From: Bacteroidales bacterium
GTDB lineage: Bacteria > Bacteroidota > Bacteroidia > Bacteroidales > UBA932
DNA length: 64,000 nt
Assembly (NCBI GenBank): GCA_017395045.1
Contig: JAFPWG010000004.1
Location: 62,001 to 126,000 of the forward strand
Reading direction: 5' to 3'
Below the pieces are notes generated by a model that searched no databases, had not been told where the DNA came from, and saw nothing but the letters and a program-made list of their open reading frames with translations. A program made the translations under genes and the position numbers. Positions 1 through 64,000 of this stretch are shown in pieces; position 1 is the stretch's first letter; the number at the start of each line of letters is the position of its first letter.

Positions 1-322
1 CGAGGAGCACGCCCGGATGCTGGATGAGACCCGCCGGGAGCAGGCCGCCATCCTCCGGGAGGCGTCCGAGACCAAGAACCGGATCCTTGCCGACGCGAAA
101 GCCCAGGCCCGGGACGAGGCCGGCAAGATTCTCGCGGAGGCCCGTACGCAGATCGCCGCCGAGAAGGAGGCTGCCCTGAGCGACATCCGCAAGGAGGTCG
201 CCCTGCTGTCGGTATCTATCGCCGAGAAGATCCTCCGGAAGGACCTTTCCACGGATGAAGCGCAGCGGGAGTATCTTGAGAAAATGGTCGACGAAACCAC
301 CCAAACCGGAGTCCACTCGTGA
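1..322 (+). CDS. atpF: ATP synthase F0 subunit b, 5'-truncated by the window edge
   Basis: C-terminal part (about 106 residues) of the b subunit, the peripheral stalk of the F-type ATP synthase that links membrane F0 to F1. The frame is open from base 2; the N-terminal membrane anchor lies before the window. What remains is a highly charged helix rich in Ala, Glu, Lys and Arg, as expected for the dimeric b-subunit coiled coil, ending in a conserved-looking segment with VSIAEKILRKDL. The stop TGA (320-322) overlaps the GTG start of the next gene, a typical translational coupling in this operon. The upstream partners (atpB, atpE and usually atpD/atpC in this phylum) are not visible. Confidence 0.9.
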   Translation, partial: EEHARMLDETRREQAAILREASETKNRILADAKAQARDEAGKILAEARTQIAAEKEAALSDIRKEVALLSVSIAEKILRKDLSTDEAQREYLEKMVDETTQTGVHS

Positions 323-876
323 ATGTAGGCATCATCAGGACAAGGTACGCGGAAGCCCTGGTCAAGTACGTCCGGGAGACCGGCCGCGGAGACGCCGTCT
401 GCGCCCAGGCGGAAAGCCTGGCGCATGTCCTCGCGGAAGTGCCCGACCTGTCCAGGATGATCGGCGCAAAGGACGTCGTGTCCGATGCGAAGAAGCTCTC
501 GCTTCTGAAAACCGCCCTTGGAGAGCCCTTGGAGCCGGATCTGGAACGTTTCCTGCACCTGCTCATGCAGAACGGGCGGATTGAGTTCCTGCACCAGACG
601 CTGCTGGACTTCGCCGACCGTTACCGCCGTTGCATCGGCATCAGGAAGGCGTACCTGAAGGTCGCCGTCCCTCCGCCGGACAGCCTGCTGGTGCGGTTGG
701 GCGCCCTGGTACGCGAACACACGGGCGGGCAGGCCCTGATCGACGTGGAAGTGGACCCTTCCCTCATCGGAGGGTTCGTCTTCGACATTGACGATGCGAT
801 GATCGACACAAGCGTCGCCAGCCAGCTGGAGGCAATCCGTTTCCAGTACATTGAAAAGAACCGAAGAATTGTCTAA
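319..876 (+). CDS. atpH: ATP synthase F1 subunit delta
   Basis: 185-residue delta subunit (OSCP family), which caps F1 and connects it to the b-subunit stalk. The start is GTG at 319, inside the atpF stop region (4-base overlap GTGA). The protein has the two-part layout of the family: an N-terminal helical domain beginning [17 protein letters not shown], and a C-terminal beta domain with the [10 protein letters not shown] signature near residues 148-157. It lies between atpF and atpA in the usual bacterial order, 2 bases before atpA. Confidence 0.95.
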
Positions 877-878
877 GT

Positions 879-2462
<1,584 letters not shown>

Positions 2463-2463
2463 C

Positions 2464-3366
2464 ATGCCCTCATTGAAGGAAATAAAGGGCCGTATCGGCT
2501 CCGTCCAGAGTACGCTGAAGATTACTTCCGCGATGAAACTCGTGGCTTCTGCCAAGCTCCGCCGGGCACAGCAGGCCATCGAGGGAATGCGCCCTTATGA
2601 ACGGAAGCTGCAGGGAATGATGGAGCGGGTTGCCGCCCAGACAGGCGGTGCGGGTCATTCCGGCGCTTATGCGCGGACGATGTCACCGGCTGGGGGAGAG
2701 GACGATTCCGCCCCCGCCCGGGAGAAGGTCTCCATCGTGGCCTTCGCATCCAACTCATCCCTTTGCGGCGCCTTCAATGCAAATGCCCTGCGCCTGACCC
2801 TGGACGCCCTCCGGGAGTTCGGCGGGGCCGACATCACCGTGCACAGCGTAGGCCGCAAGATGGCCGACGCGATGAAAAAGTGCGGCTACCCTTCTCCGGA
2901 GGACTATCACAATCTGGCCGACAAACCTTCCTACGCCGAAGCCTCCGCCCTGGCGGAACGGCTGATGGAGGATTTCCGCGAAGGCCGTCTGGACCGTGTG
3001 GAGCTCATCTATAATCATTTCGTCTCCTCCGGCAGGCAGGTTCCCGTGCGGGAAACCCTTCTTCCGATGGGGGAGATGGCCGGGGTTGCCGGGGACGTCG
3101 CCTCCGGCCTCCCGGACTGCATCCTCGAGCCCTCCGCATCGGAACTTCTGGAGAACCTTCTGCCCAAGTCCCTGAAACTCAAGTTCTTCACGGCTTTGCT
3201 GGACAGCAACGCCTCCGAACACGCCGCCCGTACGGTGGCCATGCAGACGGCTACGGACAACGGTGAGGACCTCCTCCAGGAACTCACCCTGCAATACAAC
3301 AAATCCCGCCAGCAGAAGATCACATCGGAAATCCTGGATCTTGCCGGCGGGAGTCAGGAGCAATAA
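2464..3366 (+). CDS. atpG: ATP synthase F1 subunit gamma
   Basis: 300-residue gamma subunit, the central rotor shaft of F1. N-terminal helix MPSLKEIKGRIGSVQSTLKI and C-terminal helix (QTATDNGEDLLQELTLQYNK, near residues 259-278) are the two coiled-coil arms expected of the family. The middle contains the Rossmann-like domain with the SNSSLCGAFN segment. The start is one base after the atpA stop. It is the last gene of the operon here: the next gene is convergent, with only 2 bases between stops and no obvious hairpin terminator. Confidence 0.95.
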   Translation: MPSLKEIKGRIGSVQSTLKITSAMKLVASAKLRRAQQAIEGMRPYERKLQGMMERVAAQTGGAGHSGAYARTMSPAGGEDDSAPAREKVSIVAFASNSSLCGAFNANALRLTLDALREFGGADITVHSVGRKMADAMKKCGYPSPEDYHNLADKPSYAEASALAERLMEDFREGRLDRVELIYNHFVSSGRQVPVRETLLPMGEMAGVAGDVASGLPDCILEPSASELLENLLPKSLKLKFFTALLDSNASEHAARTVAMQTATDNGEDLLQELTLQYNKSRQQKITSEILDLAGGSQEQ

Positions 3367-3368
3367 AC

Positions 3369-3593
3369 CTATTCCTGTACGCGGTCTTCTTCCGGAACGA
3401 GTGCGAGTGCGCGCTCGAAGTCTTCGGCATTGACCTTCACTTCGATGGGCTGGGCGTAATTCAGGCAGGGATAGGGGGAGGAGGCGCCGAAAACGGCGGC
3501 GGGAATCCCGTTCTCCCGCAGCATGCCGGCGAGGATTTCGGCCGGGATGGGCTCGGAAAACTTCGCAACGGTCTTGAAATCATTCGTTGCCAT
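3369..3593 (-). CDS. DUF2007-like small protein
   Basis: 74-residue acidic protein that looks like the DUF2007 (putative signal-transducing) family: a single compact domain with the pattern PIPAEILAGMLRENGIPAAVFG, given here in part as AEILAGMLRENGIPA, then a beta strand IEVKVNAEDFERA. Proteins of this family are small and cytoplasmic and resemble the regulatory ACT or GlnB fold; their function is unknown. It is the last gene of the minus-strand operon that starts at 7008. Its start overlaps the end of the upstream gene by 14 bases, so the two are probably translationally coupled. Confidence 0.7.
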   Translation of the reverse strand: MATNDFKTVAKFSEPIPAEILAGMLRENGIPAAVFGASSPYPCLNYAQPIEVKVNAEDFERALALVPEEDRVQE

Positions 3594-4050
3594 GGTCTCT
3601 GAATTTGTGTTCGATGGAACTCACGACCCGGACCAGGTCGCGGGACAGGCCTTCCGCCTGCCACCCGCCGAGGACCGGCGTGAGGGTGACGGTGTCTTCC
3701 CAGAGCCGCGCGAGACGGTTCACGGGAGAGGAGAGATGGAACTTCAGTACGCCGTCCGCGTCGCTTGCGAGCACATAGCCGCGGGCGCGCATCGCCTCTT
3801 CGATGCCGCCGCGGGCTTCCGCCGGGTCACCGGAGATAAGGATCTTCCGCTTCTGGTAGCCGAAGAAGGGATAGGCGAGGGACATGACGGCGAAGATGGC
3901 CAGAATCCACCAGACGGAGGTCCATCCGCTCCGGAAAGCGACCGCGATGTCCTTGGACACCATCCCCGTAAGCATCAGCACGAGGATGACGGCCGCGAAA
4001 AGGAAAGTAATCTGGATGAAGTACTTGACGGCTCGGCGAAGGTAGGTCAT
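3580..4050 (-). CDS. Small membrane protein of unknown function
   Basis: 156 residues with two hydrophobic segments near residues 7-31 and 43-64, then a soluble C-terminal half of about 90 residues (contains LISGDPAEARGGIEEAMRAR). I do not recognise a domain. The soluble part looks like a small alpha/beta domain that could face the cytoplasm. It overlaps the upstream gene by 4 bases (4047-4050) and the downstream DUF2007 gene by 14 bases, so all three are likely co-translated. The gene context (YtxH-like, holin-like, this one) suggests an envelope or stress function; that is inference. Confidence 0.6.
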   Translation of the reverse strand: MTYLRRAVKYFIQITFLFAAVILVLMLTGMVSKDIAVAFRSGWTSVWWILAIFAVMSLAYPFFGYQKRKILISGDPAEARGGIEEAMRARGYVLASDADGVLKFHLSSPVNRLARLWEDTVTLTPVLGGWQAEGLSRDLVRVVSSIEHKFRDHGNE

Positions 4051-4286
4051 TTCTGAAGTCTTTTTTTGAGGGCCCGCACGATGAAAAGGGCGCGGGCGTA
4101 GAAATCCACGTTGAGGGCGGTCCGACGGACGCCCTGGAGGGCCATGTTCCGCGGGGTATAGAAACTCTGGACGTCGGACAGGCGGCGCTGGACAGCTTCT
4201 CCCTGGGCTTCGATGCGGGCACGGCTGCGGTGGATGGCCTCGGTGAGGTCTTCCACGGTCTTGATGTCCTTGTAGTCGTTATTCAT
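4047..4286 (-). CDS. Small basic protein of unknown function
   Basis: 79 residues from the ATG at 4284-4286 (starting MNNDYKDIKTVEDL). A longer frame reaching 4313 would overlap the upstream gene by 35 bases and is less likely. The protein is hydrophilic and Arg-rich, probably helical, with no membrane segment and no recognisable domain. It overlaps the upstream holin-like gene by 8 bases and the downstream membrane protein by 4. Proteins of this size between a Phage_holin_3_6-like gene and a membrane gene recur in Bacteroidetes, but I cannot assign a role. Confidence 0.6.
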   Translation of the reverse strand: MNNDYKDIKTVEDLTEAIHRSRARIEAQGEAVQRRLSDVQSFYTPRNMALQGVRRTALNVDFYARALFIVRALKKRLQK

Positions 4287-4632
4287 CGTCGTCGGAGAAG
4301 AACAGTTTGACAAACAGGGGGACGAAGGTATCCTTGAACAGGGTGTCGCGCTTCCGGATCAGGATCCACAGGACGATGCCCAGCAGGACGGCCACGCCCA
4401 GGGCGGCCCAGGCGTAACTGCCGATGAGTTCGCCCACCAGGAGGATGATGCCGAAGGAAAGGACCAGTGCGAGGTTGATCGCAACGCCCAGCAGGAGGAT
4501 CATCCCGACCAGCTTGGAGGCGGTGAGGGACAGACCCTTGACGGTCCGGAGCTTCACGTCTTCCAGACGCAGGTCGACGTACTCTTTGGCTTCCCGGGAG
4601 AGTTCTTCGGCGGGCCGGGAGAACTGGCTCAT
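4279..4632 (-). CDS. Holin-X-like (Phage_holin_3_6 / DUF1469) membrane protein
   Basis: 117 residues. An N-terminal amphipathic region (EELSREAKEYVDLRLEDVKL) is followed by two long adjacent hydrophobic segments near residues 39-66 and 68-92, and a short charged tail ending SDDDE. This is the layout of the Phage_holin_3_6 family, which despite its name is widespread in bacterial chromosomes next to YtxH-domain genes and is not evidence of a prophage. Its start overlaps the YtxH-like gene stop by 4 bases (4629-4632). Confidence 0.75.
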   Translation of the reverse strand: MSQFSRPAEELSREAKEYVDLRLEDVKLRTVKGLSLTASKLVGMILLLGVAINLALVLSFGIILLVGELIGSYAWAALGVAVLLGIVLWILIRKRDTLFKDTFVPLFVKLFFSDDDE

Positions 4633-5003
4633 GCTTCGGGCTCCTGTTCGTCCACGACGGGACCGGCGGCCTCTTCCGCAGCCTCTTCGGCCTGCTTCAG
4701 GGCGTTTTCCAGGCGCTCCAGCTGCTTCAGGAGCATGTCGCGGGTGCCTTCCTTGATTTCGGCTCCCTTTTCACGGAGGGTCTCACGGAGGGATTTGAGG
4801 GACTCCTTGGCCTCCGCGCTCTTTTCGTCCACCTTGGCGCCCAGGTCGCCGAGGTTCTCCTTGAGGTCTTCGTAACCGTTTTCCGCGGCCCTCTTCACGC
4901 GGGCGCGCGTCTTCCAACCCTTGTCAGGAGCATACAACATACCGATGGCGGCGCCTGCTGCGAGGCCCGCGAGGAGGGAGAAGAATGATTTCGAGCTTGC
5001 CAT
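4629..5003 (-). CDS. YtxH-domain protein
   Basis: 124 residues. The N-terminal hydrophobic stretch with LLAGLAAGAAIGMLYAPDKG is the YtxH signature (a Gly/Ala-rich membrane segment followed by LYAP and a charged helix). The rest is a long Lys/Glu/Ala-rich helix, probably coiled coil. Members are linked to general stress responses in other bacteria, but their molecular role is not established. The gene is third in the minus-strand operon, 12 bases after hemW, and is directly coupled to the holin-like gene, the usual pairing. Confidence 0.8.
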   Translation of the reverse strand: MASSKSFFSLLAGLAAGAAIGMLYAPDKGWKTRARVKRAAENGYEDLKENLGDLGAKVDEKSAEAKESLKSLRETLREKGAEIKEGTRDMLLKQLERLENALKQAEEAAEEAAGPVVDEQEPEA

Positions 5004-5015
5004 GATCGTGTGTTT

Positions 5016-6092
5016 TTAAATCAGTTCGCGGATGATTTCGTCGGAAACGAAGAAATGGTCTTCAGGGATGCGGTACCGGTCGTCCACCCGGACGAGCGCT
5101 CCGTTCCCGACGAGGGATCCGATGTCATCCCTGCTGCAATTTTCGTGCAGGAAGGCCGCGTCGATGCCTTTGTCGGTCCGGAGGGCGAGCATGATGGTCT
5201 CCACGAGGGTGTCTTCGGCGGAAAGGGTTTCGGTCGTGGAGGTCCAGCCTTGGAGCTGCTTGCTGTTCCAACTGCGGGTGGAACCGTGGAAGGAATGCGC
5301 TCCAGGGCCGATTCCGACATAGGGCCGCCGCTCCCAATAGCCGCCGTTGTGCACGGCCTCGAAGCCGGGACGGGCGAAATTGGAGATCTCATAATGGCGG
5401 TATCCGGCGGCTGCCATTTTCTGACAGAGGATGTCATACTGGCGCCTGCACTGCGTGTCGGAGGCCTCGGTGTATTCGCCCCGGGCGGCCATGTCGGCCA
5501 GGGCGCTTTCCCCTTCGACGGTCAGCTGATAGCAGGAGACGTGCTCAGGCCCAAGGGCGATGGCGCGGTCCACCGTATGGGCCCAGACTTCGTCGGAAAG
5601 GTGGCTGATGCCGAAGATCAGGTCGATGCTCACATTGTCGAAGCCGGCCTCCCGGACGATCCGGAAAGCCTCTTCGGCCCGGGCCGCATCGTGGCGGCGG
5701 TTCATCCAGCGGAGCATCGGATCGTCAAAGGACTGGATGCCGATGCTCATCCGGTTCACGCCCAGGGCCTTCAGGCTGGTGGCGTAGGCGAGACCCTTCT
5801 CCACGATGTCGTCGGGATTGACCTCCATCGTGAATTCCTGCCAGCGGCCGCCGTGCCCGGCCTCCTCCAGGGCGAGGAGGATGCGGGTCAAGACGGAAAG
5901 CGGCAGCACCGAAGGGGTGCCGCCACCGAAATAAAGGGTCTTGGGATCATCGTCCATTTCGCCCGCACGCCGCTTGATCTCCGCACACACGCCGTCGGCG
6001 TAGGCCTTGAAACAACCCTCCGAAGCGATCTCGGAGTAGAAGTCGCAGTATGTGCAGAAACTGCGGCAGAAGGGTACGTGGACGTAGATCAT
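5016..6092 (-). CDS. hemW: Radical SAM heme chaperone HemW
   Basis: 358 residues. The radical SAM cluster motif CxxxCxxC is seen at the very N-terminus (CRSFCTYCDF, residues 9-18), followed by the SAM-binding GGGTPS motif near residues 57-62. The N-terminus lacks the extra cysteine and leader of HemN-type coproporphyrinogen dehydrogenases, and the length fits HemW, a heme-binding chaperone often mislabelled as HemN. It has the C-terminal HemN-type domain. It starts one base after the stop of the upstream coiled-coil gene, so both belong to the transcript beginning near 7027. Confidence 0.92.
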   Translation of the reverse strand: MIYVHVPFCRSFCTYCDFYSEIASEGCFKAYADGVCAEIKRRAGEMDDDPKTLYFGGGTPSVLPLSVLTRILLALEEAGHGGRWQEFTMEVNPDDIVEKGLAYATSLKALGVNRMSIGIQSFDDPMLRWMNRRHDAARAEEAFRIVREAGFDNVSIDLIFGISHLSDEVWAHTVDRAIALGPEHVSCYQLTVEGESALADMAARGEYTEASDTQCRRQYDILCQKMAAAGYRHYEISNFARPGFEAVHNGGYWERRPYVGIGPGAHSFHGSTRSWNSKQLQGWTSTTETLSAEDTLVETIMLALRTDKGIDAAFLHENCSRDDIGSLVGNGALVRVDDRYRIPEDHFFVSDEIIRELI

Positions 6093-6093
6093 G

Positions 6094-7008
6094 TTAACGG
6101 AGCATCAGTTCGGACCGGCCGAGGAGGGCCTTGGTGGTGTAGGCTTCCACCGTGTAGATACCCTTGGTGAATTCGCCGACGTCCTTGACATAGATGCTAA
6201 CTTCCACTTCCTGGCCTTCATAGTCGATCTCACGGGAGGCGGAGGCGGAAAGCGTTTCGCCGCCCACGGTGAAGTCGGTGGAGGCGTTGTTCAGGAGGAC
6301 GAGGCCCTCCGGGTCCTTCACGCGCACATAGATGCGGACCGGGCCGCGTTCCGCGATCTCGTTCTCCACAAGGGAGAGCGTGGCGACGAGGTATTTGACG
6401 CGGCTGGAGCGGTCGGTGACCCTGTCGGAGCTGTTGTAGGCCGACAGATGCAGTCCGCGGGCCTTGATGACGGCGCCGGCGGCGACCTGGCCGGTCAGGC
6501 TCTCCACCTGGCGGGTGAGGTTCTCATTGGCCTGGCGGCTCTCCGCGGCTTCCCTGCGCGCTGCGGCGGCATCGGCCGTGAGCCTCTTGTTCAGGGTATT
6601 CAGGGAGTCGATCTGGACGATATAGCCCTTCATGATGGAACGGAGGGTGCCCAGTTCCTTCTCGTACTGGCGGATCTTGGCGCGGTTCGTCGCCTCGGTC
6701 TTCGCGAGTTTGTCGATCAGGAGGGCTACCTGTTCGCGGGAGGTATCCAACTGGCTGTTGATATTCTCGTAGTCGGAGTTCAGGTTCTCGAAGTCGCTCT
6801 GCAGGGAGAGCATCTGCTGGGCCAGTTCGGCCTTCTCGCCTTCGAGTTCGTTCACGAGGCTGCTCTTCTGGTTCCAGATCCAGGCCAGGCCGGCGGCCAG
6901 GGCGGCGGCGGCGACGGCGAGGACGACCAGGGCGGTTTTCAGTCCGCCGTTGCGGTTTTTCTTTTCACGCTCTTCGCGTTCGATTCTCTCGAGGGGGTCT
7001 TCAGTCAT
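6094..7008 (-). CDS. Single-pass membrane coiled-coil protein of unknown function
   Basis: 304 residues from the ATG at 7006-7008 (MTEDPLERIEREEREKK). A further in-frame Met at 7035 lies upstream of the likely transcription start and is rejected. A charged N-terminus is followed by one membrane segment (near residues 24-44, TALVVLAVAAAALAAGLAW). Next comes a long coiled coil with many Leu/Glu/Gln heptads (about 50-180), then a beta-rich C-terminal domain of about 120 residues that may lie in the periplasm. I recognise the layout as a Bacteroidetes-specific hypothetical family but no function. First gene of the operon with hemW. Confidence 0.7.
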   Translation of the reverse strand: MTEDPLERIEREEREKKNRNGGLKTALVVLAVAAAALAAGLAWIWNQKSSLVNELEGEKAELAQQMLSLQSDFENLNSDYENINSQLDTSREQVALLIDKLAKTEATNRAKIRQYEKELGTLRSIMKGYIVQIDSLNTLNKRLTADAAAARREAAESRQANENLTRQVESLTGQVAAGAVIKARGLHLSAYNSSDRVTDRSSRVKYLVATLSLVENEIAERGPVRIYVRVKDPEGLVLLNNASTDFTVGGETLSASASREIDYEGQEVEVSIYVKDVGEFTKGIYTVEAYTTKALLGRSELMLR

Positions 7009-7032
7009 GGCTTTTTTCGTTTTTAATATCTG

Positions 7033-7050
7033 CAAATATATCTATATTTG
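7033..7050. promoter_or_regulatory. Back-to-back divergent promoter -7 boxes
   Basis: Two perfect TAnnTTTG boxes face away from each other with 2 bases between: TATATTTG on the minus strand (7040 to 7033) for the coiled-coil/hemW operon, and TATATTTG on the plus strand (7043-7050) for the M24 peptidase. Together they form a near-palindrome. Each implies a leader of roughly 20 bases to the chosen start codons at 7008 and 7074, which supports those starts over the longer alternatives. Confidence 0.75.
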
Positions 7051-7073
7051 TGAAAATTGTCAATAATCATACC

Positions 7074-8876
7074 ATGGAAAACATCTTTGCAGCCCGTGTG
7101 GAGGCCATCCGTTCGATGATGCGCGAACACGGGTGGGATGCCGTCATCCTGACCGGCAGCGACCCCCATGCCAGCGAGTACCCTGCCCGGCGTTGGAAGC
7201 AGGTGGAATGGGTGTCCGGTTTCACGGGCGAGGCGGGTGACCTTTGCATCACCCTGGACCATGCCGGCCTGTGGACCGATACGCGGTATTTCATCCAGGC
7301 CGTGAAGCAGCTGGCCGGGACGGGCGTTGAACTGCACAAGATGCGTGTGCCCGAGCAGGTTCCGATCCCCCAGTGGCTGGCCTCCCGGGGCTTCCCGGAG
7401 CCGGTCGTCGCCGTGGACGGCCTGTGCCAGACCGTATCGGCGGTCGCCGCGCTCAAGGCGGCTTTCGACGTCCCCGTAACGGTGGTTTCCGTGCCCGACC
7501 TGCTGTCTCCACTCTGGGCCGGCCGGCCGGAGATCCCTTCCACGCCCATCATTACCCTGGGCGAGGACCTGACAGGCGAGTCGCGTGTGGAGCGGCTTCA
7601 TTGGCTCCGGAAATGGATGATCCTCCATAACCTGGATGCCATCTTCCTGACGGCCCTGGACGAGATTGCCTGGCTGCTGAACGTGCGCGGATCCGACGTG
7701 GACTACAATCCGGTCGTGATTTCCTATCTCCTTGTCACGATGGAAGACGTGCTCTGGTTCGTCCGCAAGGACGCGTACCTGGATCCGGACGAGGAAACGC
7801 AGGCCAGTTTCGACGAGGTGGCGGCGGACGAAGTGACCGTTTGCGACTATGACGAAGCCGGCCTGGCCTTCTCCACGCGGATTCCGGACGATGTTCAGCG
7901 CATCTACGTGGATCCGGGCACCCTGAACATCCATCTGCGGGAGTGCCTGGACGAGAGTCCCTGCGAAGTCGTGGAGGGCCTTTCCCCGATCCCCCTCCGC
8001 AAGTCGGTGAAGAACCGCGTGGAGATCGAGGGAATGCGGGAGGCGCACCTGGAAGACGGCCTGGCCGTGGAGAAGTTCCTCTACTGGCTGGAAGGCCAGG
8101 CGGGCCGGGTCGATGAGTGGGAAGCGGCCTGCAAGCTGCAGTCCTTCCGGGCGGAAATCCCGGGCTACCGGGGCGACAGTTTCGAAACCATATCGGCCTA
8201 CGGGGCCGGTGCGGCCTTGCCGCACTATGTGACCCCGCACGAGAATGCTCCCATTCTGGAGCCGCATGGACTATACCTGGTGGATTCCGGCGGACAGTAC
8301 CTTTTCGGCACGACCGATATTACGCGCACCGTGCCCATGGGCCCTTGCACGGCCCTGGAGCGGGAGGACTATACGCTGGTGATGAAATGCCACATCGACC
8401 TGTCGATGGCGGTTTTCCCCAAGGGGACGGCCGGCTGCCAGCTGGACATCCTCGCCCGGAACGCCCTCTGGCAGACCAAGCGCAACTTCGGCCACGGTAC
8501 GGGCCACGGGATCGGCTTTTTCCTCAATGTCCACGAGGGACCGCAGGAGTTCCGCCAGAACTTCAATTCCTATCCGTTCATCCCGGGCATCATCAACACG
8601 ATCGAACCCGGCCTGTACCGGGAGGGGATGCACGGCGTCCGCCACGAGAACGTCGTGCTGGTGCGCGAGGACGGCACGAACGATTTCGGCACCTGGTATG
8701 CCTTTGAGACGCTGACCCTGTGCCACTATGATACGTCGGCCCTGGTCCTCGACCTGATGACTCCCGGCGAGATCGCCTGGCTCAACGCCTACAACGAGCA
8801 CGTGTACCGCACCCTGAGTCCCCGCCTCCCGGGTCCCGTCGCCGCCTGGCTCCGGGAAAAGACCCGGGAGGTGTAG
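7074..8876 (+). CDS. Aminopeptidase P family metallopeptidase (M24B)
   Basis: 600 residues. Releases N-terminal residues before proline (Xaa-Pro aminopeptidase), probably cytoplasmic since no signal peptide is present. This is the long three-domain form: two creatinase-like N-terminal domains, then the pita-bread catalytic domain. Metal ligands can be seen: Asp in VDSGGQY and in GTTDITRTV, His in GHGTGHGIG, Glu in NTIEPGLY, and Glu in RHENVVLV. A C-terminal M24_C-like tail follows. The ATG at 7074 is chosen because an upstream ATG/ATA-region frame from 7050 overlaps the promoter box. Single gene, followed by a convergent neighbour. Confidence 0.93.
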   Translation: MENIFAARVEAIRSMMREHGWDAVILTGSDPHASEYPARRWKQVEWVSGFTGEAGDLCITLDHAGLWTDTRYFIQAVKQLAGTGVELHKMRVPEQVPIPQWLASRGFPEPVVAVDGLCQTVSAVAALKAAFDVPVTVVSVPDLLSPLWAGRPEIPSTPIITLGEDLTGESRVERLHWLRKWMILHNLDAIFLTALDEIAWLLNVRGSDVDYNPVVISYLLVTMEDVLWFVRKDAYLDPDEETQASFDEVAADEVTVCDYDEAGLAFSTRIPDDVQRIYVDPGTLNIHLRECLDESPCEVVEGLSPIPLRKSVKNRVEIEGMREAHLEDGLAVEKFLYWLEGQAGRVDEWEAACKLQSFRAEIPGYRGDSFETISAYGAGAALPHYVTPHENAPILEPHGLYLVDSGGQYLFGTTDITRTVPMGPCTALEREDYTLVMKCHIDLSMAVFPKGTAGCQLDILARNALWQTKRNFGHGTGHGIGFFLNVHEGPQEFRQNFNSYPFIPGIINTIEPGLYREGMHGVRHENVVLVREDGTNDFGTWYAFETLTLCHYDTSALVLDLMTPGEIAWLNAYNEHVYRTLSPRLPGPVAAWLREKTREV

Positions 8877-8929
8877 GGTTCGCCGTTCCAAAAAGGGCTT
8901 GCCCGACGAAGGACATTTCTCTTCGAGCG

Positions 8930-8942
8930 GCCGTCGAATGGA
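8930..8942 (+). repeat. 13-base direct repeat, copy 1
   Basis: GCCGTCGAATGGA, identical to the copy at 9872-9884. The two copies bracket the short S41 peptidase gene. A 12-base match (CGTCGAATGGAA) also occurs at 49764-49775, downstream of the second S41 peptidase gene of the window. Confidence 0.6.
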
Positions 8943-8966
8943 ATCGGCGGACAGAGCGGGTGTGGC

Positions 8967-9854
8967 CTATCTTTTTTTCAAGTCCTGCGCAATCCAGAGC
9001 ACCCACTCATCGATATTGTCGGTGAGTTTGGTGGGGTAGGGGATATCCAGCCGCACATCTGGAGCGATGCCCGTCTTGTCGATGCCGCGGTCGGGAAGAC
9101 GGTGGGAGACGGTCACTGGGATCAGGATATAGTGCTGACTGAACGGAAGTTCTACCTCGGTGCAATTGGAGATATCCAGGAGGCCATAAGTGTTTTCCTG
9201 CCCATAGACGGTGGTCCGTTTGCTGGAAGCTTGGATTTCCAGGACCATTGCTTCCCCTGCACTGGCGACGTTATTGTCGATGATGAGGGCTGCCGCCACA
9301 GGAAGTGTCGAGATGGATGAGTACTCTATCTCACGCTGCTCGAGGAAAGGCCACATGACACGTTCTTTGGATTTGTCCTTGAAAAGGGACAGGCGAAGCC
9401 ACCATACCCAGGACATCTTCCCTATCCGACGGAGATTGTCCTTAGTATAAAAGAAATCCAATCCGTCAAGCGTCGCCGGTGTATCGTACAGCAATTCCAA
9501 GTAGGGCATATAATGGTGGTCCGCTCCACCGCCGTTTCCCCGGATGTCAAGGATCAGGAACTTGCACCCCGACGCCTTATAATCCTTCACGGATTGCTTA
9601 ATCCATTTGTCATCCGGATCTCCCATACAGGAAGGGAAGCGGATCAGATATGTGTCGTCATCGACCTTGCAGGAAACCGCTTGCGGATCATACGGAAAAA
9701 CGGAGGAATAGTCGGTCGACCTTTTCCAGAGATGGTTATGTGCGTCCCAGCAGGTCCGCAAGTGCTTTTGCCGGAACCAGGCCAGATAGTGGCCGACAGC
9801 CTCGTAGTCCAGATATGTTTCGGCATCGACACTGTCCCGAAGGGCCGCTTTCAT
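8967..9854 (-). CDS. S41 family peptidase, probably 5'-truncated
   Basis: 295 residues that look like the catalytic half of a C-terminal-processing (S41) protease. LILDIRGNGGGADHHYMPYL is the conserved strand-turn after the active-site region, and NNVASAGEAMV holds the catalytic Ser (in ASAGEA). HRLPDRGIDKTGIAPDVRLD is the usual S41 C-terminus with PDV. There is no signal peptide, though relatives are exported, and an in-frame TAA lies only 6 bases before the ATG, so the true N-terminus may have been lost or frame-shifted. It is AT-richer than its neighbours and flanked by a 13-base direct repeat. Function of the peptidase is unknown; it stands alone. Confidence 0.75.
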   Translation of the reverse strand: MKAALRDSVDAETYLDYEAVGHYLAWFRQKHLRTCWDAHNHLWKRSTDYSSVFPYDPQAVSCKVDDDTYLIRFPSCMGDPDDKWIKQSVKDYKASGCKFLILDIRGNGGGADHHYMPYLELLYDTPATLDGLDFFYTKDNLRRIGKMSWVWWLRLSLFKDKSKERVMWPFLEQREIEYSSISTLPVAAALIIDNNVASAGEAMVLEIQASSKRTTVYGQENTYGLLDISNCTEVELPFSQHYILIPVTVSHRLPDRGIDKTGIAPDVRLDIPYPTKLTDNIDEWVLWIAQDLKKR

Positions 9855-9871
9855 AGATTAGGCACAAAAGA

Positions 9872-9884
9872 GCCGTCGAATGGA
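9872..9884 (+). repeat. 13-base direct repeat, copy 2
   Basis: GCCGTCGAATGGA, just upstream of the S41 gene start. Identical to 8930-8942. Confidence 0.6.
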
Positions 9885-9916
9885 TGTGCTTGGTGGTCAT
9901 ATGGTTACAAGAAATA

Positions 9917-9938
9917 GACTGCGCTATTTGGCGCAGTC
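9917..9938 (-). terminator. Hairpin downstream of pyrH
   Basis: Perfect 8-base stem GACTGCGC / GCGCAGTC with a 6-base loop, 49 bases after the pyrH stop when read on the minus strand. It is followed by TATTTCTTG, only a partial T run, so it is a weak or non-canonical terminator. The remaining intergenic DNA between 9855 and 9986 shows nothing else I can name. Confidence 0.5.
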
Positions 9939-9986
9939 ATTATGATGTAAATAATTGATAATGAGTTGTTTCTATTCGACGGGCCC

Positions 9987-10691
9987 CTACGGGTGCACGA
10001 GCGTGCCCACCTTCTCGCCCCGGATGAGGCGCTCGAGGTTGCCGCCGGCGTTCATGTCGAAGACGATGATGGGCATGTTGCCGTCCGAGCAGAGGGCGTA
10101 GGCGGTCTGGTCCATCACCTTGAGATGCCTGGAAATGGCTTCGTCGAACGTGAGTTCATCGTATTTGACGGCCGTGGGGTCTTTCTCCGGGTCGGCGGTG
10201 TAGACGCCGTCCACGCGCGTGCCCTTGAGCAGGGCGTCCGCGCCGATTTCGAGGGCGCGGAGGGCGGCGCCGGAGTCGGTGGTGAAGAAGGGGTTGCCGG
10301 TACCGCCGGCGATGAGGGCGACGCCGCCGCGCTCCAGGACCTTCACCGCCTCGTCCCGCATGTAGTACTTCGCGACAGGTTCCATGGGCGTAGCCGTAAA
10401 GACCTGGGCCTCAACGCCTTCCTCCTTGATGAACATCGAGAGGGCGAGGGAGTTGATAACCGTGGCGAGCATGCCCATCTTGTCCCCGTCCACGCGGTCG
10501 AATCCCTTCCCGACGCCTTGCAGGCCGCGGAAGATGTTGCCGCCGCCGTTGACGATGGCGATCTGGAGGCCGGCCTTCGCGGCCGCCGCGATTTCCTTTG
10601 CGTAGGCGGACAGGCTTTCCGTGTCCAGGCCCTTTCCGGCAGGGCCGCCGAGGCTTTCGCCGCTGAGTTTGAGAAGTACCCTCTTGTACAT
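9987..10691 (-). CDS. pyrH: UMP kinase
   Basis: 234 residues from MYKRVLLKLSGESLGG (ATG at 10689-10691; an alternative ATG two codons earlier at 10697 is equally possible). Phosphorylates UMP to UDP in pyrimidine nucleotide synthesis; hexameric amino-acid-kinase fold. Seen: LKLSGESLGG phosphate-binding N-terminus, NGGGNIFRG, and the TGNPFFTTDS motif near the UMP/ATP site. Normal length. In most bacteria pyrH is followed by frr; here frr is 3 kb away on the other strand. Confidence 0.96.
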   Translation of the reverse strand: MYKRVLLKLSGESLGGPAGKGLDTESLSAYAKEIAAAAKAGLQIAIVNGGGNIFRGLQGVGKGFDRVDGDKMGMLATVINSLALSMFIKEEGVEAQVFTATPMEPVAKYYMRDEAVKVLERGGVALIAGGTGNPFFTTDSGAALRALEIGADALLKGTRVDGVYTADPEKDPTAVKYDELTFDEAISRHLKVMDQTAYALCSDGNMPIIVFDMNAGGNLERLIRGEKVGTLVHP

Positions 10692-10714
10692 GGTCATTCG
10701 GTTTGGATTTGAAA

Positions 10715-10762
10715 CAAAAGTATTGAAATATTATGAAACAAGCAAGAAAGAATGTATATTTG
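10715..10762. promoter_or_regulatory. Divergent promoters for pyrH and sdhC
   Basis: TACTTTTG on the minus strand (10722 to 10715) upstream of pyrH, and TATATTTG on the plus strand (10755-10762), 34 bases before the sdhC ATG. Both match the Bacteroidetes -7 consensus TAnnTTTG. Confidence 0.7.
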
Positions 10763-10796
10763 CATACTTAATGACTAACGAAACAACCTATCCTAT

Positions 10797-11558
10797 ATGG
10801 CTAATTTCCTGACCTCCTCCATCGGCAAGAAGTTCATCCAGAGCATCTCCGGCGCGTTCCTGATTATCTTCCTGATCCTGCACGGAACCATCAATTTCTT
10901 CTCCGTGATCGACTCCATGAACGGTGTTTTCGGCAAAGTGGCCGAAGATGCGGTCCGTTTCTCCACCGGTGACGGCTGGTTCCAAATCGGCTGCGACTTC
11001 ATGAGCACCCCGTTCATCGATATCATGGTCCCGATCCTGGCTCTCGGCTTCCTCATCCACATCGTCTATGGATGCTGGCTCAGCTATGAGAACATCAAGA
11101 AGCGCGGCGGCATGAAGCGTTACGAGGTCGCCTCCAAGGCGAAGAACGATTCCTGGTCCGCCAAGAACATGGCTGTCCTGGGCATCATCATCCTTGGCTT
11201 CCTCGCTTTCCACCTCACCCATTTCTGGGCCAAGATGCAGCTTCGCGAGTTCATGGGTGGTGAAGCGGAGAATCCCTACTACCTGCTTCTCGCGACCTTC
11301 CGCAACTGGTGGGTCCTGGCGTTGTACATCGTATGGTTCGTAGCTATCTGGTTCCACCTGAACCATGGTTTCTGGTCCATGTTCCAGTCCATCGGATGGA
11401 ACAACAAGAAGTGGCTGCCCCGCCTGCGGGTCATCGGCGTCATCGTGAGCACCTTGATCATCCTCCTGTTCCTGTGCACCGCCGTCAACGCCTACGTCGA
11501 AGCGAATTTCGTGACGGCCTCCCACGAGTGGACCGCGCCCCTTCTTGCAAAATTTTAA
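10797..11558 (+). CDS. sdhC: Succinate dehydrogenase/fumarate reductase cytochrome b subunit
   Basis: 253 residues, about five membrane segments, matching the Bacteroidetes diheme cytochrome b subunit of complex II that anchors the flavoprotein and iron-sulfur subunits and passes electrons to or from menaquinone. Candidate heme-ligand histidines are in LILHGTINFF, FLIHIVYG, FHLTHFW and WFHLNHGFWSM. In this phylum the gene normally heads an sdhC-sdhA-sdhB operon, but here the next gene is the trp leader and trpB2, with no sdhA or sdhB in the window. The partners are presumably elsewhere. Confidence 0.9.
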   Translation: MANFLTSSIGKKFIQSISGAFLIIFLILHGTINFFSVIDSMNGVFGKVAEDAVRFSTGDGWFQIGCDFMSTPFIDIMVPILALGFLIHIVYGCWLSYENIKKRGGMKRYEVASKAKNDSWSAKNMAVLGIIILGFLAFHLTHFWAKMQLREFMGGEAENPYYLLLATFRNWWVLALYIVWFVAIWFHLNHGFWSMFQSIGWNNKKWLPRLRVIGVIVSTLIILLFLCTAVNAYVEANFVTASHEWTAPLLAKF

Positions 11559-11604
11559 AAATATTCTTGCATATTAAATTTTTTCTCTACATCTTTGCAA
11601 CGAG

Positions 11605-11661
11605 ATGAGAACAATGATGGTCAATAACTTCTGGTGGCGCACTTGCAGTTCCAAGCTGTAA
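11605..11661 (+). CDS. Trp leader peptide with tandem tryptophan codons
   Basis: 18-codon reading frame MRTMMVNNFWWRTCSSKL. Two consecutive TGG codons at 11632-11637 would stall the ribosome when charged tRNA-Trp is scarce. Internal ATGs at 11614 and 11617 are alternative starts. A near-consensus -7 box (CATCTTTG, 11590-11597) lies only 7 bases before the first ATG, so the mRNA may have almost no leader. The stop codon falls inside RNA segment 2 of the attenuator that follows. The frame itself is read directly; its regulatory role is inferred from position and codon content. Confidence 0.8.
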   Translation: MRTMMVNNFWWRTCSSKL

Positions 11662-11724
11662 GTCGCATCGCCATAGGTAGACCAAGACCATAGGAGGCAC
11701 GCTGACTTACAGCGTGCCTTTTTT
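11641..11724 (+). promoter_or_regulatory. Trp attenuator (alternative hairpins) upstream of trpB2
   Basis: Three mutually exclusive pairings are visible. A pause-type hairpin pairs 11641-11648 with 11656-11663 (8 pairs, one G-U). An antiterminator pairs 11655-11664 with 11704-11713, a perfect 10-base match (GCTGTAAGTC with GACTTACAGC). A terminator pairs 11696-11704 with 11710-11718 (GGCACGCTG with CAGCGTGCC), followed by six T at 11719-11724. A ribosome stalled at the Trp codons leaves the antiterminator strand free, whereas one reaching the stop codon covers it. This is the logic of the enterobacterial trp attenuator. Confidence 0.85.
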
Positions 11725-11761
11725 CATGCCAAAATCATAAACCAAATAAAACACAAACACC

Positions 11762-13126
11762 ATGAAACAGAAAAAGTACATGCTCCCGGAGAGCGAGATC
11801 CCGACCCATTTCTTCAACATCCAGGCGATCATGCCCAACAAGCCGCTGCCGTTCCTGCATCCGGCCACCAAGCAGCCGCTGAAGCCCGAAGACCTGTACC
11901 CCATCTTCTGCAAGGCCTGTGCCGACCAGGAACTCAACCAGACCGATGAATGGATCCCCATCCCGGAGGAAGTACGCCAGCAGTACGCCGCCTACCGCTG
12001 TACCCCGCTCGTGCGTGCCTATGAACTGGAGAAAGCCCTCGGCACCCCGGCCCATATCTTTTTCAAGAACGAGTCCGTGTCTCCGGCAGGCAGCCACAAG
12101 CTGAACTCCGCCATCGCCCAGGCCTACTACGCCAAGGAGCAGGGCATCACGAACCTCACCACCGAGACCGGCGCCGGCCAGTGGGGCGGTGCACTGTCCT
12201 ATGCGACGAAGAAGTTCGGCATCGACTGCGCCGTATATATGGTGAAAGTGAGCTATGAACAGAAACCTTACCGCCGCTCCATCATGCAGACCTTCGGTGC
12301 GGCCATCACCCCGTCCCCGTCCATGTCCACCCGTGCCGGCAAGGACATCATCACCCGGAACCCGAACGACCAGGGTTCCCTGGGCTGCGCCATTTCCGAG
12401 GCTATCGAGCTGGCTGTCAGCACGCCGAACTGCAAGTACGCCCTGGGCTCCGTGCTGAACCACGTGTGCCTGCACCAGAGCATCATCGGCCTGGAAGCCG
12501 AGAAGCAGATGGCCCTCGCCGGAGAATATCCGGACATCGTCATCGCCTGCTTCGGCGGCGGCTCCAACTTCTCCGGCATCGCCTATCCGTTCATGCGCCA
12601 CAACATCCAGGACGGCAAGAAGACCCGCTTCATCGCGGCGGAGCCGTACTCCTGCCCGAAGCTCACCCGCGGCAAGTTCGAATATGACTTCGGCGACGAG
12701 GCCGGCATGACCCCGCTCCTGCCGATGTACACCCTGGGCCATACCTTCAAGCCCGCGTCCATCCACGCCGGCGGCCTCCGCTACCACGGTGCCGGCGTCA
12801 TCCTCTCCCAGCTGATGAAGGACGGTCTGATGGAGGCTGTAGACATCGAGCAAAAGGATTCCTTCGCCGCCGGCGTCCTTTTCGCCCAGACCGAAGGCAT
12901 CATCCCCGCCCCGGAATCCTGCCACGCCATCGCCGCCACCATCCAGGAGGCCCTGAAGTGCAAGGAGACCGGTGAGCAGAAGACCATCCTCTTCAACCTT
13001 TCCGGCCACGGCTTCGTGGACATGAGCGCCTACGACCAGTACTTCTCCGGCGAAATGCAGAACTACCACGTCTCCGAGGAAGACCTGGCAAGGTTCATCA
13101 AGAGCGCAGATGCGCTGAACCTGTAG
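11762..13126 (+). CDS. trpB: Tryptophan synthase beta chain, TrpB2 type
   Basis: 454 residues. PLP enzyme joining indole and serine to make tryptophan. The PLP lysine is in SPAGSHKLNSA; other family segments are TETGAGQWG, the phosphate-binding loop FGGGSNF, and the C-terminal SGHGF. The long form with N-terminal IPTHFFNIQAIMP and the extra insertions identifies the TrpB2 group, which often acts without the alpha subunit and may salvage free indole. No other trp gene is adjacent; the single gene lies under a Trp-codon attenuator, so expression should rise when tRNA-Trp charging falls. Confidence 0.95.
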   Translation: MKQKKYMLPESEIPTHFFNIQAIMPNKPLPFLHPATKQPLKPEDLYPIFCKACADQELNQTDEWIPIPEEVRQQYAAYRCTPLVRAYELEKALGTPAHIFFKNESVSPAGSHKLNSAIAQAYYAKEQGITNLTTETGAGQWGGALSYATKKFGIDCAVYMVKVSYEQKPYRRSIMQTFGAAITPSPSMSTRAGKDIITRNPNDQGSLGCAISEAIELAVSTPNCKYALGSVLNHVCLHQSIIGLEAEKQMALAGEYPDIVIACFGGGSNFSGIAYPFMRHNIQDGKKTRFIAAEPYSCPKLTRGKFEYDFGDEAGMTPLLPMYTLGHTFKPASIHAGGLRYHGAGVILSQLMKDGLMEAVDIEQKDSFAAGVLFAQTEGIIPAPESCHAIAATIQEALKCKETGEQKTILFNLSGHGFVDMSAYDQYFSGEMQNYHVSEEDLARFIKSADALNL

Positions 13127-13147
13127 GGCTTCGGCACGATTTGTGAG

Positions 13148-13184
13148 AAAAACGGCAAAAACCTGATGGTTTCTGCCGTTTTTT
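13148..13184 (+). terminator. Intrinsic terminator after trpB2
   Basis: Long stem: 13148-13157 (AAAAACGGCA) pairs with 13174-13183 (TGCCGTTTTT). It continues through one mismatch into 13159-13163 with 1368-equivalent bases 13168-13172, around a TGAT loop. It ends in a run of T at 13179-13184. It lies 22 bases after the trpB2 stop. Confidence 0.85.
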
Positions 13185-13186
13185 AT

Positions 13187-13194
13187 TATATTTG
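13187..13194 (+). promoter_or_regulatory. Promoter -7 box of frr
   Basis: TATATTTG, perfect TAnnTTTG, immediately after the trpB2 terminator and 28 bases before the frr ATG. A TTG-start frame from 13192 would overlap this box, so the ATG at 13222 is preferred. Confidence 0.75.
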
Positions 13195-13221
13195 CATGAT
13201 TCACTGAAAACACGAAAGACT

Positions 13222-13788
13222 ATGTTACCGAGAGCGAAAGAAATTGTGGATGCTGCGGACCTCAAGATGATGGATGCCGTGGATTTCCTGGAGGAGGACC
13301 TCAAGAACTACCGCGTGGGCAAGGCTTCGCCCGCCATCTTCAACGGAGTGCTGGTGGACTACTACGGCACCGCGACGCCGCTGAACCAGGTTGCGTCCAT
13401 CACCACGCCGGATGCGAAGACCATCGCCATCCAGCCTTGGGAACGTAACATGATCTCCAAGATTGAGAAGGCGATCCTGGACGCCAACGTGGGCCTGACC
13501 CCGTCGAACAACGGCGAGATCATCCGCTGCGTGGTGCCGGCCCTCACCGAGGAGCGCCGCCGGGAACTCATCAAGAAGGCGAAGGCCCAGGGTGAGACCA
13601 CGAAGGTGACGGTGCGCAACGCCCGCCGTGACGGCATCGACCTGCTGAAGAAAGCCCAGAAGAACGAAGGCCTGTCCGAGGACGGCGAGAAGGAGGGCGA
13701 GGACGAGCTCCAGAAGGTCACCGACAAGCACGTGAAGAACATCGACGCGATCATCGCGGCGAAGGAAAAGGAGATTCTCACCGTCTGA
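13222..13788 (+). CDS. frr: Ribosome recycling factor
   Basis: 188 residues from MLPRAKEIVDAADLKMMDA. With EF-G it splits the post-termination ribosome. Seen: the KNYRVGKASPAIFNG segment, conserved PLNQVASIT, and the C-terminal helix with KVTVRNARRDGIDLLKK. Normal length. Its usual neighbour pyrH is not adjacent. No terminator is visible between its stop and the promoter of the pheA operon that begins at 13792. Confidence 0.95.
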   Translation: MLPRAKEIVDAADLKMMDAVDFLEEDLKNYRVGKASPAIFNGVLVDYYGTATPLNQVASITTPDAKTIAIQPWERNMISKIEKAILDANVGLTPSNNGEIIRCVVPALTEERRRELIKKAKAQGETTKVTVRNARRDGIDLLKKAQKNEGLSEDGEKEGEDELQKVTDKHVKNIDAIIAAKEKEILTV

Positions 13789-13791
13789 TGC

Positions 13792-13822
13792 TTGTATTTT
13801 AAATTTATTTATTATACCTTTG
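13792..13822 (+). promoter_or_regulatory. Promoter of the pheA operon
   Basis: TTG at 13792-13794, 20-base spacer, then TACCTTTG at 13815-13822. This fits the Bacteroidetes -33/-7 pattern well. The implied start lies roughly 17 bases before the leader peptide ATG. Confidence 0.75.
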
Positions 13823-13842
13823 TCGAAACGAACTTTCTGACA

Positions 13843-13893
13843 ATGCGATTTTACGGCTTCGGTTATTTCAAGTTCTATTATCAGGCACGATAA
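13843..13893 (+). CDS. Phe/Tyr-rich leader peptide
   Basis: 16-codon frame MRFYGFGYFKFYYQAR. Four Phe and four Tyr codons make up half the peptide, spread over 13849-13881. The stop codon TAA (13891-13893) lies in the second strand of the attenuator. It precedes an operon for phenylalanine and tyrosine synthesis, so it probably senses charged tRNA-Phe and tRNA-Tyr, as pheL senses Phe in enterobacteria. The mix of Phe and Tyr codons fits an operon serving both branches. The role is inferred from codon content and the downstream hairpins. Confidence 0.85.
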   Translation: MRFYGFGYFKFYYQAR

Positions 13894-13965
13894 TAGCCGG
13901 ACGTCGTATCATCATAGCATAGGTTGTATATGTTGGGCTGTCCGGGTATGGGACGGCCCTTTTTT
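13875..13965 (+). promoter_or_regulatory. Phe/Tyr attenuator upstream of pheA
   Basis: Segments 1 and 2 pair perfectly: 13875-13881 CTATTAT with 13890-13896 ATAATAG. Segment 2 can instead pair with segment 3: 13893-13902 ATAGCCGGAC with 13940-13949 GTCCGGGTAT, 9 of 10 bases. Segments 3 and 4 form the terminator: 13935-13943 GGGCTGTCC with 13951-13959 GGACGGCCC, one G-U pair, then six T at 13960-13965. Stalling at the last Tyr codons hides segment 1 and favours the antiterminator; reaching the stop codon hides segment 2 and favours termination. Confidence 0.85.
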
Positions 13966-13984
13966 GACAAAGGTTAGTCAGTAG

Positions 13985-14809
13985 ATGAAGCGGATCGCCA
14001 TACAGGGATACAAGGGTTGTTTCCATGAGCAGGCAGCCCGGGCTTTCTATGCCGACGAGGTCCCCGACATCGTGGAATGCAACACGTTCGAGGACCTGTA
14101 CAGGGCTTTGGAGGCCGGCGTGGCCGATGCCGCCGTGATGGCTATCGAGAACACGCTGTCCGGCGGGCTGCTGCACAATTTCGAACTGCTCCGCCGGTAC
14201 GACCGCAAAGTCAAGGGCGAGGTGTACCTGCGCATCCGGCAGAACCTGATGGCTCTCCCGGGCCAGTCGCTCAGGGACATCCACGAGGTCCGGACGCACT
14301 ACATGGCCATCAACCAGACCCGTGCCTTCTTCGAACGGGAATGCCCCTGGATCCACCTGGTGGAATCGGAGGACACCGCCAAGAGCGCTGCCGACGTGGC
14401 CGAGAAGAAACTCAAGGGCGTGGGGGCGGTCGCCTCGGAACTCGCCGCCGAACTGTTCGGCCTGGAGATCCTCCGCTCCGGAATCGAGACTTACAAACAG
14501 AACTATACGCGTTTCCTGGTGTTCGATGATGAAATGGAAGTACCTGAGGATGAGATAGACAAGGCCTCCATCTGCTTCACCCTGCAGCACAAGCCGGGAT
14601 CGCTTGCGCACATCCTCACCATCCTGTCGTTCTACGACATGAACCTCACCCGTATCCAGTCGCTGCCCATCCCGGGCCGCGAGTGGCAGTATTTCTTCTA
14701 TGCCGACATCAAGTTCGGAAACTATGAACGCTATCAACAGGCCCTGACGGCCATCCGTCCCCTCATCGAGGACCTGGACATCCTGGGCGAATTCAAAGCT
14801 GCGCTATGA
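13985..14809 (+). CDS. pheA: Prephenate dehydratase
   Basis: 274 residues, monofunctional (no chorismate mutase domain). Converts prephenate to phenylpyruvate. The catalytic domain begins IAIQGYKGCFHEQAA and includes the AIENTLSGG segment and the NYTRF (TRF) catalytic motif near residues 175-179. A C-terminal ACT domain for Phe feedback starts near 190, with KPGSLAHIL and RIQSLPIPGREW (the ESRP-type motif). First structural gene of the attenuated aromatic operon. The missing mutase activity is supplied by the last gene of the same operon. Confidence 0.95.
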   Translation: MKRIAIQGYKGCFHEQAARAFYADEVPDIVECNTFEDLYRALEAGVADAAVMAIENTLSGGLLHNFELLRRYDRKVKGEVYLRIRQNLMALPGQSLRDIHEVRTHYMAINQTRAFFERECPWIHLVESEDTAKSAADVAEKKLKGVGAVASELAAELFGLEILRSGIETYKQNYTRFLVFDDEMEVPEDEIDKASICFTLQHKPGSLAHILTILSFYDMNLTRIQSLPIPGREWQYFFYADIKFGNYERYQQALTAIRPLIEDLDILGEFKAAL

Positions 14810-16008
14810 TCATCAAACCTGCCAGAAGGACCGAATCGGTCAAAGAGTATTTCTTCTCCATCAAGAACCGGGAAATCGCGAAACTCAATGCGGAACGGAA
14901 GGACCGCGGCGAGGAACCTGTCATCAATCTGGGCATCGGCTCGCCCGACGGAACCCCGCCCCGGGCGGCCCTGAACGCCGTCGCCAAGACGGCGGTCCTG
15001 GACGGCGTCCATGGCTACCAGAGTTATACGGGCATCCCGGAGTTCCGCCGTGCCCTAGCCGACTGGTACGCCCGCTATTACGGCGTACAGCTGGACCCGG
15101 CCTGCGAAATCCAGCCGCTCACGGGCTCGAAGGAAGGTATCCTCCTGATTTCCATGACGTTCCTGAATGCGGGCGACAAGGTCCTCGTCCCGGACCCGGG
15201 CTATCCGACCTATACGTCGGCCTCGCAGATGGTGGAGGCCCAGGTGATCAAGTACGACCTCGTGGCGGAGAAAGGTTGGACGCCGGACTTCGACGCCCTG
15301 GAGGCGATGGACCTCACGGGGGTGAAGATGATGTGGACCAATTATCCGGGCATGCCCACGGGCGCCCGGGCGACGCGCGCCCTTTACGAGAAGATCGCGG
15401 ACTTCGGCCGCCGTCACGGAATCCTGGTCATCAACGACAACCCCTACAGCTTCATCCGCAACGAGGAGCCGCTCTCCCTGCTGGCCGTGCCCGGTGCCAA
15501 GGAATGCTGCCTGGAGATGAATTCCCTCTCCAAGGCCCACAACATGGCCGGCTGGCGTATCGGCATGGTGGCCGGCGAGGCGGATTACATCAAGGAGATC
15601 CTGAAGGTCAAGTCCCAGATGGACTCCGGCATGTTCAAGCCGCTGCAGTTCGCGGCCATCGAGGCGCTGAAACAGGGTCCGGAGTGGTTTTCGACGCTGA
15701 ATCAGGAGTACCGCCGCCGCGCCGTCGTCGCCGGAAGGATCATGGAGGAGCTGGGTGCGGAATACGATCCGGACAGCGCAGGCCTGTTCGTGTTCGGGAA
15801 GCTGCCGGCCTCCGTGAAGGGAGAGGACGGAAAGACTCCGGGCGAGGTCGTTTCCAACGCCCTGCTGTACGGGGCAGGCGTGTTCATCACCCCGGGCTTC
15901 ATCTTCGGCAAGAACGGAAACGATTATATCCGGATCTCCCTCTGCGCCCCCGTTCCCGTATTGGAGAAGGCGCTGGAAAAAGTAAAAGCCTATCTTGCAA
16001 AGCAGTAG
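14806..16008 (+). CDS. Class I/II PLP aminotransferase of the aromatic operon
   Basis: 400 residues, fold type I aminotransferase. The PLP lysine is in SLSKAHNMAGWRIG, with the usual Arg following. Other family segments are GIGSPDGTPP near the N-terminus, YPTYTSA and INDNPYSF (Asp and Tyr that contact PLP). It overlaps pheA by 4 bases (ATGA). Its place between prephenate dehydratase and prephenate dehydrogenase makes transamination of phenylpyruvate and 4-hydroxyphenylpyruvate the likely role, as in other Bacteroidetes. Substrate specificity cannot be read from sequence. Confidence 0.9.
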   Translation: MIIKPARRTESVKEYFFSIKNREIAKLNAERKDRGEEPVINLGIGSPDGTPPRAALNAVAKTAVLDGVHGYQSYTGIPEFRRALADWYARYYGVQLDPACEIQPLTGSKEGILLISMTFLNAGDKVLVPDPGYPTYTSASQMVEAQVIKYDLVAEKGWTPDFDALEAMDLTGVKMMWTNYPGMPTGARATRALYEKIADFGRRHGILVINDNPYSFIRNEEPLSLLAVPGAKECCLEMNSLSKAHNMAGWRIGMVAGEADYIKEILKVKSQMDSGMFKPLQFAAIEALKQGPEWFSTLNQEYRRRAVVAGRIMEELGAEYDPDSAGLFVFGKLPASVKGEDGKTPGEVVSNALLYGAGVFITPGFIFGKNGNDYIRISLCAPVPVLEKALEKVKAYLAKQ

Positions 16009-16009
16009 C

Positions 16010-16870
16010 ATGGAGCGCACCATCGGAATCATCGGCCTCGGCCTGATCGGCGGGTCCATGGCGGTGGACCTCAAGCGGAGGGGATTCGCAACGAGGGTCA
16101 TCGGCGTGGAAAAGGAATCCATCAACGCTTCCGCCGCGGAAAAGATCGGTCTCGTGGACGAGGTTGTCCCTTATGAGGACTGCATCGCGCAGGCCGACAT
16201 CGTGGTCGTGGCCGTCCCCGTGGGCGCCGCGGTCCGGATCGTCTGCGACGTGCTGGACCGTTACCAGCAGACGGAGGCGAAGGACCGGATCGTCATCGAC
16301 ACCTGCTCCACGAAGGAGCAGATCTGCCAGGCTACGCATTATCACCCGTGCCGCGGGCAGTTCGTATCGACGCATCCGATGGCCGGTACGGAATACAGCG
16401 GCCCCTGGGCGGCGATGCCGAACCTGTTCGACGGCCGCGCCTGCATCTTCGCGAACTCGGAGGAATCGTCCCCGAAGGCCCTCAGGGCCGTGGAGGAGCT
16501 GTATGACGCGCTGAATATGCGTCCCCTTTACATGAACGCGACCCAACACGACGTGCATACCGCCTATGTGTCCCACATCTCGCACGTCACTTCCTTCGCC
16601 CTCGCCCTTACGGTGCTGGACAAGGAGAAGGACGAGAAGCACATCTTCGACCTGGCGTCCGGCGGCTTCTCCTCCACCGTGCGGCTGGCCAAGTCCAGCG
16701 CCGACATGTGGGTGCCCATCCTCACCCAGAACCGCGACAACGTCCTCCACGTGATGGACACCTATATTGAAAAGATGTACGAGTTCCGCCAGGCGGTGGA
16801 CGATTACGACGAAGACAAGATCCGGCAGCTCATCGAAGACGCGAATCGGATCAAGAAGATTATCAGATAA
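16010..16870 (+). CDS. tyrA: Prephenate dehydrogenase
   Basis: 286 residues from MERTIGIIGLGLIGGSMA (ATG at 16010, one base after the previous stop). Oxidatively decarboxylates prephenate to 4-hydroxyphenylpyruvate for tyrosine. Rossmann motif GLGLIGGS, then STHPMAGTEYSG around the active-site His. The HDVHTAYVSHISH segment carries further conserved His. No ACT or mutase domain. Third gene of the operon. Confidence 0.95.
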   Translation: MERTIGIIGLGLIGGSMAVDLKRRGFATRVIGVEKESINASAAEKIGLVDEVVPYEDCIAQADIVVVAVPVGAAVRIVCDVLDRYQQTEAKDRIVIDTCSTKEQICQATHYHPCRGQFVSTHPMAGTEYSGPWAAMPNLFDGRACIFANSEESSPKALRAVEELYDALNMRPLYMNATQHDVHTAYVSHISHVTSFALALTVLDKEKDEKHIFDLASGGFSSTVRLAKSSADMWVPILTQNRDNVLHVMDTYIEKMYEFRQAVDDYDEDKIRQLIEDANRIKKIIR

Positions 16871-16872
16871 TT

Positions 16873-17973
16873 ATGGCAATGACACTGGATATCGTCCCCG
16901 TCGGCGAATGGGGATTCTTCACGCTGCCCCGGCCGATGACGATCGCCGGTCCCTGCAGCGCCGAGAGCGAAGAACAGGTGATGGAAACGGCGAGAGGCCT
17001 CGCCGAGCGGGGCATCCACGTGTTCCGGGCTGGCATCTGGAAACCCCGGACGCACCCGGGCAGCTTCGAAGGCGTGGGCGTGCCCGGCCTCAAATGGCTG
17101 AAACGCGTCAAGGAAGAGACCGGAATGAAGGTCTGTACCGAAGTGGCCAGCGACAGGCACGTGTACGAGTGCCTCAAGTACGGTATCGACATGGTGTGGA
17201 TGGGGGCGCGCACGTCGGCCAATCCCTTCCTGATGCAGCAGATCGCCGACGCGCTTTACGATACGGACATCCCCGTCCTGGTGAAGAATCCGGTCAACCC
17301 GGACCTGGACCTGTGGATCGGGGCGCTGGAGCGGCTGAACCGCGCCGGCGTGCGGAAACTCGGTGTCATCCACCGCGGTTTCTCCACCACGGAAAACATC
17401 CCGTACCGCAATTCCCCGGGCTGGCAGATTGCCATCGAACTGCGGACGCGCTATCCCGACCTTCCTTTCTTCGCCGACCCTTCCCATATGGGCGGCGACC
17501 GGAAATACCTGCTGGAACTGTCCCAGCGGGCGATGGACCTGGGTCTGGACGGCCTGATGGTGGAGTCGCACTGCAACCCGTCGTGCGCGCTCTCCGACGC
17601 GAAGCAGCAGCTTACGCCCGCGGACCTGCTCACCCTTCTTGAAAGTCTCCAGATCCGGGCGAAGGACTCCGGAGACCGGGATTATCGCGAAGGCATCGAC
17701 GCGCTCCGGGCGCAGATCGACCTCATCGACGAGAACCTGCTCAACACCCTGGCTTCCCGGATGGACGTGAGCCGGAAGATCGGCTCGTACAAGCGTGACC
17801 ACAACGTGGCCATCCTGCAGACGAACCGGTGGGAGCAGGTCGTGGAGGGCATCAAGGAAAAAGCCCGCAGATGCGGGCTCTCGGAGAAGTTTGCGGAGGA
17901 CGTGTACAACGCCATCCACGAGGAATCCGTCAGGGTTCAGAACGAAATCCTCTCAGGAGGTCCAGAAGCGTAG
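16873..17973 (+). CDS. Bifunctional DAHP synthase / chorismate mutase
   Basis: 366 residues. The N-terminal about 265 residues are a type I-beta DAHP synthase (KDSA-like) with AGPCSAESE, FRAGIWKPRT, and ADPSHMGGDRKY. The C-terminal about 95 residues are an AroQ chorismate mutase starting near GIDALRAQIDLIDENLL with conserved Arg and Lys (SRKIGSYKR). The fusion joins the first shikimate step to the branch-point step, so one enzyme feeds the prephenate enzymes encoded just upstream. Its last 44 bases overlap the convergent lpxK gene. No terminator is visible. Confidence 0.94.
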   Translation: MAMTLDIVPVGEWGFFTLPRPMTIAGPCSAESEEQVMETARGLAERGIHVFRAGIWKPRTHPGSFEGVGVPGLKWLKRVKEETGMKVCTEVASDRHVYECLKYGIDMVWMGARTSANPFLMQQIADALYDTDIPVLVKNPVNPDLDLWIGALERLNRAGVRKLGVIHRGFSTTENIPYRNSPGWQIAIELRTRYPDLPFFADPSHMGGDRKYLLELSQRAMDLGLDGLMVESHCNPSCALSDAKQQLTPADLLTLLESLQIRAKDSGDRDYREGIDALRAQIDLIDENLLNTLASRMDVSRKIGSYKRDHNVAILQTNRWEQVVEGIKEKARRCGLSEKFAEDVYNAIHEESVRVQNEILSGGPEA

Positions 17974-19060
17974 TCTCGAAGATTTCCTGCTCCGCAGGGG
18001 ACAGGAAGTTCACCTCGATGGGTACCTGGAACAGGCGCTGGCGCAGGGTTTCAGGTACCTTTTTCGTATCCACCACGCGCTGGGCGTCCTTCTCGGTGGT
18101 CGCGACGCAGGCGGTGGGGAAGGCCCTGATGGCCCGGACGACTTTCTGGATGTCTCCGTTTGAGTACTTGTGGTGGTCGGGGAAATTGAACCGCTTGACT
18201 TCCTTGTAGGTATCGGACAGGAAGGCGCGCAGCGGCGTATCCTTGGCGATGCCGGAGAAGAGGATCAGCCGCTGGGCGTACATGAACCGGCTGTCGGACT
18301 CCTCCGGGAAGACCGGCAGCATGGGCTCGTAGCCGATGGTGGTGAACAGGAGGGTCTGCGTCTTCCCCTTCCGCGTCGTGCCCTTGCCGGTGGCGGGGCT
18401 GTAGTCCTGCAGGCCCAGCTGCTTGGCCCACTTCCCCTTTTCCCATTCGTCCAGGTAGGTCGGGCATTTGGTGACGATGAGGATGTCGGCGGCCCTCAGC
18501 CGGGACGGGAGGTCGCGGAGCTTGCCCCAGGGGAGGAGGCGGTCTTTCTGCACGGGGCGGTTGTAGTCCACCAGGACCACGTTCACGTCGGCCTTGAGCC
18601 GGCGGTGCTGGAACGCGTCGTCCAGGACGATGATGTCGGCGGCGGGAATGTCCTTGTCCAGGCAGCCCTTGGCCTTCTTGTCGGTCCGCAACTGCTCCGG
18701 ATGCGCGAGGAACCGGCAGCCTTCCACCCGGTCCTTGTCCACGGCGACCGTCACGGACGGGAACTTCTTCGCGATCTGCAGGGGCTCATCGCCGAACTGG
18801 AGCGCCGTACCGTCGCGGCCCACTTTCTGGAACCCCTTGGATTTCCGCTTGTAGCCGCGGGAAAGGACGGCGATGTCGGAATAGGCCCATTCGTCACTGT
18901 GCAGAAGCAGGCGCAGGATCATTTCGGTATGCGGGGTCTTGCCCGTGCCGCCCACGGAGACATTGCCCACGCAGACGGTAGGGACGTCGGCCCTGTATGA
19001 TTTCTTCCAGCCTTTGTCGAAGAGGAAATGGCGGATGCCCAGGATGATTCGGTAGATCAT
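17930..19060 (-). CDS. lpxK: Tetraacyldisaccharide 4'-kinase
   Basis: 376 residues. Phosphorylates the lipid A precursor at the 4' position, at the inner membrane. P-loop GNVSVGGTGKTP near residues 32-43, preceded by a membrane-associating N-terminal helix; LDDAFQHRRL is the conserved DDxxQH motif. It follows pfkA by one base on the minus strand, so the two are co-transcribed. Its 3' end runs 44 bases into the convergent DAHP synthase gene. Confidence 0.94.
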   Translation of the reverse strand: MIYRIILGIRHFLFDKGWKKSYRADVPTVCVGNVSVGGTGKTPHTEMILRLLLHSDEWAYSDIAVLSRGYKRKSKGFQKVGRDGTALQFGDEPLQIAKKFPSVTVAVDKDRVEGCRFLAHPEQLRTDKKAKGCLDKDIPAADIIVLDDAFQHRRLKADVNVVLVDYNRPVQKDRLLPWGKLRDLPSRLRAADILIVTKCPTYLDEWEKGKWAKQLGLQDYSPATGKGTTRKGKTQTLLFTTIGYEPMLPVFPEESDSRFMYAQRLILFSGIAKDTPLRAFLSDTYKEVKRFNFPDHHKYSNGDIQKVVRAIRAFPTACVATTEKDAQRVVDTKKVPETLRQRLFQVPIEVNFLSPAEQEIFETTLLDLLRGFRSEP

Positions 19061-19061
19061 A

Positions 19062-20051
19062 TTACATCGAGAGAACGTTCAGCACCGTGATGAGCTCCTG
19101 GTTGATCGGTTTGTTCATTTTCACGGCGCGGGAGATGGGTACGTACACGATCTCGTCGTTCTTGATGCCGATCATGATGTTCCGCTGGCCTTCCAGCAGG
19201 GCTTCGATGGCCGCATAGCCCATCCGCGAGGCGAGGATCCGGTCGTAGGCGGAGGGGGTGCCGCCGCGCTGCAGGTGGCCGAGGATGGTCACGCGGGCGT
19301 CGAACTGCGGATACTCCTTCTTGACGCGCTCGGCATAGTAGAAGGCCCCGCCCACGCCGTTCTTCTGCGCTTCGGAAACGAGGACGATGGCGCTGTTCTT
19401 GCTCTTGCGCTTGCCCCGTTCGATGAAGTCCGCGAGCTGGTCCACGTCGGTGGAACTCTCCGGGATGATGGCGGCCTCGGCACCGGATGCGATGGCGCTG
19501 TTCTGCGCCAGGAAACCCGCATCGCGCCCCATCACCTCGATGAAGAAGATGCGGTCGTGGGAGTTCGCGGTATCGCGGATCTTGTCCACGCATTCGACGA
19601 TGGTGTTGAGGGCGGAATCGTAGCCGATGGTGCTGTCGGTTCCGTACAGGTCGTTGTCGATGGTGCCGGGCAGGCCGATGATGGGGATGTCGAACTCCCG
19701 GGCAAACAGCTGGGCGCCGGTCAGCGAACCGTTTCCGCCGATGACCACGAGCGCGTCGATGCCGGCTTCCACCATGTTGTCATAGGCCTTCTTCCGTCCT
19801 TCCGGAGTCATGAACTCCTGGCTGCGGGCGGTCTTGAGGATGGTGCCGCCGCGCTGGATGGTGTTGGACACCGAAGAGGAGGTGAATTTGAGGAACTCCT
19901 TGTCGATGAGTCCCTGGAAGCCGCGCTGGACGCCGATGACGTTGATGCTGTTGAAGCGGGCCGTGCGGGTGACGGCCCGGATGGCGGCGTTCATTCCGGG
20001 CGCGTCGCCGCCCGAAGTGAGGATGCCGATCGTCTGGATATGTCTTTCCAT
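19062..20051 (-). CDS. pfkA: 6-phosphofructokinase
   Basis: 329 residues, group I phosphofructokinase of glycolysis. Substrate loop PGTIDND with the catalytic Asp near residue 132, MGRDAGFLA, and the C-terminal [15 protein letters not shown] are all present. The phosphate-donor motif reads GGNGS (residues 105-109), where E. coli PfkA has GGDGS; the Asp that helps hold Mg-ATP is Asn here. The following Gly keeps it on the ATP-type side rather than the pyrophosphate-type GGDD. First gene of a two-gene unit with lpxK. Confidence 0.93.
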
Positions 20052-20073
20052 TGCAGGTCAGGTTTCAATCCCA

Positions 20074-20100
20074 CAAATATACAAATAATTCCTATCTTTG
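20074..20100. promoter_or_regulatory. Divergent promoters for pfkA and dusB
   Basis: TATATTTG on the minus strand (20081 to 20074), about 22 bases before the pfkA ATG. TATCTTTG on the plus strand (20093-20100) has only 4 bases between it and the dusB GTG start. Confidence 0.7.
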
Positions 20101-20104
20101 CATC

Positions 20105-21136
20105 GTGAAAATCGGGAACATAGACCTTGGGGAGCGGCCCGTCGTACTGGCGCCGATGGAGGACGTGACGGACGCGTCCTTCCGCATCCTGTGCCGGGAG
20201 GCCGGCGCGGCGATGGTCACGACCGAGTTCGTCCCTTCGGACGGGCTTATCCGGGACGCCTCGAAGGCCATCGCCAAGATGCGCACCCTCGAGGAGGAAT
20301 CTCCCGTCGCCATCCAGATCTACGGCCATATCCCCGAATCGATGGTGGATGCCGCCCGGATGGCGGACCGCGCGGCGGAACTCGCCGGCGGGCACGGAGC
20401 CGACACGATCGACATCAACTGGGGCTGCCCGGTGTCCAAGATCGCGGGCCGGGGCGCCGGCAGCGGGATGATGCGCGAGCCGGACAAGCTCGTCGCCATC
20501 ACGAAGGCCGTCGTGGACGCCGTCAAAACGCCCGTCACCGTCAAGACCCGCCTGGGCTGGGACGACGGCTCGAAGATCATCGTGGACCTGGCCGAGAGGC
20601 TGCAGGACGTTGGCATCCAGGCGCTTACGATTCACGGCCGCACCCGCTGCCAGATGTACAAGGGCGAGGCCGACTGGACCCTCATCGGCGAGGTGAAGAA
20701 CAACCCCCGGATGCATATCCCCATCATCGGGAACGGCGACATCAATTCCGCCGCCAGGGCGAAGGAGATGTTCGACCGCTACGGCGTGGACGGGGTGATG
20801 GTGGGGCGTGCAAGCTTCGGTCATCCCTGGATCTTCACGGAAATCCGGCACCTGCTGGACACCGGCCGGGAGATGCCGCCCATGAACGTCCGCGACCGCG
20901 TCGCCTTGGCCAAGCGGCATTTCGGCCTGTCGCTGGACCTCAAGGGCCCCGTCACCGGCGTCTTCGAAATGCGCCGGCATCTCTCCTGCTATTTCAAGGG
21001 GCTTCCCGGTTTCAAGGAAACCCGTATCAAGCTCGTCACTTCCAAGGATCCCGATGAGATCCTCCGCACGCTGGATTATGTGGCGGAACGGTGGGGCGAG
21101 GAAGCGCCGGAGGCGGAGGGGGCGTATGGGCTGTAA
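20105..21136 (+). CDS. dusB: tRNA-dihydrouridine synthase, DusB type
   Basis: 343 residues from GTG at 20105 (VKIGNIDLGERPVVLAPMEDVTD, translated with initial Met). FMN enzyme that reduces uridines in tRNA D-loops. Seen: LAPMEDVTD, the catalytic Cys in NWGCPVSKI, HGRTRCQMYKG, and GNGDI for FMN phosphate. An upstream in-frame ATG at 20051 would begin before the promoter and is rejected. The -7 box ends only 4 bases before the GTG, so the transcript may be leaderless. Confidence 0.92.
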   Translation: MKIGNIDLGERPVVLAPMEDVTDASFRILCREAGAAMVTTEFVPSDGLIRDASKAIAKMRTLEEESPVAIQIYGHIPESMVDAARMADRAAELAGGHGADTIDINWGCPVSKIAGRGAGSGMMREPDKLVAITKAVVDAVKTPVTVKTRLGWDDGSKIIVDLAERLQDVGIQALTIHGRTRCQMYKGEADWTLIGEVKNNPRMHIPIIGNGDINSAARAKEMFDRYGVDGVMVGRASFGHPWIFTEIRHLLDTGREMPPMNVRDRVALAKRHFGLSLDLKGPVTGVFEMRRHLSCYFKGLPGFKETRIKLVTSKDPDEILRTLDYVAERWGEEAPEAEGAYGL

Positions 21137-21166
21137 AGGCCTTCGCAACCGGTTCTGACAGATTCT

Positions 21167-21224
21167 TTTGGTAATTTCGCAGATAATTGCTACCTTTGCG
21201 GTCCCCAAAAAGTGTGGGGAACGC
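21167..21224 (+). promoter_or_regulatory. rplM promoter and leader hairpin
   Basis: TTTG (21167-21170), 20-base spacer and TACCTTTG (21191-21198) form a strong promoter. The transcript then starts almost directly into a hairpin: TCCCCA (21202-21207) with TGGGGA (21215-21220), plus an outer GCG/CGC pairing. It lies 36 bases before the rplM GTG. It could stabilise the mRNA or serve ribosomal-protein autoregulation; that is inference. Confidence 0.65.
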
Positions 21225-21259
21225 AGTAAATTATTGTTAAACCATTAACTATCAAGACA

Positions 21260-21712
21260 GTGGACACACTTAGCTACAAGACAGTTTCCCTGAACAAGGC
21301 GACTGTGAACAAGGAGTGGCTCGTCATTGATGCAACCGACCTCATCCTGGGTCGCCTGGCTTCCCGCGTCGCCCTCGTGCTCCGCGGCAAGAACAAGCCC
21401 GGCTTCACCCCGCATGTGGACTGTGGTGACAACGTGATCGTCGTGAACGCCGACAAGGTCCGCCTGACCGGCAAGAAGATGACCGACCGCGTCTACACCC
21501 GCTACACCGGCTATCCCGGTGGCCAGCGCTTCACCACCCCCAAGGAGATCCTTGCATCCCGGCCGGCCGAACTCGTCCGGCGTTCCGTCCGCGGAATGCT
21601 TCCGAAGACCCGTCTTGGTGACAAGCTCATCAACAACCTGTACGTTTACGCAGGTCCCGAGCACCCGCACCAGGCGCAGAATCCCAAAACCATCAAGTTA
21701 AACGAAATCTAA
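21260..21712 (+). CDS. rplM: Large subunit ribosomal protein uL13
   Basis: 150 residues from GTG at 21260 (translated MDTLSYKTVSLNKATV), the normal Bacteroidetes N-terminus. Conserved segments WLVIDATDLILGRLASRVA, FTPHVDCGDNVIVVNA, and YTRYTGYPGG. First gene of the uL13-uS9-uS2-EF-Ts cluster. Confidence 0.97.
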   Translation: MDTLSYKTVSLNKATVNKEWLVIDATDLILGRLASRVALVLRGKNKPGFTPHVDCGDNVIVVNADKVRLTGKKMTDRVYTRYTGYPGGQRFTTPKEILASRPAELVRRSVRGMLPKTRLGDKLINNLYVYAGPEHPHQAQNPKTIKLNEI

Positions 21713-21721
21713 ACAGAGCAA

Positions 21722-22111
21722 ATGGAACAGAAACACGCCCTTGGAAGACGTAAATCAGCTGTCGCTCGTGTTTATGTCGCCGCCGGTACGGGTAACATCC
21801 TGATCAATGGCCGCGAGGTGAACGATTACTTCAAGGAGGAGACCCTCCAGTACATCGTGAACCAGCCGTTCGAGGTCACCGGTACGACAGGTCAGTTTGA
21901 CGTCAAGGTCACGCTCGTGGGCGGTGGTACCAAAGGACAGGCCGAAGCCGTCCGTCTCGGTATCGCCCGCGCCCTCTGCGAGGTCGACAAGGAGGCCTAC
22001 CGCGCTTCCCTGAAGGCCGCCGGCTTCCTCACCCGCGATGCCCGTGAGGTCGAGCGTAAGAAACCCGGTCAGCCTGGCGCACGCCGTCGCTTCCAGTTCA
22101 GCAAGCGTTAA
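21722..22111 (+). CDS. rpsI: Small subunit ribosomal protein uS9
   Basis: 129 residues, normal length. Ends in the basic tail typical of uS9 ([17 protein letters not shown]), which reaches the ribosomal P site. Starts 9 bases after rplM, with an A-rich leader. Conserved [14 protein letters not shown] at the N-terminus. Confidence 0.97.
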
Positions 22112-22305
22112 TCTTCGCTTGTCTGTCGGACTGATTTACTTTTTGCACGGTCCGGTACCACAAATCCTGAGATCCCGGTGAGGATGAGAATCTTCCCGAG
22201 CTACAAGAAGGATTGCCGAGACTGCGAAAAAATTGCGGAGACCGATTCCAGGAATCGCTACTCCGGATTGAAGAAAGAGAAAAACAAAAAAAGAATTTAG
22301 ACACA
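22112..22305 (+). promoter_or_regulatory. Structured leader between rpsI and rpsB
   Basis: 194 bases with no gene. An extended hairpin is visible at 22236-22265. CGGAG pairs with CTCCG, then a small internal loop, then CGATTCC around one A with GGAATCG (a 15-base dyad at 22243-22257). An imperfect promoter-like stretch TACTTTTTG lies near 22137. The hairpin sits 40 bases before rpsB, where uS2 autoregulatory leaders are found in other bacteria. Whether it binds uS2 is inference. Confidence 0.5.
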
Positions 22306-23124
22306 ATGTCCAGAACAAATTTCCAGGAACTGCTCGATGCAGGCGCACACTTCGGTCATCTCGCCCGCAAGTGGAACCCTAAGATGGCTCCGTATATCTT
22401 CGACCAGAAGAACGGCATCCACATCATCGACCTGCACAAGAGCGTCGTGAAGATTGACGAAGCGGCCGAAGTGCTCAAGGAAATGGCCCGCAGCGGCCGT
22501 AAGGTCCTCTTCGTCGCCACCAAGAAACAGGCTAAGGACGTCGTCGCCGAGAAGGCGGCCACCGTCAACATGCCGTCCGTGACCGAGCGTTGGCCGGGTG
22601 GAATGCTCACCAATTTCCCGACCATCCGCAAGGCTGTCAAGAAAATGAACACCATCGACAAGATGAAGGAAGATGGTACGTTCGAGAAACTCGCCAAGAG
22701 AGAGCGTCTCCAGGTCGAGCGCCAGCGCGCGAAGCTCGAGAAGAACCTCGGGTCCATCCGCGACATGAGCCGCCTCCCCTCCGCCCTTTTCGTCGTCGAT
22801 GTCCAGAAGGAGGCCAATGCCGTCAAGGAGGCCAACCGCCTGAACATCCCGGTCATCGCAATGGTTGACACTTGCTGCGATCCCACCCCGATTGATTACG
22901 TGATTCCGGCCAACGACGATGCCACCAAGTCCATCGCCCTCGTGATGGAGGTGCTTTGCAACGCCATCCAGGAAGGACTTGAAGAGCGCAAGCTCGAGAA
23001 GGAGAAGGAAGCTGCCGAGCAGCCCGCCGCCCCGCAGGAGGCCGCCGCTCCCGGCAAGAAGCTCCGTCCCCGCCGCGCCACCAAGGTCGAGGTCGCTGAG
23101 GAAGAAGCTCCCCAGGCTGAGTAA
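22306..23124 (+). CDS. rpsB: Small subunit ribosomal protein uS2
   Basis: 272 residues from the ATG at 22306 (MSRTNFQELLDAGAHFGHL). An upstream in-frame ATG at 22213 sits inside the structured leader and is rejected. Conserved HFGHLARKWNPKMAPYIF, the WPGGMLTNF motif, and VDTCCDPTPIDYVIPANDDA. The C-terminal about 45 residues are a low-complexity Glu/Ala/Pro/Lys tail common in this phylum. Confidence 0.97.
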   Translation: MSRTNFQELLDAGAHFGHLARKWNPKMAPYIFDQKNGIHIIDLHKSVVKIDEAAEVLKEMARSGRKVLFVATKKQAKDVVAEKAATVNMPSVTERWPGGMLTNFPTIRKAVKKMNTIDKMKEDGTFEKLAKRERLQVERQRAKLEKNLGSIRDMSRLPSALFVVDVQKEANAVKEANRLNIPVIAMVDTCCDPTPIDYVIPANDDATKSIALVMEVLCNAIQEGLEERKLEKEKEAAEQPAAPQEAAAPGKKLRPRRATKVEVAEEEAPQAE

Positions 23125-23150
23125 TTAACCTTAAAAAAAGAAAAAAGACT

Positions 23151-24143
23151 ATGGCTATTGCATTGGCAGATATCAAGAAGCTGCGCGATATGACCAGCGC
23201 CGGCATGATGGATTGCAAGAAGGCTCTCACCGAGGCCGACGGCGATTTCAAGCGTGCCGTGGAGATCCTCCGCGAGAAGGGCAAGTCCACCCTTGCCAAG
23301 CGCGGTGACAACGAGACCACCCAGGGTGCCGTCCTTTCCCGCGTGAACGGCGGAAAGGCCGTCCTCGTGTGCCTGGGCTGCGAGACCGACTTTGTGGCCG
23401 CTACGCCGGACTTCAAGGCCCTCGCCGCCACCATCGCGGACGCCGCCATCGCCGAGTTCCCCGCCGATCTCGAGGCCCTCAAGGCCGTCAAGACCGCCAC
23501 GGGCTACACCCTCGACGAGGACATCACCAACCAGGCCGGCAAGACCGGCGAGAAGCACGTGCTGGCATACTACGGCGCCATCGAGGCTCCGTTCGTGTCC
23601 GAGTACGTCCACTTCAACGGCAAGCTCGGCGCCATCGTGGCCTTCAACAAGGAGGTCCCTGCTGAGATCGCCCGCGGTATCGCGATGCAGGTCGCTTCGA
23701 TGAACCCGGTCGCTGTCGACGAGGCTTCCGTCCCCGCCGAAGTGCTCGAGTCCGAAAAGACCGTCGCCATCCAGAAGACCAAGGATGAGCAGGTCCAGAA
23801 GGCCGTTGACGCCGCCCTGAAGAAGGCCGGTATCAACCCCGCCCACGTGGATAGCGAAGATCACATCGAGTCCAACACCGCCAAGGGTTGGCTCACCCCC
23901 GAGCAGGCCGCCCAGGCCCGCGAGATCATCGCCAAGGTCGGCGCCGAGAAGGCTGCCAACCTCCCTGCCCAGATGATCGAGAACATCGCCAAGGGCCGTG
24001 TCGCCAAGTTCCTGAAGGAGAACACCCTCGAGGAACAGGAGTACCAGCTCAGCGACAACAAGGAGACCGTGAAGGCCGCCCTCGCCGCCGCAGACAAGGA
24101 GGCGAAGGTTCTGTGCTTCAAGCGCTTCTCCCTCGCCGACTAA
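23151..24143 (+). CDS. tsf: Elongation factor Ts
   Basis: 330 residues. Nucleotide exchange factor for EF-Tu. N-terminal UBA-like domain with KKLRDMTSAGMMDCKKAL, including the conserved TDFV-containing segment CLGCETDFVA that contacts EF-Tu. Normal companion of rpsB, 26 bases downstream of it. Confidence 0.97.
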   Translation: MAIALADIKKLRDMTSAGMMDCKKALTEADGDFKRAVEILREKGKSTLAKRGDNETTQGAVLSRVNGGKAVLVCLGCETDFVAATPDFKALAATIADAAIAEFPADLEALKAVKTATGYTLDEDITNQAGKTGEKHVLAYYGAIEAPFVSEYVHFNGKLGAIVAFNKEVPAEIARGIAMQVASMNPVAVDEASVPAEVLESEKTVAIQKTKDEQVQKAVDAALKKAGINPAHVDSEDHIESNTAKGWLTPEQAAQAREIIAKVGAEKAANLPAQMIENIAKGRVAKFLKENTLEEQEYQLSDNKETVKAALAAADKEAKVLCFKRFSLAD

Positions 24144-24162
24144 ATCTTGGTCTAAACGTTGT

Positions 24163-24180
24163 TTCCCGGTTTTCCGGGAA
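24163..24180. terminator. Hairpin between tsf and the convergent cobW-type gene
   Basis: Perfect 7-base stem TTCCCGG / CCGGGAA with a TTTT loop, 19 bases after tsf and directly abutting the stop of the convergent gene. No T run follows on either strand, so termination efficiency is uncertain; it may serve both strands. Confidence 0.5.
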
Positions 24181-25326
24181 TCACCCTTCCAGGCACTCGT
24201 CCATCAGCTGGGCGAGTGCTTTTTTGTCCAGGTGCTGGCCGATGAAGACGATCTTCTGCATCCGGTCGCCGTACACGGGGTCCCAGTCACGGCGCAGGAT
24301 GGGATCGTTCTCCAGACGCTCGTTCAGTTCCTCTTCCTCCATGGTGGCGTACCAGAGACCCGCGTCGCGGATGCTCTTCTGGCGGCCGGCCTGCTCGAAG
24401 AGATAGCACTTGTCCGGGTCGTCGGAGAAATAGCAGAGGCCTTTCGCGCGGATGATGTTCGCAGGCCATTTCCGGGCGACGGCGAAGTCAAACTTGTTGA
24501 GGTCCAGGGCCGGACGGCGGCAGTACACGAAGGTGTCGATCCCGTATTCCAGGGCTTCGCCTTCGGCTTCTTCCTCTTCGTCCTCGCCTTCGATGGCGGC
24601 GATCCAGGCGGCCGAAGTGGCCACCCGGTCGAAGTCGAACATGCCGGTGTAGATGATCTCGTCCAGGTCGATGTCGCCGTAGTTGCACTCGAGGATGCGC
24701 GCCTGCGGGTTGATGCTCGCGATGATGCCGCGGAGCTTGCCCAGTTCTTCGGGGGAGACCTCGGCGGCCTTGTTCAGAAGGACGATGTTGCAGAACTCCA
24801 CCTGCTCGATGACGAGCCTCTCCAGGTCGTCTTCGCCGATATCGTCCTTCTCCAGGGCGCTGCCGCCTTCGAACTCGTCCTTCATCCGGAGGGCGTCCAC
24901 CACGGTCACGATGCAGTCCAGATAGGGAAGCGTGTCGTGGATGTACTGCGGTCCGAACATCGGGATGGTGCTGATGGTCTGGGCGATAGGGGCGGGTTCG
25001 CAGATGCCGCTGGCCTCGATGACGATATAGTCGAACTTCCGGGAGGCGGTCAGTTCCGAAATCTGGGCCACGAGGTCCATCTTCAGGGTGCAGCAGATGC
25101 AGCCGTTCTGGAGGGCGACGAGGCTGTCGTCGGTCTGGCCCACGACCCCGCCTTTCTCGATGAGGTCCGCGTCGATGTTCACTTCGCCGATATCGTTGAC
25201 GATGACGGCGAACTTGATGCCTTTCCGGTTGGAGAGGATGCGGTTCAGGAGGGTGGTCTTTCCGCTCCCGAGATATCCGGTGATGAGGAGGACCGGAACC
25301 TGCCGGTTCTCAAGGGTGATGTTCAT
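24181..25326 (-). CDS. CobW/COG0523-family GTPase (metal chaperone type)
   Basis: 381 residues. G3E GTPase with Walker A GYLGSGKTT (about residues 18-26), the metal-binding GCICCT (CxCC) motif near 73-78, and a C-terminal CobW_C domain with KGLCYFSDDP. An acidic insert rich in Glu (AIEGEDEEEEAEGE) precedes the C-terminal domain. Members deliver zinc, cobalt or other metals to client enzymes; no neighbour indicates the metal here. A promoter box TAACTTTG lies on the minus strand at 25356-25349. Confidence 0.9.
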   Translation of the reverse strand: MNITLENRQVPVLLITGYLGSGKTTLLNRILSNRKGIKFAVIVNDIGEVNIDADLIEKGGVVGQTDDSLVALQNGCICCTLKMDLVAQISELTASRKFDYIVIEASGICEPAPIAQTISTIPMFGPQYIHDTLPYLDCIVTVVDALRMKDEFEGGSALEKDDIGEDDLERLVIEQVEFCNIVLLNKAAEVSPEELGKLRGIIASINPQARILECNYGDIDLDEIIYTGMFDFDRVATSAAWIAAIEGEDEEEEAEGEALEYGIDTFVYCRRPALDLNKFDFAVARKWPANIIRAKGLCYFSDDPDKCYLFEQAGRQKSIRDAGLWYATMEEEELNERLENDPILRRDWDPVYGDRMQKIVFIGQHLDKKALAQLMDECLEG

Positions 25327-25348
25327 ACGCTCGTTTCTTTTAGCAAGG

Positions 25349-25356
25349 CAAAGTTA
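25349..25356 (-). promoter_or_regulatory. Promoter -7 box of the CobW-type gene
   Basis: TAACTTTG on the minus strand, matching TAnnTTTG, 22 bases before the ATG at 25326. Confidence 0.6.
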
Positions 25357-25388
25357 ACCTTTTTGCCGCGAAAAAGAAAGGAGCGCGG

Positions 25389-26078
25389 TCAGAACGAGAG
25401 TCTCAGGGAAAGGCCTGCCGTCGGCCGCCCCGTGACAGGGGCGAAGCCCAGTTCCGGCTGGATCCTTGCGTTGACGGCCGACCAGCGGCCTGTCAAGTCC
25501 CTGAAATAGAGGTCTTTGACCTTGGCGACTTTCACGGCGTCGCAGATATTCCAAATCCATACGGCGACTCCGCCCAGGATGAAGGCGGTACCTATCGTGG
25601 CGTAGGACCTGTCCACGCCGAGACTGACCTCATAATACTGTTCATACTGCGGATCGTACTGCTGCTCCGTATGCCGGGCCGACAGGAGCGACCCGCCGAT
25701 GCTGAGGCAGGCGGCGGTACCCCAGAAGAAGGCCATCCCCCGGAGCACTTCCCCGTCGTACACGTGGCCCAGGCCCGGGCAGATGTAGGCGAGCAGGCCC
25801 GCGTGGAACGGGACATACGGGTCCATCCCGGAAGGGAAGAAACCAGCCGTATTGTACCGGTTCCGGCAAAAACGGTAAGAGAAGACGGGGTCGTCGTCCC
25901 ACCGGGTATTCACCGGCCGGTAGAGTTCCTCGGAACCGTCTTCGAAGGTAACGCTCACGATGTCGGTGTTTCCGACGGCTTCGGCTTCCAGGATTCCGTT
26001 GCCCCGGTCAACGACCTGGGCGGAGGCGATGGCGGCGCTTCCCAGGAGCGCGGCCAGGAGGAGGGTCAATCTTTTCAT
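25389..26078 (-). CDS. Secreted or membrane protein with DUF5683-like region
   Basis: 229 residues from the ATG at 26076-26078 (MKRLTLLLAALLGSAAIASA, a clear signal peptide with an Ala-x-Ala site). A longer frame to 26159 adds a hydrophilic stretch before the signal peptide and is rejected. Mature part: a short beta region, then LLAYICPGLGHVYDGEVLRGMAFF, the pattern (proline-Gly-Leu-Gly-His-x-Tyr, then Gly and hydrophobic segments) seen in DUF5683 proteins. Two or three membrane segments follow, with a C-terminal strand ending LSLRLSF, which could be an outer-membrane insertion signal. Function unknown. Confidence 0.65.
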   Translation of the reverse strand: MKRLTLLLAALLGSAAIASAQVVDRGNGILEAEAVGNTDIVSVTFEDGSEELYRPVNTRWDDDPVFSYRFCRNRYNTAGFFPSGMDPYVPFHAGLLAYICPGLGHVYDGEVLRGMAFFWGTAACLSIGGSLLSARHTEQQYDPQYEQYYEVSLGVDRSYATIGTAFILGGVAVWIWNICDAVKVAKVKDLYFRDLTGRWSAVNARIQPELGFAPVTGRPTAGLSLRLSF

Positions 26079-26199
26079 CACGTCATTCCAATCCATCACG
26101 GGCCGGATTCTTGCATCCGGCAGGTGCAAGTTAGGAATAATCTCGCAGATTGAGGTCATGTTTACGCAAAATGCGAAACGAAGATGATGTTTTTTTGGC

Positions 26200-26207
26200 T
26201 ATCTTGC
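26200..26207 (+). promoter_or_regulatory. Possible promoter of the GH18-phosphatase gene
   Basis: TATCTTGC, one base off the TAnnTTTG consensus, only 4 bases before the ATG at 26212. If real, the transcript is nearly leaderless. The same intergenic stretch has TAACTTGC on the minus strand (26133 to 26126) for the opposite gene. Confidence 0.4.
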
Positions 26208-26211
26208 ACCC

Positions 26212-28344
26212 ATGAAGCACAGTCTCTCCTTTTTCTTTTGCCTGATATCGTTCCTTCTCTCCTGTGAGAAGCCGAGCCAGGGGTATGTCTGGATCCAGCC
26301 GCCCACTGCGCCGCATCAGTCCACACCGACGCCGGCTCCGGATCCCGGTCCTGATCCCGTTCCCGACCCTGCTCCCGCAGCGGAACCGGACGGTTTCATC
26401 GTCGTCGGCTATGCGACCTATTGGAACAGGACGATGCCGGATCCGTCCCTGCTCACGCACATCAACTATGCGTTCGCACATATAAAGGACGATTTCGAGA
26501 CCCTGGACATCAAGACCCCGTCGCGACTGTCGAAGATCGCCGGGCTCAAGCGTACGAACCCGGACCTGAAGGTCCTGCTGTCCATCGGCGGATGGGAGGC
26601 CGGGAACTTCAGCGAGATGGCTGCCGATGCTTCCCATCGGAAGGTCTTCTGCGAGAACTGCGTCGCCGCGGTCAAGAAGTACGGGCTGGACGGGATCGAC
26701 CTGGACTGGGAATATCCGACCAGCTCCATGGCGGGAATCTCCTCGTCGCCAGAGGACACGAAGAACTTCACGCTCCTGCTGAAGGACCTCCGCGTGGCGC
26801 TGGGAGACGACAAGCTGCTCACGATGGCGTCGGCCGCCAATGCCAGGTACGTGGATTTCAAGAGCGCAATCCAGTACCTGAACTTCGTGAACATCATGAC
26901 TTACGACATGGGGAATCCCCCGTATCATAACGCGGGCCTGCATAAGTCGGCGCACACGCAGCTCAGCTGTGAAGAGTCTGTGTCCAAACACTTCGACAAG
27001 GGGGTTCCGTATTCCAAGATGGTGCTGGGCATCCCTTTCTACGGACACGGCGACGGCAAGTCCTTCGACGGCTACATCGACTTCAAGGACCTCACCTATG
27101 ATCCGCAGAAATACAGCCTGCGCTGGGATTCCTCGGCCATGGTCCCCTACTTGGCCGACGCTGTCGGGAATGTGGTCTTTTCGTATGACGACGAGGTTTC
27201 CGTGGGCCTGAAGGCCGATTTCGTGAAGGAAAACGGGCTCAAGGGGGCGATGTACTGGAACATCGAGGCCGACGACGCCACCTGGACGCTGTCCAAGGCT
27301 GTGGCTTCCCGGTTGTTGGAAGGCGCCGTACCGGAGGACGAAGCCGTCCTGGTAACTAATCCGTACGTTCAGACATATCTGGAGCAGGTCACCTATAAGG
27401 ACTGGGATTTCTCCTACAGCCTGATCAAGAATTATCCCGGCGGCGGTCCCGGAGAAGCCGACATCCCGCCGTCCGTCACCCTTGAATGGACGGCCGACGC
27501 GACCGCAGGCCCGCTTACGCTCCGGCTCTGGGACGACGAATGGAGCAGGGAATATGACCTGAAGGCCGGTGCGTCGAGCCAGTCCGTGAGTAATCTGGTG
27601 CCCGGCAGCCATTATTCCTACCAGGTTTACGGCAGCGATGGTGCCGTCCTCAGCAGCGGTACGTTCAAGACCAGGGGAGCGTTGCACCAGGTGTATTTCA
27701 CGGGCAAGGTCCGCAACGGACGCGACCTGGGCGGCTGGAAGACGGAGGACGGAAAGACAGTCCGTTTCCGCAAGCTTTACCGCGGCGGCCGCGTGGACGG
27801 GAGATATATGGACAGCAACGGCAGGGCGGAAGCCCTGGCGGTGGGCATCCGGGCTGAATTGGACCTCCGGGAGGCCGAGGATGTTCCGTCCGTGTCCCAG
27901 TTCGGCACGGAGTGCACCTTCTGCGCCCCGGGCTTCGAGAACGGATACCGGAGCATGCTGCGCGACCGGGCGCCGGGAGTCAAGGAGTGTTTCGAATTCA
28001 TCGTCAGGAACCTGAGGGCCGACCGGCCGGTGTATTTCCACTGTGCTGCCGGACGGGACCGGACCGGAACCATCGCGATGGTGGTCCTGGGGGTGCTGGG
28101 CGTGCCCGAGAGGGATATCGCCAAGGACTATGAACTGACGTATTTCTCTCCGGCGGACTGGAGCATGTACAAAGGGGATTATCACCACATGAGGACTGCG
28201 GAAGGAAGCTATGTGGCGGCGATGGAGTACCTTTGGAAGGCAGGATCCTCGGGCAGTTTCAAGGACCGGGTGGAGAGTTATCTGCTCTCCATCGGCGTGG
28301 CACAGAAGGATATCGACGATCTGAGGACGATCATGCTGAAGTAG
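26212..28344 (+). CDS. Lipoprotein fusing GH18 domain and tyrosine phosphatase-like domain
   Basis: 710 residues. A lipoprotein signal peptide ends at Cys18 (FLLSC), followed by a Pro/Asp-rich linker (about 30-60). GH18 domain about 60-372: SIGGW at 124-128 and the catalytic DGIDLDWEYP at 160-169 (acid Glu167), with TYDMG and MYWNIEADD. About 385-488 is a small beta domain resembling Fn3. About 492-710 is a tyrosine/dual-specificity phosphatase fold with NGRDLGGW at 502-509 and the active-site HCAAGRDRTG (Cys611, Arg617). Both catalytic motifs are intact. GH18 enzymes cut chitin or the GlcNAc-GlcNAc core of N-glycans; the phosphatase substrate is unknown. A promoter box is weak. Terminator follows at 28375-28418. 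Confidence 0.9.
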   Translation: MKHSLSFFFCLISFLLSCEKPSQGYVWIQPPTAPHQSTPTPAPDPGPDPVPDPAPAAEPDGFIVVGYATYWNRTMPDPSLLTHINYAFAHIKDDFETLDIKTPSRLSKIAGLKRTNPDLKVLLSIGGWEAGNFSEMAADASHRKVFCENCVAAVKKYGLDGIDLDWEYPTSSMAGISSSPEDTKNFTLLLKDLRVALGDDKLLTMASAANARYVDFKSAIQYLNFVNIMTYDMGNPPYHNAGLHKSAHTQLSCEESVSKHFDKGVPYSKMVLGIPFYGHGDGKSFDGYIDFKDLTYDPQKYSLRWDSSAMVPYLADAVGNVVFSYDDEVSVGLKADFVKENGLKGAMYWNIEADDATWTLSKAVASRLLEGAVPEDEAVLVTNPYVQTYLEQVTYKDWDFSYSLIKNYPGGGPGEADIPPSVTLEWTADATAGPLTLRLWDDEWSREYDLKAGASSQSVSNLVPGSHYSYQVYGSDGAVLSSGTFKTRGALHQVYFTGKVRNGRDLGGWKTEDGKTVRFRKLYRGGRVDGRYMDSNGRAEALAVGIRAELDLREAEDVPSVSQFGTECTFCAPGFENGYRSMLRDRAPGVKECFEFIVRNLRADRPVYFHCAAGRDRTGTIAMVVLGVLGVPERDIAKDYELTYFSPADWSMYKGDYHHMRTAEGSYVAAMEYLWKAGSSGSFKDRVESYLLSIGVAQKDIDDLRTIMLK

Positions 28345-28374
28345 GGAGCAGGGCTCCGGAAAGACAGCGGAACA

Positions 28375-28418
28375 GGCTGGCCCAAAAGTCGGATTGACTG
28401 GGGGTCAGCCCTTTTTTT
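28375..28418 (+). terminator. Intrinsic terminator after the GH18-phosphatase gene
   Basis: Stem 28375-28383 (GGCTGGCCC) with 28402-28410 (GGGTCAGCC), nine pairs including one G-T, followed after one C by seven T at 28412-28418. Confidence 0.8.
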
Positions 28419-28540
28419 GTAGGATATCCCCGGCATTGTTCTTTACAAAATTTAAGAAAACAGTTTCTGATTTTCAAATAGTTGCGTTTGTTTTTCCCTA
28501 CTTTTTTCCAAATTTGTTGTCACGTGCGCGTTCAAAAATG

Positions 28541-28548
28541 TATCTTTG
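28541..28548 (+). promoter_or_regulatory. Promoter -7 box of the alpha-glucan PUL
   Basis: TATCTTTG, perfect TAnnTTTG, 18 bases before the GH31 ATG, with TTTG/TTG candidates at 28513-28519 as the -33 element. The 120 bases upstream, after the terminator at 28418, are AT-rich and show no other feature. No further promoter-like box with a suitable gap is seen until the end of the operon at 45935. Confidence 0.7.
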
Positions 28549-28566
28549 TAATAACACCACGTAATT

Positions 28567-30936
28567 ATGTCCAGACGATCAGTACTTCTTTGGACCTTGT
28601 TCGTCCTATTGATTTCGGTACAGCTCAGTGCCAGGGAGGGGAGTTATGTGAAACTCTCAGACAGGGAGTATGTCTTTGAAGCCGGGAACGAGGCCAAGGT
28701 CCTGCTCCGTTTCTGCAGCCCCGGGGTCGTCCGGGTGGAATACGCGTTCGACGGGCAGTTCCTCCGCGAATCGCCGACCCCCGCCGTCGTCCATGAGAAT
28801 CTGGCCGGGGTCGACCTTCTCCTGGAAGAGGATGGCCGTGCCTTTGACATCCATACCGGATCGATCAGGCTGGTGGTCGAGCAGGAGCCCTTCTGCATCA
28901 AGGCCTATGACAATTACCAGACGTTGCTCGTCTCCGACATCCCCGGAGGATACAGGAAGGATGGGGACCGTATCGTCTGTACGAAGAACCTTGCCAGGAA
29001 CGAATCCATCTTCGGCCTTGGAGAGAAAGGAGGCCTGCTGGAGCGCCGGGGCGGAGTCTATACCATGTGGAACAGCGACAAGCCCTGCTATTGCATAGAT
29101 GAAGATCCTCTGTATAAGAGCATTCCGTTTTTCATGAGCAGCCGCCGTTACGGCATCTTCTTCGACAACAGCTGGCGCACTACCTTCGATTTTTCCCATC
29201 GGGACAGCTATACCTTCGAGGCCGACGGCGGCGCGATGGTGTATTACATCATTGTCGGCAAGGACTACAAGGACATCCTCCGGCAGTATATCGCCCTTAC
29301 CGGAAAACCCGTGATGCCCCCCAGGTGGGCTTTGGGATTCTCCCAGTGCCGTGGCCTCTATACGTGGCAGGATCAGGCGCTGGAAGTGGCAAGGCGTTTC
29401 CGCAGTCTCGGAATCCCTTGCGACGTCATCTACCAGGATATCGGCTGGACGCAGAACCTGCAGGACTTTACATGGCGTGAAGGCCACTATTCCAATCCGC
29501 GCGCGATGCTGGATACGCTTCATTCGCTGGGGTTCCACATGGTCGTCTCCCAGGATCCGGTGATCTCCCAGCGGAATACCCGCCAATGGGCCGAGGCCGA
29601 CAGTCTGGGCCTGTTTGCCAAGGACTCCAGGACCGGCCGCAGCTATGACATGCCCTGGCCTTGGGGCGGCCGGTGCGGCGTGGTGGATTTCACGAATCCC
29701 GCCGCGGCGTCCTGGTGGGGGGACTGGCAGCAGAAGCCGATCGACGATGGCGTGGACGGTTTCTGGACGGACATGGGAGAACCGGCCTGGAGCAACGAGG
29801 AAGAAAAGGACCGGCTGTTCATGCAGCATTTCGCCGGACCGCACGCCGCCGTGCATAATATGTATGGTCTGTACTGGGACCGCGTGGTTACGGAAGAGTT
29901 CAACCGGCGCAATCCCGACAAGCGTCTTTTCCAGATGACGCGTTCCGCGTTTGCCGGCATGCAGCGCTACTGCTTCTCCTGGACGGGAGACAGCGGTGAT
30001 GCCGGCCGGATGACGGACAGCTGGGAACAGTTCGCCTATCAGATACCCATGATGCTTTCCGCAGGCCTGGGCGGCATCCCGTTCATCACCGGGGATATCA
30101 CCGGTTACTGCGGCTCCATCGAAGACTATGTGGAAGCGGCGGAATTGTATGTCCGCTGGATGCAGTTCGGCCTGTTCACCCCGCTCAGCCGGGCCCACCA
30201 CGAGGGAGATACCGCCGTCGAACCCTGGATGTTCCCGCCGGCAGCCATGGAGGCGGCCAAAAAGGCCATCGAGTTGAAATATACCCTGCTTCCTTATATC
30301 TACACCTGCGCCTATGAGGCCTACGAATCCGGGATGCCCCTGATGCGCGCCATGTTCCTGGAGTTCCCCGAGGACCGCGAGTGCCGCAGGGCCGACATGC
30401 AGTTCATGTTCGGGGAAAGTCTCCTGGTGGCTCCGGTCGTGGAAAAGGGCGCCCGCACGCGGGAAGTGTACCTTCCCAAGGGACGATGGTACGACTGGTA
30501 TGACGGAACCGTCTATGAAGGCGGCCATTACGTAACGGTCCCGGCCCCGCTGGACAAGACGCCGGTGCTGGTGAAAGAGGGAAGCATCGTGCCTACCGGC
30601 CCGGTCGTGCAGAATACGGAACAGGCCGATGGCTCCTCCCTGTTGATCCGTTGCTACCCGAAGGAGGGGGAGAAGGCAAGTTATACGCTCTATGAGGATG
30701 ACGGGGAGTCTCTGGCGTACCAGCGCGGAGAAAATGCCCGGACCACATTCTCCTGCGTCCTGGAAAACGGTGTATACCACATTGAATATGAAACGGTTTG
30801 CTCCGGCGGCTTTGCCGCTCCGGCCCGTGGCGATATCAAGATGCAGTTCCCCGGCAGGAAAGCGAAGGCCGTGTATGTCAACGGAAAAAAAGTAAGATCA
30901 CACTCAACTAATAACTTTATAACCGTATCGTTATGA
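28567..30936 (+). CDS. Glycoside hydrolase family 31 (alpha-glucosidase type)
   Basis: 789 residues with an N-terminal signal peptide (about 1-22, ending SARE). GH31: N-terminal beta-sandwich, then the barrel with nucleophile Asp402 in FWTDMGEP and acid/base Asp475 in SWTGDSG. A C-terminal beta region and a DUF5110-like domain follow. In the periplasm it would release glucose from alpha-linked oligosaccharides; with the GH66 dextranase in the same operon, alpha-1,6 linkages are the likely target. GH31 also includes alpha-xylosidases, so the linkage is inferred. Overlaps the next gene by 4 bases (ATGA). Confidence 0.93.
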   Translation: MSRRSVLLWTLFVLLISVQLSAREGSYVKLSDREYVFEAGNEAKVLLRFCSPGVVRVEYAFDGQFLRESPTPAVVHENLAGVDLLLEEDGRAFDIHTGSIRLVVEQEPFCIKAYDNYQTLLVSDIPGGYRKDGDRIVCTKNLARNESIFGLGEKGGLLERRGGVYTMWNSDKPCYCIDEDPLYKSIPFFMSSRRYGIFFDNSWRTTFDFSHRDSYTFEADGGAMVYYIIVGKDYKDILRQYIALTGKPVMPPRWALGFSQCRGLYTWQDQALEVARRFRSLGIPCDVIYQDIGWTQNLQDFTWREGHYSNPRAMLDTLHSLGFHMVVSQDPVISQRNTRQWAEADSLGLFAKDSRTGRSYDMPWPWGGRCGVVDFTNPAAASWWGDWQQKPIDDGVDGFWTDMGEPAWSNEEEKDRLFMQHFAGPHAAVHNMYGLYWDRVVTEEFNRRNPDKRLFQMTRSAFAGMQRYCFSWTGDSGDAGRMTDSWEQFAYQIPMMLSAGLGGIPFITGDITGYCGSIEDYVEAAELYVRWMQFGLFTPLSRAHHEGDTAVEPWMFPPAAMEAAKKAIELKYTLLPYIYTCAYEAYESGMPLMRAMFLEFPEDRECRRADMQFMFGESLLVAPVVEKGARTREVYLPKGRWYDWYDGTVYEGGHYVTVPAPLDKTPVLVKEGSIVPTGPVVQNTEQADGSSLLIRCYPKEGEKASYTLYEDDGESLAYQRGENARTTFSCVLENGVYHIEYETVCSGGFAAPARGDIKMQFPGRKAKAVYVNGKKVRSHSTNNFITVSL

Positions 30937-32906
30937 AAAAGTACTTTAAACTGATTGCCTTGGCAGGACTTGCCGCTTTGTTCGTAGCCTCCTGCAAGAA
31001 ACCCGAAGAGACTCCCGAGCCCCAGAAGCCGGCCAGTCTGACCGCCCCCACGCTTTCCGTCACCCCGGGATCCGTCGTGGTTTCCCCCGAAAGCGAGGAT
31101 GTCGCCCTTACCTTCAGCTGGAACGATGTGGCCGTCGAGGGCATCACTCCGGTTTATGCCTTCCAGATTACCAAGAAGGGAGACAATGACTTTGCTTCCG
31201 GAACGGCTTTCGAGTGCACTTCGACCGAAAAGAAGTTCAACCATGCCGAACTGGCTACCCTGGCCGGTGAAATCGGCGCTTCCCTTGATGAAGGGTTCTC
31301 CCTCATCGCGCGCGTTCGCGTAACGGCCAAGGATAAGAAAGATGTCGAAGCTGTGCTGTCCAACGTGGTGGAAGTGGCTGTCAGCAAGGAGCAGTATCCC
31401 ATCCAGAACCTCTATCCGATCGGAAACGGTACTCCTTACGGCTGGTCTCAGGACAAGACCGTGGCGATGGAGAAGACCGGTTCCACGTTTAGCTGGACCG
31501 GCCACCTGTATGCCAATGCCGAGTTCAAGTTCCTGCTTCAGAACGACGGCAACTGGTGGCCCGGTGTCGTGAACAAATCCGACGATCCCTATAATTATGA
31601 GCCTGTGATCGGATTCGGCGACGCTGACGACAAGAAGTTCAAGGTGGACAAGGAAGGCAAGTACACGATCTCCATCGATGCTTCCAACACCAATGCCCTG
31701 AAGATGTTCATCGAATTCATCGATGACGATATCCAGACGCTGGTCGTCGACCATCTCTACATCCTTGGCGGCGCCACCAAGACCGGTTGGAGCCTCGATG
31801 CCATGGAGGAATTCGAAAAGAACGGCAATATCTTCACCTGGGAAGGTTCCCTCACCGAGGGCGGCGAATTCCGCTTCCCCATGCAGCGCGACTGGTGGCC
31901 TTGCCTGATGATCGCCATGGATGGAGAAACCCTCGTCAAGGGCGTTTCCGACGATGAGAAGACCGGCTATACCGTGGATGAAACCGCCATCTACAAGATC
32001 GTCTGTGACATCGACAATATGAAGGTGTCCATCACCAAGACCGGAGATATCGTCCCGCCGGACTTCCCGACCCTGTTCATGTGCGGCGATGCGACCCCGT
32101 ATGGCTGGAGCACCGTCATGACCGATGAAAACCAGCTGAAGCCGGTGGAGAGCAGCAACGTCAACGTCCTTTCCTGGACGGGTGAGCTCAAGGCCAGCGG
32201 TCACTTCAAGTTCCTGACCACCTCTGACTGGGTTCCTTCCTACAACCGCGATGCGACGGCCGCGGATTACTGGACGCTGGTTTACCGGGAGAACTATGAT
32301 CAACCCGACGAACAGTTTGCCGTAGCCGAAGACGGTACCTACAAAGTGGTCGTGGACCTTGACGCCATGAAGGTCACATGCACCAAGGAGGAGGCCGCTC
32401 CGGTCCGCATCACCATCGACGGTGACATGAGCGAATGGGCGGGTGTGACCGACCAGGTGTCCAGCACCAAGGAAGAACCCGTTTATATGCTCTTCAAGGT
32501 GGCCAATGACGACGAGTACATCTATTTCTACTCCAAGCGTGACAACCGCAGCGCCATCTGGAACCGTGGTGGCTATATCTATTATGATATCGACGCGGAC
32601 AACAATCCGGAGACGGGCGTTGAAAAGGAGATCCCCGGTCTGGAGATGTGGCTGTACTTCTTCCCGTTCGATGCGGAAGGTACCATCGCCACGGATATCG
32701 GAAGCGGCAGCGCATATCCTTCCAAGGATGTCTTCAACAGTTTCAGTTTCGCCGGTGCCGTCTCCGAGACTTTCGTGGAACTTGAAGCGCGGATGTCTCT
32801 CTCTGACGCAGGTGTGAAGAAAGGTGATGTGATCGCCGTTTACACCTGGAGCAACAAGAGCGGCGACGACCTCAAGAAGACTCCGATCACCTACACGGTC
32901 AAGTAG
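30933..32906 (+). CDS. SusE/SusF-like outer-membrane glycan-binding lipoprotein
   Basis: 657 residues. Lipoprotein signal with Cys21 (LFVASCKK). A SusE-type domain spans about residues 40-150. It is followed by three similar carbohydrate-binding modules recognisable by NGTPYGW / ATKTGW / DATPYGW starts, each with later W-rich F-x-W-x-G strands, as in SusE/SusF starch-binding repeats. The C-terminal about 160 residues start DGDMSEWAGV and resemble a CBM9 or DOMON-like beta sandwich. Probably a surface glycan-binding protein helping capture the polysaccharide. Second gene of the PUL. Confidence 0.85.
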   Translation: MKKYFKLIALAGLAALFVASCKKPEETPEPQKPASLTAPTLSVTPGSVVVSPESEDVALTFSWNDVAVEGITPVYAFQITKKGDNDFASGTAFECTSTEKKFNHAELATLAGEIGASLDEGFSLIARVRVTAKDKKDVEAVLSNVVEVAVSKEQYPIQNLYPIGNGTPYGWSQDKTVAMEKTGSTFSWTGHLYANAEFKFLLQNDGNWWPGVVNKSDDPYNYEPVIGFGDADDKKFKVDKEGKYTISIDASNTNALKMFIEFIDDDIQTLVVDHLYILGGATKTGWSLDAMEEFEKNGNIFTWEGSLTEGGEFRFPMQRDWWPCLMIAMDGETLVKGVSDDEKTGYTVDETAIYKIVCDIDNMKVSITKTGDIVPPDFPTLFMCGDATPYGWSTVMTDENQLKPVESSNVNVLSWTGELKASGHFKFLTTSDWVPSYNRDATAADYWTLVYRENYDQPDEQFAVAEDGTYKVVVDLDAMKVTCTKEEAAPVRITIDGDMSEWAGVTDQVSSTKEEPVYMLFKVANDDEYIYFYSKRDNRSAIWNRGGYIYYDIDADNNPETGVEKEIPGLEMWLYFFPFDAEGTIATDIGSGSAYPSKDVFNSFSFAGAVSETFVELEARMSLSDAGVKKGDVIAVYTWSNKSGDDLKKTPITYTVK

Positions 32907-32918
32907 TTCGCTGTACGC

Positions 32919-34508
32919 ATGAAGCGTTCCCTTGTCCTGGTCATGCTGCTTCTGGGCCTTGCCATTCCGGCAGGGGCCCAGAAGCTTGACATGCTGCTGG
33001 AAAGCCTGGACCGCGTGATCGGGAACAAGGAGACATACAGCCGGAAAAAGGAGGAGCGGATCGATGCCATCCGTTCCTCCCTTCCCGGCATCGATCCGGC
33101 AGACCGGTACGGCGTCTATGACGCCTTATACCGCGAATATGCCAAATACAATCTGGATTCGGCCCTGCATTACGCCCGGGAAAAGGCGGCGTTGGCCAGG
33201 GAAAACGATGACTGGGAAAGATCCTGCATCGAACAGGCCGATATCTATACCAATACGGGGCAGTATCAGCAGGCCGGAGAGTTGCTGCGGAATATCCGTC
33301 CAACGGGCGCAGAGTACTATCATGCCCTTCATACGCTCTATTCCGCCATGGCAGCGACGTCGGTCCTGCAGGAATCGAAAGAGACGTATTCCAGGCTGAA
33401 GGAACAGTACAGGGACTCCCTGATACACAACCTCGCCGCCAACGATATCGGATACATCTTTGCCCAGTCCGAGAAACTCAATGAGAACGGCCGGTACGAC
33501 GAGGCGGTCGTCCTGCTCACCAACCATTACAACGATCCCCTGACCAGCGAAAACGAAAAAGCCATCCTGGATTATTGCATGGCCACCTCGTACAGGGGAT
33601 TGGGGAACCGGGAAAAGGCCAAGTGGCACTACGCCGCCAGTGCGATAGCCGACATCCGTACTCCAGTCAAGGAGTACCGCTCCCTGCAGGAACTCTCGTA
33701 CATGCTGTATCAGGAGGGAGACCTCTCCCGGGCCTATCGTTACATCAGCTGCGCGATGGAGGACGTCCAGGCCAGTAATTCCATCGTGAGGTCCATGGAG
33801 TTTTTCCCCTTCCTGTCCACCATCAGCCAGGCCTATGAGGAGAATATCGGGCACCGGAACAAAGTCCAGTCCCGCATGGTCGCGGGGCTGAGCGTCCTGC
33901 TCATTCTCCTGGCCATGGCCGTCTATATGGCCATGCGCCAGCGCCATTTGATCGGCAAGGCCAACCGGGCCCTGCTGGAAGTGAACGGGGAACTCAGGCA
34001 GATTTCCCGAAAGCTTCAGGAAACCGGTTATCTGAAGGAGGAATACCTCTACCAATACATGGAGCAGGCTGCTGCCGGCATTGACCGGATGGAGTCATAC
34101 CGGAGAAAAATCCTGCTCGCTTACAGGAAATACGGAGCCGAACACCTTGCGTCCCAGTTGGATTCTCCGCTGGACGTGGAAGATGAGCTGCGTTCTTTTT
34201 ACAACAGTTTTGACGAAACGTTCCTGCATCTGTTCCCCACATTTGTAGAGGACGTGAACCGGCTCCTGAAACCGCAGCAGCGGCTGGAACCCAAACCCGG
34301 CCGGCTGATGAACACCGAATTGCGCATGCTGGCGCTGATACGCCTGGGCGTCACCGACAGTGTCAAGATGGCGCATTTCCTGCGAACCTCCCTTTCGACC
34401 GTGTACAACTACAGGTCCAAATTGAGGAATGCAGCCTTGTCGGAACAGCCTGCTTTTGAAGAGCAGGTTGCCAGAATTGGTGAAATTATCATTGACAGAC
34501 ATGAATAA
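32919..34508 (+). CDS. SusR-like transmembrane transcriptional regulator (DUF6377 type)
   Basis: 529 residues. Signal peptide or first membrane segment (1-21), a periplasmic helical-repeat region of about 290 residues with TPR-like spacing, one membrane segment near 318-337 (VAGLSVLLILLAMAVYMAM), a coiled-coil stretch, and a cytoplasmic end with a probable helix-turn-helix around LIRLGVTDSVKMAHFLRTSLSTVYNYRSKLR (core LRTSLSTVYNYR). This is the layout of SusR and DUF6377 regulators that control starch and dextran PULs by sensing sugar in the periplasm. It is encoded inside the operon rather than beside it. Confidence 0.85.
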   Translation: MKRSLVLVMLLLGLAIPAGAQKLDMLLESLDRVIGNKETYSRKKEERIDAIRSSLPGIDPADRYGVYDALYREYAKYNLDSALHYAREKAALARENDDWERSCIEQADIYTNTGQYQQAGELLRNIRPTGAEYYHALHTLYSAMAATSVLQESKETYSRLKEQYRDSLIHNLAANDIGYIFAQSEKLNENGRYDEAVVLLTNHYNDPLTSENEKAILDYCMATSYRGLGNREKAKWHYAASAIADIRTPVKEYRSLQELSYMLYQEGDLSRAYRYISCAMEDVQASNSIVRSMEFFPFLSTISQAYEENIGHRNKVQSRMVAGLSVLLILLAMAVYMAMRQRHLIGKANRALLEVNGELRQISRKLQETGYLKEEYLYQYMEQAAAGIDRMESYRRKILLAYRKYGAEHLASQLDSPLDVEDELRSFYNSFDETFLHLFPTFVEDVNRLLKPQQRLEPKPGRLMNTELRMLALIRLGVTDSVKMAHFLRTSLSTVYNYRSKLRNAALSEQPAFEEQVARIGEIIIDRHE

Positions 34509-36732
34509 AAGCGTTGTCACCATGTTGCTCTCTTGTCTTGCTGCAGTCTCCTGCGGACAGGGGGTTGTCTGGAAAACAGATACATTCTTTCTGAACAAAG
34601 ACGGAATAACCCAGACGGCGGAGGGCCGGTTCCATGCCACCGCCCCGGATGCCGGCACGCTCGTTTCCGATTATCCCGGGGCCGACATTCCTGAAGGGCG
34701 CTGGCACCTGACGCAAGACATTTCCCGTTTTGCCGCATACCAGGCTCCTACCCGGTTTGAGGAAGCCATGTATAACCTTTCCCTGGAGGAAAGCCAGAAG
34801 GCGGTAGAACCGGATTCCACCCTCCGGACGGGCCGGGAATGGGCAGGCGTCTGGACCCGGGACGTCAGCTATTCGACGCTTCTGGCCATGTCCCATATCC
34901 AGACGGAGGCCGCTCAAAAAAGCCTGCTCCGGAAAGTGAATTCCCGCGGACGCATTATCCAGGACACCGGTACCGGCGGCAGCTGGCCTGTCTCCACGGA
35001 CCGCATCGTCTGGGCCGTGGCCGCGTGGGAACTGTATAAGGTGACGGGTGACGGCCAGTGGCTGGAAACCATCTATCCTTCCATTAAACAAAGCATTGAA
35101 GACGACCTTCTTACAGTGTATGACCCAGAGACGGGACTGGTAAAAGGCGAATCCTCTTTCCTGGACTGGAGGGAGCAGGAGTATCCTCGCTGGATGAATC
35201 CGGTCGACATCTTCAACAGCGAGAACCTGGGAACCTGCTGTGTACATTACCGCGCACTCCGTATACTGGCCGAGATGGAAAGGATGTTCGACGGGGAAGA
35301 CGCCGCCCGGTATGACGGGGTTGCCGACAAACTCCGTGACGGGATCAACAGGTATCTGTGGATGGAAGACAAGGGCTTCTATGCCCAGTATCTATATGGA
35401 CGTCAGTTCCTGATGGCGTCTCCCAGGTCCGAGACCCTGGGAGAGGCGCTGGCCGTACTCTGGGACATCGCCTCTCCGGAGCAGGCCGAAAGGATTTGTT
35501 CCAGCATGGCCAACCAGGCTTTCGGAACGTCCTGCTTCTTCCCCAACATCTCCGGGATTCCGCCCTATCACAACGATGCCATGTGGCCTTTCGTCCAGGC
35601 GTTCTGGATGAAAGCGTGCGCTCAGGCAGGCAATGAGGAGGGCGTGCTCCATTCCATCGCCTGTATCTGGCGCAATGCCGGACTGTTCCTGACCAACAAG
35701 GAGAATATGGTCATCTATAACGGCCGGTGGCAGGGGACCGAGATCAATTCGTCCAATATGCTCTGGTGCCTGTCCGGCAACCTGAGCATCGTGTATTCCG
35801 TCCTGTTCGGGATGTCCTTTGAAAAAGACGGATTGGCCTTCCGGCCTTTTGTTCCCAAGGCCATGGCCGGCACCCGCCGCCTGGAAGCTTTCCCTTACCG
35901 GGAAGCGGTTCTCAACATCACCCTGGAGGGTTATGGCAGCGGAATTTCCGCTTTCTATCTTGACGGGGAAGAGTCTTCTCCCGTTCTTCCGGGGGACCTG
36001 AAGGGCGGACATGACGTGAGGATCGTCCTGGACCGCCATGTCCGGCCAAGCGGGATCACGATGGTCCCCAATGCTTATTCCCCCGATACGCCGGTGTGCA
36101 TCCGCAACGACAATATGCTGAACTGGGAAGGCATAGAAGGCGCCAGGGCGTATCGCGTCGTATGCAACGGAAAACCCTGCAGCGAAACCAAGGATACGTT
36201 CTTCCGGATGGATCATTATGGTGAATACCAGGTGATTGCGCTCGGCGAGAATGATTACGAGTCTTTTGCATCGGAGCCGGTCACGTATGTGAACGGGAAC
36301 CTGATGATGATTCCGCTGGAAGGATTGGGCAAGACGGAGAAATCGCCCTATTCCCAGTATGAAGGGAAAGGATATCTCCCGCTTTCCGTCAAGGAGAACC
36401 GGGAAGTGTCGATTCCCGTGACCATCCCTCAAAGCGGAGAATATGCCCTTGATTTCCTTTACGCCAATGCCAACGGCCCCGTCAACACCGAGAACAAGTG
36501 CGCGGTCCGTACGCTTTGGGACGGAGCGGAGCGCCTGGGCGTCGTCGTGATGCCCCAGTGTGGCGAGGATGCCTTCGATGTCTGGAAGTATACTCCTTCC
36601 AGGATTGTCCATCTGGATGAAGGCAAACATGTTTTCAGGCTTTCATTCCAGCCGGAGAACGTGAACATGAATATCGATGTCAACAGCGCCGCCATCAGCA
36701 AGATGCGGCTGATCAGAATCAACCAGCTATGA
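34501..36732 (+). CDS. Six-hairpin (alpha/alpha)6 glycosidase-like lipoprotein
   Basis: 743 residues from the ATG at 34501 (MNKSVVTMLLSCLAAVSCGQG; lipobox Cys18). A longer frame starting 24 codons earlier runs inside the regulator gene and is rejected. Mid part, about residues 90-470, has the look of a six-hairpin glycosidase: EWAGVWTRDVSYSTLLAM, TGGSWPVSTDRIVWAVAAWELY and FPNISGIPPYHNDAMWPFVQ. Candidate acids are the Asp in WTRD and the Asp in HNDAMWP. The last 240 residues are beta-rich, probably accessory binding domains. I cannot assign a GH family (MGH1-like, or GH15/63/125-related). It overlaps the regulator by 8 bases and susC by 4. Confidence 0.75.
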   Translation: MNKSVVTMLLSCLAAVSCGQGVVWKTDTFFLNKDGITQTAEGRFHATAPDAGTLVSDYPGADIPEGRWHLTQDISRFAAYQAPTRFEEAMYNLSLEESQKAVEPDSTLRTGREWAGVWTRDVSYSTLLAMSHIQTEAAQKSLLRKVNSRGRIIQDTGTGGSWPVSTDRIVWAVAAWELYKVTGDGQWLETIYPSIKQSIEDDLLTVYDPETGLVKGESSFLDWREQEYPRWMNPVDIFNSENLGTCCVHYRALRILAEMERMFDGEDAARYDGVADKLRDGINRYLWMEDKGFYAQYLYGRQFLMASPRSETLGEALAVLWDIASPEQAERICSSMANQAFGTSCFFPNISGIPPYHNDAMWPFVQAFWMKACAQAGNEEGVLHSIACIWRNAGLFLTNKENMVIYNGRWQGTEINSSNMLWCLSGNLSIVYSVLFGMSFEKDGLAFRPFVPKAMAGTRRLEAFPYREAVLNITLEGYGSGISAFYLDGEESSPVLPGDLKGGHDVRIVLDRHVRPSGITMVPNAYSPDTPVCIRNDNMLNWEGIEGARAYRVVCNGKPCSETKDTFFRMDHYGEYQVIALGENDYESFASEPVTYVNGNLMMIPLEGLGKTEKSPYSQYEGKGYLPLSVKENREVSIPVTIPQSGEYALDFLYANANGPVNTENKCAVRTLWDGAERLGVVVMPQCGEDAFDVWKYTPSRIVHLDEGKHVFRLSFQPENVNMNIDVNSAAISKMRLIRINQL

Positions 36733-39713
36733 GAAAAATCAAGTTTCTAGTCTTTCTCTGGGCCATCTTCTGGATGGCCGTCGGAACCGCCAGCGCACAG
36801 AAAGTGCGGGGTGTCGTCACGGACGCTTCCGGCGCTCCTGTCATCGGGGCCTATGTCCTGCCCGTCGGCAATACTGACAGGGGAACCGTAACCGGAATGG
36901 ACGGTACTTTCTCACTTGATGTCGCAGCTCCGGTACTTCGGGTTTCCTGTATGGGATATACCGACGTCGAAGTTGCCGTCAACGGAAGGGAATTCCTGGA
37001 GATCATCATGGAAGAAAGTTCCGCCCTGTTGGACGAAACGGTGGTGATCGGTTACGGTTACGTCAAGAAGAGCGACTTGACCGGCGCGGTTTCCAGTGTC
37101 GGCAGTGCGGTCCTCTCCGACAAGTCCAGCTCCAACGTGGGCCAGCTGCTTCAGGGCCGGATGGCCGGTGTCTATATCGTGGACAGCGGTAATCCCCAGA
37201 GCAACGTGTCCATCAAGATCCGGGGCCTGGGAACCGTGAACAATTCCGATCCGCTGCTGGTCATAGACGGCGTCCCGATGGTGAACATGGGCCTCAACTC
37301 CTTGAACACGAACGATATCGAGAGCATCGACGTGCTGAAGGACGCCTCCGCTACGGCCATTTACGGTGCCCGAGGCGCCAACGGTGTCGTGATCGTCACC
37401 ACCAAGAAGGGTTCCTCCGGGGACGGGGTCATCAGCGTGACCACCAACCACGGTGTTTCCACGGCGACCAGCATCCCCAAGCTGCTGGACGCCGCCGGCT
37501 TCGCCGCCCTGAACAATGACATGATGACGGCTTCCGGGAACGGACTCAATCCCGACTGGGCCGATCCCTCGTCCCTGGGAAAGGGCACGGACTGGCTCGC
37601 GGAGATGATCCGTCCCGCTTTCATCCAAAAGTATGGTCTGTCCTATTCCGGAGGAGACGAAAAGAACAAGTACTATGTGTCCGGCAGTTATACTGACCAC
37701 GACGGTATCGTCCGCTCCGTTGGCTATAAGAAGGCCACTTTCCAGCTCAATGCCGACCATCAGGTGAAGCGCTGGATCAAGTTCTCCACCAACCTCACCT
37801 TCAGCTATGACCACAAGACCAACGGCGACTACTCCATGTCGGACATCCTCAAGTCCGTCCCCGCTCTGGCCATGTTCAAGGAGGATGGCGTGACTTACAA
37901 CGGTCCTACCGGCAACGCCTTGTGGTGGGGTGACAAGAAAAACCAGGTCGGTACCGCCACCATCAACAGGAATTCCACGCAGGGCTACAACTTCCTCCTG
38001 TCTGAATCCATGGAAGTGGATCTGCCCCTGAAGGGATTGAAATTCAAGTCGGTGGAGAGCATCGGCGCCACTTTCGTGGTCGGTGAGAGTTTCCGTCCCA
38101 AGTACGACTGGGCGCCCAACCCCCTGCTGGATTCGGAACGTTGGGAACAGGCGAGCCGCTACATGAGCTATCTGGCCGACAACTATTTCACCTACGACGC
38201 CACGTTCGGCAAGCACACCGTCAATGTCATGGCCGGTAATTCCCTGCAGTGGGGAGACAACTGGTATATGAACGGTCAGAAAAAGGGCTTCCTTTCCGAC
38301 AATGCCAGCCAGTTCGCGAACGGAACGGAGATCGAGAGCCTGAACGGAAACCGCTCCGACTGGGCCATCGCTTCCTTCATGGGCCGTGCCAACTGGTCCT
38401 ATGACAACCGGTACATGCTTACGGCTACGGTCCGGGCAGACGGCTCTTCCAAATTCGGCCCCGGCCATCGCTGGGGTATCTTCCCTTCCTTCGCCGGCGC
38501 ATGGCGCGTCAGCGAGGAACCGTGGTTCCCCAAGACCAACTGGCTCAACTACCTGAAACTCCGTCTGGGATACGGCGTCACGGGTAATCAGGAAATCGGC
38601 GATTACAGTTTCGTGTCGGTTTACAATACGGGACAGTACTCTTTCAACGGGAATGTGGTCAACACGCTTGTCGCGAACAAGCTTTCCAATCCGGACATCC
38701 ATTGGGAAGAGATGCAGCAGTACAATGTGGGCCTTGATTTCGCATTCCTGGACTCCCGTCTCCGTCTGACCGTCGACGGTTATGTGAAGAACACCAACGG
38801 CATGCTGGTGAAGATGACCGTTCCCATCAGCACGGGTTATTCCGACACCGACGTTCCTTATACCAACCGGGGAAAGATCCGCAATACCGGTGTGGAGATC
38901 GTCCTGGGTTCGGACAATGTCGTCACGGGTGATTTCTACTGGGGATCGGATTTCAACATCACGTTCAACAAGAACCGGATCATCTCGCTGGACACCTCGG
39001 AGGCCATCTATTACAACGACTCCGGATTCGGACAGTATTTCTGCACCAACATGGTCAACCAGCCCATCGGCGCCTTTATCGGCTGGAAGGCCGTCGGCCT
39101 CTTCCAGACCCAGGACGATGTGGACAATTATGCCACCCAGGTGGGTGCGGAGCCCGGTGACATCAAGTTTGCCGACGTTATCGACAACGGTGTCATCAAC
39201 GAGGACGACCGCACCATCATCGGCTATGCACAGCCCCGATTCATCGCTTCCCTGAACAATACCCTGCAGTATAAGGGCTTCGACCTGACCTTCTTCCTCC
39301 AGGGCGTGTACGGGAACTCGATCTTCAACGTGACCAAGGTGGACATGACCAGCATGTCGACCATCTGCAACCAGTATGCTTCGGTGCTGGACAGATGGAC
39401 CGGCCCCGGCACGTCCGACTCCATGCCTCGTGCCGTTTACGGCGACCCGAACAACAATACACGCCCCTCCACCAGATACATCGAAGACGGCTCATACCTG
39501 CGTCTGAAAAACCTGACGCTGGGGTACAACCTCCCTGCCAGGTTTGCACAGAGGCTGAACCTCAAGGGGCTCCGCATCTATGCGGAAGGGACGAATCTGT
39601 TCACGCTCACATCTTACACCGGATTCGATCCGGAAGTGGGCGTATCTTCCATCGACTGGGGCACCTACCCCGTTACCCGTACTGTCAGTCTTGGTGTTGA
39701 CGTTAAATTCTGA
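36729..39713 (+). CDS. SusC-family TonB-dependent outer-membrane transporter
   Basis: 994 residues. Signal peptide (about 1-24, ending ASAQ), a CarboxypepD_reg-like domain (VRGVVTDASGAPVIGAYV), the TonB-box-like segment ETVVIGYGYV, a plug domain with LLQGRMAGVYI and VIRDGVPM-type VIDGVPM, then a 22-strand barrel ending in RTVSLGVDVKF. Imports oligosaccharides across the outer membrane as partner of the SusD protein encoded 6 bases downstream. Full length. Confidence 0.95.
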   Translation: MRKIKFLVFLWAIFWMAVGTASAQKVRGVVTDASGAPVIGAYVLPVGNTDRGTVTGMDGTFSLDVAAPVLRVSCMGYTDVEVAVNGREFLEIIMEESSALLDETVVIGYGYVKKSDLTGAVSSVGSAVLSDKSSSNVGQLLQGRMAGVYIVDSGNPQSNVSIKIRGLGTVNNSDPLLVIDGVPMVNMGLNSLNTNDIESIDVLKDASATAIYGARGANGVVIVTTKKGSSGDGVISVTTNHGVSTATSIPKLLDAAGFAALNNDMMTASGNGLNPDWADPSSLGKGTDWLAEMIRPAFIQKYGLSYSGGDEKNKYYVSGSYTDHDGIVRSVGYKKATFQLNADHQVKRWIKFSTNLTFSYDHKTNGDYSMSDILKSVPALAMFKEDGVTYNGPTGNALWWGDKKNQVGTATINRNSTQGYNFLLSESMEVDLPLKGLKFKSVESIGATFVVGESFRPKYDWAPNPLLDSERWEQASRYMSYLADNYFTYDATFGKHTVNVMAGNSLQWGDNWYMNGQKKGFLSDNASQFANGTEIESLNGNRSDWAIASFMGRANWSYDNRYMLTATVRADGSSKFGPGHRWGIFPSFAGAWRVSEEPWFPKTNWLNYLKLRLGYGVTGNQEIGDYSFVSVYNTGQYSFNGNVVNTLVANKLSNPDIHWEEMQQYNVGLDFAFLDSRLRLTVDGYVKNTNGMLVKMTVPISTGYSDTDVPYTNRGKIRNTGVEIVLGSDNVVTGDFYWGSDFNITFNKNRIISLDTSEAIYYNDSGFGQYFCTNMVNQPIGAFIGWKAVGLFQTQDDVDNYATQVGAEPGDIKFADVIDNGVINEDDRTIIGYAQPRFIASLNNTLQYKGFDLTFFLQGVYGNSIFNVTKVDMTSMSTICNQYASVLDRWTGPGTSDSMPRAVYGDPNNNTRPSTRYIEDGSYLRLKNLTLGYNLPARFAQRLNLKGLRIYAEGTNLFTLTSYTGFDPEVGVSSIDWGTYPVTRTVSLGVDVKF

Positions 39714-39719
39714 TGAGTC

Positions 39720-41222
39720 ATGAAAAAGTTGATCTACATACTTGCCTTCAGTGCCTTTTGCCTGGTCTCCTGCGACAAATTCCTGGACAGGACACCCTAT
39801 GATTCCATCGGAACGGCTTCCGACCTGAGTACCAACGACGCCATCTCTCTCGTGAGTGCCGCCTATCAGCCCCTCCAGTGGCCCAAACTGTACAATATGC
39901 GTATCTGGTCCACGGATGTGGTCGCCGGTGAGAGCTCCGTAGGAGCCGGCGGAGGTACCGACGGCATCGAGACCGTCCAGCTCTCCAACTTCACGGCCGA
40001 TCCGGCCAACGGCGCCGCGGTGGATGTCTGGCGTTCGAATCCCGGTATCCTCCGGGCGAACCTGGCGTTGAGCATACTGCCGGATACGGAAATGGATGAG
40101 GCCCTCAAGTCCCGCCTTATGGGAGAGTGCTACTTCCTGCGCGCCCACTACTATTTCATCCTGGTCCGTTTCTTCGGTGACGTCCCGCTGCGTACCAAGC
40201 CGTTGTTCGCATCAGACGACCTCAATATCGCCCGTACCCCCAAGGAGGAGGTGTACGAGCAGATCATCGCGGACACCAAGGAAGCCATCGACCGCCTGCC
40301 TTACAAGGCGCAATACGACAATGCCAACCTGGGACGCGCCTGCAAGGAAGCGGCGGAATGCATGCTGGCCAAGATCTATCTTACCTTGGGCACGAATTAC
40401 GGCGAGGTGGTCAGCCTCTGCCAGGACATCGAGAATCAAGGTTACGACCTTTCCAAGATGGCCTATGCCGACAACTGGTATAATCCGGAGACGGGAAAGC
40501 TGAACCAGAACGGTCCGGAATCCCTGTTCGAAATCCAGTATTCCGGCGACCCCGCCGCCTGTACCAACTGGCTCAGCGACAACGACAACCAGTCCCAGTG
40601 GCTCAATTGCTTCATGGCTCCCCGCAACTCCAACATGGTGGGTGGCGGCGGCTATGGCTGGCAGCACGTTACGCAGGAGTTCGTGGACTCCTATGAACCC
40701 GGCGACCTTCGCAAGGACGTGACCATCTTCTATGAAGGCTGCCCTGATTTCGACGGGAAGGAATACGACCCCGAGTGGTCCACCACCGGATACAATGTCC
40801 GTAAATGGTGCGTTCCCGTGAGTATTGCCAACAAGGTGGACAACTGCCCTGCCAATACGGTCGTCTACCGTTTTGCCGACGTCCTCCTGATGAAGGCCGA
40901 GGCCTTGAACGAGCAAGGGCAGACCGACGAGGCCCGCGTGCCGCTGAACATCGTCCGCAGGCGTGCAGGCCTGGCGGATATCCCTTCCGGGAAAACCAAG
41001 GCGCAGATGAAGGAAATCATCATCCATGAGCGCCGTATGGAACTGGCTTTCGAGGGACACCGCTGGTTCGACCTGATCCGGATCGACAACGGCGAATATG
41101 CCGTCAAGTTCCTGCACGGCATCGGTAAGAAGAACGCCACGGTCGGCCGCCTTCTTTATCCGGTCCCGCAGGTGGAGATCGACTCCAACCCTTTGTTTAC
41201 ACAGAATGAAGCTTATAAATAA
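39720..41222 (+). CDS. SusD-family (RagB/SusD) outer-membrane glycan-binding lipoprotein
   Basis: 500 residues, lipoprotein signal with Cys18 (CLVSCDKF). SusD features: the SusD-like N-terminal domain with TNDAISLVSAAYQPLQW, MGECYFLRAHYYFILVRFFGDVPL, and the C-terminal RagB region with LMKAEALNEQGQTDEA and HERRMELAFEGHRWFDLIR. Caps the SusC barrel and binds substrate at the surface. Normal length, standard susC-susD order. Confidence 0.95.
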   Translation: MKKLIYILAFSAFCLVSCDKFLDRTPYDSIGTASDLSTNDAISLVSAAYQPLQWPKLYNMRIWSTDVVAGESSVGAGGGTDGIETVQLSNFTADPANGAAVDVWRSNPGILRANLALSILPDTEMDEALKSRLMGECYFLRAHYYFILVRFFGDVPLRTKPLFASDDLNIARTPKEEVYEQIIADTKEAIDRLPYKAQYDNANLGRACKEAAECMLAKIYLTLGTNYGEVVSLCQDIENQGYDLSKMAYADNWYNPETGKLNQNGPESLFEIQYSGDPAACTNWLSDNDNQSQWLNCFMAPRNSNMVGGGGYGWQHVTQEFVDSYEPGDLRKDVTIFYEGCPDFDGKEYDPEWSTTGYNVRKWCVPVSIANKVDNCPANTVVYRFADVLLMKAEALNEQGQTDEARVPLNIVRRRAGLADIPSGKTKAQMKEIIIHERRMELAFEGHRWFDLIRIDNGEYAVKFLHGIGKKNATVGRLLYPVPQVEIDSNPLFTQNEAYK

Positions 41223-41233
41223 ACCATACTGAC

Positions 41234-42763
41234 ATGAAGAAGATATTGTATGCAGCAGCTGCTATGCTGCTGGCTTTTGCCGCCTGCAACAAGCCTGAGA
41301 ACAACAACGGGAACGACCCCGGTGGAAACGGTGGCAACGAAAAGAAGGAGAACACGCCCATTGTCCTGACCGCGTCCACGACGACGCCGGTCATGGACAA
41401 GGACCATCAGGACGAGACCGCCCTTACCCTTGAGTGGAACGCCACTACCAACATGGGCACCGGCGCCCGGGTGGAATACGCCGTCCTGATCGACAGGAAA
41501 GGTGGTTCTTTCGAGAGTGCCTATGAGATTTCCCTCGGTACCAACGTGACGTCATTCTCCTGCACGGCGAAGGAATTGAGCGAGATCGCCAAAGAACACT
41601 TCGGCCTGCAGAATGAGGAGAGTGCCGAGCTGGACATCTGCATCTACGCCACCATCAAGAGTTCGGAAGTGGATGATGTGATTTCCAACAAGGTGACTAT
41701 CACAGTCACGGCCTTCGAGCCCAAGCCCAGCATCCTTTACCTGATCGGCAGCGCGACGGAAGCCGGCTGGGATCAGTCCAAAGCTCCCGAAATGACGCCC
41801 ATTGAAGGCGAAGACGGTGGCTTCACCTGGTCCGGCGAACTCTTCGCCGGCGAGCTCAAGTTCCTGGTTACCAAGGACAGCTGGGTTCCTTCCTACGGAA
41901 AGGGCGATGAGGAAGGCACGCTCTACTATCGCGACCATCTCTGGGACGATGCCGAAGGCAACCGTGTGGACGATGAGGCGCTGAAGGACCACGATTCTCC
42001 GGATCCCAAATTCATCATCGCCGAACAGGGCAACTACAAAATCATCCTCAATATCGAAAAGCTGACCATCACCATCACCAAGACCGGCGGTCCCAAGTAC
42101 TTCTCCATGTACGTGCTCGGCACTGCCCTGGATGCGCCCAGCGAGATGCTCCGCAGCGGTTATGCATTCCTGTCCGGCGTCACGTTCAAGGAAGGCAAGT
42201 TCCACTTCAACGAGAAGTCCGACGGTAGTGGTGACTCCTATTTCGCCGCTTCCGACGGCCAGGCTCTGTCTTCCACCACCGTCTCGCAGAGTTCGGGTAT
42301 TGAATGGAATGTCGGCAGCGCCGATGCCAAACTGCATCACATCATCCTGTATCCCCGAGAGAAGAAGGAGAAGGTGTTTATCATGCCTTTCACCCCTTAT
42401 GACCAGCTTTGGATGATCGGCAGTGCGACGGATGCCGGCTGGGACATCGCCAATGCCATTCCCATGACCAAGAAGAACGAGTGGGAACAGACTTGGCAGG
42501 GTAACCTGAAGGCGGGCGAACTCAAGTTCACCTGTGATTGCAGCACGGACTGGTTCGGCGCCTGGTATCTGGCCGAAACGGTCAACAAGGTTCCGACGGG
42601 TGAGGCCGAGCACATGGTCTTCATCGACAAGGCCAGCGATGCGGTGGCCGCCACCGGCATCAAGGAACTGGATCAGAAGTGGATCATTACGGACGAGACA
42701 GCCGGGTACTACACCATTACGCTGAACCAGCAGACCGAAACCGTAATCATCAAGAAGAATTAA
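41234..42763 (+). CDS. SusE/SusF-like outer-membrane glycan-binding lipoprotein
   Basis: 509 residues, lipoprotein signal with Cys17 (LAFAACNK). A SusE-type domain (about 30-160) is followed by binding modules marked by LIGSATEAGWD and MIGSATDAGWD starts, with a more diverged module between. The modules resemble those of the first SusE-like protein of the operon. Positioned after susD like susE in the starch locus. The stop TAA shares a base with the next ATG (TAATG). Confidence 0.87.
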   Translation: MKKILYAAAAMLLAFAACNKPENNNGNDPGGNGGNEKKENTPIVLTASTTTPVMDKDHQDETALTLEWNATTNMGTGARVEYAVLIDRKGGSFESAYEISLGTNVTSFSCTAKELSEIAKEHFGLQNEESAELDICIYATIKSSEVDDVISNKVTITVTAFEPKPSILYLIGSATEAGWDQSKAPEMTPIEGEDGGFTWSGELFAGELKFLVTKDSWVPSYGKGDEEGTLYYRDHLWDDAEGNRVDDEALKDHDSPDPKFIIAEQGNYKIILNIEKLTITITKTGGPKYFSMYVLGTALDAPSEMLRSGYAFLSGVTFKEGKFHFNEKSDGSGDSYFAASDGQALSSTTVSQSSGIEWNVGSADAKLHHIILYPREKKEKVFIMPFTPYDQLWMIGSATDAGWDIANAIPMTKKNEWEQTWQGNLKAGELKFTCDCSTDWFGAWYLAETVNKVPTGEAEHMVFIDKASDAVAATGIKELDQKWIITDETAGYYTITLNQQTETVIIKKN

Positions 42764-44532
42764 TGGTCCGTTTCAGACAATTGTCGTGGCTTCTTCCTGC
42801 ACTGGCGTGCCTCCTGCTGTGCCAGTGCAGGAAAGAGCCTGTTGACCCGGTCCCCGGTCCTTCTCCGGAGAGTGACCTGGAGTCCCGGCTTCCGGTCAGC
42901 CAGATCCTGAGGAACGTGTCCGTCACGACGGACAAGGCCGTGTATGCGCCCGGTTCGGTGGTGCGTTTCACGGGCGACCGCAGTCAGGGCGGCCTTGGGA
43001 TCCGGTACTGGCATCTGGGAGACGTCGTTGAGGAAGGGCTCCTGGAAGACTCGGCTGAATGGACGTGGACGCTTCCGTCAACCGATTTCCAGGGGTACAT
43101 GGTGGAGCTTATCGGCAAGAATGCGGAAGGGGTCGTCCGTACCGTCGGCACCGTTGCCGTTGATGCCTCTTCCGACTGGACGCGGTTCCCCCGGTACGGT
43201 TTCCTTTCCAAGTTCGGGAATGTGGCCCCGTCCAAGCGGGAATCCGTCATTGCCAATCTGAACCGGTACCATATCAACGGACTCCAGTACTACGACTGGA
43301 TGTACGACCATCACCATCCTCTGGCCGGAACGCCCGACAATCCGGATCTGGACTGGCCCAGCATTATCGGCGACCTGTGTGAGAAGGATGTCGTCCAGGG
43401 CTATATCGAGGAAGCGCACAAGTATAACATGGCCTCCATGTTCTATGACTTGTGCTACGGGGTCTTGGAATGGGCCGAGGAAGACGGTGTAAGCCCGTCC
43501 TGGTTTATCTACAAGGACTCTTCCCACAGGAACAGGGACTACCACCCGCTCAGCGCGCCTTTCCGCAGCAATATCTACCTGGTGAATCCCGGGCATGAGG
43601 GCTGGCTGGGTTATTTCGCCGACCGGGTGGACGAGGTGTATCAGGTTTTTGACTTCGATGGTTTCCATATCGACCAGCTCGGTAACCGCGGCGACCGGTA
43701 TGGGGCCGACGGCAAGAAAGTGGACATGCCCGCCGGTTACGGGAAATTCCTGGAGAAGATGAAGCAGTCCCGTCCGGACAGGAAACTGGCCTTCAACGCG
43801 GTCAGCCGGTATGGGCAGGCGAAGATCGCGGCCGCGCCTTCGGATTTCCTGTACAATGAGGTATGGACGACCGGATTCTCGGAGATCGACAAGATCATGG
43901 AGGAGAACAAGTCCCTGGCACCTGACAAGAATACCGTACTGGCAGCCTACATGAACTACAAGCAGTCCGGGACTTTCAATACGCCGGCCGTACTGCTTGC
44001 CGACGCCGTTATTTTCGCCCTGGGCGGATCCCACCTGGAACTGGGGGAGCATATGCTCAGCAACGAATACTTCCCCAGTGCAAACCTGAAGATGTCTTCG
44101 GAGCTGTCGGACAAACTGGTCTCCTATTACGATTTCCTGACGGGCTACGAGAACCTGCTGCGTGACGGAGCCGTCAGAATCGGATTGAATGTCAGTTCGG
44201 ACGACGTAAAGATGGCCCAGTGGGGCCCTGAGAAAGGGAGTGTCAACACGGTTGCATTCCAGGTGGGAAACAAGCTGGTCGTACACCTGTTGAATTTCGA
44301 GAACGCCAAGCATCTCGATTGGCGTGACGACTCGATGGACCAGACCAAGCCTTCCACGCATGAGAACCTGGACATCTCCATCCGTTCCTCCCGCGATGTG
44401 AAAAGGGTCTGGGTGGCATCTCCGGACGTGGATGGCGGCGCTCCGCGGGAGGCTTCTTTCTCGGCATCCGGAATATCCGTCAAGATCCGTGTGCCTTCGC
44501 TCACCTACTGGACCATGATCGTGATAGAGTGA
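42763..44532 (+). CDS. Glycoside hydrolase family 66 dextranase
   Basis: 589 residues from the ATG at 42763. Lipoprotein signal (LLLCQCRK, Cys20 or Cys22) places it on the outer membrane or cell surface. An N-terminal beta-sandwich (about 45-135) precedes the barrel. GH66 catalytic residues are visible: nucleophile Asp304 in FDGFHIDQLG and acid/base Glu366 in DFLYNEVW. It ends with the GH66 C-terminal beta domain. Cleaves alpha-1,6-glucan internally, so this gene gives the PUL its likely substrate. No dextran-cyclising CBM35 insert is evident. Confidence 0.92.
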   Translation: MVRFRQLSWLLPALACLLLCQCRKEPVDPVPGPSPESDLESRLPVSQILRNVSVTTDKAVYAPGSVVRFTGDRSQGGLGIRYWHLGDVVEEGLLEDSAEWTWTLPSTDFQGYMVELIGKNAEGVVRTVGTVAVDASSDWTRFPRYGFLSKFGNVAPSKRESVIANLNRYHINGLQYYDWMYDHHHPLAGTPDNPDLDWPSIIGDLCEKDVVQGYIEEAHKYNMASMFYDLCYGVLEWAEEDGVSPSWFIYKDSSHRNRDYHPLSAPFRSNIYLVNPGHEGWLGYFADRVDEVYQVFDFDGFHIDQLGNRGDRYGADGKKVDMPAGYGKFLEKMKQSRPDRKLAFNAVSRYGQAKIAAAPSDFLYNEVWTTGFSEIDKIMEENKSLAPDKNTVLAAYMNYKQSGTFNTPAVLLADAVIFALGGSHLELGEHMLSNEYFPSANLKMSSELSDKLVSYYDFLTGYENLLRDGAVRIGLNVSSDDVKMAQWGPEKGSVNTVAFQVGNKLVVHLLNFENAKHLDWRDDSMDQTKPSTHENLDISIRSSRDVKRVWVASPDVDGGAPREASFSASGISVKIRVPSLTYWTMIVIE

Positions 44533-45935
44533 TGGGGAAGCGGCTTGCTCTGGTGTGCTTATCATGCGGTTTGATCCTTTCCGTGTCCTGCGGGAAGGAT
44601 CAGATCGATAAACTCCCGCCGGGCGAGCAGGTCCCTACGGGTGCGGATTATCTTTTCGACGACACGCAGCTCCCTCGCCTGAGCATCTCCGTTTCAGAGG
44701 AAGAATGGAACCGGCTTCTGGACCTCTACGACAAGGACGCTCATACTCACAGCTATGTCAAGTGTGCACAGGTGACCTTGGACCGGGGAGACGGAACGTA
44801 CAAGAGTGAGAATGTAGGTCTCCGGCTCAGGGGACAGACTTCCCGACGCCGTCCGGAGGGGTCTCCGGGCCAGAGGCACAAATCCGGAAAGGCCGATTGG
44901 CACCATGTGCACTTTGGCCTGAACTGCCGTACGTTCTCCGATTCCGGCGACATTGCCGGAATACGCAGGATCAATTTGAAATATGCCAAGGAGGATCCGT
45001 CATACATCAGGGAGCACTTCTGCTTCGACATGCTGTCCCGGTACGGAGTCTGGACGGCGCCCAAGTCGTCCTGGTGCAGGCTGTTCCTGTACGTCGGGAA
45101 TGATTCTCCCGCCTACTATGGCGTCTATCTCATGATGGAATCCATCGACAGGCAGTATGTCAAGAGGCGTCCGGAATTCGGCTCCCCCGACGGATGGCTC
45201 TGGAAATGTGCGTGGGGCTCCAACCTTCGGGATACGGATGACTGGCGCTTCCACCAGGACGACAATTCATCCAACACGTACGCTTACGAGCTGAAGGATG
45301 ACGATCCGGCCAGTTTCGCGCCGGCGAAGGCTCAGTTGAAGGATTTCATTACGAAACTCAATACGCTCAAAGGCGCGGAATTCTATAACTGGATCCAGCG
45401 CGTGTGCGATGTGGACTTACTGCTGAAGATGTATGCGGCCAACGTGGCCCTGGGGCACTGGGACGACTATTGGAACGACATGAACAACTTCTATCTGTAT
45501 TTCAACAGCCGCGACCCGCACGACTACAAGGTCTATATGCTTCCTTTCGACTATGACAATACCCTGGGGACTTCCCATTATTGCGGCGTCCAGTCCGATT
45601 CCGGTCGGCATGACCCCTACCATTGGGGGATGGAGGAATGCGTCCTGCTATACAAGATTCTGGAAGTCAGTGATTTCCGTGCGAAATATACCGATTATCT
45701 CAGGGACTTCTCGACGGTCGACAATCCCTGGATGGGGCAGCTTCAGAGCGCTTCCCGCATCCGGACCTGGCAGGATTTCATCGGCCCATTCCTGAAAAAC
45801 GACACCGGGGAGGACATGGCCCTCCGTGACGCGCCCGCTTCCTGGGGAAACCATCCCGAGTACCGCCTGTTGGAGGACGGCCCGAACAACTGGTTCAAGG
45901 TAAAGGCCAACTCCATCGCCTCCTGGCTGGAATGA
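44532..45935 (+). CDS. CotH-kinase-fold lipoprotein
   Basis: 467 residues from the ATG at 44532, sharing one base with the GH66 stop. An alternative GTG one codon earlier is possible. Lipoprotein signal with Cys20 (LSVSCGKD). The rest matches the CotH family: PRLSISVSEEEW at the start, GLRLRGQTSRRRP, YYGVYLMMESID, the conserved LPFDYDNTLG (the DxD-like metal site of CotH kinases) and a C-terminal helical part. CotH proteins are atypical kinases, best known from spore coats; their role in PULs is unknown. Last gene of the operon, convergent with the next. Confidence 0.82.
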   Translation: MGKRLALVCLSCGLILSVSCGKDQIDKLPPGEQVPTGADYLFDDTQLPRLSISVSEEEWNRLLDLYDKDAHTHSYVKCAQVTLDRGDGTYKSENVGLRLRGQTSRRRPEGSPGQRHKSGKADWHHVHFGLNCRTFSDSGDIAGIRRINLKYAKEDPSYIREHFCFDMLSRYGVWTAPKSSWCRLFLYVGNDSPAYYGVYLMMESIDRQYVKRRPEFGSPDGWLWKCAWGSNLRDTDDWRFHQDDNSSNTYAYELKDDDPASFAPAKAQLKDFITKLNTLKGAEFYNWIQRVCDVDLLLKMYAANVALGHWDDYWNDMNNFYLYFNSRDPHDYKVYMLPFDYDNTLGTSHYCGVQSDSGRHDPYHWGMEECVLLYKILEVSDFRAKYTDYLRDFSTVDNPWMGQLQSASRIRTWQDFIGPFLKNDTGEDMALRDAPASWGNHPEYRLLEDGPNNWFKVKANSIASWLE

Positions 45936-45952
45936 AGGATTACACCCCGTGC

Positions 45953-47878
45953 TCAGATTATTCCTTTGACCGTAATGGTATAAGTGAACTGGACGGTATC
46001 CCAAGGATTCACCAGCGTACAGGTGACGGGGATTTCAATCTTTCCACTGATTTGGATTTCGGAGTTGTAGTCAAAGATGAAATGAGGGAAACCCTTGTAC
46101 ATCTGTATGGAAGCCAGCTTTTGCAAATCTAAGGGTATGCCGGCTTCGAACGAAAGCCCTGTATTGGGATCGATTTCATAAGCGTCACATGCTTTTATCC
46201 CCTTGATGTATCCGTTGCCGTAGGATGGATTGGATTCGGCATCGGCGGGTAGCACGTTGCCGACCACCCAGGCGCCATTCTGGATGACGTTATAGGAAAC
46301 GTTGTTCGGCCGATGGTCCATGAGCTCCTGAAGCATGGGAACCCGGTATGTCTTATGCTCGTCCAAGGTTATCTCAAAGCTAGGATCCGCCGGGATCTTG
46401 AAAGGCTGCCACTGGACAATCGCAAAGGTGCTGTAGTCCAGCGTGACATCCGGGTACTTGACGGAAGTCTTGGGACGGTCGAAACGCGTGGGAATCTCAA
46501 ACTCGGCATCCCCGGACTTGATGGCGATGGTTCCGCGCACCGGGATGAAATCCTTTTCGCAGGTCCTGTAGTAGAATACGGTTTTGTCCACCCACAGGTC
46601 CTGATAGGTCTTGTACTCCGATGTGGCATCCACCGTCGGGAGAGGCTGTTCGCCAAGGTCCTTGTCGGTATAGGAAAAACGGACTGAGAGATTTGCAGCG
46701 GAAATCTCTTCCTCATCCATGATCCGGTCCTGCTCGTCCACGACATTGAAAGCCAGTTCGGCCAGATTGAGGTAGGAGATGTCAAACTGCGCCAGGGCAC
46801 GGCGGTTTGAGATGCGGTCCTGACCGGTGCCTATCGTGGTGAAATAGGACGGAAAGACCGTTGTCCACCATTTAACGGAACCGTCATTGCCATCGAAACG
46901 GAGATTCTGGATAAAATTATTCTGGCTGTACGATGTTTCGGTATTGAACGTGTAATAGCTGAGGTGCAAGAAATCGTAGCCGGGGTAGTCAACCGAGAGC
47001 GGCTGGGTGATTTTCACGATCTGTCCACAGTATGTGGCCACGTGGCGGACGAGGCTGTTCCCGCTTTCCAAAGTCTCTTTGAGCTTTGAAGACGGCTTGA
47101 TCTTGGTCGAGGCGGAGCCATCGCTGAAAGAAATCAGGTCGGTGTCTCCTTCCTGGGCGTATTCCTGTATCTTCCCCTCCTTTGCCAGGAACGCTGCCGC
47201 ATTCTCAAAATCCGGATGTCCCGGATCGGTATTGATGATCCTGTTCGCCACGAAACTGTTGAAAATGGCATCGGAGAAATCCTGTTTCGAACGGGTATAG
47301 GTGTCTTTGCCCTTGTCGTAGCCGGAATCCTTGTCATTGAGTTTGACGACCCACTCGGGCAGTTCAATCTCGATGACGTCGCGGTTGCGGTCGACCGTCG
47401 CTATGATGCCGTTGATGGTTTTTTTGCCGTAATAGACGGTGAAATAATAATTCATGTCCCATTTCATTCCCTGAATGGACGTCTTGGCCTTGTTGCCCGA
47501 AAGTTGGATGTGCAAAGTGACGCCGGTCGGTACCTCGAACTTTCCGGTCACGCGATTGAAAGCTGATGAGAGCGTGGCCGAGATGGCTCCGAATTCCGTC
47601 GCATCGGAGATCTTTTTCTCGCTTTTGGTGTTGATGGTGAACGTTACTTCGTCGCGGCTGTACTGCGCGTCCGTATTGGTGAACAAGGCGTGGTCGGTCT
47701 CCGCATCATAGGCATAGGTCCAATCGACAATGGCTGCTATGTCATAATGCTTCACGAGGTCCGCAATGCTGATGGTCTCCTCTCCGGGATTGATCTTTTC
47801 CAATTCCTCAACGGGGTCGGTTTTGGAGCACGATAGAAGGGCGGATACCGCCATCAAGAATAGAACAGCCTTTTTCAT
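45953..47878 (-). CDS. Lipoprotein of unknown function
   Basis: 641 residues from the ATG at 47876-47878 (MKKAVLFLMAVSALLSCSKTD, lipobox Cys17). A frame reaching 47980 adds a long N-terminus before the signal peptide and crosses the promoter, so it is rejected. The mature protein looks beta-rich with no domain I recognise; an N-terminal segment resembles the small calycin-like or BACON-neighbour regions seen in Bacteroidetes surface lipoproteins, but this is weak. The gene is AT-richer than the PUL next to it, which starts the accessory stretch. No catalytic motif seen. Confidence 0.7.
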   Translation of the reverse strand: MKKAVLFLMAVSALLSCSKTDPVEELEKINPGEETISIADLVKHYDIAAIVDWTYAYDAETDHALFTNTDAQYSRDEVTFTINTKSEKKISDATEFGAISATLSSAFNRVTGKFEVPTGVTLHIQLSGNKAKTSIQGMKWDMNYYFTVYYGKKTINGIIATVDRNRDVIEIELPEWVVKLNDKDSGYDKGKDTYTRSKQDFSDAIFNSFVANRIINTDPGHPDFENAAAFLAKEGKIQEYAQEGDTDLISFSDGSASTKIKPSSKLKETLESGNSLVRHVATYCGQIVKITQPLSVDYPGYDFLHLSYYTFNTETSYSQNNFIQNLRFDGNDGSVKWWTTVFPSYFTTIGTGQDRISNRRALAQFDISYLNLAELAFNVVDEQDRIMDEEEISAANLSVRFSYTDKDLGEQPLPTVDATSEYKTYQDLWVDKTVFYYRTCEKDFIPVRGTIAIKSGDAEFEIPTRFDRPKTSVKYPDVTLDYSTFAIVQWQPFKIPADPSFEITLDEHKTYRVPMLQELMDHRPNNVSYNVIQNGAWVVGNVLPADAESNPSYGNGYIKGIKACDAYEIDPNTGLSFEAGIPLDLQKLASIQMYKGFPHFIFDYNSEIQISGKIEIPVTCTLVNPWDTVQFTYTITVKGII

Positions 47879-47904
47879 AAGCAGAAGAATGTGGTCATTA
47901 TTTG

Positions 47905-47912
47905 CAAATATA
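47905..47912 (-). promoter_or_regulatory. Promoter -7 box of the unknown lipoprotein
   Basis: TATATTTG on the minus strand (47912 to 47905), perfect TAnnTTTG, 27 bases before the ATG at 47878. Confidence 0.7.
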
Positions 47913-47969
47913 ATAAAACCGATCAAATCGTGCACAAATAACCTCTTTTTCTCGAACCGCTGTCGGGAG

Positions 47970-48509
47970 TCATTGACCAAGGCTTTTGGGTAATCCGAAA
48001 AGCTTGGTATTCTCCTCGATCATCCCTGAACAGTCACCGGGATTCTCAAGAGACTCAAGCCATGCTCGCTCATAGACGGATAATCTCTCTTTAGCCAGCA
48101 GCAGCTTTTTAATTGAGTCATTATATGAATGAGTATCCAACCACGGTAAGACATACTCTTCAAGGGCTCTTGCTACATTCTCAAAGCTGACTCTCGCGAT
48201 TCTTTCATTGGCATAATCCCACCACACATCCTTTCCGCAGACGAGCATTCCCATTCTTTCGCTATACCAGAAAGCGGCAAAGGCATATCGGAGATAGAGG
48301 GGCGTCAGGGCATAATTGACAGTAAAAGTCCTGGATCCGTTTTTTTCTTTTTGCAGTTCAATAAGTTCAAGCACATCTACTTGGTTACGCCTGATGTAAG
48401 CATTTGATTTATACTGCAGAAAGCCTTTCGCTTTGAGAAGGGGATCGAGATACTGCTTTTTACACGAATTGAAAGCGCGGTCGGCCTCAGACTTATCGAT
48501 GGAACTCAT
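47970..48509 (-). CDS. DUF4304-like protein
   Basis: 179 residues from the ATG at 48507-48509 (MSSIDKSEADRAFNSCKKQY). Other in-frame starts lie at 48563 and 48614. The pattern KKQYLDPLLKAKGFLQYKSNAYIRRN followed by a beta strand with VDVLELIELQKEKNGSRTFTVNYAL (core VLELIELQKEKNG) is that of DUF4304, a cytoplasmic family found near polymorphic-toxin immunity genes and in single copies. No partner toxin is visible. The gene is clearly AT-rich compared with the core genes, suggesting recent transfer. Confidence 0.7.
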   Translation of the reverse strand: MSSIDKSEADRAFNSCKKQYLDPLLKAKGFLQYKSNAYIRRNQVDVLELIELQKEKNGSRTFTVNYALTPLYLRYAFAAFWYSERMGMLVCGKDVWWDYANERIARVSFENVARALEEYVLPWLDTHSYNDSIKKLLLAKERLSVYERAWLESLENPGDCSGMIEENTKLFGLPKSLGQ

Positions 48510-48577
48510 TTCATCATCCGTTCTCAAGAAAGAACGGTTTCCTTTCAACTTGAATCTGGTCATGTGGAAGCATTTCG

Positions 48578-49015
48578 TTATTGATCGGTTTGCCGTTTGA
48601 ATAAATAACAGCAAAGGCCGATCGGAAAGGCTGAGAATGCGGCGGCGATGGCGCTTGTCGAGAAAAAGAGCAATGCAGTCATTCCATCCATAAGACGTCG
48701 CTCCCTGATCCCATCGCCATAGTCAATGTACATGGGCCAATAAACGTATATCATCAGAATGATGAAAAGGATTGCCGTGATGATGACCCAGACACGAAAG
48801 GCAAGTTCTTTCCAGGAAAGATGCCAGTATTTCCAACGGGCGAAGGCTCCTACGGCGCCATACACCAAAACGCAAACGGCCGCCACCCAAAGAAAGCCCC
48901 AATCAAAGCCACCTCTGATCAATACCCATAACAAAGGATGAAGAAGATACGCCACAAGTGCCGCGAGCATCATTCCTCCGGCGAACGGCAGAATCGGCTT
49001 ACTCTTTTGACTCAT
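48578..49015 (-). CDS. Small integral membrane protein of unknown function
   Basis: 145 residues with about four hydrophobic segments (near 10-32, 40-60, 70-92 and 112-137), short loops and a basic C-terminus. No domain recognised. It ends 68 bases upstream of the DUF4304-like start and could share its transcript. Typical of the small orphan membrane genes in accessory regions. Confidence 0.6.
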   Translation of the reverse strand: MSQKSKPILPFAGGMMLAALVAYLLHPLLWVLIRGGFDWGFLWVAAVCVLVYGAVGAFARWKYWHLSWKELAFRVWVIITAILFIILMIYVYWPMYIDYGDGIRERRLMDGMTALLFFSTSAIAAAFSAFPIGLCCYLFKRQTDQ

Positions 49016-49095
49016 ACGATTTCTGTTTCTTCGACCTTTTTATGCGGATGGTACGAGGTAATCCATCTTCGCGACAAAAAAGACCTTTCTGTCAG

Positions 49096-49545
49096 CTAAA
49101 ACAGTGGGGGCATCAGCTGAACTGTGTCAGCAATTGGATGGTTGATTAAATGATTATTATCCGTATGTTCCCTATCGTGCTTCTTGGATGATTTCTTTTT
49201 GCCTAAAGATTTGAGAGTTTGCCATATTGTTCTTCCCTTCGGATCGGCGATTGTAATGTCGTTGCCGTTCTCTATGACGGTCGTGTGAGTACCGTCAGGA
49301 TTGACTATCGTTGTGATGTTACCGGTCTGTATGCCAGTAGAGTGAGTACCGTCAGGATTGACCACCGTTAAGATGTTGCCAGTCTGTATGCCAGTAGAGT
49401 GAGAACCGTCAGGATTGACTACCGTTATGTTGTTGCCGGTCTGTATGGCGACAGAATGAGTTCCGTCAGGATTGACGATAACAGTATGCTGTGCATATGC
49501 GGAGAGACTCATAAAACACAGAAGACATAGAAGTATGCGTTTCAT
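49096..49545 (-). CDS. Secreted protein with 19-residue tandem repeats
   Basis: 149 residues. Signal peptide about 1-19 (FMSLSAYAQ). Residues 24-99 are four 19-residue repeats with consensus VNPDGTHSTGIQTGNIxTV, starting at residues 24, 43, 62 and 81, with a partial fifth at 100 (ADPKGRT). Each repeat has the alternating hydrophobic pattern of a beta hairpin or solenoid turn. The last 45 residues are basic then polar (KKKSSKKHDREH). Likely exported. Function unknown; a near-consensus promoter box CATATTTG lies on the minus strand at 49598-49591. Confidence 0.7.
   Translation of the reverse strand: MKRILLCLLCFMSLSAYAQHTVIVNPDGTHSVAIQTGNNITVVNPDGSHSTGIQTGNILTVVNPDGTHSTGIQTGNITTIVNPDGTHTTVIENGNDITIADPKGRTIWQTLKSLGKKKSSKKHDREHTDNNHLINHPIADTVQLMPPLF
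49249..49476 (-). repeat. 57-base in-frame tandem repeat, four copies
   Basis: Encodes residues 24-99 of the secreted repeat protein. The period is exactly 57 bases and the second and third copies are the most alike, which suggests recent duplication. Confidence 0.8.
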
Positions 49546-50017
49546 TATTGTAATTGTGATAGTTACCGGTTTCTTCGCAATTTACATGAGCAAATATGGC
49601 GAAACATAATCAAACAATATGTTTCTATCACAGCAAAAAAAGTGCCCCATCGACCTGTCAAGATGACCCTGAATGAAGTCCACGATAACGATATTCGCCA
49701 AACTGCACGGGAAAGGACCATGTGCGCGTTCTGTTGGTGGTTGCGGTGCGCCGGAACGAGATGCGTCGAATGGAAGTTGTTGATAGACTGGTTGTTACGA
49801 GGAATTGGCTAGTCAATTCAGGTCGGGCAAAAACGCATAATCCGTTGTGTGTCAATGATTTCCATTTGACGGGTAAAAAGGGCAAGCAGGCCCTGAAGCC
49901 CTGTATCGCCATAACGGACACGACCAGGAAGAATCTGATGACGACGATGTTCAGCAAGTAGATAGATGTTGCGCCGATCAATTCCGCGCCTGTCGAAACG
50001 TTTCGATAAATTGGAAT
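49546..50017. other. 472-base stretch without a convincing gene
   Basis: Between the repeat protein and the S41 lipoprotein. Contains one copy (about 49697-49755) of an intergenic repeat also found at 51119-51182, the sequence CGTCGAATGGAA (49764-49775) shared with 8932-8943, and a 14-base perfect palindrome TCGAAACGTTTCGA at 49993-50006, 11 bases past the S41 stop. An open frame of 107 codons on the minus strand runs through the repeat, but its composition and lack of a start context make it unlikely to be a gene. Confidence 0.6.
49697..49755 (+). repeat. Intergenic repeat, copy A
   Basis: Core 49708-49755 matches 51136-51183 at 39 of 48 bases by eye, same orientation. Both cores end in the identical TTGCGGTGCGCC, and similarity continues weakly upstream (CGCCAA). 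The two copies bracket the S41 lipoprotein gene. Confidence 0.6.
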
Positions 50018-50944
50018 TTACGGAGCAACCGGTCTCTCACTCTGAATCCATGCAACCGCATCTTCCAGCGGGGTCTCGGTTTCTACATCAGGAGTGATGG
50101 GGTCATCACAGAAGACCTCACCTGTCCGGGCTACGTCACATCCGATAGTAATCAAGAGTGTGTAGCCGTCGGCCATAAGAAAAGACTGATTGGCGCTCGC
50201 ATAACCGGCAGTAGGAATACCGAAAGTACGGGTATTTTCCAAACCTCTGAAGCACAGAAGCGTAGCCTCTCCCGAACTCCCGGTCCAGTCATTGATAAGG
50301 ATGGCAATGGGCGTATTATCCGGAAATTTGGAAATCTCCACAAGACTCAGTCCGGAAGACCGGACCACGAAATCCAAAGTGATGGGTGAAGTACGTTTGC
50401 GCGTCTTGAAACTCAGGAGCGTTCCCTCCGGGAGCAGCGGGGCAATGGCCGATATCATCGGATACATATTCCCGCCATGATTGTCGCGAAGGTCTACGAT
50501 AACACCTACGGCGTCGAGATGGCTTTGCAGAAAATCCAGCACCATGTGCGTGTAATCGGCATCGCTTACTTTAACCCCGCGGTGGGCCGGTAGTTTCACA
50601 TAAGCAATCCCATCATCGAGCATATAGGCTTCTGGGGCAAGTTCTTCGAATGCTGTGGTATCGGTAACAGGCTCAAGGAGCGTGGAATGCTTGCCTCCGG
50701 CAAATGCCAGTGCGCTTTTTACGATCCTGTGAGCATCATCGAAATTGTCGATGGATTTTGCCTCCGAAAGATAAGACTCGCGCTCAATGATCCAATCGGC
50801 ACCGGCATGCAGGGCATATTTGTCAATTTTCCGGAAACTGCTTTTGACATATCCGTAAGGGGTGCTTTGATCATCGAAAAGACCACAGGCGGAAAGAGCA
50901 AACGGTATGGTAAAAAAAAGGATTCGCAAAAACAACTTACGCAT
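50018..50944 (-). CDS. S41 family peptidase, lipoprotein
   Basis: 308 residues from the ATG at 50942-50944 (MRKLFLRILFFTIPFALSACG; lipobox Cys20). A frame to 50998 adds a hydrophilic stretch before the signal and is rejected. S41 catalytic part: VGVIVDLRDNHGGNMYPM, the nucleophile Ser in DWTGSSGEATL, and the C-terminal DDPITPDVETETP (PDV motif). No PDZ domain is evident between the signal and the catalytic core. Lipid anchoring suggests work in the periplasm or outer membrane. AT-richer than core genes; flanked by the two copies of an intergenic repeat. It is not a close copy of the S41 protein at 8967-9854. Confidence 0.82.
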   Translation of the reverse strand: MRKLFLRILFFTIPFALSACGLFDDQSTPYGYVKSSFRKIDKYALHAGADWIIERESYLSEAKSIDNFDDAHRIVKSALAFAGGKHSTLLEPVTDTTAFEELAPEAYMLDDGIAYVKLPAHRGVKVSDADYTHMVLDFLQSHLDAVGVIVDLRDNHGGNMYPMISAIAPLLPEGTLLSFKTRKRTSPITLDFVVRSSGLSLVEISKFPDNTPIAILINDWTGSSGEATLLCFRGLENTRTFGIPTAGYASANQSFLMADGYTLLITIGCDVARTGEVFCDDPITPDVETETPLEDAVAWIQSERPVAP

Positions 50945-51118
50945 ATTCAAATTCCGATTTATCAGTGTAAAAATAGACACATTTCTCCTCATCTCCAAAG
51001 ATTCGGTGTGATAACGATGCGACGAAAACGCACGAAAAACAGATCCTTTGGCGCTGGCGTGGAAGGGGAGGGACTTGCTCCACTACACACACCTGCGCCA
51101 ACGTTGAAAAGAACTTAC

Positions 51119-51182
51119 ATGGCCGCCAAGTAGCCGCACGGGAAGCGGCCGTATGCGCGTTATGTCGATGATTGCGGTGCGC
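51119..51182 (+). repeat. Intergenic repeat, copy B
   Basis: See copy A at 49697-49755; 39 of 48 core bases match. This copy leads directly into the large hairpins at 51194-51377. Confidence 0.6.
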
Positions 51183-51193
51183 CATAGCCCAAT

Positions 51194-51377
51194 ATCGGCA
51201 CTTGGCGCACGGAGATGGGCGTTCAGGTTGCCCATAGGGGGTGCCGATGTGCGGCTGTTTGGCGAAAGGCGTTGTAGGGAGGGGCGAGATTCCGCCGGCC
51301 GGAGGCCGTCGCTATCTCGGTGCCCTCCCGGGGGGCCTTGCGAAGCTATGACCCACAGCCTTCGGGCCTGACGGCCC
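51194..51377. other. Block of three nested or stable hairpins
   Basis: Hairpin I: ATCGGCAC (51194-51201) with GTGCCGAT (51241-51248), enclosing ATGGGC/GCCCAT (51215-51220 with 51230-51235). Hairpin II: GGGAGGG (51277-51283) with CCCTCCC (51323-51329), then CGAGAT/ATCTCG (51285-51290 with 51314-51319), then CGGCC/GGCCG (51296-51300 with 51304-51308), 18 pairs in all. Hairpin III: GGGCC/GGCCC (51364-51368 with 51373-51377). Could be a structured RNA or a palindromic repeat; strand unknown. Confidence 0.65.
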
Positions 51378-51484
51378 TCATGTCTGTTTCCGCCGCCCAG
51401 CCCCGTACGAAAGCAAGCTTCCGCCGAGGCCGGACAACGAAAACAGCCAACTGCTATCGCAGCCGGCTGTGTGTCATTTCTTCG

Positions 51485-51572
51485 CGGAGAGAGCGAGATT
51501 CGAACTCGCGATACCCTTTTGGGGTACACACGCTTTCCAGGCGTGCCTCTTCAGCCACTCGAGCATCTCTCC
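51485..51572 (-). tRNA. tRNA-Ser(GGA)
   Basis: 88 bases on the minus strand. Acceptor stem GGAGAGA with TCTCTCC, anticodon loop CTGGAAA giving anticodon GGA (reads UCC/UCU), T arm with GAGTTCGAATCTC, and the long variable arm TACCC...GGGTA that marks class II serine tRNAs. Discriminator G; no CCA encoded. It forms the boundary between the accessory stretch and core genes. Confidence 0.95.
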
Positions 51573-51679
51573 AATACGTATCCGGTACCTTTCGGAAAAA
51601 ACCGGACTGCAAAGGTAGTGAAAAAATCGGAAAAACCTACAAGTCCCCGTGAGAAATTGCAGGTTTTTCCGAAAGGGGA

Positions 51680-53032
51680 TTACAGGGTGTCCTGCTTGAG
51701 CTGCTCGATGTAGCGGTTGATACGGCGGAGTTCCCGGGGGATGGGAATCGACTGCGGACAGTGGGTGAGACACTCGCCGCAGTTGATGCAGTGCTCCGCC
51801 TGCCGGATCGTGGGGATGGCCCGGTCGTAGCTCACGAGGTAGGCCCGCTTGAGTTTCCGGTAGTCCTTCTGCTCCTGCGTCTGCGGGTAGCGGCCTTCCG
51901 TGACGGAAGTGTTGTAGTGTTTGAAGATGCCGGGAATGTCGATACCCCACGGGCACGGCATGCAGTACTTGCAGTCGGTGCAGTTCACGGTCGGATACTC
52001 CATCATCTGGGTGGCCATCCGCTCCAGGAATTCCAATTCCTCGTCGGTGAGGGGCTTGAAATGCGTGAAGGTCTTGATATTGTCCAGCAGCGGGTCCATG
52101 TTCGTCATGCCGCTCAGGGCACACAGGACGCGCGGGTAGGTACCGCAGAAGCGGAAGGCCCAGGAGGCGATGGACTTGTCCGGCTCACGTTCCTTCATCT
52201 GTGCGGCGATGTTGTCCGGGACATTGGCCAGCCGGCCACCCAGAAGGGGCTCCATGATGACGATGGGGAGCTCCCGCTTGTCCAGTTCGGCATACAGGTA
52301 GTCCGCATTCACGTTGCGGACCCCGTCGGCGTGGGTCCAGTCGACATAGTTCATCTCGATCTGGACGAAATCCCAGAGCATTTCTCCGGAATCGTAGAGC
52401 TCCATGAAATAGTCGAATTCGTGCTTCGCGCCGTGGAAGGAGAAGCCGAGGTTGCGGATGCGTCCCGCTTCCTTCTCCTTGCGGAGAAAGTCGATCATCC
52501 CGTTCTGCACGTAGCGCTGCTCGAAAGCGTCCTTGCCGCCCCGGCCGATGGAATGGAGGAGGTAATAGTCGAAATAGTCGGTCTTCAGTTGCTCGAAGGA
52601 GTCCCTGTACATCTGGAGGGAGGCTTCCACAGACTGGTCGCCGAAGTTGGAAAGCTTCGTGGCGATATAGTAGGACTCGCGCGGATGGCGGCTCAAGGCG
52701 ATGCCCGCAGCCTTTTCCGACTGGCCCATCAGGTAGGCGGGAGAGGTGTCGAAGTAATTGATCCCGTGTTCGATGGCATAGTCCACCATCTCGTTCACGG
52801 CCTCCTGGTCGATGACCCGCTGCCCGTCTTTTTCCACCATGGGCCATCGCATGCAGCCGAACCCGAGAAGGGATACTTTGTCCCCGTTGCGGGGATTCTC
52901 GCGATAGATCATCTGCCCGGGACCTTCTTCGGCCGATGCGGCGGTTTTTTTCTTGGGCGCGCATCCTACGGCGGCGGCACCCAGGGTAAGGGCTCCGGCG
53001 CCCGTTATCTTGATAAAGTCTCTGCGTTCCAT
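51680..53032 (-). CDS. Aldo/keto reductase with C-terminal ferredoxin domain and Tat-type signal
   Basis: 450 residues. The N-terminus has RRDFIKITGAGALTLGAAAVGCA, a twin-arginine motif followed by a hydrophobic stretch and a lipobox Cys, so export as a Tat lipoprotein is likely. Aldo/keto reductase barrel with catalytic tetrad candidates in FDTSPAY (Asp, Tyr), ATKL (Lys) and LLHSIG (His). The C-terminal part holds two cysteine clusters, CTDCKYCMPC and CINCGECLTHC, for iron-sulfur centres. Two bases after the polyferredoxin gene, so probably one operon and possibly an electron-transfer pair; the substrate is unknown. Confidence 0.9.
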   Translation of the reverse strand: MERRDFIKITGAGALTLGAAAVGCAPKKKTAASAEEGPGQMIYRENPRNGDKVSLLGFGCMRWPMVEKDGQRVIDQEAVNEMVDYAIEHGINYFDTSPAYLMGQSEKAAGIALSRHPRESYYIATKLSNFGDQSVEASLQMYRDSFEQLKTDYFDYYLLHSIGRGGKDAFEQRYVQNGMIDFLRKEKEAGRIRNLGFSFHGAKHEFDYFMELYDSGEMLWDFVQIEMNYVDWTHADGVRNVNADYLYAELDKRELPIVIMEPLLGGRLANVPDNIAAQMKEREPDKSIASWAFRFCGTYPRVLCALSGMTNMDPLLDNIKTFTHFKPLTDEELEFLERMATQMMEYPTVNCTDCKYCMPCPWGIDIPGIFKHYNTSVTEGRYPQTQEQKDYRKLKRAYLVSYDRAIPTIRQAEHCINCGECLTHCPQSIPIPRELRRINRYIEQLKQDTL

Positions 53033-53034
53033 AA

Positions 53035-54534
53035 CTATTCGTCGTTAAGGTGGTTATGACGTCCGTTCACGGTGATGGCGCTGATCGGGCGGGCCGGGCA
53101 CAGGTTCTCGCAGGCGCCGCAGCCGATGCACTTGGCCTCATCCACGGTGGGGATCCGGATCTCGCTGTCTCCGTTCTTGACCATCTTGATGGCGCCGGCG
53201 GGGCAGTGGGCGGCGCAGTTGCCGCAGCTCACGCCTTTCTCGGCGACGCAGAGGTCGCGGTTCACGCGGGCCGTGCCGACATGGTATTGCGTCTTTTCCT
53301 CCTTGGTAATCTGGCGGATGGCGCCGGCCGGGCACACTTCGGAGCAACGGGTGCACTCCGGGCGGCAGTATCCTTTTTCGTAGGACATCTCCGGCTGCAT
53401 CAGGTGCTTCAGGTCCGTGGACGGGCGCAGCACGTTGTTCGGGCACTCGGCCACGCACAGCTGGCAGGCCGTGCAGCGGCGGTAGAAGTCTTTCACGCTC
53501 TTGGATCCGGGCGGGGTGAGGGGAATGTCGCGCTCCGGAACTTCCTTGTCCAGCAGCACGGCGAAACCACCGTCCACCTTCTTTTCCTGCGCCTTCAGCG
53601 TAGCGGTTCCCACCGCCAGCGCGGCGCCGGTGATGAATGCGCGGCGGCCGGCATCGCCTTTCCCTTCGTCCGCGGCGACCGGAGCGGCTGCCTTTTTCCG
53701 GCCCCAGGCGAACCGGTACTTCAATCCGCCGAACTTGCAGGAGTCGATGCAGTTGAAGCAGTCCACGCAGCGGGAATAGTCGATCTTCTGGTTCTCGACA
53801 TCGATGCAGGCGGCCTTGCAGTTGTACTCGCACGACTTGCACTTCTTGCACTTTTCCGTGTCGATCATCGGGCGGAACATCGCGAAGCGGGAGAAGAAAC
53901 TCAGCGTCGTACCCACCGGGCAGATGGTGTTGCAGTACGTTCGGCCGTTCTTCCAGGCCAGGATGACGACCGCTACGAGCGTGACAACGGCCACGAAGAA
54001 GGTGGGCAGGCTGCGGAGCCAGACTTCCTTCTCATAGAAGGCGTAGCTGCCGGCCCGCTCCGCCAGGGCGGCGAAGAGGTTGTTGATCCAGAGATAGACC
54101 GGCTGGAACAGGTTCTGGACGATGCGTCCCCAGGCGCTGTACGGTGCCAGCAGGGCGACGAGCGCCTGCACACCGGCGACGAGCGCTAGGACGAATACCA
54201 CCCACACTCCGTAGCGCAGCCACTTTTTCTCGGGACTGTAGCTGTAAGGCTTGCGGTTCTTCTTCTTGCGCTTGCGGGCTACGTTCAGATGGGCGACCCC
54301 ATCCTGGAACACGCCCAGCGGGCAGATGACGGAGCAATAGACGCGGCCGAACACGAGTGTCAGCAGCACCAGCCCCACGATGACGGCTACGTTGAGGGCG
54401 AGGACGGCCGGCAGGAACTGCACCTTGGCCATCCAGCCCAGCCATCCGTGCAGCGCCCCGGTGAAATCCAGGAACAGCAGCGTGATGCCCAGCCAGAAAA
54501 GGATGGCGAGGGCGACGCGGATTTTCTTGAGCAT
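53035..54534 (-). CDS. Membrane-bound polyferredoxin (NapH/NosR-like plus NapG-like)
   Basis: 499 residues. N-terminal half: about four membrane segments with CSVICPLGVFQD and CNTICPVGTTLSF (Fer4_5 type clusters) and two CxxCxxCxxxC ferredoxin motifs (CKKCKSCEYNC, CVDCFNCIDSC). Middle: GRRAFITGAALAVG, an internal Tat-like segment. C-terminal: four more clusters (CTACQLCVAEC, CTRCSEVC, CGNCAAHC, CIGCGACENLC). This reads like a fusion of a NapH-type and a NapG-type protein, suited to pass electrons from the quinone pool or cytoplasm to the adjacent reductase. Promoter box on the minus strand at 54569-54562. Confidence 0.9.
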   Translation of the reverse strand: MLKKIRVALAILFWLGITLLFLDFTGALHGWLGWMAKVQFLPAVLALNVAVIVGLVLLTLVFGRVYCSVICPLGVFQDGVAHLNVARKRKKKNRKPYSYSPEKKWLRYGVWVVFVLALVAGVQALVALLAPYSAWGRIVQNLFQPVYLWINNLFAALAERAGSYAFYEKEVWLRSLPTFFVAVVTLVAVVILAWKNGRTYCNTICPVGTTLSFFSRFAMFRPMIDTEKCKKCKSCEYNCKAACIDVENQKIDYSRCVDCFNCIDSCKFGGLKYRFAWGRKKAAAPVAADEGKGDAGRRAFITGAALAVGTATLKAQEKKVDGGFAVLLDKEVPERDIPLTPPGSKSVKDFYRRCTACQLCVAECPNNVLRPSTDLKHLMQPEMSYEKGYCRPECTRCSEVCPAGAIRQITKEEKTQYHVGTARVNRDLCVAEKGVSCGNCAAHCPAGAIKMVKNGDSEIRIPTVDEAKCIGCGACENLCPARPISAITVNGRHNHLNDE

Positions 54535-54561
54535 GAAACGATTCGTTTATTGTTGTATTCG

Positions 54562-54569
54562 CAAATATA
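54562..54569 (-). promoter_or_regulatory. Promoter -7 box of the polyferredoxin operon
   Basis: TATATTTG read on the minus strand, 28 bases before the ATG at 54534 and just past the thiN stop. Confidence 0.7.
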
Positions 54570-54576
54570 GTAAAAA

Positions 54577-55233
54577 TCAGTCAATTACGACCAGCGCGCG
54601 GGAAGGGTGCGAGAAGGTGAGTTTCACGACATCGGCGACGGCGCGGTTCAGCGTAGCGGGCCACCAGTTGTCGAAAACGACGGCATCCGTAGGCCACTGG
54701 AGTCCTTCAGACTTGATTATTAAGGTATTGTCGGGAGAAAAGAGGGAAATGCGCCGTCCGGTTCCCACGTGCAGTTCGCAGCTGTCCGTAACGGCGAAGG
54801 CCGTAGACCAGTCGGAGACCATCTCCACGCGGACGCCTTTCAGGTCGAACATCCGGGTGTACTCCATCAGCAGGCCCAGGTTGCCTACGGTGTGGTCCTC
54901 CCGCCGGCCGGAAGCGCCGAGGATGTGGATGTCCGTGACGTCGGGATGGTTCGCAAGAACGTACCGCATCGCCTTGGTCAGGTCGTTGTCGTCCTGTTCG
55001 CTTTCGCGGACGATGATCGGGGCAAGGCGTTTTTTCCAGGAACGCGGCAGCGTGTCCATATCGCCCACCACGGCTTCCGGAAGCCGCTCCTTCCCCAAGC
55101 GGCGCACCTCATGCCGCAGGTATTTCCGGACCGCCCCGTCGCAGCATACGACCGCGTCGGCACTGTCCAGCAGGTACAGCGGATACGCTTTCCGGGGGAA
55201 TTCCCCGTCGCACAGGATGACGACGCTACTCAT
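54577..55233 (-). CDS. thiN: Thiamine pyrophosphokinase
   Basis: 218 residues. Makes thiamine diphosphate from thiamine and ATP. Family motifs: CCDGAVRKYL, VVGDMDTLP, QDDNDLTKAM and GRREDHTVGNLGLL, the order of the catalytic domain. It overlaps the upstream LptG-Fmt gene by 8 bases and so is the third gene of the alaS operon. Confidence 0.93.
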   Translation of the reverse strand: MSSVVILCDGEFPRKAYPLYLLDSADAVVCCDGAVRKYLRHEVRRLGKERLPEAVVGDMDTLPRSWKKRLAPIIVRESEQDDNDLTKAMRYVLANHPDVTDIHILGASGRREDHTVGNLGLLMEYTRMFDLKGVRVEMVSDWSTAFAVTDSCELHVGTGRRISLFSPDNTLIIKSEGLQWPTDAVVFDNWWPATLNRAVADVVKLTFSHPSRALVVID

Positions 55234-57670
55234 CTTCCTGCGGTTTAGTCTTCTTGATTTCGGCCTTGGAGGTACCCTGGGACGTGGTATAGGTTTCCGG
55301 ATCGCGGAAGCCCAGGAGGAAGGCCGCGACGTCCATCCGCTTCTTGCCGGCGAGCTGGATATCCTTCAGGTCGATGGCGCCGTCGGCCGTGGCCACGGCC
55401 AGGAAAGTCTTCCCGTCGGAAAGGACGGTGCCCGGAGCGGCATGGAGGTCACGGCGCATCTCGCCGAAGAAGACCTTCAGCTGCGTTGCCTTTCCGTCGC
55501 GGACAAGTTCGGTGAAAGCGCCCGGGAACGGGGACAGGCCGCGGATGAGGTTGTACACGTTTTCCGTGGTGTCGTTCCAGTCGATATGCTGGAGCTCGCG
55601 CGTGAGTTTCGGGGCGGGTTTCAGGATTTCGGAACCCTGGATGAAGCTGCGCTGGACACGGGTTTCCACATTCTTCTGGATGAGGCCTTCGACCGTCTGC
55701 ACCACCAAGTCGGCGCCGATCTCCATCAGTTTGTCGTGCACGTCGCCGGCCGTATCTGTGGGGGCGATGCGGCATTCCTGGCGCAGGAGGATGCCGCCCG
55801 TGTCTATCTGTTTGTCGATCAGGAAGGTCGTGACACCTGTCAGGCTCTCGCCGTTGATTACGGCCCAGTTAATCGGGGCGGCTCCGCGGTACTGCGGCAA
55901 CAGGGCGGCGTGGAGGTTGAACGTGCCCATCTTCGGCATTGTCCAGACCACCTCCGGCAGCATGCGGAAGCCGACGACCACGAACAGGTCGGCCTTCCAG
56001 GCGGCAAGCGCCTCCAGGAACGCCGGGTCCCTGAGCTTGTCCGGCTGCAGGACGGGGATGTCGTGGGCGACCGCATATTTCTTCACGGCGCTCTCGTTCA
56101 TCTTCAGGCCGCGCCCGCTGGGTTTGTCGGCGACGGTCACCACGCCCACGACCTTGTAGCCGTGGCCCTTGACCAGGGCGTCGAGCGGGGCCACCGCAAA
56201 TTCGGGCGTGCCCATGTACACGATGCGGGTTTTCTTGAAGAGGGACAGGACCTTGCTGAAGGTCCTCCTTCTCCAGGTCTTGAAGCCGTCGGTGTTCAGC
56301 GCCTTGTCCCGGATGGCCATCCACGTGAGGAAGGCGCCGATCGGCGCCAGGACCATGGCGGAGATGAAGTCACCCGTCACCGGGGAAGTTGCGCCGTCGC
56401 GGGCGAGTTTCGTCCCGGAGATGTCCACGACCCAGTACAGGACGAAGAACAGGATGGAAATGACCGCCGGCGTGCCCAGTCCGCCTTTCCGGATGAGCGA
56501 GCCGATGGGTGCGCCGATGAAGAACAGGATGAAGCAGGCGAGAGCCTGGGCGTATTTCTTCCAGATTTCCACTTCGGTCCACCGGAGGAGCCGCGAGTAC
56601 TCATAGGCCTCCATCCCCTGGCCGGTCAGGGTGCTTTCCATCTGGCGGGCGCTGGAGGCGGCGGAGTCGTAGGCGCGTTTCCGTTCGACCGGGTTGTTCC
56701 ATTTCTCCGGGTCGGCTTCCACCAGAAGGGACTGCCAGCCTTTCTTGTTCCAGTTCGTATCCAGCTGCGAGCGGAACAGCAGTCCGCTGTTGTACTGGAG
56801 TTCCGTCATGTGCTTGGCAATGCCGGCATCGGACTTCTGGGAGAGGGAGTCGTGGCCGTGCTTGAGCTGGGCGATGGACATGGACTTGACCTGTTCGCCG
56901 TAGCGGGCGGAATCGGAATGCTGGAAGGAATAGTTCTCCAGCGGGATCACCATCTCCTGGCGTGCGAAATGGATCCGCTGCAGGGCCAGGGTGGTGTCGC
57001 GGTATTTGCGGGTATTGGTCTCCTTGTAGTTGGTGCCGTCGTACAGCTGGAAGGTCAGGTAGTCCTTGCTCTTGGACATCTTCATCATCGCGCTGTCGGC
57101 GACGGTGAGGTTGGTATTGCCCCGGTCGGTGATGTGGTCGTACACCATCACGTCGTACATCATCCCGGTTTCCTTGTTGCGGTCGCTGATGCGGAGGATA
57201 TACCCCTCGATGCCATCGTAGAAGGTGCCCACGGGAATCTTGATCTCCGACTTGGTCCGGCCGATGTCGTCCCGCATCGTATAGATCTGGTTGATGGAGT
57301 AGGGAACCAGCCGGTCGTTCACGAAGAAGGCGCCCACGCTGATGAGGGCGCTTGCAACCGTGATCGGAAGGAGGATGCGGCCCAGGGAGATACCGGAGGC
57401 CTTCATGGCCGTGAGTTCGTAGTTCTCGCCCATTCCCCCGAGCGTCATCATGGAGGACAGCAGGGTGGCGAGCGGGATGGCAATGGGCAGAACCTGGCAG
57501 CTTCCCCACATCAGGAACTCCAGGATAACCTTGAGCTCCAGGCCTTTGCCGACCAGTTCGTCGATATACAGCCACAGGAACTGCATCACCAGGATGAAGA
57601 TCACGATGAACAGGATCGCGACGAACGGCCCGATGAACGACTTCAATATGAACTGGTCCAGCTTCTTCAT
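55226..57670 (-). CDS. LptF/LptG-type permease fused to methionyl-tRNA formyltransferase
   Basis: 814 residues in one frame. Residues 1 to about 465 are a YjgP/YjgQ (LptF/LptG) lipopolysaccharide export permease: membrane segments near 14-35, 55-75, 98-117 and three more at about 375-395, 400-420 and 435-452, with a large periplasmic beta domain between. Residues about 479-800 are Fmt, which formylates Met-tRNA: KKTRIVYMGTPEFAV, catalytic Asn585 and His587 in FNLHAALLPQYRG, and Asp623 in QIDTGGIL. The two join through RRRTFSKVLSLF with no stop. No ATG begins Fmt before its first strand; a CTG at residue 475 is the only plausible separate start. The fused length is the sum of two normal proteins. 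Confidence 0.9.
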   Translation of the reverse strand: MKKLDQFILKSFIGPFVAILFIVIFILVMQFLWLYIDELVGKGLELKVILEFLMWGSCQVLPIAIPLATLLSSMMTLGGMGENYELTAMKASGISLGRILLPITVASALISVGAFFVNDRLVPYSINQIYTMRDDIGRTKSEIKIPVGTFYDGIEGYILRISDRNKETGMMYDVMVYDHITDRGNTNLTVADSAMMKMSKSKDYLTFQLYDGTNYKETNTRKYRDTTLALQRIHFARQEMVIPLENYSFQHSDSARYGEQVKSMSIAQLKHGHDSLSQKSDAGIAKHMTELQYNSGLLFRSQLDTNWNKKGWQSLLVEADPEKWNNPVERKRAYDSAASSARQMESTLTGQGMEAYEYSRLLRWTEVEIWKKYAQALACFILFFIGAPIGSLIRKGGLGTPAVISILFFVLYWVVDISGTKLARDGATSPVTGDFISAMVLAPIGAFLTWMAIRDKALNTDGFKTWRRRTFSKVLSLFKKTRIVYMGTPEFAVAPLDALVKGHGYKVVGVVTVADKPSGRGLKMNESAVKKYAVAHDIPVLQPDKLRDPAFLEALAAWKADLFVVVGFRMLPEVVWTMPKMGTFNLHAALLPQYRGAAPINWAVINGESLTGVTTFLIDKQIDTGGILLRQECRIAPTDTAGDVHDKLMEIGADLVVQTVEGLIQKNVETRVQRSFIQGSEILKPAPKLTRELQHIDWNDTTENVYNLIRGLSPFPGAFTELVRDGKATQLKVFFGEMRRDLHAAPGTVLSDGKTFLAVATADGAIDLKDIQLAGKKRMDVAAFLLGFRDPETYTTSQGTSKAEIKKTKPQEDE

Positions 57671-57673
57671 CTG

Positions 57674-60292
57674 TTACGCGGTAGCGAGTTCGACAAGCTT
57701 GTCGAGGGCGGCGCGGAGGTTCGCGGTATCGCGGCCGCCTGCCGTGGCGAGGCCCGGCTGTCCGCCGCCACCGCCCTGGATGAGCTTCGCGGCTTCGCGG
57801 ATGTCCTTGCCGGCGTTCTTGCCCTTGGCAACCAGGTCGGAGGAGTACATCAGCACGAGGTTCGGCTTGCCGCCGAATTCAAAGGCGCCGGCGAGCACGA
57901 GGTTCTCGGCCTTTTTCTGGACGAGCAGGGCCATGTTCCGGGCGAAACCGGGATCCACGGACAGATCGAAGGTCGCGACCTTGATGCCGTTCACGGTTTC
58001 CGCCTTCGCGGTGATGCGCTCGGCGAGGGCGGCCGCCTTCTCGTTCGCGGCGGCTTCCAGTTGCTTGCGCGCGTCGGCATTCTCCTCCACCAGCTTCTGG
58101 ATGGCGCCGGCGAGGTCCGGGGTATTGTTGAAGAAACTCCTGGCGGAGCGCAGGGCCTCTTCCATCGTGTGGACGTAGGCTTCCGCCGCCTCGCCCGTGA
58201 AGGCCTCGATGCGGCGGACGCCGGCGGCGACGGCGCTCTCGGACACGAGTTTGAACAGGCCGATGTTTCCGGTTGCGGAAGCGTGTGTGCCACCGCAGAG
58301 TTCGACAGAATCGCCGAAGCGGACCACGCGGACCACGTCGCCGTATTTCTCGCCGAACAGGGCCATCGCGCCCATCGCGCGGGCCTCGTCCATCGTCGCA
58401 TCACGCTTTTCCTGGAGCGGGAAGTTGCTGCGGATGAGCGAGTTGACACGTCTTTCGACCTTCAGGATCTCCTCGTCGGTCATCTTCTGGAAGTGGGAGA
58501 AGTCGAAGCGGAAGTAGTCCGGGCCCACGAAGGAACCCTTCTGCTCCACATGGGTGCCCAGGATTTCGCGCAAGGCCTCGTGCAGGAGGTGCGTAGCGCT
58601 GTGGTTGGCCTGGATGCGGGCGCGGCGGGCCTTGTCCACGTGCAGGCTGAAAGCTTCGGTCCCGTCGGCGGGCAGGCGCTCGGCGAGATGGATGGTGAGG
58701 TTGTTCTCCTTGACGGTGTTCAGGATGGCGATCTTTTCGCCGGAAGCACTTTCGATCCAGCCGGTGTCGCCCACCTGCCCGCCCATCTCGGCATAGAACG
58801 GAGTCTTGTCGAAGACGAGCTGGTAGAGCTCCTTGTTCTTCTGCTTGACGGTGCGCTGTTTCAGGAGGGTGGCCCCCTCATAGTCCAGCAGGTCGTAGCC
58901 CAGGAACTCAACCTCGTCGCCGGAGGCGAATTCCACCCAGTCGCCGAACTCGTTGGCGGTAGCGCTGCGGGCGCGCTCCTTCTGCTTGCCCAGCTCCACC
59001 TGGAAGCCTTCGAGGTCCACGGTGTACCCCTTTTCGGTGGCGATGAGTTCCGTCAGGTCGATGGGAAAACCATAGGTGTCGTACAGGACGAAGGCATCCA
59101 CGCCGGAGATGACCTTGGTGTCGGCGCTGCGCTCCATCGTGTCCTCCAGCAGGCGGATACCGCGGTCCAGGGTGCGCAGGAAGGCGTTTTCCTCTTCGCG
59201 GATCACGCTTTCGACGAGCTTCTGCTGGGCCTTGAGTTCCGGATAGGCTTCGCCCATGTCCTCCACGAGCTGGGGGACCAGGCGGGTGAGGAACGGCTCG
59301 GTGAAGCCCAGGAAGGTATATCCGTAGCGGACGGCGCGGCGCAGGATCCGGCGGATCACGTAACCGGCCTTCACGTTGGACGGGAGCTGGCCGTCGGCGA
59401 TGGAGAAGGCGATGGCGCGGATATGGTCGGCGCACACGCGCATGGCCACATCGACCTTGTCGCTTTCATGGTACTTGTGCCCGGAGAGTTCCTCCAGCTT
59501 GCCGATGAGGCCGCTGAACACGTCGGTGTCGTAGTTGGTGGCCTTGCCCTGGAGCACCATGCACAGGCGCTCGAAGCCCATGCCGGTGTCGATATTCTTC
59601 GCGGGCAGCGGCTCCAGGTGGCCGTCGGCCTTGCGGTTGAACTGCATGAACACGAGGTTCCAGATCTCGATGACCTCGTCGTTGTCCGTGTTCACCAGTT
59701 CCCGGCCGGGAACCTTGGCGATCTCCTCGTCGGAGCGGAGGTCGATATGGATCTCCGAACAGGGGCCGCAGGGACCCGTGTCGCCCATCTCCCAGAAGTT
59801 GTCGTGCTTGTTGCCCAGCAGGACGTGGTCGGCGGGCATATGCTTCAGCCAGGCTTCCTGCGCCTCGGTATCCAGGGCGGTGCCGTCCTCGGCCGCACCC
59901 TCGAACACGGTGGCGTACAGCTTGGTCTTGTCGATCTTGTAAACCTCGGTCAGGAGCTCCCAGGCCCAGTCGATGGCCTCGGCCTTGAAGTAGTCGCCGA
60001 AGCTCCAGTTGCCCAGCATCTCGAACATCGTGTGGTGGCGTCCGTCGTGGCCCACCGCCTCCAGGTCGTTATGCTTTCCGCTGACCCTCAGACACTTCTG
60101 GCTGTCGGTGGCCCGGGGGAACTTGGGCGCGGCATTGCCCAGGAATATATCCTTGAACTGATTCATTCCCGCGTTGGTGAACATCAGGGTGGGATCGTTC
60201 TTGATCACCATCGGCGCGCTGGGCACCACCGTGTGTCCCTTGGACGCGAAGAAGTCCAGGTATTTCTGTCGAATCTCTTTTGCAGTCATCAT
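57674..60292 (-). CDS. alaS: Alanyl-tRNA synthetase
   Basis: 872 residues from the ATG at 60290-60292 (a second ATG follows directly). Class II aminoacylation domain at the N-terminus, editing domain with [11 protein letters not shown] (the HxxxH metal motif) and [11 protein letters not shown], and the C-Ala domain with [11 protein letters not shown]. Full length. First gene of alaS-lptG/fmt-thiN: the next gene starts 3 bases after its stop, placing three functions under one promoter. Confidence 0.97.
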
Positions 60293-60314
60293 ACTTGAAT
60301 CCAATAATATCCTG

Positions 60315-60322
60315 CAAATATA
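60315..60322 (-). promoter_or_regulatory. Promoter -7 box of the alaS operon
   Basis: TATATTTG on the minus strand (60322 to 60315), 22 bases before the alaS start. A TTG-start frame from 60304 is close to the likely transcription start and is not preferred. Confidence 0.7.
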
Positions 60323-60341
60323 CGGATTATTATGCGGATTT

Positions 60342-61715
60342 TCAAGCGAGCGGGATGGCCTTGCGCCAGCGGAGGGTGAGGTAGAGGGCGCGGACCGCGA
60401 GATGGGTGAAGTAAGCGGCCATAAGAAGGTGGATGGCGAGGGTTTCCGGAACGGTCCCGTAGACGGTCCGGAGGATGACGATCCCGGCGAACCACACGGT
60501 GAAGAAGCCCACGACGCACCAGACGGTGGAGTTCCTGAGGTCCTTCGAAGCGGTCGCCCCCGTGAAGATGCCGTCCCAAGTGAAGGCGGGGCAGCCGATG
60601 ACGGGCATCAGGAGCAACCAGGGGATGAATTCCCGCCCGGCCTCCACGACCCCGGGATCGGAAGTCATCAGACGAAGGAGCGGGACGCCGCCCACCCCGT
60701 ACACAAGGAAGAACAAGGCCGTCACGCCGAGGCTCCATTCGAACGTTTCGCGGATCGTGGACTTGACCCCGTCCCGGGATCCTTCTCCGATGAACCGGCC
60801 CGTGAGCGCTTCCCCGGCGTAGGCGAAACCGTCCGTGAAGTAACTGAAAATCATCAGCAGTTTCATCAGGATGGCCCCGACGGCGAGCATCATGTCCCCG
60901 TACCGGGCCGATATCATCGTGAACCCGATATACACGGCGATCATGCAGATGCTCCGCAGGAACAGGTCCCGGTTGAGGACGAAAAATTCCCGGAAACCCG
61001 CCGTATGTCCGGCCTGTTTCGCGTGCTTGAGCACCCATCCGTACCGGATCCGTACCGCAAGCGAAGCGTAGATGAACCCCGTCCACTGGGCGATGAGGGT
61101 GCCGAAGGCGATCCCCTTGAAACCCAGGGCCGGAAGGCCGGCGAAACCGAAGGCGAGACCGACGGACAGGAGGATGTTCACCGCATTCACCAGAAGGTCA
61201 CAGGCCATGGGCCGGACCGTATCCTGCATGCCGATGAACCAGCCTTTGAAGGCGAACAGCGAAAGGGTGGCCGGTGCGGCCCAGATCCGGATGTAAAAGT
61301 ATTGGGTGGCAAGTGTTTGCACTTCCGGCGTGCATTTCACGAGCAGGAACGCAACCTGTACGACGACCCATTGCAGGGCGACCAGCACGAGGCCGGAACC
61401 CAGCGCGATGCCCAGCGCCCGTTTCAGGGTGACGGCCATGTCGCCGGCGGCTTCCTCCGTCCCGTTCCGCCACCTTCCGTATGCCTGGGCCGTGAGGCCG
61501 CCGGTACCGGCCCGGAGGAATCCGAAGTTCCAGTACAGCATGTCGAAGAGCATCGTGCCGATGGAGATGCCGCCGATGAGGGCCGCGGCGCCGAGGCCGC
61601 CGGAGGCGCCCAGGTGCCCGGCCACGGCGATGTCCACCATGCCCACCAGGGGCACGGTGATGTTCGCAAGGATGCTCGGCACGGCGAGCCGGAGGATGTC
61701 CCGGTGCAGGTTCAT
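60342..61715 (-). CDS. MATE-family multidrug/solute exporter
   Basis: 457 residues, about 12 membrane segments in two similar halves ([16 protein letters not shown] at the first helix pair). Fits MATE antiporters of the DinF-like branch, which expel cationic compounds using Na+ or H+. Substrate unknown. Overlaps rsgA by 4 bases and is its downstream partner. Confidence 0.92.
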
Positions 61716-62644
61716 CGGAACTTCTTGTCTTCCTCCAGCATGCTCAGGTAGGAGGCGTAGCGTTCAGGGGAGATGTCACCCGCGTCCACGGCGGCCTTCA
61801 CGGCGCAGCCGGGCTCGTGGGTATGCGTACAGGGCGTGAACCGGCAGCCGGCCGAGGCCTTGAGCATCTCGGGGAAGTACTTGCCGATCTCCTCCCTCTC
61901 CAGGTCCACCAGGCCGAAGCCCCGGAGGCCGGGGGAGTCGATGACGAATCCGCCCGAAGCCAGGGGGTACATCTCGTACAGGGAGGTCGTGTGCTTGCCC
62001 TGGAGATGGACTTCCGAGATCTGGCCGACCTTGGGATCCAGCGACGGGTCCAGCGCCTTGATCAGGGACGATTTCCCGACGCCCGATTCGCCGGAAAAGA
62101 GGTTCACCTTCCCGTCGCAGGCGGCCCGGAGCGCGTCTATTCCTTCACCCGTAACGACCGATGTTTCAAGAACTTGATAGCCTGCTCCCTCATAGATGGC
62201 GTGAAAGGCGTCCACCTGTTCCCGGGCGATGTCCCGGTACAGGTCCGTCTTCGCCAGGACGATGGTGGCGGGAATGCCGTAAACCCCGCAGGTGACGAGG
62301 ATCCGGTCCAGGAAAGGGAGCTTGATTTCCGGAAAATAGAGCGAAACGACGAGCCAGGCGCGGTCCACGTTCGCGGCGATGATATGGGCCTCGCGGGAAA
62401 GGTTCGCGGACCGCCGGATGACATAGTTCTGCCGGGGGAGGATTTCCGTGATGACGGCGGTGTCTTCTCCGTCCGGAATCTCGTACCGGACCCGGTCGCC
62501 CACGGCCACCGGATTGGTGATCCGGCCGGCTTTCAGCCGGATGCGTCCGCGAAGCACGGCGGGGAAGGGAGTCCATGCCGGAAGGGCGGAAAGTTCGTAC
62601 CGGCTTCCCGCATTTTTCACGACCGTCGCTTCACCTTGTGTCAT
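61712..62644 (-). CDS. rsgA: Ribosome small-subunit biogenesis GTPase RsgA
   Basis: 310 residues from the ATG at 62642-62644 (MTQGEATVVKNAGSRYEL). A frame to 62767 runs over the promoter and into the divergent gene and is rejected. OB-fold N-terminus, circularly permuted GTPase with LAKTDLY (G4), GESGVGKSS (G1) and DSPGLRGFG (G3), and the C-terminal zinc knuckle CRFTPCTHTHEPGC. Matures the 30S subunit. First gene of the rsgA-MATE unit. Confidence 0.95.
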   Translation of the reverse strand: MTQGEATVVKNAGSRYELSALPAWTPFPAVLRGRIRLKAGRITNPVAVGDRVRYEIPDGEDTAVITEILPRQNYVIRRSANLSREAHIIAANVDRAWLVVSLYFPEIKLPFLDRILVTCGVYGIPATIVLAKTDLYRDIAREQVDAFHAIYEGAGYQVLETSVVTGEGIDALRAACDGKVNLFSGESGVGKSSLIKALDPSLDPKVGQISEVHLQGKHTTSLYEMYPLASGGFVIDSPGLRGFGLVDLEREEIGKYFPEMLKASAGCRFTPCTHTHEPGCAVKAAVDAGDISPERYASYLSMLEEDKKFR

Positions 62645-62673
62645 TCGTCGCCTTTTTTCAACTGTTCGTACCG

Positions 62674-62721
62674 CAAAGATAAGGGTTTGTTTTGGAATAC
62701 CGCCCCTATTCTTTATTTTTG
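62674..62721. promoter_or_regulatory. Divergent promoters for rsgA and malQ
   Basis: TATCTTTG on the minus strand (62681 to 62674), 29 bases before rsgA. TATTTTTG on the plus strand (62714-62721), 26 bases before malQ. Both match TAnnTTTG. Confidence 0.65.
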
Positions 62722-62747
62722 CTTCAACGACTGAAACTGATAACGCC

Positions 62748-64000
62748 ATGAATATCCGCATCATCATCCAGTACCATACCGCCTGGGGGGAATCCCTCGT
62801 CCTGCGTGTCGGAAAGAAACGCTATCCCATGGAATCCGCCTTTGGCGGGGAATGGCAGAAAGAGTTGACCGGCAGGAACATCCACGACGGGGATGAATAT
62901 ACGTTCGAAGTGGTCCGGGAAGGGAGTGTCGTCCGCCGCGAATGGCGCGGCCACCGTTTCCATGCGACCGCCGCGGGGGACCGCCTGGTGGTCCGCGACC
63001 GCTGGACCGACCGGCCGGAGGATTCGGCCTTCTATTCGGCCGCTTTCAGCGACGTCATCTTCCGCCGTCCCGACGGTGCCTCCTTCCGGCATCCGCGTAC
63101 GTCGGCGCCAGGCGTGGGGAATGTAGCTTTCTCGGTGGCCGTCCCGGAGGTCCGTACCGGTGAGACCCTGGCCCTTGCGGGCAGCGGCCCGCTCGGCGAC
63201 TGGAAGGAATTCCACCTGATGGATGACGGAACCTTCCCGTACTGGCGTATCGTCCTGGACATCCACGAGCCCTTTGAGTACAAGTTCGTTATCGTGGATA
63301 CGGAAACCCGTGAGCCCAAGGTGTGGGAAGAGGGGCCGAACCATTTCTTCGCCGAGGTCCCGGCCGCCGGCAGCGCCCTGGAAGTGGCCGACCTGCAGAC
63401 GGTGTTCCGGACCCTGCCCTGGCGGGGCGCCGGCGTCGCCGTTCCGGTGTTCTCCCTCCGGACGGAAGACAGTTTCGGCGTGGGCGAGTTCAACGACATC
63501 AAGAAACTCGCCGACTGGGCCGTCGCCGCGGGGCAGAGCGTCATCCAGCTCCTTCCGATCAACGACACCACGATGACGCACACCTGGCAGGATTCCTATC
63601 CGTACAACGCCGTGAGTTCCTTCGCCCTGCATCCGCAGTTCATCCACCTGCCCGCCGCGGGCGTCCGGAGGGATGCGAAGTACAAGGCCCTGAAGGCGGA
63701 ACTCGAAGCCCTTCCGAAGGTGGATTACGAAAAGGTCAATGCGGCCAAGACCGCCCTGCTCCGGAAAGTATATGAGCGGGACGGGGAGAAAGTGATGCAC
63801 ACCCCCGGCTATGTATCGTTCGTCACGGCCAATGCCGAATGGCTGATGCCGTATGCCGCTTTCTCGGTTCTCCGCGACCTGAACGGCACCTGCGACTTCT
63901 CCACCTGGGGTGAGTTTGCCGTGTACAATGCCCGCAAGGTGGACGCTTTCGCCGCGGAACATGCGGCCGAGGTGAATTTCTACTGCTGGGAGCAGTACCT
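62748..64000 (+). CDS. malQ: 4-alpha-glucanotransferase with N-terminal CBM20 domains, 3'-truncated by the window edge
   Basis: First 417 codons of a long MalQ-type amylomaltase (GH77). The frame is open to the last base. Two starch-binding (CBM20-like) domains come first (about residues 1-110, and 120-215 with GSGPLGDWKEF), then the catalytic barrel starting GAGVAVPVFSLRTEDSFGVGEF and INDTTMTHTWQDSYPYNAVSSFALHPQ. The catalytic acids lie beyond the window. Makes and trims maltooligosaccharides in glycogen or starch use, in the cytoplasm (no signal peptide). Confidence 0.93.
   Translation, partial: MNIRIIIQYHTAWGESLVLRVGKKRYPMESAFGGEWQKELTGRNIHDGDEYTFEVVREGSVVRREWRGHRFHATAAGDRLVVRDRWTDRPEDSAFYSAAFSDVIFRRPDGASFRHPRTSAPGVGNVAFSVAVPEVRTGETLALAGSGPLGDWKEFHLMDDGTFPYWRIVLDIHEPFEYKFVIVDTETREPKVWEEGPNHFFAEVPAAGSALEVADLQTVFRTLPWRGAGVAVPVFSLRTEDSFGVGEFNDIKKLADWAVAAGQSVIQLLPINDTTMTHTWQDSYPYNAVSSFALHPQFIHLPAAGVRRDAKYKALKAELEALPKVDYEKVNAAKTALLRKVYERDGEKVMHTPGYVSFVTANAEWLMPYAAFSVLRDLNGTCDFSTWGEFAVYNARKVDAFAAEHAAEVNFYCWEQY

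Follow-up and report, generated by a model that had tools for sequence, protein, structure and literature searches.

A probable phenylalanine- and tyrosine-sensing attenuator upstream of pheA in Bacteroidales, with a leader codon mix that goes with the genes downstream

Introduction

What controls the aromatic amino acid operon that begins with pheA in the window, the 64-kb stretch of DNA from a gut-dwelling Bacteroidales bacterium analysed here? Between frr and pheA lies a short reading frame rich in Phe and Tyr codons, followed by a terminator, and it had been proposed from this sequence that a single leader might serve to sense the two end products of the operon (hereafter the original prediction). 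Ribosome-mediated attenuation is a classical mechanism, best studied in Proteobacteria. In the enterobacterial pheL attenuator, a Phe-rich leader peptide precedes pheA and the RNA forms 1:2, 2:3 and 3:4 pairings with a U-run terminator.

Results

The leader frame, MRFYGFGYFKFYYQAR, occupies 13843..13893 on the + strand and has 16 codons (ATG CGA TTT TAC GGC TTC GGT TAT TTC AAG TTC TAT TAT CAG GCA CGA, then TAA), four of them Phe (codons 3, 6, 9 and 11) and four Tyr (codons 4, 8, 12 and 13). We shuffled the 196-base intergenic stretch 20,000 times by dinucleotides, and a frame this rich, with eight Phe/Tyr in 12 codons, arose in 4 of the shuffled sequences. On the same strand, a 1:2 hairpin of eight pairs (13875..13896, -6.3 kcal/mol) holds Tyr codons 12 and 13 in its 5' arm, antiterminator strand 2 (13893..13902) makes nine of ten pairs with strand 3 (13940..13949), and an intrinsic terminator 3:4 (13935..13965) consists of nine pairs and six T (TTTTTT at 13960-13965). 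The segment 13893-13949 as a whole folds at -19.5, and the terminator hairpin (13935-13959) at -17.8 kcal/mol. The leader stop codon (13891-13893) is part of the 3' arm of 1:2 and reaches as far as the base at which antiterminator strand 2 begins. Every part named by the original prediction, namely the 16-codon frame with four Phe and four Tyr, the 1:2 hairpin, the 9-of-10 antiterminator, the G+C-rich terminator with six T and the stop codon in strand 2, was recovered here. The marks of a classical attenuator are found together: a short frame rich in codons of the operon's end products, an intrinsic terminator between this frame and the first gene, an antiterminator 2:3 that is exclusive with the terminator 3:4, and a 1:2 hairpin over the control codons, which holds in the window's group and is weaker in the wider set.

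A candidate -7 box, TACCTTTG (13815..13822, + strand), matches TAnnTTTG, which we take to be the Bacteroidetes -7 consensus, and sits between the end of frr and the leader frame. A candidate -33 element, TTG (13792..13794, + strand), was found by eye 20 bases 5' of it and agrees with the Bacteroidetes -33 consensus.

The frr gene ends at 13788, directly 5' of the leader region, and pheA starts at 13985. Four genes follow on the + strand: pheA, encoding a prephenate dehydratase of 274 aa (13985..14809), an aminotransferase that is probably aromatic from its context (14806..16008), tyrA, encoding a prephenate dehydrogenase (16007..16870), and a DAHP synthase with a C-terminal chorismate mutase (16873..17973). 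NCBIfam matches agree with this operon content as originally predicted; a curated cut-off, that of NF006307, was reached by tyrA alone, and the matches of the other three fell below the curated cut-offs. The window's own assembly contains one PheA match. Among the best 80 of at least 586 relatives, the nearest named PheA relatives are MAGs assigned to Bacteroidales or Bacteroidia, with rumen or gut as the source of many, and three Candidatus Cryptobacteroides records match at 69-73% identity. In many other Bacteroidales, the place of the window's tyrA type within the aromatic operon is taken by a second, different prephenate dehydrogenase-like type of ~257 aa (L165, 3813-4586, and others; NCBIfam matches below cut-off).

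We assembled 354 pheA loci (305 distinct) from the matches listed in genome searches, in which a PheA match was found in 58 of 149 genomes of the family, 185 of 393 of the order and 258 of 296 of the phylum. Four further families were chosen on purpose for pheA genes without the operon (genomes with a match: 16/20, 13/16, 9/11 and 8/8), so the sample is not random. Additional loci came from stretches hand-picked from the match lists and from GTDB contigs (best 80 of at least 586 relatives). All counts cover the matches that were made into loci or fetched, among the matches listed. The conservation count uses the 298 loci with at least 200 nt upstream and excludes seven shorter ones. Three false leaders (L309, L310 and L339, judged from their sequences and peptides) were excluded from the pairing and residue counts; they were counted as leaders in the operon-content script and dropped in one of two tree tests.

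The upstream regions of homologous pheA genes carry a Phe/Tyr-rich frame and then a terminator in 203 of the 298 loci (threshold six Phe/Tyr in 12 codons), as had been anticipated. At this threshold the same 298 loci gave none on the reverse strand and none in shuffles; at the loosest threshold, four, the controls rose above zero, with two on the reverse strand and two shuffled. The element upstream of pheA is not a product of chance. It was present in 125/174 loci from the window's own genome, genus, family and order, 28/29 from other orders of its class, 5/18 from other classes of the phylum and 45/77 on named contigs. When all 190 residue pairs were scored in every third locus (72/215), Phe plus Tyr came out on top. 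Leader sequences vary widely from locus to locus and the density of Phe/Tyr is maintained, as expected from selection on codons and not on the peptide.

Homologues without the frame, which had been named in advance as evidence against the attenuator, do exist: among 44 loci with at least 65% identity to the window's PheA, 23 have the element and 21 lack it, set against its presence in 203 of 298 pheA loci overall. In ten of the 21, frr ends at most a few tens of bases from pheA and the region is absent. Nine of these (L055, L060, L062, L064, L065, L073, L079, L084 and L097) keep the same downstream gene order; in the tenth, L086, no tyrA was found downstream. One near relative, L078, lacks a leader and still has a terminator of this sequence type, and the remaining ten have other neighbours or none detected. 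The element is therefore not indispensable, given the 21 near relatives without it and the nine among them whose downstream gene order is unchanged. L078 and L339 have no Phe/Tyr frame before pheA and do have a terminator there, which may be what is left of an attenuator.

Five loci from other classes of the phylum (L245, L253, L317, L318 and L319) have the leader, and their PheA matches (E 5e-98 or lower) score near those of the window's class; here the operon may have moved together with its attenuator. L256 has a PheA similar to the L245 group, yet no leader.

Across loci, strand 2 follows strand 3. We paired the stretch after the last Phe/Tyr codon with strand 3 in 211 loci, and the duplex averaged -15.8 kcal/mol, compared with -8.9 when that stretch was shuffled and -10.3 with the strand 3 of other loci. 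The observed energy was reached by 400 of 10,550 shuffles, and 202 of the 211 loci lay at -10 or lower. A run of at least seven unbroken pairs was present in 177/211 loci when each was matched with its own strand 3; when an unlike strand 3 was swapped in, 19% of 4220 swaps gave such a run. Strand 2 begins a median of 9 nt past the last Phe/Tyr codon. A first, narrower test that began at the stop codon gave a weak, two-peaked result (-8.5 vs -5.8 shuffled), better than a locus's own shuffles in 132/210 loci. In many loci the frame extends through strand 2, and for this reason the start of the region was moved back to the last Phe/Tyr codon; this wider region was chosen with the weak result of the narrower test already known. 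Of the 206 loci whose duplex reached -8 or better, 84 have a stop codon that overlaps strand 2, 97 have it downstream of that strand and 25 upstream, so a ribosome finishing translation would in general cover strand 2 or have crossed it.

Within the window's group of 23 related sequences (L146, whose 65% we took as a partial match, was excluded from the alignment), two-sided changes were seen in 18 cells of 3:4 and 14 cells of 1:2, counts reached by 0 of 500 shuffles each. In 1:2, 93.5% of cells are paired. For both stems, 3:4 and 1:2, the number of pairs and the number of pair types were less distinctive, with 27-72 of 500 shuffles as high. No 2:3 covariation was seen within this group, where the strands are nearly invariant. 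In the wider set of 210 loci, 1:2 support is modest: -11.95 vs -9.33 with codons shuffled, 3004 of 12,600 shuffles being as good. The stem covariation for which the original prediction had proposed a test is thus present for 2:3, in step across loci, and for 1:2 and 3:4 in the window's group.

We folded the leader around a ribosome placed at successive positions (footprint assumed to extend 10 nt beyond the A-site codon). A ribosome at the stop codon let the terminator form, and one at codon 8, 9, 12 or 13 the antiterminator. Stalling at codons 3, 4 and 6 gave the 1:2 hairpin plus terminator, and at codon 11 the terminator. Since only stalls there give the antiterminator in this model, Phe9 and Tyr8, 12 and 13 are the likely control codons.

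Does the leader respond to Tyr as well as Phe? We scored the Tyr share, the fraction of Tyr among the Phe/Tyr codons of the leader core, against a Tyr-branch gene downstream, either an aminotransferase or a tyrA of one of two types. The cut of one quarter was set after an earlier smaller count had been seen (6 vs 112 loci, Mann-Whitney p 5e-5, uncorrected for descent). We classified 217 of 235 leaders, 18 being left out because the downstream DNA or the protein was too short. Where a Tyr-branch gene follows, at least a quarter of the codons are Tyr in 186 of 190 leaders (exceptions L103, L180, L266 and L348). Of 27 loci classified as lacking such a gene, 21 fall below a quarter; the six high-Tyr ones are the three false leaders and the real exceptions L119, L164 and L222. 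With the false leaders removed, 21 of 24 are low in Tyr and 3 of 24 have at least a quarter, where 9 of the 24 come from one family and many were classed with only ~1.5 kb after pheA covered. The 21 low-Tyr leaders have no Tyr in the core (11) or a single one (10). L164 and L222 may be misclassified, given that their nearest rows, L191 and L197, have a Tyr-branch gene further downstream.

Individual loci show the two types. L176 (leader MTRFFTHFFFFFTQQ), L335 (leader MKDYRTFFFFGFFF..., upstream of pheA-DAHP synthase) and L230 (leader MITINNSFFFFFFRSDPEKGL, 5' of a pheA that ilvD and ilvB follow) are of the low-Tyr type. Within one family, L305/L306 combine the operon with a Tyr-rich leader, whereas L301/L302 have pheA alone with a Phe-rich leader; within one genus, L351-L353 contrast with L337/L338 in both leader and operon content. 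In a quick FastTree PheA tree, which does not separate gain from loss, operon content differs within eight independent pairs that lie on supported branches; on average the leader changes in the same direction in 5.5 of them, in the opposite direction in 0 and not at all in 2.5. The descent-corrected sign test gave a median p of 0.0625 (range 0.031-0.0625); with the false leaders kept, the counts were 4.9, 0 and 3.1 and p ranged from 0.031 to 0.125. The leader codon mix goes with the presence of tyrosine-branch genes downstream, which is new here, and corrected for descent this link is borderline.

These data bear on whether a working attenuator might sense phenylalanine only, its Tyr codons serving as spacers or in RNA pairing. 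Phe does outnumber Tyr (980 vs 699 among the core residues of 201 distinct leaders), and leaders with Phe only exist. We nevertheless regard this as unlikely, since the Tyr share reaches a quarter in 186/190 leaders with a Tyr-branch gene vs 3/24 without, no independent pair goes the opposite way (with the sign test borderline), and in the window's leader Tyr8, 12 and 13 lie where a stalled ribosome is effective. The proposal that the leader senses both end products thus gains support, leaders being Tyr-poor where no Tyr-branch gene follows. Trp sensing was also considered; Trp makes up 25 of 2401 core residues, not above an assumed background of 1.2%.

The terminator might merely end frr transcription, the frame being an accident of A+T-rich DNA. 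The position of frr directly upstream agrees with this, and terminator-like sites are no commoner here than in shuffles (2 found vs 2.0 expected in 13000-15000, generic scan), so the terminator alone is no proof; conservation supplies it. The frame-terminator pair precedes pheA in 203/298 loci, and among the 116 leader loci with 1000 nt upstream frr is near in only 21 and not near in 95, so it is pheA, not frr, that the element accompanies. The promoter box between frr and the frame recurs as well: TAnnTTTG occurs at most 110 nt 5' of the leader start in 157/204 loci, vs 20 after base shuffling, at a median of 21 nt before it. Together with strand 2 tracking strand 3, these observations leave this explanation highly unlikely. 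It is also very improbable that the leader controls pheA translation or reinitiation instead of termination: the frame is short and near pheA, yet 91 nt and a strong terminator separate its stop codon from pheA, and the conserved part is a terminator with a competing antiterminator. A T-box or metabolite riboswitch in place of a translated leader, a common means of controlling amino-acid genes in other phyla, is scarcely credible, because the conserved feature is the codon make-up of a frame and the region has no Rfam match at the gathering score (the whole window gave only a tRNA), with nothing relevant at E up to 10 in 13780-13990, where the sub-threshold matches (E 1.1 to 9.6) are unrelated.

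Discussion

The window's element is of a known kind, classical ribosome-mediated attenuation, and it very probably works as a transcription attenuator that senses charged tRNA-Phe and tRNA-Tyr. This reading is built on the parts present in the sequence, their conservation, the co-variation and the link between codons and operon. From these we infer a transcript start ~15 nt 5' of the leader frame. With Phe and Tyr plentiful, a ribosome translating the frame would reach the stop codon and cover strand 2; strand 3 would then pair with strand 4 and RNA polymerase would halt at the six U. With Phe or Tyr short, the ribosome would stall in or just before strand 1 (Tyr8, Phe9, Tyr12 and Tyr13) and mask it, leaving strand 2 to pair with strand 3, and read-through would carry transcription into pheA-aminotransferase-tyrA-DAHP synthase/chorismate mutase. 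The leader thus probably lets ribosomes sense scarcity of Phe or Tyr and switch the genes on or off.

The likeness to pheL, which likewise has a Phe-rich leader before pheA, competing pairings and a terminator with a U run, is one of mechanism only. Unlike pheL, which senses Phe and controls pheA alone, the window's leader adds four Tyr codons and its operon also holds tyrA, the aminotransferase and the DAHP synthase-chorismate mutase. As in the enterobacterial thr and ilv leaders, one leader has codons for several end products; here the amino acids are others, and the codon mix differs between lineages along with gene content. Attenuators in Bacteroidetes/Chlorobi are reportedly named in the abstract of Vitreschak et al. 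2004 (FEMS Microbiol Lett).

Whether the arrangement had already been described was left open by the original prediction, and the answer is in part yes. The accessible part of PMC9723704 reports a structured element upstream of pheA in Flavobacterium psychrophilum, present in other Flavobacteriaceae genera, and clues for leader-peptide attenuation before amino-acid operons of that species. That element shares phylum and gene with the window's, and the same part of the text gives no leader sequence, antiterminator or link to operon content. A literature search with most subscription journals outside it found no paper on a Phe/Tyr leader before pheA in Bacteroidales. In the portions available of other reports, Bacteroid-trp RNA (RF01692) is listed as a probable cis-regulatory RNA of Bacteroidetes (PMC2864571), uORFs containing Phe and Tyr stand before shikimate metabolism genes in five genomes examined (PMC6429828), long 5' UTRs of Bacteroides thetaiotaomicron have short frames reminiscent of leader peptides (PMC7366714), and PMC4833913 cites Lopatovskaya et al. 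2010 on attenuation. RF01692 resembles the window's element as a Bacteroidetes cis-regulatory RNA, as far as its entry goes; its name links it to trp, and an Rfam search found no match to it in the window or in the genome to which the window belongs. The uORFs resemble the window's leader in having Phe and Tyr and adjoining aromatic pathway genes; in the text available, the two genomes named are not Bacteroidetes.

We lean towards the view that the aromatic-operon attenuator of Bacteroidia has been re-tuned by evolution, its Phe/Tyr codon mix following the operon's end products and Tyr codons becoming few or gone, in several separate lineages, where tyrosine-branch genes are absent. Our findings suggest that, in a dominant gut phylum, the synthesis of aromatic amino acids is commonly regulated by a textbook mechanism, and the Phe-only and Phe/Tyr leaders offer a natural experiment on what is sensed by leaders with codons for several amino acids. 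For classical attenuation a ribosome must follow RNA polymerase closely, and Bacteroidia start translation mostly without Shine-Dalgarno pairing. Such elements are a handle for testing transcription-translation coupling in Bacteroidia; if the re-tuning reading is true, coupling would be tight on the leaders of bacteria whose translation starts are mostly of this non-Shine-Dalgarno kind.

Other probable leaders came to light. Between pheA and ilvD, L230 and L214 have a short frame rich in Ile (by eye, MRHMLTSIIFIILTCHGKK in L230) with a terminator-like hairpin behind it (~850-1080 after the pheA start); ilvD and ilvB follow by NCBIfam in L230, and the frame is probably a branched-chain leader. 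In the window itself, a second probable classical attenuator (element 11605-11725) lies upstream of a TrpB-like gene (11762-13126): the frame MRTMMVNNFWWRTCSSKL (11605-11661, + strand) has tandem Trp codons, and by eye its stop codon falls inside GCTGTAAGTC (11655-11664), whose perfect complement, GACTTACAGC (11704-11713), is part of the terminator hairpin downstream.
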